Program-made: the position numbers and the translations under genes
Assembly: GCA_902632055.1 (NCBI GenBank)
Contig: CACPAS010000007.1
Location: forward strand, 1-47,577
Source: an uncultured OCS116 cluster bacterium
GTDB lineage: Bacteria; Pseudomonadota; Alphaproteobacteria; Rhizobiales; TMED25
DNA length: 47,577 bases
Direction of reading: 5' to 3'
The notes under the pieces: generated by a model
What the model was told of the DNA's origin: nothing
Seen by the model: only the letters and a program-made list of their open reading frames with translations
Database searches by the model: none
Part shown: positions 1 through 47,577 of the stretch, piece after piece
Numbering within the stretch: position 1 is the first letter of the stretch
Layout: each line of letters starts with the position of its first letter

Positions 1-571
1 AGAAGACAAGAGAGAAAGCAAAGAGCTTTTTGATGAATATGTATGTTTAATTGAGCAGCAAATTGATCATGTCGATTTATTTTTAGCCGAAACCATGTCT
101 AGTATCAAAGAAATAATTGCAGTGACGGATGCTCTTAAGCATTTCGGACTGGAACAGTATATTAGTATCACCTTGGATGATAATCATCCTAACTTACTCA
201 GATCCGGTGAAAATTTAGTTGATGTAATCAAGATATTGGAAATAAAAGCCGCTGATGCAATATTATTAAATTGCTGCTGCCCTGAAACAATTTCATCGGC
301 GCTATCTAATTTTCAAAATACCGAGATACCATTTGGTGCATATGCAAATGGTTTTTCTTCCGTGAAAGATTTGAAAATAGGGAAAAGTGTGAACGTGTTA
401 GAGGCAAGAAATGACTTGGGCCCAGATGAATACTCAAACTTTGTGATGGACTGGATTAGTAAAGGCGCACGAATAATTGGAGGCTGTTGTGAGATAAGCC
501 CTAAACATATAAAGAAAGTTTCAGATCAGTTATATTCTTGTGGTTACAGCACCATGAAGCTCAAACTATAA
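1..571 (+). CDS. Homocysteine S-methyltransferase family protein, 5' end cut by window
   Basis: The reading frame is open from base 2 to the TAA at 569-571; the ATG at 95 in the ORF track is internal, because upstream codons continue the domain (..HVDLFLAETM). Family members move a methyl group to homocysteine using a Zn ion held by three cysteines. Two of the expected sites are visible: LLNCCCPETI near the middle and IIGGCCEISPKHI near the C-terminus, the usual NC..and GGCC ligand pattern. The methyl donor cannot be told from this fragment (betaine, S-methylmethionine or other). The gene ends 6 bp inside the tail of the convergent 5-oxoprolinase gene. A second, clearly different member of the same family lies at 37616-38686. 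Family assignment is good; exact substrate is unknown. Confidence 0.85.
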   Translation, partial: EDKRESKELFDEYVCLIEQQIDHVDLFLAETMSSIKEIIAVTDALKHFGLEQYISITLDDNHPNLLRSGENLVDVIKILEIKAADAILLNCCCPETISSALSNFQNTEIPFGAYANGFSSVKDLKIGKSVNVLEARNDLGPDEYSNFVMDWISKGARIIGGCCEISPKHIKKVSDQLYSCGYSTMKLKL

Positions 572-3500
572 ACTATTCTTGGGTCCATATCCTCCACCTG
601 AAGGAGTTGTTATTATAAGTTGATCTCCAATAAATAATTTGATTTGACAATTTCCATCTAATTCTGATAACACATCCTTCCTGAAAATTTTGTTTGACCC
701 TAACTTACCAGGCTCACCACCAGATAGACCAAACGGCGGCTCTTTCCTATTATTTGATAATAAAGAGCAATTCATATCATCACAAATAACGAATATTTTT
801 TTTAAACCACGGCCACCTACAAATTTACCATTGTTTTGCTTACCTCCGTTTATAGATATTTCAGATAAAATAATTGGATATTCCTCCTCGAAAATTTCAG
901 GATCTGTAGATCTTGAGTTTGTCATATTTGTTTGTATTGCATCACATCCATTATGATTTTTTCCTGCACCCTGACCTCCACAAATAGTTTCATAATATTG
1001 AAATTTATCATTACCCAAGATGACATTATTCATTGTAGATTGACATGATGCCTTGATGGATAGGGCCCCAAAAATACAATTTGCAAGTGCTTGACTTATT
1101 TCAACATTTCCGGCTGAGACCGCTGCATCTTTTGAGGGATTGATTATTGAGTAACTATCCGTAGATATTTCCACGGGATCAAGGATGCCAGAATTTAAAG
1201 GAATATCCTCATTGATTAAACATCTCAAGGAGAAGATTATAACGGCTTTTGTAATCGGTAAAGGAGCATTAAAATTATCTGAACTTTCACTACTTGATCC
1301 TCTGAAGTCAAAGTTAATTTTTTGTCCCTTCGGGGATACTTTTATATTTAATTTGAGATGGAAATTATCCAATGTTACACTGAAACTTGATGGCTTTATT
1401 TTTTTCAATATCGCAAGGCATGCCTCTTTTGCATTCTTCCGTATTGAATACATTTGTTTAAGAACCACATCTAAACCATAATAGTCAATCATTTTACGTA
1501 ATTGAATCTCGCCAATTTTATTCGCAGCTACTTGAGCTGTTATGTCTTGTATATTTAGATCTGGATTTCTCGCAGGGTATTTACCGCTATTTAATTTTTT
1601 TCTTAATCGCTCATTTTTTACCAGATCAAGCATCCGAATTTTAAAATTATCAAACACAATACCTTCATCCTTTAATTTTTTTGCTTCAGGTGTCATAGAT
1701 CCAGGATGAATACCGCCAATATCAGGGTGGTGACCCCGGGTGGCTAAATAAAAAACTATATTTTGGGTTTTATCTGAAAAAATAGGGGATATTACTGTGA
1801 TATCGGGTAAATGTGTCCCTCCCGAATTCGGTGAATTATTAATAAATATATCACCTTTTTTTACAGAATGATTTTTTGCTATAAGTTTTTTTACACAGTC
1901 ATCCATTGACCCCAGGTGGACGGGTATGTGAGGTGCATTCGCAACAAGATTTCCAGCGTTGTCAAATAAAGCACATGAGTAGTCAAGCCGCTCTTTTATA
2001 TTTACGGATGCCGCAGTCCTTTGTAGTGTTTCTCCCATGGTTTCCGCTACTGACATAAAAAGGTTGTTAAAAATCTCCAACATTATTGGGGATTTATCAA
2101 TTTTTCTTTTAATTTTGGTGGGTTTTATTATTTTTATTATGATATTTCCTGAATAATCCCTTGTTGCATGCCAGCCTTCTTCTACAATTATCGTTGTATG
2201 ATCATCAATTAGAATTGCCGGTCCTACTAAATCAAAATCGTAGAATTTATCTATTCTGCATACTCTTGCCTCATTCCATTTACCTTTACTGTAGAAAATT
2301 TCTTTATCTAGCTCATGTTCTGCAGCTATTTTTTTTACAGGTAGATCAATTTTGTCATATTTAGGTGTTGTTTCAACTTGGATCATATCGAGTATAATTT
2401 TTCTGTTTAGATTATAACCGTAAATTTTTTTATGAATTTTTCTGAAATTTTTGATTAACTTTTCGAAGTTAATTTTTGATTTTTTTTCTTTTATACAAAC
2501 ACTTTGATCTGTTCCTTCATACTTCAGATAGAATAAATTAAAATGAGACACGATGTTCGATTTAATATTTAATAAGTTTTCTTTTTGCAGCTTCCTCAGA
2601 AGTGTGTCAATTTTCCTCATATATTTTTTATTAAATTCAAAAAAAGTAGTTTCTTGTCTTATATATTTCTCTCCCGAGTGAACCATCCCATAAGCTGACA
2701 AAAAACTTGAAAGTGGGTTAATAACAATTGTCTTGATCTCCAAGTTCTCAGCAATCTGGCAAGCATGTTGACCGCCGGCTCCTCCATAGCTAACAAGTGC
2801 ATGCTCTTCTAAATGTAGTCCTTTTCTAGTTGCAATTTTTCTAATCACCCTACACATTTTCTCTACTGCAATTTTTATAAAACCTTCAGCCACATCTTCG
2901 GGAAGCATTTCTGGATCTATTTTTTCTCTAAGCTGATTGAATTCTTCAGTTATGATTTGCCTGTCTAATGAAGATCTGCCATCCACTCCAAACTTCTTCG
3001 GGAAGTATTTTTCTATAATCTTACCAAGAAATAGGTTAGCATCTGTCACTGTTAACGGTCCATTTTTTCCATAAGACATTGGTCCAGGGTATGAACCTGC
3101 TGATTTTGGTCCGACAGTCATCCTTGAGTTTTTATAATCTAAAATTGAGCCACCACCTGCAGCAATTGTATCAATATCAATAATAGGTACTTGAAGTGCC
3201 TGATTATCAATCATTTTTTCATTTTTATACTCTAATTCACCGTCAAAATGCGAGACATCTGTCGAAGTGCCCCCCATATCAAAAGTTATAATTTTATCGA
3301 AGCCTGAGTTGTTAGCAACTGAAATTGCGCCGATTACCCCCCCAGCTGGTCCGGATAATATGGAATTGATGCCTCGAAAGTTTTTTTCCTCTGCGAGACC
3401 GCCATTCGATTGCATATATCTGAGACTAATATTATTTATATCAAAATTTATTTCTTTTTTTAGGTTATCTATATCTTTTCTTATTATTGGGTCGACATAG

Positions 3501-4132
3501 GCATGAACAAGGGATGTATGGGTCCTTCTTATAAATTTTATAGTTTTTGAGATTTCGTGACCAAGTGTAATATTTTTGTGACCAAGCTGGCTCAGTATAT
3601 TTTTAATCTTTATTTCATAATGTGGAAACCTCCATCCGTGAATCAAACTGACACAAATTGATTTAAAATTCTCCATTTTTATCTGTTTTAATTCATCTTT
3701 TATTACTATCCAATTTGGTTTAATAAAATCGTGCCCACTTTTTGTGAGACGGATATCCAATTCTATAACTTTCGAATATATTGGCATTGGCTTTGTAATT
3801 CCTAATGCAAAGATATCTTCTCTACTTTGATAGCCAATCAATTGTGAATCTTTAAAACCTTTCGGAACAATTAGAAGTGTTTTTTCACCCGTCCTCTCCA
3901 AAAGAGTATTTGTAGCTCTCGTCGTTCCAACCGTAACATTTCCGATGTTGTCAAAGTTTCCTGAGTTATCATTTAGAATCTTTTTTATACCAGTCGAAAT
4001 AGGGTCATCATTCTCACTTTGAGACTGGCTCAATACTTTTTCTAGAAAGAGATTATTATCTGGAGATAGAGCAATTACATCGGTAAATGTACCGCCTTTA
4101 TCTATCCAGAAATTCCAATTTTTTTTCCCCAT
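566..4132 (-). CDS. 5-oxoprolinase (ATP-hydrolysing), HyuA-HyuB fusion
   Basis: At 1188 aa this is a full-length fused hydantoinase/oxoprolinase. Residues ~1-670 are the HyuA-like ATP-binding half, with FWIDKGGTFTDV at the N-terminus and DMGGTSTDVSHF near 282, the two phosphate-binding motifs of this actin-like fold. Residues ~680-1185 are the HyuB-like half, with ETMGETLQRTA, HIPVHLGSM, RGHHPDIGG near 800 and the C-terminal GGGYG. The family opens 5-oxoproline (pyroglutamate) to glutamate with ATP, in glutathione or pyroglutamate recycling; some fused members act on related cyclic amides, so the substrate is inferred from family and length. It is cytosolic. It is divergent from the amidase gene across 79 bp and convergent with the homocysteine methyltransferase gene. 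Confidence 0.88.
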   Translation of the reverse strand: MGKKNWNFWIDKGGTFTDVIALSPDNNLFLEKVLSQSQSENDDPISTGIKKILNDNSGNFDNIGNVTVGTTRATNTLLERTGEKTLLIVPKGFKDSQLIGYQSREDIFALGITKPMPIYSKVIELDIRLTKSGHDFIKPNWIVIKDELKQIKMENFKSICVSLIHGWRFPHYEIKIKNILSQLGHKNITLGHEISKTIKFIRRTHTSLVHAYVDPIIRKDIDNLKKEINFDINNISLRYMQSNGGLAEEKNFRGINSILSGPAGGVIGAISVANNSGFDKIITFDMGGTSTDVSHFDGELEYKNEKMIDNQALQVPIIDIDTIAAGGGSILDYKNSRMTVGPKSAGSYPGPMSYGKNGPLTVTDANLFLGKIIEKYFPKKFGVDGRSSLDRQIITEEFNQLREKIDPEMLPEDVAEGFIKIAVEKMCRVIRKIATRKGLHLEEHALVSYGGAGGQHACQIAENLEIKTIVINPLSSFLSAYGMVHSGEKYIRQETTFFEFNKKYMRKIDTLLRKLQKENLLNIKSNIVSHFNLFYLKYEGTDQSVCIKEKKSKINFEKLIKNFRKIHKKIYGYNLNRKIILDMIQVETTPKYDKIDLPVKKIAAEHELDKEIFYSKGKWNEARVCRIDKFYDFDLVGPAILIDDHTTIIVEEGWHATRDYSGNIIIKIIKPTKIKRKIDKSPIMLEIFNNLFMSVAETMGETLQRTAASVNIKERLDYSCALFDNAGNLVANAPHIPVHLGSMDDCVKKLIAKNHSVKKGDIFINNSPNSGGTHLPDITVISPIFSDKTQNIVFYLATRGHHPDIGGIHPGSMTPEAKKLKDEGIVFDNFKIRMLDLVKNERLRKKLNSGKYPARNPDLNIQDITAQVAANKIGEIQLRKMIDYYGLDVVLKQMYSIRKNAKEACLAILKKIKPSSFSVTLDNFHLKLNIKVSPKGQKINFDFRGSSSESSDNFNAPLPITKAVIIFSLRCLINEDIPLNSGILDPVEISTDSYSIINPSKDAAVSAGNVEISQALANCIFGALSIKASCQSTMNNVILGNDKFQYYETICGGQGAGKNHNGCDAIQTNMTNSRSTDPEIFEEEYPIILSEISINGGKQNNGKFVGGRGLKKIFVICDDMNCSLLSNNRKEPPFGLSGGEPGKLGSNKIFRKDVLSELDGNCQIKLFIGDQLIITTPSGGGYGPKNSL

Positions 4133-4211
4133 AATAAAACTAAATTATTGCTATTATGACTGCTATGAATGAATATAATAAATATCGATGATTATATAAA
4201 GAATTACTAAA

Positions 4212-4949
4212 ATGATAAGTTATAAATATCAATCTCCTAATTATAATGATCGAGCTCAGAATTCAAAAATTGAGTTTATAATAATTCATTATACTGGAGT
4301 GGAAATGGAATTTCATCAAGTTATTAATTGGTTTCTTAATAAAGAATCGAGAGTAAGTTGCCATTTTCTAATAGACAAATCAGGTGATATTTGCAATTTA
4401 GTCGACATCTCGAAACGTGCTTGGCATGCAGGGCAATCCTCTTGGAATAATTGTTTAGATATTAATTCGCATTCAATTGGAATTGAGTTACATAATTCTG
4501 GCAATGAAGATTTCACACCTCTCCAGCTCAAGTCATTAGTTAAACTTCTAAAAGAGCTTATGAGTGATAATGGAATTAAAAGCTGGGATATTTTGGGGCA
4601 TTCTGATGTTTCAATTGGAAGAAAGATTGACCCCGGAATAAAATTTCCATGGCACCAACTTGCAAAAGATAAAATTGGGTTTTTTTCAAATCTTTCACAA
4701 GAAAATTTTGATACTGATGTATCTGATAAAAATAATCAGCATATAATCGAGGATATACAATGCAAACTAATGACTATTGGATATGGAGTGAAAAAATCTG
4801 GTGTTTTTGATGCACAAACCGTCGCAGGGTTGAAGGCATTTCAGAGGCATTGGAGACCTAAAAGCGTTAGCGGTAGACTAGATGTCTCAACAAAACAAAT
4901 ACTGACCGAGGTTTGTGAAAAACTATGCGAATTTAGAACCCAGCATTAG
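4212..4949 (+). CDS. N-acetylmuramoyl-L-alanine amidase (AmpD/AmiD type) with peptidoglycan-binding domain
   Basis: 245 aa. Residues ~20-150 form an Amidase_2 domain: FIIIHYTG supplies Zn ligand His26, and GHSDVSIGRKIDPG supplies His130 and Asp140, with the conserved Lys of GRKxDPG. Residues ~178-240 are a PG_binding_1 three-helix domain (LMTIGYG..GVFDAQTVAGLKAFQRHW). It cleaves the bond between MurNAc and the stem peptide. No signal peptide is evident, which fits a cytosolic anhydro-muropeptide recycling (AmpD-like) role, while the extra binding domain resembles AmiD; I cannot decide between them. It lies just ahead of rnpB and the cell-wall cluster, in the same direction. Confidence 0.88.
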   Translation: MISYKYQSPNYNDRAQNSKIEFIIIHYTGVEMEFHQVINWFLNKESRVSCHFLIDKSGDICNLVDISKRAWHAGQSSWNNCLDINSHSIGIELHNSGNEDFTPLQLKSLVKLLKELMSDNGIKSWDILGHSDVSIGRKIDPGIKFPWHQLAKDKIGFFSNLSQENFDTDVSDKNNQHIIEDIQCKLMTIGYGVKKSGVFDAQTVAGLKAFQRHWRPKSVSGRLDVSTKQILTEVCEKLCEFRTQH

Positions 4950-4989
4950 TCCTTGTGGACATTTGATAATTATTCATGTAAAAGCAAAT

Positions 4990-5335
4990 ATGCTAGATGG
5001 CTGGATGATCGCTATTTATTAGAGGAAAGTCCGGGCTCCACAGAGGAACAGTGCCGGATAACATCCGGCGGGGGTGACCCTAGGGAAAGTGCAACAGAAA
5101 ATATACCGCCATGCTCGCATGGTAAGGGTGAAATGGTGCGGTAAGAGCGCACCGCATTGGTGGTAACATCATTGGCAGTGTAAACCCCACTGGGAGCAAG
5201 ACCAAATAGAGATGGTAATATGTCCTCTGCATTTGACCATCTGGGTAGGTCGCTAGACTCACTGAGTAATCATTGAGCAAGATGAATGATCATCATCAAA
5301 TCGATACAGAACCCGGCTTATAGGCCATCTAGCAT
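4990..5335 (+). ncRNA. rnpB: RNase P RNA (class A)
   Basis: Catalytic RNA that trims tRNA 5' leaders. The conserved core is visible at both ends: GAGGAAAGTCCGGGCTCC near 5022 and CAGAACCCGGCTTATAGGCC near 5308. The ends are set by helix P1: ATGCTAGATGGC (4990-5001) pairs exactly with GCCATCTAGCAT (5324-5335), and can extend by GCAA/TTGC past a two-base bulge. Conserved GGGTGACCCTAGGGAAAGTGCAACAGAAA lies between. Two short ORFs in the track overlap it and are shadows. It sits immediately upstream of mraZ. I see no clear intrinsic terminator after it. Confidence 0.96.
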
Positions 5336-5367
5336 TTGCATATAGTTAACAAATTATTAAAAAACCA

Positions 5368-5407
5368 TTGACTTCCAAAAAATACCATGTTATCCCATAG
5401 ATACCCA
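5368..5407 (+). promoter_or_regulatory. Candidate dcw promoter with four-box MraZ operator
   Basis: A -35 TTGACT (5368-5373) is followed 17 bp later by a weak -10 TATCCC (5391-5396). Overlapping it are four pentamers in strict 10-bp phase: TTCCA (5373), TACCA (5383), TCCCA (5393), ACCCA (5403). The last two fit NCCCA, the complement of the TGGGN box that MraZ binds as direct repeats with 5-bp spacers; the first two each differ by one base. The repeat run ends 14 bp before mraZ. Operator identity is inferred from the known MraZ site; promoter strength is a guess. Confidence 0.65.
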
Positions 5408-5421
5408 TTAAAGGATTTTGC

Positions 5422-5880
5422 ATGCAATTATTTTTGTCAAAGTTTAGAAATAAGATTGATCAAAAAGGAAGAGTGTCAATTCCTTCTCAGTTCAGGAGTA
5501 TTTTATTCCAGGATGGATCCCAGAAAATGTTCTGTTATCCATCTCTTGACGCAGAAGCAATTGATGCGGGGGGCGATAGTCTATCACGTGAAATTTATGC
5601 ATTAATGGATAATCTCGATCCATACTCAGATGAAAAAGACTTTCTATCAACAGCACTATTTGGTTTATCTGAAGAACTCCGAATTGACAGTGACGGTCGA
5701 GTTATCTTAAGCGAGCCCCTAATTCAGCATGCTCAAATTAGTCACGAGGTAATATTTGTAGGCTTAGGTCAAAAATTCCAAATATGGGAGCCAGACAGGT
5801 TCAGTAATTACTTACAAGAAGCTCAAAAAAGGGTAAAAGAGCAAAGGCTGTTATTGAGTAAGAAAAATAAAGGTTTGTAG
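5422..5880 (+). CDS. mraZ: Transcriptional regulator MraZ
   Basis: 152 aa, the usual MraZ size. Two SpoVT/AbrB-like DNA-binding repeats: N-terminal FLSKFRNKIDQKGRVSIPSQFR and a second copy around ELRIDSDGRVILSEPLIQHA. MraZ forms a ring that binds TGGGN repeats in its own promoter and represses the division/cell-wall operon; it also counteracts the toxicity of overproduced RsmH in some species. Here it is the first gene of the cluster, directly after a matching repeat array, so autoregulation is likely. The stop is 4 bp before the preferred rsmH ATG. An overlapping ORF at 5387-5605 in another frame is a shadow. Confidence 0.95.
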   Translation: MQLFLSKFRNKIDQKGRVSIPSQFRSILFQDGSQKMFCYPSLDAEAIDAGGDSLSREIYALMDNLDPYSDEKDFLSTALFGLSEELRIDSDGRVILSEPLIQHAQISHEVIFVGLGQKFQIWEPDRFSNYLQEAQKRVKEQRLLLSKKNKGL

Positions 5881-5884
5881 CGTG

Positions 5885-6922
5885 ATGGGTAGTAGAAAAA
5901 TTTCTACTGGCGGACCATATTATCACATACCTGTCATGAAGAAGAAGGTGCTTGAAGCATTATCACTAAGAGGAGGAAGTGTTTATGTAGATGGCACCTT
6001 TGGTGGAGGCGGCCACTCTAGCGCAATACTTGATTTATTTGATTGCATAATAATTGCGACAGATAAGGATATGAATTCTTCACAGATCGCGAAAAAACTT
6101 AATAAAAAATATCAGGACCGAATTAATTTTTATAACACGAGCTACACGCAAATCCCGACCTTGCTTGATAGCCTTTCAATCAAAGCAGTAGACGGTCTTT
6201 TGCTAGATCTTGGTGTGTCTTCGATGCAACTTGATAATCCAAAAAGGGGGTTTTCATTCCAAAATGAAGGACCTCTGGATATGCGCATGGGTGATAGCGG
6301 TATAAGTGCATATGATGTTGTCAATAATATGAAAGTAGAACACTTATCAGAAATTATCAAAGACTTTGGTGAAGAAAGATACTCAAAGATTATTGCAAAA
6401 AAAATCGATGATTACAGGAAAATAAATACCATTAACACCACAACTCAACTCAGTAAAATAATAGATGATGCTGTTGGAAATTTTTACAAAAAGCAGAGAG
6501 GGATGCACATTCATCCCGCAACTCGGACCTTCCAGGCCATAAGGGTTTTTGTAAATAATGAGTTTGAGGAAATATATACATTATTAATGGGTATTTGTGA
6601 TTATATAAGACTTGGTGGGCGCATTGCGGTAATAACATTTCATTCTCTGGAAGATCGGATAATAAAAAATATTTTTGATCATTTGACTGGATATAGTTCA
6701 TCAAAGTCAAGATATGAACCAACAACTGAGTCTGAAATGAAGTACCCGTTTTTCTATCCTGATAAAAAATTTTACAAACCAGATCAGAATGAAATAAAAG
6801 AAAACCCAAGATCACGCTCAGCAAAGTTAAGATATATTCAAAGAACAAAGCATTTGTTTAGAGAAAATTTAGATATTTATAGTATGTCTAAATACAAAAG
6901 AATATTTGAGGAATTAAAATGA
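5885..6922 (+). CDS. rsmH: 16S rRNA (cytosine1402-N4)-methyltransferase RsmH (MraW)
   Basis: Methylates N4 of C1402 in the decoding centre of 16S rRNA using SAM. The N-terminus has HIPVMKKKVLEAL, then the SAM-binding motif VDGTFGGGGHSSAIL; later LLLDLGVSSMQLD and RGFSFQNEGPLDMRM are hallmark RsmH blocks, and VITFHSLEDRIIK lies near the C-terminus. The ORF track starts at a GTG at 5882; I prefer the adjacent ATG at 5885, which changes one residue. Length of 345 aa is slightly above the family norm. It overlaps ftsL by ATGA. Confidence 0.96.
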   Translation: MGSRKISTGGPYYHIPVMKKKVLEALSLRGGSVYVDGTFGGGGHSSAILDLFDCIIIATDKDMNSSQIAKKLNKKYQDRINFYNTSYTQIPTLLDSLSIKAVDGLLLDLGVSSMQLDNPKRGFSFQNEGPLDMRMGDSGISAYDVVNNMKVEHLSEIIKDFGEERYSKIIAKKIDDYRKINTINTTTQLSKIIDDAVGNFYKKQRGMHIHPATRTFQAIRVFVNNEFEEIYTLLMGICDYIRLGGRIAVITFHSLEDRIIKNIFDHLTGYSSSKSRYEPTTESEMKYPFFYPDKKFYKPDQNEIKENPRSRSAKLRYIQRTKHLFRENLDIYSMSKYKRIFEELK

Positions 6923-7260
6923 CTAGGTTGTTGTATATTTCTGTCTTAATTTTATGTATCTTTACCTCTTTTATGTTGTATATCTTAAGCTATGATAGCA
7001 AAAATATTAAGAGAGAAATTGCCCAAATTAAAACATTTATTGAAACGGAAAAGTCTGATATTGAAACATTGCGCGCAGAGCTTAGTCTTTTATCTCAACC
7101 CGATAGAATCCAACATTTATCAAATCAATTTGACCTAGAGTTAGAACCGGTCAATGTGACGCAAATTAGAGGAATTGAAGACATTCCGCTTAAACCTGCA
7201 AATAAAGTTATGGATGAGCTCATACAAAGATCACTTATTGGGTATGCTGGTGAACAATAA
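6919..7260 (+). CDS. ftsL: Cell division protein FtsL
   Basis: 113 aa bitopic membrane protein. Residues ~4-24 (LLYISVLILCIFTSFMLYIL) are a single membrane segment, followed by a predicted periplasmic coiled coil (IKREIAQIKTFIETEKSDIETLRAELSLLSQPDRI) and the LSQPDRIQHLSNQFDLEL block typical of alphaproteobacterial FtsL. It joins FtsB and FtsQ to activate FtsWI septal synthesis. FtsL sequence conservation is low, so the call rests on architecture plus position between rsmH and ftsI. It overlaps rsmH by 4 bp (ATGA), suggesting coupled translation. Confidence 0.92.
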   Translation: MTRLLYISVLILCIFTSFMLYILSYDSKNIKREIAQIKTFIETEKSDIETLRAELSLLSQPDRIQHLSNQFDLELEPVNVTQIRGIEDIPLKPANKVMDELIQRSLIGYAGEQ

Positions 7261-7293
7261 ATGAAAAAAAATTAATGAAGGATAAATCAATAC

Positions 7294-8934
7294 ATGTTCC
7301 TAGCCAACGATAATAAAGAAATAAAAAGGCTCCATTTAAGAATTAAGTTTCTAACTTTTTGTTTTTTTTTGGGTTTCTTGGTTCTATCGTCAAAAATTTT
7401 CTATCTGGCAAATTTATCACCAGAATTAATCTCAAATATTGACGAAAAACAGATACAAAATATCAAACGCCCAAATATCTATGATAGGAACGGGCATTTA
7501 GTAGCCTCAAATGTAATAATATCATCAGTAGCGATAAGGCCAAATTTACTCAGAAATAAAGAGGATATCGTAGATCGATTACTATCAGCCGTCTCAAGCT
7601 TTCAAAGAGAAGATCTTGAGTTTAAGATATTTAATGATAAAAAATTTGTTTGGTTAAAACGCGGTATAACGCCAAGCGAGCAAAATAGAATACATAATTT
7701 GGGTATTCCTGGAATACAATTTATCGATGAGACAAAGCGGTTTTATAGCTCTGCAAATACTTTATCTAGTGTTATTGGTTATGTAAATATTGATAACAAG
7801 GGACAAGCGGGTATTGAAAAATTTATCGATCTACAGGTCGAAAGCGGTGATAGCAGAGATATCTATCTATCTTCAGATCTTGAGGTAAGCCATGCCATGA
7901 GAGATGAGCTCCGGAAATCGATGAATAAATATTCAGCAATAGCATCAGCAGGCATATTGATGGATATAAATAACGGTGAGATTATTGGGGCTGTCTCTTT
8001 ACCAGATTTCGATCCTCAATACCAAGCAGACGCACTTTTACCTGAAAATATTAACAAGGTAACACATTCATTATATGAGATTGGATCCACATTCAAGCCA
8101 TTCACAATTGCTATGGCATTAGATAGTGGCTTGGTTGATATTAATACTGAATACGATGCAAGAAAACCTATCATTATTGGTCGTCACACAATCAGTGATT
8201 TCAAACCACAAGAACGAGTTTTAACGGTATCAGAAATATTTACCCATTCTTCAAATATTGGCGCTGCAAAAATTGCGCTTGATTTTGGCACGGATTACCA
8301 ACAATCTTTTCTTATGAAATTAGGATTATTAGACTCAGTATCAACGCAAATACAAGATTTACCAAGCAGCAGCACCCCAAAGAATTGGAGAGAAATTAAC
8401 ACAATGACAATTTCGTATGGTTACGGAATTTCAATTTCGCCGTTACATGCAGCCGTTGCTGGTGCAAGCCTGTTCAACGGTGGGAGATTACTAAAACCAT
8501 CATTTTTAAAAATAAAGGATAACTCAAATATAATTTATAAACAAGTATTGGAGCCGTCTACAAGTGAAAAGATGAAGAAACTGATGTATCTGAATGTTGT
8601 AAATGGGTCAGCAAAACGCGCATCAGTTGAAGGGATTTTCGTGGGTGGAAAGACTGGTACAGCTAATAAGTTAATTGGCGGATCATATGATAAGGAAAAT
8701 CGACGTACGACATTTATGGGCGTATTCCCGTTAGATAAACCAAAATATATTATGTTTTTACTCCTTGATGAACCAAAACCAACTGAAAATTCTCATGGCT
8801 ATGCAACTGCTGGATGGAATGTTGCGCCAACATTCTCTAATATCGTAAGAAGAATTGCGCCAATGTTGAACATAAAACCCTCTTCAATTGAAAGGCTTTA
8901 TGACTATGATCAAATCGTAGTCGCTTCAAATTAA
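7294..8934 (+). CDS. ftsI: Septal peptidoglycan transpeptidase FtsI (PBP3)
   Basis: 546 aa class B penicillin-binding protein that crosslinks septal peptidoglycan. A membrane anchor spans ~20-42 (FLTFCFFLGFLVLSSKIFYLA), a PBP dimerisation domain follows (RPNIYDRNGHLVASN), then the transpeptidase domain. All three catalytic motifs are present: STFK with Ser265 as nucleophile, SSN at 319-321 and KTGT at 453-456. An AAGGA ribosome binding site lies about 12 bp before the ATG. It follows ftsL by 33 bp and acts with FtsW, encoded downstream. Length is normal for an alphaproteobacterium. Confidence 0.97.
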   Translation: MFLANDNKEIKRLHLRIKFLTFCFFLGFLVLSSKIFYLANLSPELISNIDEKQIQNIKRPNIYDRNGHLVASNVIISSVAIRPNLLRNKEDIVDRLLSAVSSFQREDLEFKIFNDKKFVWLKRGITPSEQNRIHNLGIPGIQFIDETKRFYSSANTLSSVIGYVNIDNKGQAGIEKFIDLQVESGDSRDIYLSSDLEVSHAMRDELRKSMNKYSAIASAGILMDINNGEIIGAVSLPDFDPQYQADALLPENINKVTHSLYEIGSTFKPFTIAMALDSGLVDINTEYDARKPIIIGRHTISDFKPQERVLTVSEIFTHSSNIGAAKIALDFGTDYQQSFLMKLGLLDSVSTQIQDLPSSSTPKNWREINTMTISYGYGISISPLHAAVAGASLFNGGRLLKPSFLKIKDNSNIIYKQVLEPSTSEKMKKLMYLNVVNGSAKRASVEGIFVGGKTGTANKLIGGSYDKENRRTTFMGVFPLDKPKYIMFLLLDEPKPTENSHGYATAGWNVAPTFSNIVRRIAPMLNIKPSSIERLYDYDQIVVASN

Positions 8935-8953
8935 GAGAAAAGGGTGATAGAAA

Positions 8954-10399
8954 ATGAAGCTTGATAGGCTATTATGCTCAAAGGAGTTAGAGAATCTTAA
9001 CTCCAATCCAATTATAACTGATATATGCTCGGATAGCAGATTAGTAAGAAATGGAAATTTATTTCTTCTTCTCGAAAGAAATACACAACTGCAGGAGCAA
9101 TATGTCAAAGAAGCTGTTAGCAACGGTGCATCTTGTGTTATCACGCCAAAAGAATTTAGATCTGATAGCTCTTTACTGAATATTCCAATTGTAAGGGTAG
9201 ACTCAGTTCGAAAAACATTATCACAGGTAAGTTCCAAATATTATCCAAAAAAGCCTAATAATATATTGGCAATTACTGGTACAAATGGAAAAACTTCTGT
9301 TACGAAATTAACAGAGGAAATATGGCAATTGATGGGTATTAAATCTGCTTCTATTGGAACCTTGGGTAACTCAGCTGATAAAATGTCGAGTACACTAACG
9401 ACACCAGAGCCCATCTCGCTGCACAAGCAGCTAAATGCTCTTGCTTCGGATGGTTTCCATAATTTGGTAATTGAAGCATCAAGCCATGGACTTGATCAAT
9501 TCAGAATTGATTCATTAGATATATCTGGGGCAGCATTTACTAGTTTCTCGCGTGATCATTTGGATTATCACAGTAGTATGGATTTGTACTTTAGATCAAA
9601 AAGTAGGCTGTTTACCCACCTTATCAGTCAAAAGGGAACAGTAGTGATAAATATGATCAATATACCATCACGGTATTATAATTTTATAGACTCTATCAAA
9701 GCTGAAAATATAATCACAATCGACAACAAAAATGCAACAATTTCTATTTTGGATACTAAAAGAGGAGAGAATAATAACATTGAACTCCAAGTAGATTTAT
9801 CTGGCAATAAAATGATTGTTATGACACCATTTAAAGCTTCATTTCAAGCTATAAATTCTTTAATAGCAGGCTGTATGGCAACAATTAATACAGATATCTC
9901 AATTCCAGAGGCATTCGCATCGATTGAGAGATTGAGTGATGTAAAAGGCAGATTGGAGTGTGTTGCAAGTATAAATAATAATAATATCTATATTGATTAT
10001 GCTCACACGCCAAATGCTATGAAGTCGGCACTCGAAGCTATAAAATCGATAACAAAAAATAGACTAATTATTGTTTTTGGCGCGGGTGGGGATAGAGATA
10101 AAGGTAAACGAAGGATTATGAGTGATGTCGCAGATAAGTATGCTGACCTAATTATTATTACAGACGATAATCCAAGATTTGAAGATCCAAATTTGATCCG
10201 AAAACAATTAATGAAGCAGTCAAAAAAATATATAGAGATTGCTAATCGTGAGGAGGCTATAAGTTACGCAATTTCTCTTCTATCATCGCAAGATAACCTC
10301 GTCATATGTGGTAAAGGTCACGAAGAGTATATGATCTATGGCAAAGAAAAAATATTTTTTTCGGATCATAAAATTGTTGAGCAAACTATAAAGAAATAG
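8954..10399 (+). CDS. murE: UDP-MurNAc-tripeptide synthetase MurE (meso-diaminopimelate adding)
   Basis: Cytosolic Mur ligase adding the third stem-peptide residue. The ATP loop GTNGKTS lies at ~109-115, TTPEP and EASSHGLDQFR follow, and the SKSRLF segment carries the lysine that is carbamylated in Mur ligases. The C-terminal DNPR (405-408) is the signature of meso-diaminopimelate specificity, so this organism makes ordinary Gram-negative DAP-type peptidoglycan. 481 aa is typical. It lies 19 bp after ftsI and 6 bp before murF. Confidence 0.96.
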   Translation: MKLDRLLCSKELENLNSNPIITDICSDSRLVRNGNLFLLLERNTQLQEQYVKEAVSNGASCVITPKEFRSDSSLLNIPIVRVDSVRKTLSQVSSKYYPKKPNNILAITGTNGKTSVTKLTEEIWQLMGIKSASIGTLGNSADKMSSTLTTPEPISLHKQLNALASDGFHNLVIEASSHGLDQFRIDSLDISGAAFTSFSRDHLDYHSSMDLYFRSKSRLFTHLISQKGTVVINMINIPSRYYNFIDSIKAENIITIDNKNATISILDTKRGENNNIELQVDLSGNKMIVMTPFKASFQAINSLIAGCMATINTDISIPEAFASIERLSDVKGRLECVASINNNNIYIDYAHTPNAMKSALEAIKSITKNRLIIVFGAGGDRDKGKRRIMSDVADKYADLIIITDDNPRFEDPNLIRKQLMKQSKKYIEIANREEAISYAISLLSSQDNLVICGKGHEEYMIYGKEKIFFSDHKIVEQTIKK

Positions 10400-10405
10400 A
10401 GTTAA

Positions 10406-11827
10406 ATGAACGATAATTACAGGATAAATTGTAACTTTGATTGTTTAAGTTCGATAAATATTATTGATAAAAAAAGTAATATATTACTTAATAGTGATGA
10501 ATATAACATATCCACCGATAGCAGATCTATTAAGGAAAATGATATATTCATAGCTCTAAAGGGTAAAAATTCAGACGGGCATAATTTTTTATTGCAAGCT
10601 TTTCAGAATGGTGCATCTGTGGCAATAATTTCTGAAAAAAAATTTTTTGAAGAATTAAATTTTCCACTGATTCTTGTGCAAGACACATTTTGCACTCTGT
10701 CAACAATAGCGAACTATAATTTTAAAGATCTAAAGCCTCTCAAAATAGCTATTACGGGGAGTGTAGGTAAAACAACAACCAAGGACTACTTGAATAATGT
10801 CCTATCATATTATGAACCAACATTTTCTGCACCTGAGTCATTCAATAACGAATTAGGTATTACGTTAGCAAAAGCAAAATTATCCAAGGTGGATAAGTAT
10901 GCGATTTTTGAGGTAGGAATGAATATGAAAGATGAAATACGCTATTTATCAAACCTTATAAATCCCGATATTTCTATTATTACAAATATTGGTGAGGCGC
11001 ATATTGGAAATTTGGGTAGTAAAGAGAATATTGCAATTGAAAAGTCAAGTATCATTGAAGGAATGTCTCGTGATGGAATTGTTCTGCTGCCTCGTGATGA
11101 CGAATACTTCGAATTATTACGAAAAAATGTGTTGAGTAAAAAGTTAAAGTACATAACCTTTGGTCACTCAAATAAATCAGATATTCAAATTAGTAAAATG
11201 ACGCGGGGGAGTGACGGAGTTTTCATAGAATTTAGAGTATTTGGGGAGGTATTTAAAGCACATTCAAATTTGCAAAATATAAGTATCTTAAATAACTATC
11301 TTCCAGTTCTAGGTATTGCAAACATACTAAATTATGATCTTGATGAGGTACTAAAAAATATTGTGACATCAAAGGTGCATGAATCTAGATGGCAGGAATT
11401 AGATTTTGAATTGAATTGCAGGCAGGTAAAATTGATTGATGATACCTATAATGCAAGCCCAACGTCAATGTTTGAAGCAATTAAAGCAATCGATGAATAT
11501 AAAAGCGAGCAAATCATTCGAAAAATTATTATTATTGGTGATATGCTTGAGTTGGGGGATTTCAGTGAGGAGTATCATCTAAAATTGGTAAATCTCATAA
11601 ATAAGACGAATATTGATCAAGTATATTTCTGCGGAGAGTGTCTAACTTCTCTTTTTGATATGGTCTCATCAAAAAAAAGGAAAAAACAATTCGGGTCTAT
11701 TAGTGATTTTTGCTCAATTGAAGATTTTAGGCTGGTTGGAGGTGATTTAATATTTATCAAGGGTGGAAATAAGATAGGCTTAAATAAATTAGTTCAGGAA
11801 TTTATTAATTATTTGAGATTATCATAA
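10406..11827 (+). CDS. murF: UDP-MurNAc-tripeptide:D-Ala-D-Ala ligase MurF
   Basis: Joins the D-Ala-D-Ala dipeptide made by Ddl (encoded downstream) to the UDP-MurNAc tripeptide. It has the three-domain Mur ligase layout: an N-terminal substrate domain ([18 protein letters not shown]), the ATP loop GSVGKTTTK at ~118-126, [10 protein letters not shown], and the C-terminal [11 protein letters not shown] block that distinguishes MurF from other Mur ligases. 473 aa. It is 6 bp after murE and 22 bp before mraY, clearly cotranscribed. Confidence 0.95.
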
Positions 11828-11849
11828 CAATTCAATAGGAAATTTTGAT

Positions 11850-12935
11850 ATGCTGATTTTATTAATTGACGAACTACTTAGTTTTTTTCCTCTACTAAAT
11901 GCATTTGCTTACATCAGTACAAGAACAGTTGCAGCAACTTTTACATCAGGTTTAATAGTTTTTCTTTTCAGCCCCCCGATTATTAGATATTTCAAAAAGC
12001 ACCAAAAGAATGGTCAGCCAATAAGAGCTGATGGTCCAAAAAGACATATAATTGAGAAATCAGGCACTCCAACGATGGGAGGCGTCATAATTTTGCTTGG
12101 CGTAATTGTTTCCTCTCTGCTTTGGGCTGATTTATCTAACAAATACATATGGGTTGTAGGTTTCGTTGCATTATTTTTTGGCTTAATTGGACTTTATGAT
12201 GATTATCTTAAAGTATTTAATTCATCTTCGAATGGATTGGCTAGCTTTTACAAAATACTATTACAGACGATTATATCTATAATTGCAGTATTTTTTCTAA
12301 CAACGTATATTGCGGATTTTCATCCAGTATTATTTGTCCCTTTTTTAAAGGACTTTTCAATTAACCTTGGTATATTTTTTGTTATTTTTTCAACCCTAGT
12401 CATTGTTGGATCAAGCAATTCTGTGAATCTGACTGATGGTCTCGATGGACTGGCGATAATGCCAGTTATGATAGCAATTGGGAGTTTTGGCTTAATAGCA
12501 TACTTAACGGGGAATATTCTTTTTTCTGAATATCTGAATATACAATACATGCCTGGTTCAGGTGAACTAGCAATTATCTGTGGCGCTGTTATTGGAGCTG
12601 GTATCGGCTTCTTGTGGTATAACGCACCTCCTGCAATGATTTTTATGGGAGATACTGGATCATTATCACTTGGCTCTATAATTGGAATTATTGCAGTTAT
12701 AACAAAGCACGAGTTTGTTCTACTAATAATTGGGGGTCTTTTTGTTTTAGAGGCAACATCCGTGATTGTGCAAGTAATTAGTTTTAGGTTAACAGGGAAA
12801 CGTATCTTCAAAATGGCACCATTACACCATCACTTTGAACAAAAAGGTTGGAGTGAACCCACAATTGTAATTCGTTTTTGGATAATATCATTAATCCTAG
12901 CATTGATAGGCTTACTAACATTAAAACTTAGATAG
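11850..12935 (+). CDS. mraY: Phospho-MurNAc-pentapeptide transferase MraY
   Basis: Integral membrane enzyme that moves phospho-MurNAc-pentapeptide to undecaprenyl phosphate, forming lipid I. 361 aa with about ten hydrophobic segments. Diagnostic motifs: [11 protein letters not shown] near residue 72, the catalytic [11 protein letters not shown] and [10 protein letters not shown] aspartates, and [14 protein letters not shown] near the C-terminus, the metal and substrate loop. The start at 11850 gives the normal short N-terminal leader before the first membrane helix. It sits between murF and murD, with 13 bp to the latter. Confidence 0.97.
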
Positions 12936-12948
12936 GATTGAATACAAA

Positions 12949-14340
12949 ATGATTCCATTAACACACTGTAAAAATAAAAAAATATTTGTACTCGGATTGG
13001 GATTATCAGGCGACAGTGCGATCCGGGCCCTAGAAGAAGGTGGTGCAGTTATATCTGCATGGGACGATGAGTATCAAGTCAGAAAAAAAAATATTGGGCA
13101 AGGAAGAAATATTATAAATCCTCAAGAAGTTTCTATGGAAGATCTTGATGCAGTTATTTTAAGTCCTGGTATAGATACTGAAAAATCACCTCAAAAAAGT
13201 TTCATTTGTGAAGCCAAAAGGAAAAAAAAGCCAGTGATCTGTGACGTACAGCTTTTCATGGATGAAATAACTCACAGAAATAGAAATGATAAAATTATAA
13301 TGTTGACTGGAACAAATGGTAAATCGACTACCGTAATGATGATTTACCACATTTTAAAGAAACTTGGAAAAAACGTCCAGGTTGGGGGTAATATTGGTTC
13401 AAGAGGGGTGTTAGATTTTGAACTAGATACTCGAGACATAATATTTATTATAGAACTTTCTTCATATCAGATAGAATTATCACCAGATATAAAGCCCGAT
13501 ATTGCAATGCTGCTTAATATCAGCCCTGATCATCTTGATAGACATGGCTCAATGGATAAGTACACAAGTATTAAATTTGATATTTTTAAAAACCAGAATG
13601 AAGATGATGTTTCAATAATTGGATTGGATGGGGACACAATATCTAATGAATTAAAAAAAAGAAATTTTGAAAGTAATTTAATTACATACAGAGATAATAA
13701 TGCAGGTGAAAACAAAATTGCTGAACTATACTGTGATGGCAAGGTAATTAAATATAATATTCAAGAGCAGTTAAACTCCCGAATGATTACCCATCCTGCC
13801 AATATTACCGCATGCGTCGCATGCTTATATGCAATGAAAATTGATTATAATTTTTATTGTGCATATTTCGATAGTTTTAGAGGACTGCGTCATAGAAATG
13901 AATTTATTCAAGAATATAAGAATATTCAATATATCAATGATAGTAAGGCAACAAACGCGGATGCCACAAAACAAGCCTTGACTTTGTATGATAATATTTA
14001 CTGGATACTAGGTGGTATTGAGAAACATGGTGGAATATCGCAGATCACTGGATATTTTTCACAAATAAAGAAAGCATATTTAATCGGTGAATCAGCTGAC
14101 TCGTTGGGTATAACTTTACTCCATTCAAAAATTGATTATGAAAATTGTATTACGTTGAGAAATGCTATCAAAAAGTCAACCGATGATGCTGAAAAGTCTA
14201 AATCAAAAGTAACTATTTTATTTTCACCATCATGCGCATCCTTTGACCAATATAAAAATTTTGAGGAAAGAGGCATGGAATTCACAAATATCGTCAGAGA
14301 ATTAGTTAAGGAAAGAAATGAGATTAAGCAGATCAACTAA
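12949..14340 (+). CDS. murD: UDP-MurNAc-L-alanine:D-glutamate ligase MurD
   Basis: 463 aa cytosolic Mur ligase that adds the second stem residue. An N-terminal Rossmann-like domain (KIFVLGLGLSGDSAIRAL) binds UDP, the ATP loop GTNGKSTT is near 122-129, VGGNIGSRGVLDF and ELSSYQIELSPDIKPDIAMLLNISPDHLDRH are classical MurD blocks, and NDSKATNADATKQAL opens the third domain. The 3' end overlaps the start of ftsW by 23 bp in a different frame, which supports translational coupling. Confidence 0.96.
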   Translation: MIPLTHCKNKKIFVLGLGLSGDSAIRALEEGGAVISAWDDEYQVRKKNIGQGRNIINPQEVSMEDLDAVILSPGIDTEKSPQKSFICEAKRKKKPVICDVQLFMDEITHRNRNDKIIMLTGTNGKSTTVMMIYHILKKLGKNVQVGGNIGSRGVLDFELDTRDIIFIIELSSYQIELSPDIKPDIAMLLNISPDHLDRHGSMDKYTSIKFDIFKNQNEDDVSIIGLDGDTISNELKKRNFESNLITYRDNNAGENKIAELYCDGKVIKYNIQEQLNSRMITHPANITACVACLYAMKIDYNFYCAYFDSFRGLRHRNEFIQEYKNIQYINDSKATNADATKQALTLYDNIYWILGGIEKHGGISQITGYFSQIKKAYLIGESADSLGITLLHSKIDYENCITLRNAIKKSTDDAEKSKSKVTILFSPSCASFDQYKNFEERGMEFTNIVRELVKERNEIKQIN

Positions 14341-15463
14341 ATCAGTAATATCCGATTGGTGGTGGACAATTGATAGGGTTCAGTTAAGCGCCATCTTGAT
14401 TCTCATTATTTTTGGAATAGTGTTAAATTTGGCAGCGAGTCCGCCAATTGCTGAAAGATTGAATTATAGTGACCAATATTATTTTGTAAAAAAACAATTT
14501 ATATTTTTATTGTTTGGTGCTTTGATAACAATATTCTTTTCATTCCTAAACGCCCGAAATATACGTAGGTTATGCCTATTTATTTTCACAATATCACTTA
14601 TTTCAATATTTTTTATTAATATTTTTGGGGCAGAAATTAAGGGTGCGACAAGATGGATGGATCTGGGACTAATTTCATTGCAGCCATCAGAATTTGCGAA
14701 GCCTGCTTTTATTGTTTTAATATCTTGGTTGATGTCAGAATCGGTAACAAAGAACGTGCCTGGAAAATCATTGTCATTTGTAATATATATACTTTTCATT
14801 ATGGGTTTGATTTTACAACCTGATATTGGCCAAGCAATATTAGTAACCCTCACAGCTTCTATAATTTATTTTATATCGGGAATGCCTCTGATTATTGGTG
14901 TTGTAATTTTTTTCTTGTCACTCACTGGTATAGCGCTTTCCTATATATATATTGATCATTTTACTCAGCGTTTAAATATTTTCTTAAACCCAACACTGGG
15001 CGATACATATCAGATCGATACCGCATATAACGCAATAATAAATGGCGGTTGGTTTGGTGTTGGGCCCGGTGAAGGAACAATTAAGAATATACTTCCAGAC
15101 GCTCATACAGATTTCATCTTCGCGGTAGCGGCTGAAGAGTTTGGATTGATCTCATGCTTTATTCTTATATTTTTGTTTGCATTTATAATTTTTAGAGGTG
15201 TTAAAAGATCAATAAATCAACAAAATTTATTTGCAAAAATATCAACAATTGGTCTCATCTCGATAATTTGTTTACAGATGGGTATAAATATTGCGGTAAA
15301 TCTGGGCATTGTACCGACAAAAGGGATGACGCTACCATTTATCTCATATGGAGGCTCTTCAGTAATCTCTATTGCAATAACATTTGGGCTCGTTCTTGCA
15401 TTTACCAGGCAAAAGAAAACTAATTTTGAATACTCATCACGTAAGGTGAGTTTTCAAAGCTGA
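14318..15463 (+). CDS. ftsW: Septal peptidoglycan polymerase FtsW
   Basis: SEDS-family glycosyltransferase that polymerises lipid II at the septum with FtsI. 381 aa and about ten membrane segments. Conserved blocks: GATRWMDLGLISLQPSEFAKPAFI, the LQPDIGQAILV loop with the catalytic-region Asp, GPGEGTIKNILPDAHTDFIFAVAAEEFG, and TKGMTLPFISYGGSSVI near the end. The start inside murD is favoured because its N-terminal VISDWWWTIDR matches the leader usual in alphaproteobacterial FtsW. Confidence 0.96.
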   Translation: MRLSRSTKSVISDWWWTIDRVQLSAILILIIFGIVLNLAASPPIAERLNYSDQYYFVKKQFIFLLFGALITIFFSFLNARNIRRLCLFIFTISLISIFFINIFGAEIKGATRWMDLGLISLQPSEFAKPAFIVLISWLMSESVTKNVPGKSLSFVIYILFIMGLILQPDIGQAILVTLTASIIYFISGMPLIIGVVIFFLSLTGIALSYIYIDHFTQRLNIFLNPTLGDTYQIDTAYNAIINGGWFGVGPGEGTIKNILPDAHTDFIFAVAAEEFGLISCFILIFLFAFIIFRGVKRSINQQNLFAKISTIGLISIICLQMGINIAVNLGIVPTKGMTLPFISYGGSSVISIAITFGLVLAFTRQKKTNFEYSSRKVSFQS

Positions 15464-15478
15464 CTGGAGATATTAGAT

Positions 15479-16573
15479 ATGAAAAAGAGATCAATTGTGT
15501 TGGTATGCGGTGGGTCAGGTGGTCACATCAATCCTGCAATATCTCTTTACGAGGAGCTAACTATAAATGATCCCGATCTTGTTATTAATTTTTTTAGTGA
15601 CAGGAGAGGGCAGCTTTATCTTAAAGAGCTAAAAAATGCTAATATTACAAAGATAACATCATCATCACCATTTCGAGGTGATTTAAATTCAAAGTTATTT
15701 TTTTTATTATATCTTTCAATTGGTTTTATTCAGTCTATTTATGAACTCATAAGATTTAGGCCAAGATTAATAGTTTGTTTTGGAGGTTATACAACAATTC
15801 CTACAGCTGTCGCGGCTTATTTATTAAAGATTCCAGTGATTATTCATGAGCAAAATGCTGTTATGGGTAGAGCTAATAGATTCATATCATATTTTGCTGA
15901 GTTAATTTTATTATCATTTGAGAACACAGAAAATATCAGACAAAAACAAAAAAGAAACTCTATTTTTACGGGATTACCGCTAAGGGATCGGATTACGCAA
16001 TGCAAATCAAACGGCAACAGAGAAGAAAGTTCGATAAATATTCTTGTTGTTGGGGGAAGTCAGGGAGCAAAAATATTTACGGATTTAATACCGGATGCTT
16101 TGAGATATTTACCAAGAGAATTAAAAGATAGGCTAAAAATTTATCAAAATTGTGTTGAGTCTCATAAGGTGCTATTGAAAAAAAAATATCAAGAAATTGG
16201 AGCAGAATTTGAAATCAGGCCATACTTTTCAAATATTGGGAGCATAATGCAGAGAGTGGACATCATCATATCACGAGCAGGAGCGAATACAATTTTTGAG
16301 ATTTGTTCGATTGGTAAGCCCTCTATTCTGATCCCATTACAAAACTCAATTGACCAAGATCAAATAAAAAATGCCAAATTTTTTTATGATAAGGGGGCAT
16401 GTCTGATATTTGACGAAGGGGAGAGCAATCCGGAGGGATTATCAAATATGATAATTAATTTAATTTCAAATAAGACTGAAAGAATTAAAATTGCTGAGAA
16501 AGCGAGAAAGATTGGAAAAACAAAATCTAGAAAGATATTTGTAAAGTTATTAGATAAATATTTATCAGAATGA
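15479..16573 (+). CDS. murG: Lipid II synthase MurG
   Basis: Peripheral inner-membrane GT28 glycosyltransferase that adds GlcNAc to lipid I, giving lipid II. 364 aa with two Rossmann domains. CGGSGGHINPAISL near the N-terminus is the acceptor glycine loop (GGTGGH in most homologues, here GGSGGH), GGYTTIPTAVAA and HEQNAVMGRANRF are further family blocks, VVGGSQGAKIF opens the donor domain and SRAGANTIFEI is the UDP-GlcNAc site. It ends in ATGA overlap with murC. Confidence 0.96.
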   Translation: MKKRSIVLVCGGSGGHINPAISLYEELTINDPDLVINFFSDRRGQLYLKELKNANITKITSSSPFRGDLNSKLFFLLYLSIGFIQSIYELIRFRPRLIVCFGGYTTIPTAVAAYLLKIPVIIHEQNAVMGRANRFISYFAELILLSFENTENIRQKQKRNSIFTGLPLRDRITQCKSNGNREESSINILVVGGSQGAKIFTDLIPDALRYLPRELKDRLKIYQNCVESHKVLLKKKYQEIGAEFEIRPYFSNIGSIMQRVDIIISRAGANTIFEICSIGKPSILIPLQNSIDQDQIKNAKFFYDKGACLIFDEGESNPEGLSNMIINLISNKTERIKIAEKARKIGKTKSRKIFVKLLDKYLSE

Positions 16574-17961
16574 TTGAAAATTATAGCAACAAGAATTCAT
16601 CAATAATTCATTTCATTGGCATAGGGGGGATTGGACTATCTGCCATTGCAAAATTATGCATGTATAGTGGATACAATGTTCAAGGAAGTGATATTAAGAA
16701 TAGTGATATACTTCAGAGTCTCAAGGAAACCGGCATCAGAGTATTTGTTGGGCATGATTATTGTAATATAAATACTAAAGTTGAAAAAGTTATATACTCA
16801 TCGGCAATAGACAAAGACAATCCTGAATTCATTGCAGCAAAAGATCTCAACATCCCAATTTATACTAGGGCCCAGATGCTTGCAGAAATTATGCAAAAAA
16901 AGAAGTCTATCTGTATTTCCGGTACCCATGGAAAGACAACATGTACATCAATGACGTCTTGGATATTATCTGAAGGTATCAAAAAACCGACTACCTTGAT
17001 TGGTGGTATTGATTATTCTTTTAAATCAAATTTACAGGTAGGAGATGGTGATTGGATGGTTGTTGAAGCGGATGAGTCCGATAAAACATTTTTATCATTA
17101 CCATCTGATATTTCAGTTATTACAAATATTGACGACGACCACATGGAGAACTACAGTACCATGCAGAATGTTAAAGCGTCATTTTTGAGTTTTGCAAATA
17201 ATATAAATGATGGTGGGTATTTCATATATTTTAGAGATGATCCTATTGCGTCAAAAGTTTTTAGTAATTTTAAATCGAACAATATGATAAGTTATGGTAC
17301 TGATAAGGACTCACACATTGTAATAAAAAATATACAGAAATTACCTTTCGGTCACAAATTCCATTTGTCAGGATCCATAGATAAAAAAAAATATAATTTG
17401 AGACTCACAATAAATAGGCCTGGAATTTATAACGTTTGGAACTCTACTGCTGCAGTGATAATTGCCTTACTGCATGGAATAGCTGAAGAAAAAATTATTG
17501 ATCAATTAGCAAAATATCAGGGGGTATATCGAAGGTTTTCCAGTATCATTGAAAAGAGTGGTGTAAAATATTTCGATGACTATGCTCATCATCCAACAGA
17601 AATAGATCAGTTATTATTATCTGCAAAAGAAGAGGCCGCGAATAAGGTTGTGACGATTTTTCAGCCTCATAGGTTCAGCCGAATCCATTCGTTATATGAT
17701 AGTTTCTGCACTTCATTTAAGCACACAGATTATCTTGCAATTTTGCCAATATACGCCGCGGGTGAGGAATATAGTGGTGTGTTTGATTATGAGAAATTTG
17801 CTGAAGACATAAAGAAAAAATCAAATACGAATGTAATTATTTTATCAAGAAAACAAATAACCAAATTATTGAGAGATATTGCAAAAGATGGTGATATTGT
17901 GCTCTTCGTTGGTGCAGGTGATATTAACGAGATATCAAGAGATATTTGTAGAGAAATTTGA
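16570..17961 (+). CDS. murC: UDP-MurNAc:L-alanine ligase MurC
   Basis: First Mur ligase of the stem peptide; adds L-alanine to UDP-MurNAc. 463 aa. HFIGIGGIGLSAIAKL is the N-terminal dinucleotide-like fold for UDP binding, GTHGKTTC at ~118-125 is the ATP loop with the MurC-typical His, VVEADESDKTFL and ITNIDDDHMENY are central-domain blocks, and DDYAHHPTEI begins the third domain. It overlaps murG by 4 bp and shares one base with the preferred murB start. Confidence 0.96.
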   Translation: MIENYSNKNSSIIHFIGIGGIGLSAIAKLCMYSGYNVQGSDIKNSDILQSLKETGIRVFVGHDYCNINTKVEKVIYSSAIDKDNPEFIAAKDLNIPIYTRAQMLAEIMQKKKSICISGTHGKTTCTSMTSWILSEGIKKPTTLIGGIDYSFKSNLQVGDGDWMVVEADESDKTFLSLPSDISVITNIDDDHMENYSTMQNVKASFLSFANNINDGGYFIYFRDDPIASKVFSNFKSNNMISYGTDKDSHIVIKNIQKLPFGHKFHLSGSIDKKKYNLRLTINRPGIYNVWNSTAAVIIALLHGIAEEKIIDQLAKYQGVYRRFSSIIEKSGVKYFDDYAHHPTEIDQLLLSAKEEAANKVVTIFQPHRFSRIHSLYDSFCTSFKHTDYLAILPIYAAGEEYSGVFDYEKFAEDIKKKSNTNVIILSRKQITKLLRDIAKDGDIVLFVGAGDINEISRDICREI

Positions 17962-18908
17962 TGGTACGTTTTATGAAAAACTGGTCCGATGCTGATAAAT
18001 TGAGAGCACATTTTGATGGAAAAGTAGCTGGCTATCTTCACGCAAATTATCCAATAAAAAATATATCATGGTTCCGTGTGGGTGGGTCTGCTGAGTTGTT
18101 GTTCAAGCCAAAAGATGTTAATGATTTAAAAAGATTTCTTTTTATCAAACCGAATGATGTACCCGTTGCTATTTTGGGTGGCGTATCTAATACCCTTATA
18201 AGAGATCATGGTATAGAAGGAATTGTAATAGTTCTTGATAGAACATTCAACTATATCAAACATATAGATGTAGATATAATTGAATGCGGCGCTGGCGTGC
18301 CAAGTAAAAAAATTTCAAATTTTGCGCTAAAAAATAATCTCGGAGGCCTATCTTTTTTCAACACAATCCCTGGAACTTTCGGTGGCGCGATTAAGATGAA
18401 TTCCGGTGCCTATGGAATGGAAGTTGCGGATGTACTTGTATCCGCAAAGTTTATTGATATGGAGGGTAATGAGTACGATAGCCATACCCCAGATATAGGT
18501 TATAGTTACAGGTCTAGTAATATTCCTGATGATATGATCTGCATTTCGGCCACTTTAAAGGGATCAATGACGAATAGAGAAGAAATTATTCAAGAGATTA
18601 ATCGGCATAAGAGGCAAAGAGACTCCACACAGCCAATGAGAGAAAGGACTGGCGGGTCAACTTTTAAGAATCCTACAAATATTAAAGCATGGCAGTTAAT
18701 TAGGGATGCGGGATGCGCAGACCTTGTATCAGGCGATGCGGTTATTTCTGAATTGCATTCGAATTTTATAATCAATAAAGGTAATGCAACGGCATATGAT
18801 ATTGAGTTTTTAGGTGAAAAAGTAAGAAAGCGTGTGAAAGATAGAACAGGAATAGATCTCGAGTGGGAAATAAGAAGGATTGGCGTCGGTCCAAAAGTTG
18901 AGTTATGA
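17961..18908 (+). CDS. murB: UDP-N-acetylenolpyruvoylglucosamine reductase MurB
   Basis: FAD enzyme that reduces enolpyruvyl-UDP-GlcNAc to UDP-MurNAc with NADPH. SWFRVGGSAELLFKP begins the FAD domain, GLSFFNTIPGTFGGAIKMNSGAYGME is the central FAD/substrate block, and RERTGGSTFKNP carries the active-site serine of the type found in short (type II) MurB; SELHSNFIINKG follows. The ORF track starts at a TTG (17958); I choose the ATG at 17961, which overlaps the murC TGA by one base; an ATG at 17973 is also possible. It overlaps ddl by ATGA. Confidence 0.95.
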   Translation: MVRFMKNWSDADKLRAHFDGKVAGYLHANYPIKNISWFRVGGSAELLFKPKDVNDLKRFLFIKPNDVPVAILGGVSNTLIRDHGIEGIVIVLDRTFNYIKHIDVDIIECGAGVPSKKISNFALKNNLGGLSFFNTIPGTFGGAIKMNSGAYGMEVADVLVSAKFIDMEGNEYDSHTPDIGYSYRSSNIPDDMICISATLKGSMTNREEIIQEINRHKRQRDSTQPMRERTGGSTFKNPTNIKAWQLIRDAGCADLVSGDAVISELHSNFIINKGNATAYDIEFLGEKVRKRVKDRTGIDLEWEIRRIGVGPKVEL

Positions 18909-19819
18909 ATAATTTTCCAAAAAAACAAAATATTCTGCTTCTCATGGGTGGAATATCTCCTGAAAGAGAAGTAAGTTTAGAAAGTGGAAAGGTGTGCTTG
19001 CAAGCGATAGAAGATTTAGGCTACAAGGTTCAAACACTCGATCCAGATTATAACATTATAACAAGTCTAACTGAGCTAAATTTTGATATTATTTTTAATT
19101 GCTTGCACGGGTCTTGGGGCGAGAACGGATATATACAGTCAATTTTTGAATTCCTAAATCTAAAATATACCCACTCTGGTATTCACGCGTCAGCAAATGC
19201 TATGAATAAGTTAAAATCAAAAGAAATGTTCAGGCATAGAAAAATCCCAGTCGCAAGATCCTACTCACTCGATGAAACAGATGGGAAAATCCAATTCCCT
19301 ATAATAATCAAACCTATCAATGGTGGATCAAGCGTTGATATTTATTTGATTAAGTCGCAAAATCAGTTGGACGAATTTTTTGAAAAGAATCAGTCGTCAT
19401 TGAGCTCTTTTTTTGCTGAAGATTTTGTGGATGGCGTTGATTTTACTTGCGGGGTTATTGGTGGAAACACGACGCATGTAGCAGAAATAGTCACAAGTGG
19501 TCCATTATTTGACTACAATGAGAAATATAGTTCCAATTCAGCGAAGCACATCATTCCTGCAAATCTTAAACCAAATATTTACGAAAAGATGAGAGAATAC
19601 GCTTTGGAAGCTCATGATTGCTTAGGCTGCAGGGGTGTCACTCGGGTTGATTTTAGGTATGCCGCATCGGGAAATGGAAAGCTTATATGCCTTGAAGTAA
19701 ATACTCAACCAGGAATGACAAAGAAATCTCTACTACCTGAATTAGCAAAATATTCAGGCATTTCATTTAATGAGTTAGTTGAATGGATCATAAGTGACGC
19801 TTCTTGTGGTAAATATTGA
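18905..19819 (+). CDS. ddl: D-alanine--D-alanine ligase
   Basis: ATP-grasp enzyme making the D-Ala-D-Ala dipeptide used by MurF. 304 aa, the DdlB size. LLMGGISPEREVSLESG is the N-terminal substrate loop with the catalytic Glu, FNCLHGSWGENGYIQ and GIHASANAMNKLKSKEMF follow, PIIIKPINGGSSVDI is the ATP-grasp lysine and loop, and CLEVNTQPGMTKKSLLPELA holds the metal-binding Glu/Asn and the dipeptide-binding residues. The final TPGMT appears as QPGMT, a common variant. It overlaps murB by 4 bp and precedes ftsQ by 16 bp. Confidence 0.96.
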   Translation: MNNFPKKQNILLLMGGISPEREVSLESGKVCLQAIEDLGYKVQTLDPDYNIITSLTELNFDIIFNCLHGSWGENGYIQSIFEFLNLKYTHSGIHASANAMNKLKSKEMFRHRKIPVARSYSLDETDGKIQFPIIIKPINGGSSVDIYLIKSQNQLDEFFEKNQSSLSSFFAEDFVDGVDFTCGVIGGNTTHVAEIVTSGPLFDYNEKYSSNSAKHIIPANLKPNIYEKMREYALEAHDCLGCRGVTRVDFRYAASGNGKLICLEVNTQPGMTKKSLLPELAKYSGISFNELVEWIISDASCGKY

Positions 19820-19835
19820 CTTATAAGGGAAAATA

Positions 19836-20606
19836 ATGCGTCATTTCGTGTTTAGGATAATCAAGAAATTTAAATTCAGGACATGCATCATTGGTTTATC
19901 AGTCATTATCATGCTTTATTCCATGCAACATTTGCTTAAAAATTCAGAAGATATTATCAGTAGATCATTGGAATATATTAATTTAGATATAAAATTGAAG
20001 AATGTAAGAATATTAGGAATTGAAAATACAAAAGCTAGTGAGGTTGTAAATATTGTTTCTGAGCTAACGGAAATGTCACTTACAAAAATTGATTTTGAAA
20101 AAATCAGTTCAAAAATTAATAATATAGATTGGGTTAAAAGCTCTGAATTAAGAAAGATTTATCCATCAACTTTAGAGGTCAGAGTTTATGAGCATAATCC
20201 AATTGCAATATGGTTTAATGAAGGAAATAAGTTTTTGGTTGATGGAGAGTCACAAATAATTACAGAGTTAAATCCAAATAATTTTAAGAATTTAAAAGTA
20301 ATAGCAGGACCAAATGCTCTTGAGGATATACCTGCAATTATTTCTATTATAAAAAATTATCCTCAGTTCGAAAAAAAAATTAAATCACTCTTAAGGGTTG
20401 GAGATCGTCGCTGGACGATCCGATTGCATAACGGGATAACAATACATCTACCAGAAAAGAATGTAGCAAATGCTATTGAAGAGATAGAGGATTTGGACAG
20501 GAAGCATTCACTCCTAAGCAGGTATATTGAAATAATCGACATGAGGCTTCCTGACCGAATTGATATATTACCAAGCGAAGTTATGATCAATAGCTCCAAA
20601 ATATAA
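19836..20606 (+). CDS. ftsQ: Cell division protein FtsQ
   Basis: 256 aa bitopic protein. A short basic cytoplasmic tail (IIKKFKFRT) is followed by a membrane helix at ~15-33 (CIIGLSVIIMLYSMQHLL), then a POTRA domain beginning LKNVRILGIENTKASEVVNIV and containing IDWVKSSELRKIYPSTLEVRVYEHNPIAIW, the most conserved FtsQ stretch. It recruits FtsL/FtsB and FtsWI. The cytoplasmic tail is short for an alphaproteobacterium. Position between ddl and ftsA agrees with the call. Confidence 0.94.
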   Translation: MRHFVFRIIKKFKFRTCIIGLSVIIMLYSMQHLLKNSEDIISRSLEYINLDIKLKNVRILGIENTKASEVVNIVSELTEMSLTKIDFEKISSKINNIDWVKSSELRKIYPSTLEVRVYEHNPIAIWFNEGNKFLVDGESQIITELNPNNFKNLKVIAGPNALEDIPAIISIIKNYPQFEKKIKSLLRVGDRRWTIRLHNGITIHLPEKNVANAIEEIEDLDRKHSLLSRYIEIIDMRLPDRIDILPSEVMINSSKI

Positions 20607-20621
20607 TATAAGAGTTTTTGT

Positions 20622-21923
20622 ATGTATCTGATGTCATTTGACAAGATGTCCGGAATAAGTCTTAAGAAGAATATTAACACAATAACCGCAGTGTTGGATA
20701 TTGGTTCAGATAAAATTGTATGTTTAATTGCAAAAAATACGATAGAAGAAAATTACAAAGGAAAATTTGAAATATTAGGACTAGGGCATCATAAATCAAA
20801 TGGTTATGAGCACGGAAGTATTGTGGACCCGTCAAATCTTGAATTATCAATAAGAAAAGCTATTGAAGACGCGGAAAAAATGTCTTCTTTGACTATTGAT
20901 AAGATTTCAGTAAATATTACCTCTGATAAAGTTGAATCAAATCTATTTGAAATTAGCATTCCAATAAATGACACTCAGGTGACAAAAAAAGAGCTGGATA
21001 AAGCATTATCAATTGCGGCGGAACAAAATGTAGTATCTGATAAACTAATTTTTGAAACTATACCATTGGGTTTCTCCATCGATGGGGTTGATCTAATTGA
21101 AGACCCAGTTGGGATGTATGGAGAAGAATTAAATATTAATCTTAATAACCTTACGTGCGCGAAAGGCATCATTCAAAATATAAATAATGTTGTTGAAAGC
21201 GCGCATATTCAGTTGGAAAGGATTATTTTCTCGCCGATTTCAAGTGCTGTTGCGACACTATCCAGTGACGAAGCAAATCTTGGTTCTATTGTTATTGATA
21301 TGGGAGCTGGAACAACCTCTTATTCAATATTTTCTGATAATATTTTCCGATACGCAGGCGTGGTTCCGTTTGGCGGTAATAATATAACTATTGATATTGC
21401 CCGTGCACTCTCAATCAGTGTGAGTGATGCCGAAAAGTTAAAAATTTTATATGGTGGTGTTTTAACCAATTCATACGACAATGGAGATACTGTTTTCATA
21501 AAACAGTTAGGCTATCAAGAAGATACGAGTTCTGAAAAACAAATTCAAAAATCTTCAATAGCCGAGATATCGAGAACGAGTGCCCTCGATACCCTCGAAA
21601 GAGTAAGGCTTGCAATTCAAAATATTAGCCCCGGATTATTAAATCAAAAAAGAGTGATACTTACGGGTGGGGGAAGCCAGCTTATCGGAATTGATGATTT
21701 AGCCAGTGAAATCTTTCAATCGCCAGTTAGAAGGGCAGTCCCAAGATTAATCTCTCAAGATTTTGATATCTCAGATCCAATTTTTTCTAATGCATGCGGT
21801 ATGCTAACTTATTCACAGAATGAAACTTTTGTTAATAAAAAAATAACCACTAAAGGCTTATCCTATGGTCAAGGTAATAATTTTCTTTCTAGTTTGATGA
21901 AATGGTTTAAGGACAGTTTCTAA
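20622..21923 (+). CDS. ftsA: Cell division protein FtsA
   Basis: Actin-like ATPase that anchors FtsZ filaments to the membrane. 433 aa. AVLDIGSDKIVCLIA is the phosphate-1 loop, IDMGAGTTSYSIF the phosphate-2 loop, VILTGGGSQLIGI the adenosine motif, and the C-terminal FLSSLMKWFKDSF is an amphipathic membrane-targeting helix. In-frame ATGs at 20631 and 20646 are alternative starts; the first is kept because an AAGAG lies upstream of it. 53 bp separate it from ftsZ. Confidence 0.96.
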   Translation: MYLMSFDKMSGISLKKNINTITAVLDIGSDKIVCLIAKNTIEENYKGKFEILGLGHHKSNGYEHGSIVDPSNLELSIRKAIEDAEKMSSLTIDKISVNITSDKVESNLFEISIPINDTQVTKKELDKALSIAAEQNVVSDKLIFETIPLGFSIDGVDLIEDPVGMYGEELNINLNNLTCAKGIIQNINNVVESAHIQLERIIFSPISSAVATLSSDEANLGSIVIDMGAGTTSYSIFSDNIFRYAGVVPFGGNNITIDIARALSISVSDAEKLKILYGGVLTNSYDNGDTVFIKQLGYQEDTSSEKQIQKSSIAEISRTSALDTLERVRLAIQNISPGLLNQKRVILTGGGSQLIGIDDLASEIFQSPVRRAVPRLISQDFDISDPIFSNACGMLTYSQNETFVNKKITTKGLSYGQGNNFLSSLMKWFKDSF

Positions 21924-21976
21924 GAACTAATTGGCCGAGAAATTTGATGAGTTAAATAAACATAGGAAATAATATC

Positions 21977-23803
21977 ATGACAATAAATTTGAAGATTCCA
22001 GATGCTATGAGTGAGCTGAAGCCTAGGATTACAGTTTTTGGTGTTGGTGGTGCCGGCGGTAATGCGGTAAATAATATGATCCAAGAGGGATTAGATGGAG
22101 TCGAATTTGTTGTTGCTAATACTGATGCTCAAGCTCTTGCAATGTCAAGTGCTGATAGACGGATACAAATGGGCACAAATCTTACAGAAGGTTTGGGGGC
22201 CGGTTCACAGCCAAAAATTGGAGCTGCAGCTGCCCAAGAGGCTCAGGCAGAAATTCTAGATTATTCGGCGGGGTCACACATGGTATTTATCACTGCCGGT
22301 ATGGGCGGTGGCACTGGGACAGGGGCCGCGCCAGTTATCGCACAGCTGTGTAAGGAGCAGGAGATACTTACAGTTGCAGTCGTTACAAAACCATTTCAAT
22401 TTGAAGGCGTGAGACGGATGGAAATCGCAGATGAAGGAATTGAAGAATTGAGTAAGTACGTCGACACATTAATCGTAATTCCCAACCAAAATTTATTCAG
22501 GATTGCTAATGAAAAAACCACATTTTCAGATGCATTCGCAATGGCCGATCAAGTTCTTCTTTCAGGGGTATCGGGTATTACTGATTTGATGGTGAAAGAA
22601 GGATTAATAAATCTAGATTTTGCTGATGTTAAGTCGATTATGTTTGGGATGGGCAAAGCAATGATGGGTACGGGTGAAGCTTCAGGCGAAAAAAGGGCTA
22701 TCGAAGCTGCGGAAGCAGCTATTTCAAATCCATTGCTTGATGATGTATCGATGAAAGGAGCGCAAGGTTTACTTATTTCAATAACCGGTGGTGAAGACCT
22801 TACACTCTTTGAAGTTGATCAGGTTGCTACTAGAATCAGGGATGAGGTAGATAAGGACGCAAATATCATATTAGGCGCAACTTTTGACGCTAATTTAGAA
22901 GGATCAGTAAAAGTATCTGTAGTCGCAACAGGCATTCAAAATAATATTAAGAATATCGACTCTACAAATTATACATTTAATAAAAACTATACAATTCCAA
23001 AAATAAACACAAACAGAGCTGAAGCTAAAATGACAGATTTTCAGACACGTCCTTTAGGCAGTATTTCAAAGGAGGTAAATACCCCTGAAGAGAAAAAATA
23101 TGATGGTGACGTATCGATAAAGAAAATAGACGGAAGTCATAATTTTTTTACTTCCAGCGATCGGCAAAAGCAAATTAATAAAAAGCCGGTAAATGATCAA
23201 ATAAATAGTATAAATATTTATGAAACACAACCACAATCAAATGAAATAAATGAAATACCAAGAGTGAGCGAGTTCTTCTCTATTAAAGACGAAAATATTT
23301 CAATGGCAATGAATGAACAACTTCTAGATGGGGGTGAAAAGAAAAGTAAAGGCGGCTTTTTAAGTAAACTTGTTAATGTTGGGTTCAAGAAAAAAGATCA
23401 AGCTGATGAAACGCCGATTGTTGACAATAATTATTCAAATATTGAATTAAGTTCTAATACAGAATTTGACGATGATCACGTTCTGAAAGAGAGACAGGAT
23501 GATGAAAATTCTGAGTTCGACGCTATTGATAAAAAGTTGGCCAAGGAAGAGCTATCTGACGATTTGGTAGCGGATGTTTCGGATCTCAGTGATGAGCCAA
23601 GTCTTAGTTCCAATCATGAGTTCGAAAATTTATCAGACGAAGCAAACTCAACTAAGGGTGATGAAATCCAAGAAAGCCTTCTTGATATTGAATTGAACGA
23701 AGACAGTGAAGGCGATTTTGTTGATGATCCGATCGATGAAGATTCTCCAAATACAGAAGGTGAATTGGAGTTACCATCATTCCTAAAAAGACAGGCCAAT
23801 TAA
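21977..23803 (+). CDS. ftsZ: Cell division GTPase FtsZ, long acidic linker
   Basis: Tubulin homologue that forms the division ring. Residues ~15-320 are the GTPase and C-terminal folds: [14 protein letters not shown], the tubulin signature [15 protein letters not shown] near 109-123 and NFADVKSIM (here [11 protein letters not shown]) in the synergy loop region. After ~320 a roughly 275-residue linker follows, rich in Asp, Glu, Ser and Asn, so 608 aa is well above the ~380-400 aa of E. coli-type FtsZ though long linkers are usual in alphaproteobacteria. The protein ends [13 protein letters not shown], the conserved FtsA/ZapA-type binding peptide, so the length is not a run-on. Confidence 0.97.
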
Positions 23804-23883
23804 TATATTAATATCTTTCACAGATCTATTGCTTATGTTAGCAAATATGTATATCAATGTAGATATTAGTGAGAGTAAAATAT

Positions 23884-24810
23884 ATGTCTAAGCAAACTAC
23901 AATTGATAGTGATATAAAATTCATGGGTATTGGTGTTCACACCAACTCTAAGTCAAGCATAATATTAAAACCATCAGATCCTGGGACAGGAATTTCTTTT
24001 AAAAGGACTGATATTAAGGATCCAAATAAAAATACAATTAACGCTAACTATAAAAATGTAAAATCTACTTATTATTGCACTGAAATTTCGAATGAGTTCG
24101 ATGTTTCCGTTTTAACCGTCGAGCACTTACTAGCTGCTATATTTGGTGCCAATATTGATAATATTGAAATATTGATTGACGGCCCTGAAGTACCCATTTT
24201 AGACGGCAGTAGTAAAATTTTTATGGACGGAATTCAGGATAGTAAAATTGTAAATCAAGGGCAGGCTAGAAAGTTTATAAAAATTCTAAAGCCTATTGTT
24301 GTCAATCATAATAATGCTCACGCAAGCTTTACTCCAAATGATAAGCTAATCGTTGATGCTCAAATTGATTTCAAGCATCAGCTGATTGGAAAGCAAAAAA
24401 TGGAAATTGAAATAAATCACGATAACTTTCTGAACGAAATTTCGAATGCTAGAACTTTTGGTTTCCTTGAGCACGCAGAAAAATTACATTCAATGGGCTA
24501 TGGTTTGGGGGTGACACTATCAAATACCATAGTATTGACTGATAAAAATATTATGAATACGGGTGGCTTGAATTCAACTGATGAATTTGTACGGCATAAA
24601 ATACTTGATATTTGCGGCGATCTAAAGCTGGCAGACTATCGAATAATTGGGAAATTTACATCTGTATGCGGTGGTCACAATATCAATTATTTGGCTTTGA
24701 AAGAGCTTTTTGAAAATAAAGACTCATGGCAATTAGTTGAAATTGATGAAGGTATCGAGCCGTCAAAGAATATCCGGCATATTGAACAGCAGAAGCTTGT
24801 TAATCAGTAA
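23884..24810 (+). CDS. lpxC: UDP-3-O-acyl-N-acetylglucosamine deacetylase LpxC
   Basis: Zn enzyme of the committed step of lipid A synthesis. The Zn and catalytic sites are visible: LTVEHLLAAIFG with His81, EFVRHKILDICGDL with His and Asp near 238-242, and CGGHNINYLAL with the general-base His near 265; DGPEVPILDGSSKIF is also diagnostic. The ORF track begins at a GTG (23869); I prefer the ATG at 23884 (MSKQTTIDSDIKF), which has GAGAG at a suitable distance and the usual leader length. Presence of lpxC implies a lipopolysaccharide outer membrane. Confidence 0.95.
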   Translation: MSKQTTIDSDIKFMGIGVHTNSKSSIILKPSDPGTGISFKRTDIKDPNKNTINANYKNVKSTYYCTEISNEFDVSVLTVEHLLAAIFGANIDNIEILIDGPEVPILDGSSKIFMDGIQDSKIVNQGQARKFIKILKPIVVNHNNAHASFTPNDKLIVDAQIDFKHQLIGKQKMEIEINHDNFLNEISNARTFGFLEHAEKLHSMGYGLGVTLSNTIVLTDKNIMNTGGLNSTDEFVRHKILDICGDLKLADYRIIGKFTSVCGGHNINYLALKELFENKDSWQLVEIDEGIEPSKNIRHIEQQKLVNQ

Positions 24811-24849
24811 ATATAGACTATACTATCTTAATATCAATGTTGTATAGTT

Positions 24850-25668
24850 ATGTACAATATGCAGAAAATTATCGTCTCAATATTACTTTTATTATTGGTT
24901 GGTTGCACAACAGACATACCTGTTGAATCCTTTAGTCAGAGAGATATGAGTAAAATCTATGACTCTGCGGTCGATTTACTAGAAGAAGAAGAATTTGAAT
25001 TGGCTGCTAATGAGTTTCTCAATATTGAGAGAGAGTATCCATATTCCAATTGGTCGGAACAGGCCCTAATAATGGCATCTTACTCATACTTTGAAGGTAA
25101 GAAATACAAAGATGCCATCAGTCAGCTGACACGATACACTCAATTATACCCAAATGGGAAAAACCTTGCTTATGCAAATTATTTAATTGGACAATCTTAC
25201 TACTTGCAAATAGCTAATGTTGGTAGAGATCAATATAATGCTGAGAAAGCACTGGAACGATTTAATATTATCTTAGATAGATTTCCAAATTCAGACTATG
25301 CAGCGGATGCCCGTCTAAAGAGGGATCTTGCGGTAGATCATATTGCTGGAGCGAAAATGGAAATTGGAAGATTTTATCAAAAAAGAAAACAATTTACTGC
25401 TGCTATCAACAGATTCAAGGAAGTCATTTCTGAATATCAGACCACATCACATATTGAGGAAGCGCTGGCTCGATACTCGGAGGCGTATCTCGCACTGGGT
25501 ATATATGTAGAAGCCCAGTCCTCTGCAGCAATTTTGGGATATAACTACTCCAATAGTAATTGGTATAGTTATATTTACAATGAGCTGACACAAGCGGGGC
25601 TGGAACCCAAAGAGGAACCAGAAACATGGATTCGTAGGGTTTGGAGAACAGATAAGTCGAGTTTTTGA
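24850..25668 (+). CDS. bamD: Outer membrane assembly lipoprotein BamD
   Basis: 272 aa lipoprotein. A signal peptide ends in the lipobox LLVGC with Cys19 as the lipidated residue. Five TPR-like helical pairs follow (YDSAVDLLEEEEFELAANEFLNIEREYPYSNWSEQALIMASYSYFEGKKYKDAISQLTRYTQLYP is the hallmark start). BamD is the essential partner of BamA in inserting beta-barrels in the outer membrane. An ATG at 24859 would also leave a good signal peptide. Its stop codon directly abuts the recN ATG. The bamD position after lpxC is typical of alphaproteobacteria. Confidence 0.94.
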   Translation: MYNMQKIIVSILLLLLVGCTTDIPVESFSQRDMSKIYDSAVDLLEEEEFELAANEFLNIEREYPYSNWSEQALIMASYSYFEGKKYKDAISQLTRYTQLYPNGKNLAYANYLIGQSYYLQIANVGRDQYNAEKALERFNIILDRFPNSDYAADARLKRDLAVDHIAGAKMEIGRFYQKRKQFTAAINRFKEVISEYQTTSHIEEALARYSEAYLALGIYVEAQSSAAILGYNYSNSNWYSYIYNELTQAGLEPKEEPETWIRRVWRTDKSSF

Positions 25669-29665
<3,997 letters not shown>

Positions 29666-29680
<15 letters not shown>

Positions 29681-31315
29681 TTTATCTTTTTTTACCGTCA
29701 TTAAATTTTCTATTCTTATTCCGAATAAATCCTCGATATATATACCCGGTTCATTTGAAAAAACCATATTTTCCTGAAAGTTCGCCTGCTTTTCTTTTGG
29801 TGATATTGAGAGAATTCCGTCGTGAACTGATAGGACAGATCCAACTCCATGCCCTGTTCCATGGTTATAGTCATAGCCATATTTTTTAATAACACTTCGA
29901 GCGATATTATCTAATTCAGCGCCTGTTGTATTTTTGTCGAATAACGTACTTGCCAATGCGATATGTGCTTTTAAAACAATTGTATACAACCTTCTCATTT
30001 GTTTACTGGCTTTACCAAGTAGAATTGTCCTTGTTACATCTGTTGTTCCAAATTTATATTGGCCGCCACTATCAATGAGCAGTAAACCATGTCCTGATAA
30101 CCTCTTGTTTGTTTTTTTTGTAGCACTATAGTGGATAATAGCACCATTTTCTTTGAATCCGACAATTGCTGGGAAGCTTGGCCCAAGATAATAAGGTTTT
30201 TGTTCTTTTCTGAAAATTTCTAAGCTATTGACTATTCTTAATTCGTCAAAATTATTTAAATGATCCTGTTTTTTGAACCAACACAAAAAATTGCAGAGCG
30301 CGATGGCATCTAATTCCTGGGCCTTTATAAAAGATTGTAGCTCTATTGTACTCTTTATAGCTTTAGCAGTACTAATATCCGGCAGATGTAAAATTTTAAG
30401 TTTTAGTTTTTTATAGATTTCTTGAACAAGTATTGTCGAATATTTTTTATCAAGTTTTATTACATTCTTATTTTTTAATATCGCAGTTATCTCTTCTTCA
30501 AAATCTATAATATCATGAATTTTTATGTCTTTTGCTATCTTCGTCATATCATTTTTATTTATAAGACAATTATCAATAAATAAGTGACACTCGTTCATTG
30601 TAATCAGACATAGGGCAGGGATTACCGGGGTATATTTCTTTCTATAAGCCCTGAGATTGGTGAGCCATGAAATAAAATTATTATCTCCAATGAATACAGC
30701 CTCTCCTGGATTTTTAAGAAATTTATCTCGTAATTTACTGATCTTCTCAGCTCTTGCGATACCAGAGTATTTAATTTTGTGATCAGAAATTATTAATTTT
30801 TTCTGATTTCGACTCTTCAACCAAATTCTATCTATGAGATTATTGGAAATAGATTTTAATTTTATTTTATGATTTTCAAATTTCTTGGTGTAGCTCTCTA
30901 TTTCAGAAATTGAAAACAATGCAGGATCATAACCAACTGTGCAATCATCTGGTAGTTTTTTCTCAATCCATTCTACATAATTCTGAAGACCCATCTCATT
31001 TATTTCGTATATTTTCAGATTAACTTGCATCTTGGCTTGAATTGCATACCTGCCATCGATGAATATACTTGCATTCTTTAATGTTATGAAGATTTGTCCA
31101 GCCGAGCCACTGAATCTGGATATGTATTTTATTCTATTTTCGTGTGCTTTGAGGTCATTATCTAAGAAATTATTTCTCATTGGTATGATATACAGATCAA
31201 TGCCTTCTTTAGACATTTCAGCTCTCAACTTATTTACTTTTTCTATTTCGGGCATATATTTTTCTGTATTGCTTTTCTTTTGTATGAATGAATAATATCC
31301 ATGCAAATTATGCAT
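29666..31315 (-). CDS. pepP: Xaa-Pro aminopeptidase (aminopeptidase P), frameshifted near its 3' end
   Basis: 549 aa. Two N-terminal creatinase-like domains (LRAEMSKEGIDLYIIPMRNNFLDN; FIKAQELDAIALCNFLCWFKK) precede a pita-bread M24 peptidase domain whose metal ligands are all present: LLIDSGGQYKFGTTDVTRT, HGTGHGVGSVLSVHDG, SNEPGIY and GIRIENLM. It removes N-terminal residues before proline. The ORF ends abruptly VKKDKKNKK in an A-rich run, while the normal last domain continues in another frame to 29485; with it the protein would be about 611 aa, normal for the eukaryote-like three-domain type. The ATG at 31255 (MPEIEKVNKLRAEM) is an alternative start. Confidence 0.85.
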
Positions 31316-31416
31316 ACCTACTAACTATTTTTTGAACTACTAAACAACATTTTTACTACTATATATGATCTATAAGTAACTTAATTTTTAGAAAAAACAA
31401 AGTAGAAAGGAAGAAA

Positions 31417-31596
31417 ATGGAAATCTCAAGTTATTCAATCAGTATGGCCAGTGGTTTTTACGGTCTAAGCTTTAGATCAGAGAAAAAGCAAAGAGCTCAA
31501 ATCAAAGCAGCAAAAGATTTTGCAAGGAATGAAGGTATTGCTATCGGTGATGTTCTCTCATCACTAAGTAGAGCCTCATATCGCAAGAAAAACTAA
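31417..31596 (+). CDS. Small hypothetical protein, 59 aa
   Basis: An ATG preceded by a strong AGAAAGGAAG ribosome binding site opens a 59-codon frame (MEISSYSISMASGFYGLSF..RASYRKKN) ending TAA at 31594. It is one residue too short for the supplied track. The protein is basic at its C-terminus and has no membrane segment or signal peptide; residues 20-40 (RSEKKQRAQIKAAKDFARNEG) could form a charged helix. I do not recognise the family. It lies between pepP (divergent) and prmA (convergent), with a second small ORF 46 bp downstream in the same direction. Confidence 0.55.
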   Translation: MEISSYSISMASGFYGLSFRSEKKQRAQIKAAKDFARNEGIAIGDVLSSLSRASYRKKN

Positions 31597-31642
31597 TCAA
31601 GACACCACTAATTAATTTATATAGTAGAGATAGTAGTACGAA

Positions 31643-31780
31643 ATGAAGTATTTAATAGACAACTCACATGATTTTTTTCAAGCCCTCATTACAACTATTC
31701 GGCAGGATATTGCAAATGATAGCTATGAAAAACGTTCATTCAGAGAGGTTTATGCTGAACTAAATAAATCAGCAAAGTAA
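31643..31780 (+). CDS. Small hypothetical protein, 45 aa
   Basis: ATG at 31643 to TAA at 31780: MKYLIDNSHDFFQALITTIRQ..SFREVYAELNKSAK. Mixed charged composition, probably helical and soluble; no known motif that I can see. The ribosome binding site is weak (GAGATAGTAG). It follows the 59-aa ORF by 46 bp and ends 35 bp before the convergent prmA gene, so the pair may form a small operon. Coding status is uncertain because the ORF is short. Confidence 0.4.
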   Translation: MKYLIDNSHDFFQALITTIRQDIANDSYEKRSFREVYAELNKSAK

Positions 31781-31815
31781 TACTCTTTCAAACTAAACCG
31801 AACATACGCTTAACT

Positions 31816-32700
31816 TTAATAATTACAATAAGTACCGCCTTGTTCCACTTTGAATTTTAATACCAGAGTCACCCAGTTATTGTGGCTATACTCCTTTACA
31901 ATAATAAAGCCTAGATTTTGGTATCCTGCTCTAATCCTTAACGCTTGTTTTTCTGTAAATCCAGATATTATCAAAATACCACGATTCGAGATAATCTTCG
32001 CGATGTCAAATCGGATTTGATCAATAACATTCGCAAGAATGTTAACTATGATGAGATCAAATTTAGACGTAACTCTAAGTTTATATGCTTCTTTAATTAT
32101 ATCCAGCATTCTAATTTTAACTTTACTTCTACAATTATTTTTTATGAGATTACCTGTCGATACTTCAATAGATTTTTTATCATTATCAATCCCGATGCCT
32201 TCGCATTTCCATATTTTGTTGGCAAGAATCGAGAGGAGCCCACTGCCAGTTCCAATATCTAGAAAGTTCTTCACGTTAATAATTTTTTGTAGGTCAAGTA
32301 ATGCGTTAACACACCCTGATGTAGTTTCATGGTGGCCAGTACCAAAAGCGAGTCCTTCATTTATACAGATGTTGATTTTTTTATATTTATCTTTTTTGTA
32401 GCCGTCATTATGAATATATAAACCCATAAAGCGCAATGGTTTAAGGTTTTTTTGGCTCTCCAAAACCCAATTTTTATTTTCTACCTTTTTGATTTTATAA
32501 TCTTGGGATGTGCCAAACAGTTCAGATACAGTTTTTTTTATTTTTGACATGTCTTTTTCACTGAATAGGAGGCTCAAATATAATTCTTCATCACTAGTAA
32601 ATTGTGATATAGATAGGACATTATGTGTAAATAAAAGATCATCATCGAATTCAGAGATAGATTTATTAGACTTGATCAAAATATCAAAAATATCAGTCAT
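31816..32700 (-). CDS. prmA: Ribosomal protein L11 methyltransferase PrmA
   Basis: 294 aa SAM-dependent enzyme that methylates lysines and the N-terminus of ribosomal protein L11. INEGLAFGTGHHETTSGCVNALL is the PrmA signature near 121, FLDIGTGSGLLSILANKIW is SAM motif I near 147, and FDLIIVNILANVIDQI carries the NxLA active-site-region block. The N-terminal domain (~1-100) is a divergent substrate-binding region. The start overlaps the end of the helicase gene by 8 bp, so the two are cotranscribed. Confidence 0.94.
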   Translation of the reverse strand: MTDIFDILIKSNKSISEFDDDLLFTHNVLSISQFTSDEELYLSLLFSEKDMSKIKKTVSELFGTSQDYKIKKVENKNWVLESQKNLKPLRFMGLYIHNDGYKKDKYKKINICINEGLAFGTGHHETTSGCVNALLDLQKIINVKNFLDIGTGSGLLSILANKIWKCEGIGIDNDKKSIEVSTGNLIKNNCRSKVKIRMLDIIKEAYKLRVTSKFDLIIVNILANVIDQIRFDIAKIISNRGILIISGFTEKQALRIRAGYQNLGFIIVKEYSHNNWVTLVLKFKVEQGGTYCNY

Positions 32701-34912
32701 TATTTACTAACTCTAAATATGAAGCTAGTACAATTTTTTTACCTGTTTTAAATTCGACTTCAATTCTGTCATTATCACAGTCTATTACAGTGCCATAACC
32801 GAATTTTGTATGAAATACCCTCTGATTGGGCTTAACATTAATTTCTTGACTGAATGATAAATCATCATACTCAAGATTATCAAGGTATCCAATCGCCTGC
32901 AATCTCTCTAATGCCGTTTGGCTATTATTATTTTTTTGGTTATAATTGGTATGAGAGAAAGATGGGTATCCCTGAGTATAGTCACTATAGATCATTTCTT
33001 GTTCAATAAATTCGGGTGCAATTTCAGACAAAAATCTCGACGGAATTGATTGCGTCCAGTTGCCATACACTCTCCTATTTTGAGCATGGGATAAGAATAG
33101 ATATTTCTTAGCACGCGTAATGCCAACATGAGCTAAACGACGCTCTTCTTCCAAACCAGAATTACCTTTTTCATCCAATGATCTTTGGTTCGGAAAAACT
33201 CCTTCTTCCATACCGGGTATAAAAACATAGTCGAATTCCAGTCCTTTAGCTGAATGGAGGGTCATCAGGCTTACCTTGCTTGAATTTTCATCATTTTCAA
33301 CATCCATTACAAGTGAAACATGGTCAAGAAATTCAGACAATGATTGGAATTCGGATAATTGACCAATAAGTTCCTTTATATTTTCAATTCGGCTCTCAGA
33401 ATTCGGTGTTTTTTCATTCTCCCACATAGCAATATAGCCGGAGTCTTCAAGTATCAATTCGGTCAATGTTATATGATCAATTTTGTTTACTTTCTCACGC
33501 CAACTATCAATCATGGAAATAAAAGATTTCAGCTTAACGCGAGCTGTTCCCCCCAACTCATCAGTATGTACTATCTTTTTTGAAATATCATATAGTGAGA
33601 TATCATCTCTACGTGCCGCATCATTTATTTTCCGAAGTGTTGTATCCCCAAGACCTCTTCTAGGAGTATTTATAATGCGTTCAAATTTTAGATCATGATT
33701 GGGATTCGCAACGAGCTGTAGATATGCAATAACATCACGTATTTCTTGCCTTTCATAGAATCTTGGACCCCCTACTACTCTGTAAGGGATGCTATTTATA
33801 ATGAATCTATCCTCAAACTCTCTCATCTGGAAGCTAGCCCTTACTAGGACTGCTGTGTTATTCAAGTTTTCCTTTTTTGAAATAATTTTATCGATCTCAT
33901 CAGATACGAGTCGTGCCTCATCATCTGCACTCCAAACACTGTTTATCTTTACCTTGTCACCATCATCCTCTTTGTATGAGGAGAGTTCTTTTCCTAGCCT
34001 ATCTTTATTGTTAGATATTAAGCTCCTTGCTGCACCAAGTATATTTTTCGTCGAACGATAATTCTTTTCAAGTCTTATTATTTTTGCACCACGAAAATCC
34101 CTCTCAAAATTTAAGATATTATTTACATCTGCGCCCCTCCAACCATAAATTGATTGATCGTCATCACCTACACACGCTATATTCAAGCTTCTTTGAGACA
34201 GTAATTTAAGTAATAAATATTGAACGCTATTTGTGTCTTGATACTCATCAACAAGTATGTAGGAAAAGATTCTTTGATACTTATTGAGTAGGCTTTCATT
34301 TTTCTGAAGCAGCTCAAGAGGTAAAAGCAATAAGTCTCCAAAATCTGCTGAGTTTAATCTTGATAGCCTATTTTGATATTTGTCATAGACATCAATACTT
34401 TTTTCGTGACCAATCATATCTAGCTCATTTTTGGCAACTTTTTCGGGTGGGAGTCCTTTATTTTTCCAATTTTCAATTTGCGATAAAAAATAGCGCGGCG
34501 GAAAACGCTTTTCATCTATATTTATTGATTTTATAACCTCTTTTATGACCTTTAATTGATCATCGGTATCTAATATTGTGAAATCACTTTTTAGGTCTAC
34601 TTCTTCAGCGTGCATTCTTAATAACTTTGCGCCTATGGAATGAAATGTACCGAGCCAGTTCATTCCTTCAATTGCACTGCCAATAATGTTTCCAATGCGT
34701 ACCTGCATTTCTTTAGCTGCTTTGTTCGTGAATGTTACCGCTAGAATATTTGATGGGAAGGCTTTTTTTTGGTCAATAATATGAGCAAGTCTTGAGGTTA
34801 GAACCCTAGTTTTTCCAGTACCGGCACCAGCCAGTATTAGAAGTGGTCCTTCCGTATGCATAACCGCATCTTTCTGTTGCACATTTAGATCTGAAAAATA
34901 ATTGGGATTCAT
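32693..34912 (-). CDS. uvrD: ATP-dependent DNA helicase UvrD/PcrA
   Basis: 739 aa superfamily 1A 3'-5' helicase. Motif I is GAGTGKT with Lys34, motif Ia AVTFTNKAAKEM, motif II VDEYQDTN near 224, motif III VGDDDQSIYGWRGA, motif IV RLEKNYRST, motif V LMTLHSAKGLEFDYVFIPGMEEG and motif VI EERRLAHVGITRAKK. A C-terminal tail (RVFHTKFGYGTVIDCDNDRIEVEF..GKKIVLASYLELV) matches the PcrA/UvrD RNA-polymerase-interacting Tudor-like domain. It serves nucleotide excision and mismatch repair. It overlaps prmA downstream. Confidence 0.96.
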   Translation of the reverse strand: MNPNYFSDLNVQQKDAVMHTEGPLLILAGAGTGKTRVLTSRLAHIIDQKKAFPSNILAVTFTNKAAKEMQVRIGNIIGSAIEGMNWLGTFHSIGAKLLRMHAEEVDLKSDFTILDTDDQLKVIKEVIKSINIDEKRFPPRYFLSQIENWKNKGLPPEKVAKNELDMIGHEKSIDVYDKYQNRLSRLNSADFGDLLLLPLELLQKNESLLNKYQRIFSYILVDEYQDTNSVQYLLLKLLSQRSLNIACVGDDDQSIYGWRGADVNNILNFERDFRGAKIIRLEKNYRSTKNILGAARSLISNNKDRLGKELSSYKEDDGDKVKINSVWSADDEARLVSDEIDKIISKKENLNNTAVLVRASFQMREFEDRFIINSIPYRVVGGPRFYERQEIRDVIAYLQLVANPNHDLKFERIINTPRRGLGDTTLRKINDAARRDDISLYDISKKIVHTDELGGTARVKLKSFISMIDSWREKVNKIDHITLTELILEDSGYIAMWENEKTPNSESRIENIKELIGQLSEFQSLSEFLDHVSLVMDVENDENSSKVSLMTLHSAKGLEFDYVFIPGMEEGVFPNQRSLDEKGNSGLEEERRLAHVGITRAKKYLFLSHAQNRRVYGNWTQSIPSRFLSEIAPEFIEQEMIYSDYTQGYPSFSHTNYNQKNNNSQTALERLQAIGYLDNLEYDDLSFSQEINVKPNQRVFHTKFGYGTVIDCDNDRIEVEFKTGKKIVLASYLELVNND

Positions 34913-34972
34913 ATTTTTATAATATTAGTAAGATTGCGTGTTGCAATATTTATATGTCTCTAATACCAAGTA

Positions 34973-35188
34973 TTAACGTTTTTTTCGAAGATCATCTAAG
35001 TAATTCAAGCAGAAGACCCTAATTGCCGAAGCTAAGTTTTGCTTATCGCTTTTTTTTTCAATAACCTCAATCAACATTGGGATAGAGGTATTTTTTTCAG
35101 AGGATATGCCATCTAAGATATCCCAGAATTCCTGTTCCAGGGATATACTTGTCCGGTGTTTGGCAATCGTTACAGAACGCTTATGCAT
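34973..35188 (-). CDS. Ribbon-helix-helix (RHH_4) domain protein
   Basis: 71 aa: KRSVTIAKHRTSISLEQEFWDILDGISSEKNTSIPMLIEVIEK followed by NLASAIRVFCLNYL. This is the RHH_4 family common and conserved in alphaproteobacteria; the beta strand is SVTIAKHRTSISL and the two helices follow. It probably binds DNA as a dimer, but targets of this family are not established to my knowledge. It starts 3 bp after the fumC stop, so it is the last gene of sspB-fumC-rhh. A role in regulating that operon would be speculation. Confidence 0.85.
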   Translation of the reverse strand: MHKRSVTIAKHRTSISLEQEFWDILDGISSEKNTSIPMLIEVIEKKSDKQNLASAIRVFCLNYLDDLRKKR

Positions 35189-35191
35189 CTA

Positions 35192-36571
35192 TCAAATCAT
35201 TTTTTTTGGGTCTACAAGCGAGTCAAATTCATCTTCAGTGACATAACCAGATTTCAAGGCTTCTTCTTTTAGGGTTGTATTATTTTTATGCGCTGATTTG
35301 GCAAGCTCCGCTGCTCTATCATATCCAATTTTAGGTGCAAGTGCGGTTACAAGCATGAGGGATCTTTCAAGGTTTATCTTGATATTTTCTTGCCTTGCTT
35401 GAATACCGTCTAAACAATTTTTTTCAAATGAGATTGAGGCATCTGTCATGAGTTTTACAGATTGTAAAAAATTGAATGCCATCATTGGATTGAACACGTT
35501 CAACTGGAAATGACCTTGACTACCAGCCATTGATATGGCTGTATTATTTCCAAAGATATGCAAGCAGACTTGCGTGAGGGACTCACATTGAGTTGGATTC
35601 ACTTTACCAGGCATAATCGACGAGCCCGGCTCATTTTCCGGGAGGGCCAACTCACCTAGTCCTGCTCTCGGACCACTTCCCAGAAATCGGATGTCGTTTG
35701 CTATTTTAAATAGCGAAGCGGCAACGGTATTTATTGCGCCATGAGACATAACCATTGCATCATGGGCTGATAAAGCCTCGAACTTATTAGGAGCACTTGT
35801 AAATTTTTTTTCTGTTATTTTTGAGACACTCTGAGCTATTTTAACTCCAAAGTCTTTTGGTGCATTTAGACCTGTTCCAACGGCAGTCCCTCCTTGTGCC
35901 AATTCCATTAGCTTTGGCAGTGTGTCTTTTATTCTTTCAATACCGTTATTAACTTGCTGAGCATATCCAGAAAACTCTTGACCAAGTGTTAGAGGCGTAG
36001 CATCTTGCGTGTGCGTTCTTCCAATTTTTATAATTTCTGCCCATTCATCTGACTTAATCTGGAACTTTTTAGCAAGGGAGACTAAAGCAGGTAATAGTGA
36101 GTCCAGTATTTCTGATGCACAAGCAATGTGCATGGCTGTTGGATATGTATCATTTGATGATTGAGACATATTACAGTGGTCATTTGGGTGAACTGGTGAT
36201 TTTGAGCCCATTTCCCCACCCATCAATTCTATCGCTCTGTTTGATATGACTTCATTAGCGTTCATATTGGATTGCGTTCCAGATCCGGTTTGCCAAACTG
36301 AAAGTGGAAAATGGTCATCTAGTTTACCATCAATTACTTCATTTGCGGCCTTAATGATTTTCTTTCCAATATTTTTATCGAGAAGACCATAATCCATATT
36401 GACCTCAGCGGCCGCAGCTTTGATAACGCCCAAGGCTCGGATTATAGATTTTGGTTGTATCTCCCATCCTATATCAAAATTCTTCAGGGATCTTTGTGAT
36501 TGGGCACCCCAGTATTTACTGCTATTTACCTCAATCTTGCCAAAAGTATCTTTTTCAATTCTTTTACTCAT
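35192..36571 (-). CDS. fumC: Class II fumarate hydratase FumC
   Basis: 459 aa, oxygen-stable Fe-independent fumarase of the TCA cycle (fumarate to malate). Diagnostic blocks: [74 protein letters not shown] and the catalytic flexible loop [15 protein letters not shown] near 319. The GSS..MPGKVNP with NPT distinguishes FumC from aspartase and argininosuccinate lyase. It lies 7 bp downstream of sspB and 3 bp before the RHH gene. Confidence 0.96.
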
Positions 36572-36578
36572 GATGACC

Positions 36579-37082
36579 TCACTTACTTGTCTCTTTCATA
36601 AATTCTTTTAGTGATACAATCTCGGCAGTTTTTTCATATTCAACTTTTTTTTCTTTGCCCGCAGCCATAAGATTTTCATTTGCCAGTTCGTGATTCAGCT
36701 CAATTTCGTGCTTCTCTTGTCGCGATTTTAACATAAAATCAATACCAAAATTTACCGCTGGATCAAAAAATCTAGTTAGTGCAGAGTAGGGAATAACAAT
36801 TTTTTCTGGCTTGTTATCAAAATGCAGAATTACAGAGAAATGATCTGATTTTATCTCAAGCTCTCTAAATTGATGTTGAAGTACAATTGTCATCTTATCT
36901 CTAAATTTATTCTTTAAACTTTTTGATATTACAACGCCATTCTCATTTGTTAAAAAGGTCAGATAAATATGGTGTTCACCAGGCAATCCGTTATCTTTTT
37001 TTATTTTTTTAAGTACATCCATAACGACGTTAATCATGGAATTATTAATAATTTTGTCATAACCAATGAGATCTTCTGTCAT
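36579..37082 (-). CDS. sspB: ClpXP adaptor SspB (alphaproteobacterial type)
   Basis: 167 aa. The N-terminal two-thirds ([20 protein letters not shown].. [65 protein letters not shown]) is the SspB fold that holds ssrA-tagged peptides. A flexible charged stretch follows, ending [11 protein letters not shown], which resembles the ClpX-docking tail of SspB-alpha. It delivers tmRNA-tagged proteins to ClpXP; the tmRNA itself is encoded 1.9 kb upstream. It is the first gene of an sspB-fumC-rhh operon. Confidence 0.9.
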
Positions 37083-37116
37083 TTATAAATTCTCAATATC
37101 ATTTAATTTACTAATA

Positions 37117-37470
37117 TTAGTTTTCGCCAAACCATTCCCAAATAACACTTGCCATCACATCACAATCTGTTTCACCTGCTGAAATAACGGCCGCGGCACC
37201 GGTAGCACCTCTTTCCCAAGCCAATTCCTGCCTTTCATTGAGATGTCCTAACTCATCTGAGTAGCGTTCGAATCTCGGGCTAATCATCAATCTATCAATA
37301 ACTGTATCGTAATACTGGTTATCAAAACAATACTCTTCATACGTAAAAATTTGTGTCCATACCCCGCCCAAAACGGCAATCTCTTCGTTAGCGACTTCTA
37401 CATCATGAAATGCAAAGCTAGAATTAACGAGAAGGATGGATGAAATTATAGTTTTTATAATTGTTTTCAT
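37117..37470 (-). CDS. Small secreted protein of unknown function
   Basis: 117 aa with a clear Sec signal peptide (MKTIIKTIISSILLVNSSFA, cleavage after SFA), leaving a ~97 aa periplasmic or exported protein. The mature part is acidic and contains two cysteines (EEYCFDNQYY and GETDCDVMAS) that could form a disulfide, plus EELGHLNERQELAWERGATGAAAVI-like helical sequence (seen as DELGHLNERQELAWERG). I do not recognise the family. An AGAGGA ribosome binding site precedes the ATG. It lies between bhmT and sspB with its own 145-bp upstream gap. Confidence 0.75.
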   Translation of the reverse strand: MKTIIKTIISSILLVNSSFAFHDVEVANEEIAVLGGVWTQIFTYEEYCFDNQYYDTVIDRLMISPRFERYSDELGHLNERQELAWERGATGAAAVISAGETDCDVMASVIWEWFGEN

Positions 37471-37496
37471 AGACCGTCCTCTGTCTAATATTTTTT

Positions 37497-37512
37497 TGTT
37501 ATTACAATAACA
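37497..37512 (-). promoter_or_regulatory. Palindrome upstream of the small secreted protein gene
   Basis: TGTTATTACAATAACA is a perfect 7-bp inverted repeat around a two-base centre, 26 bp upstream of the ATG at 37470 and between its AT-rich promoter region and ribosome binding site. The spacing suits a repressor operator. No binding protein is identifiable from the window. Confidence 0.3.
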
Positions 37513-37615
37513 CTAAACAAAAATATAAAAATTAAAATAATATACTTATATTCAAAATAAAATATACCAACAGTAACTGACACTAACTGTTATGCGTGAA
37601 TAACAAAAACCCATA

Positions 37616-38686
37616 TTAAGCCAAATCTTGATAGTCAATTTGATGTTTTGGAATTCTATTGTCTGTTCCAAATAACATATGTTTCGACATATTTTCCCTA
37701 TATTTGCTTGCCGGTACTTCTAACCCAACAGACTCTGCAACCTGCCTAATTAACATTGGATTTGCACCACAACAAACACCAAGATAATTTATTCCGATAT
37801 TATACGCATCTTTTGCAAATTTCCCAATTTCATACCTGTTGCATTGCATTGGGTCCAAGGCTGTGGGGAATGGAGTTTTATGTGGCGAAGGACAGCTGCA
37901 ACCATTATGGTCAGGTAGGTTGAAGAAAGTAGGGTTTGATCTTGTGGTTCGATAATTAATAGGCAAAGCAGCCACATGACAACTAACTGCCTTCCTAATC
38001 TTTTTTATGTATGGCATCATAGTATTTGGGCCTCTGAAACAATTCATACCAACAACATCCCCTCCAAGCTGCTCGAGCTCTTTACAAGTATCGATAATGG
38101 AGACGCCATCTCTCATTATATTTTCACCCATTGGTGCGATTGTTATAACGCATGGAAGTCCTGACTTTTTCATACTTCTTAAGGCTTCGAATGCCTCTTC
38201 TGCATAGTAGAAAGTTTCACCTATTAAAATATCAGCATCTTCATCAACAGCCCAACCGATCATCTCATCAAACATTTTCCTTACTTCATGATTTTGGCTG
38301 GTATCCTTATCATTCCATATATTTGAGTTAGATATATTTCCCGCCATAAGGTTCTTTTCCTGTCCGTCCGGTGTATCATCCGCAACTTTTTTAGCAATTT
38401 TTAATGCTGACCTATTAAGCGGTTCAAGAAGATGTTCTCTATTGATAATCTTCATTTTTTCACGATGACCATTATATGTAAAAGCTTGCACAATATCGGA
38501 GCCGGCATGCTGGAAATCTCTGTGTAAACTCTCCAATACATCTGGTCGATCAAGTGCTACCATTGGAACAAATTCACCAGAGGCCATATAACCTCTTCTT
38601 TCTATTTCAAATAGAAAACCCTCAGCACAAATAACAGGCCCTGAATCTAATCTATCAATTAAACTTTTCTTTATTTCTTTTTTCAT
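37616..38686 (-). CDS. bmt: Betaine--homocysteine S-methyltransferase
   Basis: 356 aa Zn enzyme of the BHMT family, which makes methionine from homocysteine using glycine betaine (or a related methylated donor). N-terminal CAEGFLFEIERRGYMASGEFVPMVALDRPD and DIVQAFTYNGHREKM match BHMT rather than MetH or MmuM. The Zn cysteines are in GMNCFRGP near 217 and GVCCGANP near 304. A SAM-V-like aptamer ends at its AGGAG ribosome binding site, and a SAM-II aptamer with terminator lies further upstream, which independently supports a role in the SAM/methionine cycle. The family is abundant in marine alphaproteobacteria that consume betaine. Confidence 0.9.
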   Translation of the reverse strand: MKKEIKKSLIDRLDSGPVICAEGFLFEIERRGYMASGEFVPMVALDRPDVLESLHRDFQHAGSDIVQAFTYNGHREKMKIINREHLLEPLNRSALKIAKKVADDTPDGQEKNLMAGNISNSNIWNDKDTSQNHEVRKMFDEMIGWAVDEDADILIGETFYYAEEAFEALRSMKKSGLPCVITIAPMGENIMRDGVSIIDTCKELEQLGGDVVGMNCFRGPNTMMPYIKKIRKAVSCHVAALPINYRTTRSNPTFFNLPDHNGCSCPSPHKTPFPTALDPMQCNRYEIGKFAKDAYNIGINYLGVCCGANPMLIRQVAESVGLEVPASKYRENMSKHMLFGTDNRIPKHQIDYQDLA

Positions 38687-38689
38687 TTT

Positions 38690-38750
38690 ATTCTCCTTTT
38701 TAGTGCTTTGACAGTTGTCAGGTGCACAATTTGGTTAAATCACCTGATTT
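38690..38750 (-). promoter_or_regulatory. SAM-V-like riboswitch aptamer at the bhmT ribosome binding site
   Basis: On the minus strand CAGGTG (38746-38741) pairs with CACCTG (38724-38719), enclosing TGATTTAACCAAATTGTG. GTGC in the loop can pair with GCAC (38706-38703) downstream, making an H-type pseudoknot as in the SAM-II/SAM-V fold. TAAAAAGGAG follows, so forming the pseudoknot places structure next to the AGGAG (38697-38693) that lies 6 bp before the ATG. This suggests SAM-dependent block of translation. The class is inferred from fold, core TGATTTAA and context. Confidence 0.75.
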
Positions 38751-38755
38751 TTTGT

Positions 38756-38783
38756 AAAAAAAAACCACCTGGGAAATAGGTGG
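38756..38783 (-). terminator. Intrinsic terminator in the bhmT leader
   Basis: Minus-strand CCACCT-ATTTCCC-AGGTGG followed by nine T: a 6-bp GC-rich stem and U-tract. It lies between the SAM-II and SAM-V aptamers, so it is the likely output of the SAM-II switch (premature termination). It may also stop transcription coming from ssrA. Confidence 0.85.
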
Positions 38784-38796
38784 CTCGGTGGAGAAC

Positions 38797-38850
38797 ATCT
38801 ATTTAGCAGGTTTTGTCACGCGCCCGCAATTTGACTTAAATCAGCGCAAT
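38797..38850 (-). promoter_or_regulatory. SAM-II riboswitch aptamer
   Basis: Minus strand reads TTGCGCTGATTTAAGTCAAATTGCGGGCGCGTGACAAAACCTGCTAAAT in order. GCGCTGATTTAA, TTGC, GCGCGTGANAAA and GCTAAA are the conserved blocks of SAM-II at the correct spacing. TGCGC pairs with GCGCG for P1, and GCGG near the loop pairs with the CTGC before TAAA for the pseudoknot. The transcription start predicted from the upstream promoter falls right at its 5' end. Confidence 0.92.
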
Positions 38851-38854
38851 GTAA

Positions 38855-38883
38855 AACATACATGATTAATCGATCAGAATCAA
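38855..38883 (-). promoter_or_regulatory. Promoter of the SAM-regulated bhmT transcript
   Basis: On the minus strand TTGATT (38883-38878), a 17-bp spacer, then TATGTT (38860-38855). The expected start about 7 bp further coincides with the first base of the SAM-II aptamer, which makes the assignment consistent. Confidence 0.6.
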
Positions 38884-38930
38884 ATGATATCTTAAATACT
38901 GAGATCAAAATTGAAAATTAATGTATTTAT

Positions 38931-39200
38931 GGGGGCGTTCTGTTGCCAGGTGCCCCCAGACCCCGCCGTATCTTGCTAGAGATAAGGACTTAAGTTTCGG
39001 TGCTCAAGCTGACTATGCAGCTACTGCGACCGGAGCATAGTTGTCATTTGCAACTATAAAATTAGCCCGATAACGGTGGTACAATACCGAGTAAAAGGTA
39101 GCCCTTTACGCTCTCGTCGATCCTGTTTCGCCCCCATGATTTTTATTGGTGGAGGCGCCGGGTACCGCCCCCGGGTCCGATAAGTTTATTTTGACGCCAA
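38931..39200 (-). ncRNA. ssrA: Transfer-messenger RNA, circularly permuted two-piece form
   Basis: On the minus strand an acceptor piece ends TCGGACCCGG..CCCGG-CGCCTCC-A-CCA (CCA at 39149-39147), then a short A/T-rich loop, then the coding piece opening GGGGGCGAAACAGGATCGACG at 39135. GGGGGCG pairs with CGCCTCC as the seven-bp acceptor stem, so the canonical ends are joined internally: a permuted gene. The tag frame (39051-39013) reads ANDNYAPVAVAA-stop after ATAGTT, close to the E. coli resume context. The coding piece ends in a pseudoknot, TCTG-GGGGGC..CAGA..GCCCCC, at 38957-38931. The 5' limit of the acceptor piece is approximate. It rescues stalled ribosomes and marks products for ClpXP with SspB. 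Confidence 0.93.
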
Positions 39201-39317
39201 TTTATTACTATAGCTCAAAGAGCAGAACTATAATAATCCCAAATACGTATCAAATAAAGTTTATTATAAATTTATTTCACACTTCGCATGCGCTTGTGAA
39301 TCAGTCATAATTGAAAA

Positions 39318-40112
39318 ATGAAACAATATTTAGATTTATTAGAGCACATCATTCAAAACGGTGAAAAAAAGGATGATCGTACTGGAACTGGTACAATTTC
39401 TGTGTTTGGTCATCAAATGAGATTTAATCTTCAGGACGGATTTCCACTTATCACAACAAAGAAGCTTCATCTAAAGTCAATTATATATGAACTTATTTGG
39501 TTTCTATCAGGGGATACGAATATTAGTTTTTTGAAGGATAATGGCGTCTCAATTTGGAATGAATGGGCAGATCCTGATGGTGACTTGGGTCCGGTTTATG
39601 GAAAACAGTGGCGTTCGTGGGATTGCAAAGATGGAAGATCCATTGATCAAATATCAAATTTAATAACCAACTTAAAAGAATCGCCGCATTCAAGAAGACA
39701 TATAATCTCAGCTTGGAACGTGAGCGATGTTGAAAACATGGCACTTCCACCGTGTCACTGTTTATTTCAATTTTATGTATCAAACAATAAATTAAGTTGT
39801 CATTTATACCAGAGATCAGCTGACGTATTCTTAGGTGTACCATTCAATATTGCTTCGTATGCATTACTCACTCACATGATCGCTCATGTATGCAAATTCA
39901 AGGTTGGCGATTTTGTTCATACATTGGGTGATGCGCATATATATTCAAATCATCTCGAGCAAGTTAGAACCCAGCTTGATAGATCTCCTCTTGGATTACC
40001 AACAGTATCATTGAACGAAAGTGTGACGGATATATTTAACTTCAAATATGAGGATATCACCATTTCTAATTATGAAGCTCATCCTCACATTAAAGCTAAA
40101 GTTGCTGTATGA
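39318..40112 (+). CDS. thyA: Thymidylate synthase ThyA
   Basis: 264 aa, the E. coli ThyA length. It converts dUMP to dTMP with methylene-THF. [22 protein letters not shown] at the N-terminus, [22 protein letters not shown], the nucleophile [10 protein letters not shown] with Cys146, [20 protein letters not shown] and [15 protein letters not shown] are all family blocks. The presence of folate-dependent ThyA with DHFR immediately after means the organism does not rely on ThyX here. It overlaps folA by ATGA. Confidence 0.97.
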
Positions 40113-40618
40113 TTTCGATATCAATTATAGTAGCACATGCGTCTAATTATGTTATCGGCAAAAATGGTAAGCTACCATGGCACATCCCTGCTGATCTAAA
40201 ATACTTTAAGGAACTTACGTATGGGTGCCCTATAATTATGGGACGTAAAACCTTCGAGTCGATAGGTCGGCCACTTCCAGGTAGGCATAATATAATTATT
40301 ACTAGAAATAATAAATATCGCAGTCATGATTGTGTTGTTATGTTTGACATCCAAGCAGCCTTGACGGAAGCCGCAGATTTTGCAGAAAAAAATGGAAAAA
40401 GTGATATTTTCATAATTGGTGGCGCCGAAGTGTATAAGCAAGCAATGGATTATGCAGATAAGGCATACATCACCGAAGTTCATGCTGATTTTGATGGTGA
40501 CGCAGTATTTGATGCACTGAACCCTATAAATTGGCAAGAAATTTCCCGTGATTATCATGCAAATGAAGGAACAGATCTGCCATATTCATATGTGGTTTTG
40601 CATAAAATTAGCCAATAA
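40109..40618 (+). CDS. folA: Dihydrofolate reductase
   Basis: 169 aa. Regenerates tetrahydrofolate from the dihydrofolate produced by Thy[33 protein letters not shown] is the N-terminal active-site region with the catalytic acid (PADLKYF), [25 protein letters not shown] is the NADPH-binding block and [34 protein letters not shown] the second one. Translationally coupled to thyA through a 4-bp overlap, a common pairing. Confidence 0.96.
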
Positions 40619-40675
40619 ATATTAATTTTATTCTATTTGTATAAAAACCTTTAAAATAATTTACTTAATAACTAT

Positions 40676-40683
40676 GTTATAAT
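40676..40683 (+). promoter_or_regulatory. Extended -10 promoter before hflK
   Basis: TGTTATAAT includes a perfect TATAAT (40678-40683) preceded by TG one base upstream (75-76), an extended -10 element. No good -35 is visible 16-18 bp upstream, as is typical for this promoter kind. It lies 33 bp before the hflK ATG. Confidence 0.5.
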
Positions 40684-40715
40684 AGGGTGTTTTAGAAATC
40701 TCAAAAAGGTAACGA

Positions 40716-41819
40716 ATGATGTCATGGGACAACAACAACAACAATGGTCCTTGGGGGCGAGGCCCCAACGGCGGTAATTTTGATAATAATGATTTAGATA
40801 AGCTACTTAATAATCTAAAGTCCCGTTTTGGTAGCTTCTCACCGAAGTCACCGGATGGTAAGGTTAGCAAAAAGAATTGGGTGCTGATTACACTAATTGT
40901 GTTGGCAATTTGGGGAGCGACCGGAATTTATAGAGTTCAACCAGATGAACAGGGAATTGTATTACGCTTCGGTGAATATATTCGTTCTACTCCAGACGGA
41001 CTTCATTATCACCTTCCCTTTCCTGTAGAGACAGTTTTAAAGCCTAAAGTAACACGTGAGAACCAAGTTGAAGTTGGTATCAGAACCTCAAATCAAGCAT
41101 CGATTGGCAGAGGAGCAGTCGGACGGGATGTACCTGAAGAAAGCTTGATGTTAACAGGAGATGAAAATATTGTTGATGTCGATTTTTCGGTACAATGGGT
41201 AATCAGTGATGCCGCTGACTATCTGTTTAATATTGAAAATCAAGAGTCAACAGTAAAAGCCGTTGCAGAAAGCGCAATGAGAGAAGTAATAGGAAACTCA
41301 GATCTTGAGCAGATCCTTACGCAAGGTAGAGAGACAAACGAGACAGCCGTTCGAGATTTGATGCAAAGCACACTTGATGAATACGGTGCAGGCATACTAA
41401 TCAGACGTGTCCAACTACAAAAAGTTGACCCGCCAGCTGCAGTTATTGATGCTTTTAGAGATGTGCAGGCTGCAAGAGCTGACCAAGAGAGGCTTAGAAA
41501 TGAAGCTGAAGCATATTCTAATAGGATTATTCCAGCAGCACGCGGTGAAGCCGCTCAATTAATGGAGGCTGCTGAAGCATACAAAAATTCTGTTATAGCT
41601 GATGCCGAAGGTCAGGCATCAAGATTTAACTCAATCTATGACGAATACAGAAAAGCACCTGAAGTAACGAGAGGAAGGATGTACCTGGAGACCATCGAAC
41701 GTGTCTATGGTGGTATGGATAAGATAATAATTGATCAAAGCAGTGATAGTTCGAGCGTGGTACCATATTTGCCCCTTGATCAACTACAAAAACGACAAGA
41801 CGATGGAGCAGCACAATGA
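40716..41819 (+). CDS. hflK: FtsH modulator HflK
   Basis: 367 aa SPFH/prohibitin-family membrane protein. A Asn/Gly-rich cytoplasmic tail (WDNNNNNGPWGRGPNGGN) is followed by one membrane segment (~53-71, NWVLITLIVLAIWGATGIY) and the SPFH domain (VQPDEQGIVLRFGEYIRSTPDGLHYHLPFPVE), then a long charged helix. With HflC it forms a large cage around the FtsH protease and limits membrane-protein degradation. A second ATG follows immediately at 40719. It overlaps hflC by 4 bp. Confidence 0.95.
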   Translation: MMSWDNNNNNGPWGRGPNGGNFDNNDLDKLLNNLKSRFGSFSPKSPDGKVSKKNWVLITLIVLAIWGATGIYRVQPDEQGIVLRFGEYIRSTPDGLHYHLPFPVETVLKPKVTRENQVEVGIRTSNQASIGRGAVGRDVPEESLMLTGDENIVDVDFSVQWVISDAADYLFNIENQESTVKAVAESAMREVIGNSDLEQILTQGRETNETAVRDLMQSTLDEYGAGILIRRVQLQKVDPPAAVIDAFRDVQAARADQERLRNEAEAYSNRIIPAARGEAAQLMEAAEAYKNSVIADAEGQASRFNSIYDEYRKAPEVTRGRMYLETIERVYGGMDKIIIDQSSDSSSVVPYLPLDQLQKRQDDGAAQ

Positions 41820-42691
41820 TTAAGAAACTTGGAATAATGGGCTTAATTGTATTACTATTTGTATCTGCTGTAATTATTTTTAGTGCAGCGTTCACTGTTC
41901 ATCAGACACAACAAGCTTTGATCTTACGTTTTGGTGAAGCAATCAGAATTGTTACAAATCCTGGATTGCATTTCAAAATGCCAATCGCTGATGATGCAGT
42001 ATATATTGACAAAAGAATATTGGATTTAGACTCAGAGTCACAAGAGGTTATCGCATCTGATCAGAAGAGGCTTGTTGTCGATGCATATTCAAGATATCGA
42101 ATAACTGACGCACTAAAATACTACCAATCAGTTCAAACTTCAGCGAGGGCAAACGCTCGTCTCTCCCAAATTCTCAACTCAGCTGTCAGAAGGGTTCTTG
42201 GTGCAGCTACATTTGAGGAAATTGTAAAAGATAAGCGACCAATGTTAATGAAAAAGATCACCGAGCAAGTAAACAATGAGGCTGCTGCGCTTGGAATGTC
42301 AATTGTGGATGTAAAAATCAGGAGAGCAGATCTACCCGAAGCTAACAGTCAAGCTGTATACATGAGAATGCAAACAGCGAGGACCAAGGAGGCAAATGAC
42401 ATCAGAGCAAGGGGACAAGAACAAGCTAAGATCATAACATCAAAAGCTGATCGGGAGGCAAAAATTATCATTGCTGAAGCTAACAAGGTATCAGAAATTA
42501 CAAGGGGTGAAGGCGATGCTGAGCGAAATAGTATATATGCCGACTCTTATGGCAAAGACCCGGAGTTTTTCAAATTCTATCGCTCCATGGTAGCATACGA
42601 AGAAAGTTTGAAGTCTGGTGATACTCGGCTAGTGATTTCACCTGATACAGATTTTTTCAATTATTTCAAAGATCCACTTGGTTCTAAATAG
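41816..42691 (+). CDS. hflC: FtsH modulator HflC
   Basis: 291 aa SPFH protein and partner of HflK. One N-terminal membrane helix (KLGIMGLIVLLFVSAVIIFSAAF), then FTVHQTQQALILRFGEAIRIVTNPGLHFKMP, KRILDLDSESQEVIASDQKRLVVDAYSRYRI and the long Ala/Glu-rich helix with ARGQEQAKIITSKADREAKIIIAEA. The ending DTDFFNYFKDP is characteristic of HflC. ATGA overlap with hflK; the DUF2065 gene starts 2 bp after its stop. Confidence 0.95.
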   Translation: MIKKLGIMGLIVLLFVSAVIIFSAAFTVHQTQQALILRFGEAIRIVTNPGLHFKMPIADDAVYIDKRILDLDSESQEVIASDQKRLVVDAYSRYRITDALKYYQSVQTSARANARLSQILNSAVRRVLGAATFEEIVKDKRPMLMKKITEQVNNEAAALGMSIVDVKIRRADLPEANSQAVYMRMQTARTKEANDIRARGQEQAKIITSKADREAKIIIAEANKVSEITRGEGDAERNSIYADSYGKDPEFFKFYRSMVAYEESLKSGDTRLVISPDTDFFNYFKDPLGSK

Positions 42692-42693
42692 AT

Positions 42694-42873
42694 ATGGATG
42701 TTTTTATCTTGGCGATCGCAGTATTCTTATTGTTTGAGGGTACCATCTACGCGTTGTTTCCTGAACAAACGAAACGGCTGCTTACCACGGTAATGTCAAT
42801 GGATACAAATTCACTAAGAATTTTTGGTCTTATAATGGTAACAGTGGGCGCAATAATCGTATGGTTGGTTTAA
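42694..42873 (+). CDS. DUF2065 family small membrane protein
   Basis: 59 aa, missing from the ORF track because of its length: MDVFILAIAVFLLFEGTIYALFPEQTKRLL..SLRIFGLIMVTVGAIIVWLV. Two membrane helices joined by the conserved FPEQTKRLL loop make this a DUF2065 (YjeT-like) protein. It starts 2 bp after hflC and precedes degP, the usual alphaproteobacterial place, suggesting a link to HflKC/DegP membrane quality control. Its molecular role is not known to me. Confidence 0.9.
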   Translation: MDVFILAIAVFLLFEGTIYALFPEQTKRLLTTVMSMDTNSLRIFGLIMVTVGAIIVWLV

Positions 42874-42883
42874 AAACATAATT

Positions 42884-42912
42884 TTGACAAAATCTAGACC
42901 TAAATAGATACA
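42884..42912 (+). promoter_or_regulatory. Candidate degP promoter
   Basis: TTGACA (42884-42889), a perfect -35, a 17-bp spacer and a poor -10 GATACA (42907-42912), 27 bp before the degP ATG; GGAAGG serves as ribosome binding site. This would let degP be transcribed apart from hflKC. Confidence 0.4.
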
Positions 42913-42938
42913 AATAAATCATAAATTGGAAGGTTAAT

Positions 42939-44390
42939 ATGCAAAAATCATACAACATCAACTCAATACTAGGTATAATATTTGTCATTGGAGCAATCGT
43001 CTTTGCAAATCCTGTACATGCAAATACATATCCCGATTTTTCTGAGATTGCTGCAAAATATGCAGACTCAGTTGTAAATATATCCTCAAAGCAGAGTGTG
43101 AAAAGTAGCGATCCTTTCGATGGGCTAAATCCGGAAGACATACCTGATGTATTCCGAGATTGGTACGAAAAAAATAAGAATTCTCAGCAACCTGAGTCAG
43201 CAAGTTCACTCGGTTCAGGATTTGTGATTGATGAGGAGGGTATAATAATAACAAATGCGCATGTGATACTTGATGCCAATGAAATTGACGTACTATTCAC
43301 AGATGGAACGGTTCTAACTGCTGAACTAGTAGGAAAGGATACTAAAACTGACATTGCAGTCCTACGTGTTGAACCTGCTGAAAGTCAGAATTTGGTGGCC
43401 TTAGAGTTTGGTGACTCAGATGAATTGCAAGTAGGGCAGTGGGTAATGGCAATAGGTAATCCATTTGGTTTGGGCGGAACTGTTACTGCCGGAATTGTCT
43501 CCGCAAAAAATAGAGATATAAGGTCAGGTCCATATGATAATTTCATACAAACTGATGCTGCGATTAACCGCGGTAATAGTGGCGGTCCATTATTTAATAT
43601 AAACGGAAAGGTGGTCGGAATTAATTCAGCGATAATATCAACCACGGGCGGTTCCGTTGGAATAGGATTTGCAATACCATCAAAAACAGCAACTTCTGTG
43701 ATAGAACAGTTGATTGAATACGGGGAAACTAGGCGCGGGTGGCTCGGTGTGAGAATTCAGGAAGTATCCGAAGATATTGCATCCAGTCTTGGCATGGAAA
43801 GCGCAAGTGGTGCACTTGTCGTTAGTATTGATGATGATGGACCCGCTAAGCAGGCCGGTATTAAATCTGGTGATATAATACTTACTTTCAATGGTGTTAA
43901 TATCGACACTATGAGAGAGCTACCAAGAGTTGTAGCTGAGACAAAGGTTGGTACAAAAGTTGAAGTTGAAATATGGCGTAAAAATAAAGCAATAAAGAAA
44001 AATGTGGTAATAGAAAGGTTGAACGAGGGTGTTGTAGTGCAACAGCCATTGGTCGAAGAGGATAAAGATGATGTTGATAACACCTCTATTCTCAACCTTG
44101 GCTTCTCCTTAAGTAATATAAACGAAGAATTATCAGCTAAGTATGATTTCTCCCCAGATCAAAAGGGACTTGTTGTAACAGAGATTGATCCACAATCTGA
44201 TGCATTCAAAAGAGGTTTGCAGGAGGGTGATGTAATCAACGTTATAAATGAGCAGGATCTATACAGCGTCAATCAATTTATTCGTATTATTGATAAATAC
44301 AAGAAGGCAAACAAAAACTTACTTCTGATAAAAGTAGTCCGTGGAAAGAATATGATTAGAGTATTCCCCATTGATATATCTGTAGATTAA
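42939..44390 (+). CDS. degP: Do-like periplasmic serine protease DegP/HtrA
   Basis: 483 aa. A signal peptide (~1-29, IIFVIGAIVFANPVHA) directs it to the periplasm. The trypsin-like domain has the full triad His108 (TNAHV), Asp138 (TDIAVL) and Ser214 (GNSGGPLFN). Two PDZ domains follow: RRGWLGVRIQEVSEDIASSLGM..GPAKQAGIKSGDIILTFNG and the shorter C-terminal SDAFKRGLQEGDVINVINEQDLYS. It degrades or refolds damaged envelope proteins. Its last 4 bp overlap the convergent serB gene. Confidence 0.95.
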   Translation: MQKSYNINSILGIIFVIGAIVFANPVHANTYPDFSEIAAKYADSVVNISSKQSVKSSDPFDGLNPEDIPDVFRDWYEKNKNSQQPESASSLGSGFVIDEEGIIITNAHVILDANEIDVLFTDGTVLTAELVGKDTKTDIAVLRVEPAESQNLVALEFGDSDELQVGQWVMAIGNPFGLGGTVTAGIVSAKNRDIRSGPYDNFIQTDAAINRGNSGGPLFNINGKVVGINSAIISTTGGSVGIGFAIPSKTATSVIEQLIEYGETRRGWLGVRIQEVSEDIASSLGMESASGALVVSIDDDGPAKQAGIKSGDIILTFNGVNIDTMRELPRVVAETKVGTKVEVEIWRKNKAIKKNVVIERLNEGVVVQQPLVEEDKDDVDNTSILNLGFSLSNINEELSAKYDFSPDQKGLVVTEIDPQSDAFKRGLQEGDVINVINEQDLYSVNQFIRIIDKYKKANKNLLLIKVVRGKNMIRVFPIDISVD

Positions 44391-45265
44391 GTAATTATTT
44401 TATCTTTCGGTAAGCCTATAAAATATAATAAGCTGCAAAGATCGGTGTGCTCTATTTGCCCATTTGCACTTGCTTTCAATATCTGCTTTCCTTTGTAAGA
44501 GATTCCAAGTCCTGCGTCTCTTATGATTTCTAAGTCATTTGCTCCATCACCTATGGCCACGACTTCTGAACTTTTGATCCTAAGAGAATCAATCGTATTT
44601 TTGAGGATTTTCTTTTTTGATATGGAGTCAATTATTGGCGGTATTACCTTACCAGTGAGAGTGCCATCAATGACTTCAAGTGAGTTAGCGTAATTTTCTT
44701 GGAAATTAAGTTCTTCTGATATTTTTTCAGTAAAAAAAGTAAATCCGCCTGAAACTAATATTGTCTTTATTTTTTGTTTATTGAGATTTATGAGTAACTT
44801 TTCTGCTCCATCATTAAATTCAATCTTATCGTAAATCTTATTAAGAAGTTCTAATTTTATACCTTTTAGTAAGCCAACTCTTTTTTCTAAGGCTTCAGCA
44901 AATGCTACTTCTCCCTGCATTGCACTCCTTGTTATATCTTCAACTTCCTCTTTTACATTTGCGAGATCTGCAATCTCATCAATGCATTCTTGTTTTATGA
45001 TTGTAGAGTCCATATCTGAGATGAACACACTCTTGTATTTTTCCTCGGCATTTTGGTAAGCCCAATCGTACAGATGCGTATTAAAATAATTTACTAATTC
45101 ATCTAGTAAAACATTCTTGTCAGAATCAAAATAAATTTCACATGCTTTCTCATTATCAAGCCATTTACTTTTTATAACAACCTTGAGATAATCCCGAATA
45201 ACTGCAAAGGTTTCAGTTGTTATCTTGTTATCTTTACTAGATACTATTGTAAGTAATTTTTTCAT
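44387..45265 (-). CDS. serB: Phosphoserine phosphatase SerB
   Basis: 292 aa HAD-superfamily enzyme, final step of serine synthesis. A divergent N-terminal domain (~1-75) precedes the HAD core: FISDMDSTIIKQECIDEIAD with nucleophile Asp84 and acid Asp86, KTILVSGGFTFFTEKI (motif II Ser), a Lys in SISKKKILKN, and VVAIGDGANDLEIIRDAGLGISYKGK (motif III/IV). The ECIDEIAD block is specific for SerB. It faces degP tail to tail with 4 bp overlap and is divergent from miaA across 23 bp. Confidence 0.95.
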   Translation of the reverse strand: MKKLLTIVSSKDNKITTETFAVIRDYLKVVIKSKWLDNEKACEIYFDSDKNVLLDELVNYFNTHLYDWAYQNAEEKYKSVFISDMDSTIIKQECIDEIADLANVKEEVEDITRSAMQGEVAFAEALEKRVGLLKGIKLELLNKIYDKIEFNDGAEKLLINLNKQKIKTILVSGGFTFFTEKISEELNFQENYANSLEVIDGTLTGKVIPPIIDSISKKKILKNTIDSLRIKSSEVVAIGDGANDLEIIRDAGLGISYKGKQILKASANGQIEHTDLCSLLYFIGLPKDKIIT

Positions 45266-45288
45266 TTTTTATGTATAAACTAGGGTAG

Positions 45289-46194
45289 ATGTCAAATTAT
45301 AGCTCAATTCTTATTTCAGGTCCAACAGCTTCTGGAAAGTCCGAGCTTGCAGTTCGCGTGGCAAAAAAGTACGATGGGGTGATAATCAACGCTGATGCTA
45401 TGCAGATATATGATGTATTATCTATTGTAACTGCTCGACCAACTCTCGAAACTCAAGATACTATTCCCCACTTCCTGTATGGGTATGTTAATCCTCAGAT
45501 CAGATACTCAGTCGGTCAGTGGCAAAAAGATATTGCGAGATTGCTGGTATTCTTGAAGAAAATAAATATTCTACCAATAATTGTCGGAGGTACTGGATTA
45601 TATTTCTCCGGATTATTAGGCGAAATAGCTGAAATCCCAGATATTTCACAAGAAATAAGAAGCAAGTGGTTAAAAGTTAAGGATGATAATGACACACGCT
45701 ATCTCTATGAGTGTTTAAAAAAAATAGATCCAAAATCATGCAAAAAGATCAATGCAACTGATCCATCGAGAATCTTACGTGCCATTGAAGTCTATGAGCA
45801 AACTGGAATCTCAATTCTAGATTGGCAAAAGAAGCAAGGTATTCAACTCATAGATAAGTCAAAATCAAAATTTATATATCTTTGTCCTAAAAGAGAGGAT
45901 ATTCAAATTAATATAGAAAAAAGAACAGCCAAAATGCTATCAAAGGATGAGCTGTATAGAGAGGTCGGCGATATTCGTAACCTCAGAGTTCCAAGCACCT
46001 ATCCATCAATGAAAGCAATTGGTGTAAAGGAAATTATCGATTTAATGGATGGGAAAATTAACCTTGATCAGGTAAAAGTCAGCATAAATACTCATACAAA
46101 AAGATATGCAAGAAGGCAAATAACGTGGGCACGCAAAAAAATGGTTAATTGGGAGTGGATTGATAACGAAAAACAAATTTCTAAACTTTTATAA
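45289..46194 (+). CDS. miaA: tRNA dimethylallyltransferase MiaA
   Basis: 301 aa. Adds dimethylallyl to A37 of tRNAs that read UNN codons. GPTASGKS at 11-18 is the P-loop, VIINADAMQIYDVLSIVTARPT is the substrate block with the catalytic Asp, IPHFLYGYVNP, VGGTGLYFSGLLGEIAEIPDI and the C-terminal TKRYARRQITWARKK are all diagnostic. Downstream an AT-only inverted repeat, AAAAATT-GATT-AATTTTT at ~46194, might act as a weak end point. Confidence 0.95.
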   Translation: MSNYSSILISGPTASGKSELAVRVAKKYDGVIINADAMQIYDVLSIVTARPTLETQDTIPHFLYGYVNPQIRYSVGQWQKDIARLLVFLKKINILPIIVGGTGLYFSGLLGEIAEIPDISQEIRSKWLKVKDDNDTRYLYECLKKIDPKSCKKINATDPSRILRAIEVYEQTGISILDWQKKQGIQLIDKSKSKFIYLCPKREDIQINIEKRTAKMLSKDELYREVGDIRNLRVPSTYPSMKAIGVKEIIDLMDGKINLDQVKVSINTHTKRYARRQITWARKKMVNWEWIDNEKQISKLL

Positions 46195-46258
46195 AAAAAA
46201 TTGATTAATTTTTCTATATGAAATATATTGGGATAAATTTATTATTTTTAATTATATT

Positions 46259-46303
46259 ATGTACTTGAATAAAAAACTGCTAGTCGTCTTGTGTGTCACC
46301 TGA
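46259..46303 (+). CDS. ilv leader peptide (attenuator peptide)
   Basis: A 14-codon ORF, MYLNKKLLVVLCVT, upstream of acetolactate synthase. Six of 14 residues are Leu or Val, with runs CTG CTA GTC GTC TTG, and it ends just before a set of competing hairpins and a terminator. This is the layout of branched-chain amino acid transcription attenuation: stalling at Leu/Val codons when these amino acids are short should favour read-through into ilvB. No Ile codon is present. A strong ribosome binding site is not visible, so translation is inferred. Confidence 0.75.
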   Translation: MYLNKKLLVVLCVT

Positions 46304-46357
46304 GTCCCCCGGGGTTCTTGATGGTGATACTTTGATAGGGGCAAACGCCCCTTTTTT
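46294..46357 (+). terminator. ilv attenuator: competing hairpins and intrinsic terminator
   Basis: The terminator is GGGGC (46338-46342)-AAAC-GCCCC (46347-46351) followed by six T. Upstream, TGTCACC (46294-46300), overlapping the end of the leader ORF, pairs with GGTGATA (46323-46329). CCCCC at 46306-46310 can pair either with the adjacent GGGG or with the GGGG of the terminator stem, giving a mutually exclusive antiterminator. A ribosome stalled on the leader would cover the 5' arm. Confidence 0.8.
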
Positions 46358-46408
46358 AATTTTAGGTATATTTTTTTTGAGTATTTATTTTATATAAGGC
46401 AAATAGGA

Positions 46409-47577
46409 ATGGGTAAAAAAATTACAGGAGCAGAAATAGTAATCCAAACACTTCACGATCAGGGTGTTGACTCTGTTTTTGGTTATCCGGGTGGCGCCGT
46501 GTTGCCAATCTATGATGCCATATTTCAGCAGGAAAAAGTGAAACATATTCTTGTTCGTCATGAACAAGGCGCATCCCATGCCGCGGAAGGCTATGCGCGT
46601 TCAACTGGAAAAGTTGGCGTTCTTATTGTTACTTCTGGACCAGGAGCCACAAATGCAGTTACAGGGCTAACAGATGCTTTACTAGACTCCATTCCTATAG
46701 TTTGTATAAGTGGCCAGGTTCCAACACATCTAATTGGAACTGACGCTTTCCAAGAGGCTGATACTGTTGGTATTACAAGAGCATGTACAAAGCACAATTG
46801 GTTAGTAAAAGATATAAAAGATCTGCCGCGTATAATGCACGAGGCATTTTATATAGCTAGATCAGGTCGTCCTGGTCCAGTTTTAGTTGATATTCCAAAA
46901 GATATACAGTTCGCTGAGGGGGACTATGAGAATTTATCCAAGACTACACACAAAACATATACACCCCCAAAAACAATTGATAATAAAGCTGTAACACAAG
47001 CTGTTGATCTCATGCAAAGGGCAAAGAGACCAATAATTTATTCGGGTGGAGGCATAATTAATTCGGGTCCTCAAGCATCAAAATTATTACAAAAATTTGT
47101 GCAAAAGACAAACATGCCAATTACATCCACACTAATGGGTCTTGGCGCATACCCAGGTTCGGGTGATAATTGGTTGGGTATGCTGGGTATGCATGGTACC
47201 TATGAAGCAAATATGGCGATGCATGATTGTGATTTAATGCTTTGTATTGGTGCAAGATTTGATGACAGGATTACAGGAAAAATTGATGAATTTTCCCCAA
47301 ACTCAAAAAAAATTCATGTAGATATAGATGCAACGTCGATAAATAAGAATGTCGAAGTGGACTTGTCTATAATTGCTGACTGTGGAAAGTTTTTAAATGA
47401 AGCTATCAAAATTATGGATAATAGAGGTAATAAATTCCAATCCTTCGATCTATGGTGGAAGAAAATTGAGTCATGGAAAAAAGTAAATTGTTTAAGATAC
47501 AAACCTAATTCAGATGTAATCATGCCACAATACGCAATTCAAAGATTATATGAATTAACAAAAAATAAAGATACATA
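46409..47577 (+). CDS. ilvB: Acetolactate synthase large subunit, 3' end cut by window
   Basis: Open from ATG 46409 (ribosome binding AATAGGA) to the window end, about 389 codons of an expected ~580; absent from the ORF track because no stop is reached. TPP enzyme forming acetolactate for Val/Leu and acetohydroxybutyrate for Ile. FGYPGGAVLPIYDA and VRHEQGASHAAEGYARSTGKVGV contain the catalytic Glu of the TPP-activating site, TSGPGATNAVTGLTDALLDSIP and SGRPGPVLVDIPKDIQ follow, and the central FAD/DHAP-like domain has IGARFDDRITGK. The regulatory subunit ilvH/ilvN would be expected next. Controlled by the attenuator upstream. Confidence 0.95.
   Translation, partial: MGKKITGAEIVIQTLHDQGVDSVFGYPGGAVLPIYDAIFQQEKVKHILVRHEQGASHAAEGYARSTGKVGVLIVTSGPGATNAVTGLTDALLDSIPIVCISGQVPTHLIGTDAFQEADTVGITRACTKHNWLVKDIKDLPRIMHEAFYIARSGRPGPVLVDIPKDIQFAEGDYENLSKTTHKTYTPPKTIDNKAVTQAVDLMQRAKRPIIYSGGGIINSGPQASKLLQKFVQKTNMPITSTLMGLGAYPGSGDNWLGMLGMHGTYEANMAMHDCDLMLCIGARFDDRITGKIDEFSPNSKKIHVDIDATSINKNVEVDLSIIADCGKFLNEAIKIMDNRGNKFQSFDLWWKKIESWKKVNCLRYKPNSDVIMPQYAIQRLYELTKNKDT

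Follow-up and report, generated by a model that had tools for sequence, protein, structure and literature searches.

The window, the whole 47,577-nucleotide stretch of DNA analysed here, carries a 14-codon open reading frame, a hairpin overlapping its stop codon and a GC-rich stem with a U-tract in front of an acetolactate synthase gene. The initial annotation had read this arrangement as a leader-peptide attenuator that responds to Leu and Val more than to Ile and that is thrown by an unusually simple four-base switch. The locus thus raises the question of whether an attenuator is present, which amino acids it would sense and how read-through into the gene would be decided.

The locus in front of ilvB

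All parts named in the initial annotation, the ORF, the hairpin, the GC stem and the U-tract, were found at the positions given for them (Table 1). No clear Shine-Dalgarno sequence or ribosome-binding site precedes the leader ORF MYLNKKLLVVLCVT. The 3' end of the ORF supplies the 5' arm of the 8-bp base of hairpin P1, and the apical helix includes part of the stop codon. An intrinsic terminator, which reads AGGGGCAAACGCCCC followed by T's in the DNA, stands between the leader ORF and the first structural gene. Folding of the leader region, which had been recommended as a check, predicted both P1 and the terminator, and the 141-nt fold was more stable than 200 of 200 shuffles (z = -3.1). A terminator scan returned two terminator-like sites where 0.1 was expected, and none of 20 order-1 random windows with matching dinucleotide composition contained an ORF with an Ile/Leu/Val run plus a downstream terminator. 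In the minimum-energy fold of the window, the leader start also pairs with the sequence around and after the U-tract. This pairing was discarded, as it was judged by reading to be A-rich/U-rich complementarity of a kind common in an AT-rich genome, and to come too late for any effect on termination.

Table 1. Positions of the features in the window.
Feature	Position	Strand	Basis or remark
SAM-V riboswitch	38690..38754	-	above Rfam gathering score
Alphaproteobacterial tmRNA gene	38928..39262		
miaA	45289..46194		gene directly upstream of ilvB
Predicted sigma-70-type promoter TTGATT-17-TATATT	46201..46229	+	consensus scan and comparison
Overlapping ORF MKYIGINLLFLIILCT	46218..46268		
Predicted transcription start	~46235		from the promoter
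Leader-peptide ORF MYLNKKLLVVLCVT with stop	46259..46303 (ATG at 46259, TGA 46301..46303)	+	14 codons, read from sequence
Control codons CTG CTA GTC GTC (Leu Leu Val Val)	46277..46288	+	conservation and host rarity
Fifth control codon GTC	46295..46297		
Hairpin P1	46293..46330	+	folding and 12-leader alignment
P1 base	46293..46300/46323..46330		8 bp
P1 apex	~46302..46308/46312..46319		
CCCCC, proposed as switch	46306..46310	+	5' side of P1 apex
GGGG, first run	46311..46314		
GGGG, second run	46338..46341		
Intrinsic terminator AGGGGC-AAAC-GCCCCU and U-tract	46337..46357 (stem-loop 46337..46352)	+	folding and terminator scan
ilvB, acetolactate synthase large subunit	46409..47575	+	profile matches; window end cuts gene

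The ilvB product matched the NCBIfam profiles PRK09107 (E 1.5e-209) and TIGR00118 (E 3.7e-155), which identifies the gene behind the site as that for the large subunit of the biosynthetic acetolactate synthase, in an alphaproteobacterium. Six further matches within the genome reached 25-33% identity only. Two ORFs follow ilvB in one congener (L011), one small-subunit-like and one ilvC-like, ilvN and ilvC being assigned by reading the translations.

A promoter is predicted upstream of the ORF. Both hexamers were kept, with 16-17 nt spacing, in 11 of 11 genus loci examined, and also in 2 of 2 of the sister genus, where the second hexamer reads TATAAA. The family total amounts to 13 of 13 leaders with the predicted promoter upstream of the ORF; transcription starting downstream of 46303, which the initial annotation had named as incompatible with its reading, is therefore not what the comparison predicts.

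The same region holds a second, overlapping ORF, MKYIGINLLFLIILCT, which contains Ile and Leu runs and passes the same scan for Ile/Leu/Val codons plus terminator. That this Ile-containing frame is the real leader is hardly credible, because the predicted -10 box is downstream of its ATG and because, among the other congeners listed, only L014 retains it, and that in part. The hairpin might also merely terminate miaA, which ends about 140 bases before the terminator, and have no part in the regulation of ilvB. The intervening sequence, however, holds the conserved promoter and a coding ORF that is itself conserved, and leader and terminator occur also where miaA is not upstream, as in the Sinorhizobium meliloti record with its opposite-strand neighbour, so that we consider this explanation very improbable.

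Many relatives across the class likewise have miaA as the immediate upstream neighbour of ilvB (e.g. L025, L032, L036, L038 and L039). The miaA C-terminal motif was found upstream of ilvB on the same strand at 28 of 65 loci, with a pattern so strict that several congeners escape it. In Escherichia coli, miaA (trpX) affects attenuation, and the miaA-ilvB neighbourhood may for this reason not be accidental.

Kept and rare control codons

The conservation of the element was followed in a genus set of congeners and two sister-genus genomes that had been gathered by protein searches. The covariance model of this set had its sole window match at 46259-46357 (108.5 bits) and found one strong copy in each of the 12 genus genomes, always before ilvB. 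A weak second match appeared in one congener (G005:C20:3205-3283, L357; E 0.018), and no convincing second leader copy before other genes was found by the model in the 12 genomes. The congener peptides follow the consensus M(M/I/F)YLN..LLVV.C(I/V)T and stop, with LIVV in L014. In all 12 genomes a short ORF rich in end-product codons, LLVV(L)C(V/I), thus precedes the biosynthetic operon. The GTC GTC pair is identical throughout the genus and the Leu codons vary mostly synonymously (CTG/CTA), while the residues that precede the control codons vary among K, R, N and T. Of two adjacent start positions, one or both hold ATG in every leader: the pair reads ATT-ATG in the window and ATG-ATG, ATG-ATT or ATG-TTT in the congeners. 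Leu and Val codons that persist while their flanks drift are what the initial annotation had expected of a genuine leader, and homologues lacking the ORF or the Leu/Val run, which would have told against it, were not encountered among the genus leaders.

The geometry around the hairpins is similarly constant. The spacer between P1 and the terminator is 6 nt long in each of the 12 leaders measured from the genus and the sister genus, the terminator GGGG is invariant within the genus, and the median distance from the last control codon to the P1 base is about 7-8 nt in both the genus and the Hyphomicrobiales. Across the 12 leaders the P1 base is paired in 100% and the apex in 83% of cells; for the whole P1 structure the value in the genus alignment is 92.9%, compared with 45-58% when the structure is slid along the alignment. 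Two-sided changes were seen at three pairs of the apex. In the shuffle control the number of pairs with such changes was not significant (311/500), and covariation of P1 within the genus is to be taken as supportive rather than strong.

The window leader contains no Ile codon, as had been noted. This is literally true of the window and untrue of the family: ATC occupies the position of the fifth control codon in 10 of 12 genus leaders, and GTC stands there in the window and in genome G007 (L356), as well as in one of the two sister-genus leaders (L021). The replacement lies in the 5' arm of P1, where an A-U pair becomes G-U and pairing is preserved. With ATC in 10 of 12 leaders, the missing codon reads as a local Ile-to-Val change and not as a property of the system. 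A specificity for Leu and Val rather than Ile, proposed on this ground, is not borne out for the system, since most Hyphomicrobiales leaders also carry Ile, Leu and Val codons.

In 94 of 94 leaders, which are related and do not count as 94 independent cases, the Ile, Leu and Val codons of the control run were rarer than expected from ilvB of the same genome, used as a proxy for genome usage. Mean log2 values for the control codons were -1.63 in 12 AT-rich and -1.86 in 82 GC-rich hosts, compared with -0.39 and -0.88, respectively, for the other leader codons. The codons chosen differ with host composition. CTG provides 66% of Leu codons in the control run versus 4% in ilvB of AT-rich hosts, and 0% versus 58% in GC-rich hosts. 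For Val, GTC is favored in the control run of AT-rich hosts (84% versus 8% in ilvB) and GTA in that of GC-rich hosts (40% versus 2%). Within the window, CTG makes up 7% of Leu codons and GTC 13% of Val codons in 32 long ORFs. The tRNA matches typed in one congener whose genome is nearly complete included one tRNA-Val(GAC), for GTC, and no tRNA-Leu(CAG). According to established theory, codon choice sets the sensitivity of an attenuator, and experiments on the leu attenuator support this (PMC1183508). A reversal of control-codon choice linked to composition was not found described earlier in a limited literature search. Because the control codons are rare in every leader tested and their choice is reversed with composition, the pattern fits selection on the decoding of the codons rather than on the peptide.

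Search for an antiterminator

According to the initial annotation, CCCC at 46306 would pair with GGGG at 46311 for termination or with GGGG at 46338 for antitermination. The bare complementarity exists in the window. The four pairs with the terminator arm can form, the duplex reaches -7.9 kcal/mol, and a truncated RNA with the ribosome past the P1 5' arm adopts the CCCC-terminator fold; with G-U pairs counted, 88.9% of cells over the genus are paired between the terminator G's and the pyrimidines opposite them. A conserved choice between two partners, however, did not emerge. A run of at least four C is found in 4 of 12 genus leaders (the window, L011, L012 and L356), the duplex weakens to about -3 kcal/mol in several (e.g. 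L017 and L019), and at equilibrium the terminator outcompetes the CCCC pairing. No pair between CCCC and the terminator GGGG has changes on both sides in the genus alignment; the supported partner of the C-run is the purine-rich opposite side of the P1 apex, where the two-sided changes occur. Judged by its occurrence in 4 of 12 leaders, the loss of energy and the lack of two-sided changes, the pairing with the terminator is present in the window and no kept feature. Together with the swap test on 99 relatives described below, which detected no matched complementarity, this makes the four-base switch an unlikely mechanism.

The swap test is based on the premise that, with an antiterminator, the terminator 5' arm matches its own leader better than the leaders of others. 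Averaged over 99 Hyphomicrobiales leaders, of which single ones including that of S. meliloti may pair partially, the match of the terminator 5' arm to the upstream RNA was -8.49 kcal/mol for own and -8.63 kcal/mol for swapped leaders (z +1.1). This absence of a signal had first been seen with 55 leaders. In the same 99 leaders P1 gave z -22 and the terminator z -12, and matches were detected in both positive controls, the Trp leaders (z -3.5, 21 leaders) and the Thr leaders (z -6.4, 28 leaders). Complementarity between the terminator arm and the P1 3' arm was lower within a leader than after swapping (z +3.5). The terminator 3' arm with the U-tract had no signal against all upstream RNA and a small one against the P1 3' arm (-0.34 kcal/mol, z -3.0). 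The pairing of the textbook three-hairpin arrangement (1:2, 2:3, 3:4) was thus not recovered in the 99 leaders, and membership in that type is not claimed for the window element. For the Rhodobacterales the swap test of P1 gave z -0.1, the 5' arms there being nearly identical.

Two folding schemes were applied to a classical antiterminator, and it was rejected in both for the window genus and the Hyphomicrobiales. In equilibrium folding with a stepped ribosome front, the terminator formed at nearly every position. When the terminator 5' arm was followed in the interval before synthesis of the 3' arm, its sequestration had the wrong sign: as averages from nearest-neighbour folding, which ignores tertiary contacts, the predicted values were 0.75 with the ribosome at the stop codon versus 0.11-0.56 at the control codons in the genus, and 0.46-0.49 versus 0.12-0.41 in the Hyphomicrobiales. 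The sign predicted for the Rhodobacterales was right for a classical antiterminator, with 0.52 at the first control codon and 0.18 at the stop.

In the Rhodobacterales the P1 3' arm and the terminator 5' arm share about 3 nt (CCCATGCGCC and CCCGA), and P1 looks homologous there, with a shared RMG-type 3' coding end. P1 could accordingly be a true competing antiterminator in the window genus as well, through an overlap or a tertiary contact missed by nearest-neighbour folding. A competing fold that escaped the tests would not be surprising, and we regard this explanation as an appreciable, if minority, possibility. It has to accommodate a gap of 0-8 nt with no overlap between P1 and the terminator in the Hyphomicrobiales and the window genus, as well as the better match of the terminator arm to swapped P1 3' arms.

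Irrespective of how P1 acts, we favor the element, with a probability of about 0.88, as a ribosome-mediated transcription attenuator of ilvB(NC) that senses charged branched-chain amino acid tRNAs. This reading is supported by the single strong copy before ilvB in 12 of 12 genomes, the kept control codons, the fixed geometry, the self-matched P1 and terminator, the rarity of the control codons, the same design in relatives and the published alphaproteobacterial ilvB leaders. Against it count the sequestration values, whose sign is wrong for a classical antiterminator, the predicted formation of the terminator at nearly every ribosome position and the lack of a clear ribosome-binding site. The proposal of a leader-peptide attenuator before acetolactate synthase in an alphaproteobacterium is upheld by the kept codons, the predicted promoter and the position before ilvB. 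Leader translation, ribosome stalling and regulated read-through are taken over from the known attenuator class and would proceed as follows. Transcription would start just upstream of the short leader ORF. In times of plenty the ribosome would pass the host-rare Leu/Val(/Ile) codons undelayed and reach the stop codon in P1; P1 would be opened, the terminator would form, and RNA polymerase would stop there. With charged Leu-, Val- or Ile-tRNA in short supply, the ribosome would pause at the foot of P1, where the control codons lie. On the first of these codons it would let P1 fold fully, and on the last it would cover about half of the P1 base. An at least partly folded P1 would then lead to more frequent read-through into ilvB. 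As a working guess only, P1 and the stalled ribosome, at 6 nt from the terminator, might block it sterically or by stacking. Extended to the Hyphomicrobiales, the attenuator would have no classical antiterminator, P1 folded against the stalled ribosome would block termination by its adjacency, and the Rhodobacterales would have kept or evolved an overlapping, classical P1; we put this forward tentatively and consider it rather doubtful. Two testable points are of wider use: the rarity of the control codons with its reversal of codon choice by composition, and the failure to detect a textbook antiterminator in a large and conserved set of attenuators.

Relation to known attenuators

The design extends well beyond the genus, which its nearest relatives suggest belongs to the Hyphomicrobiales. 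The same order of parts before ilvB was found in many genomes of the order sample, from which 55 leaders were used for tests. In a scan of named relatives, mostly Hyphomicrobiales and Rhodobacterales with S. meliloti and Pseudorhodobacter turbinis added, a mechanical rule recovered leader and terminator in 71 of 82, including S. meliloti (MKNFAVILVVGRRMGRMV), whose record was found in a plasmid search with a generic acetolactate synthase stretch, used as a probe only. Homologous leaders with the same order of parts are thus present in related orders, and the ilvB leader design spans Hyphomicrobiales and Rhodobacterales. Under the same rule, leader and terminator were missing in several genomes of the same order and in most of the class-wide sample. 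Viral contigs yielded two distant ilvB relatives only. In S. meliloti and some relatives (L214 1270-1315; L023; L024) a -10-like box precedes the leader ATG by about 8 nt, and with this spacing the transcript of an S. meliloti-type ilvB leader may start at or beside its start codon. The leader transcript of S. meliloti trpL begins at or next to its start codon (PMC10117765).

The Rfam families of Leu, Thr, Trp and His leaders gave no match to the element at gathering score or at E values up to 1. The only Rfam match to the element was Ref1C, with 21.2 bits against a cut-off of 90. Elsewhere in the window the Rfam search found alpha_tmRNA and RNase P class A, in line with an alphaproteobacterial host, and a SAM-V riboswitch adjoins the tmRNA gene.

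With the enterobacterial Trp and Thr leaders (Rfam RF00513 and RF00506) the element would share ribosome-mediated attenuation, and it has control codons and an intrinsic terminator as they do. In those leaders the terminator arm matches the upstream RNA (z -3.5 and -6.4), whereas in the Hyphomicrobiales ilvB leaders it does not (z +1.1).

Closer counterparts are the ilvB/ilvIH attenuators that Vitreschak et al. reportedly predicted in alphaproteobacteria in 2004, with a short ORF of branched-chain amino acid codons, a hairpin and a terminator. The window element has these same parts before a biosynthetic acetolactate synthase operon. It differs from the ilvB leaders of relatives in belonging to an AT-rich genus, in a peptide without the GRRMG-type end and, in the window species, in Val for an Ile codon. 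Most of the Rhodobacterales leader peptides listed (L215, L257-L293) have an RMGR end. An ilvB leader peptide in alphaproteobacteria is mentioned in a passage of PMC1273637 (citing Vitreschak 2004), and a passage of PMC4117421 (citing Tarleton 1994) describes attenuation in the Caulobacter ilvBN leader through tandem Ile/Val codons, ribosome pausing and a Rho-independent terminator. The Caulobacter crescentus attenuator likewise precedes ilvBN; it has Ile codons and is backed by experimental work, whereas the window element is known from its sequence. The element is a real, conserved and ordinary member of the alphaproteobacterial ilvB leader attenuators, a kind already known; it places an uncultured AT-rich lineage in this regulatory family and adds a large comparative set.
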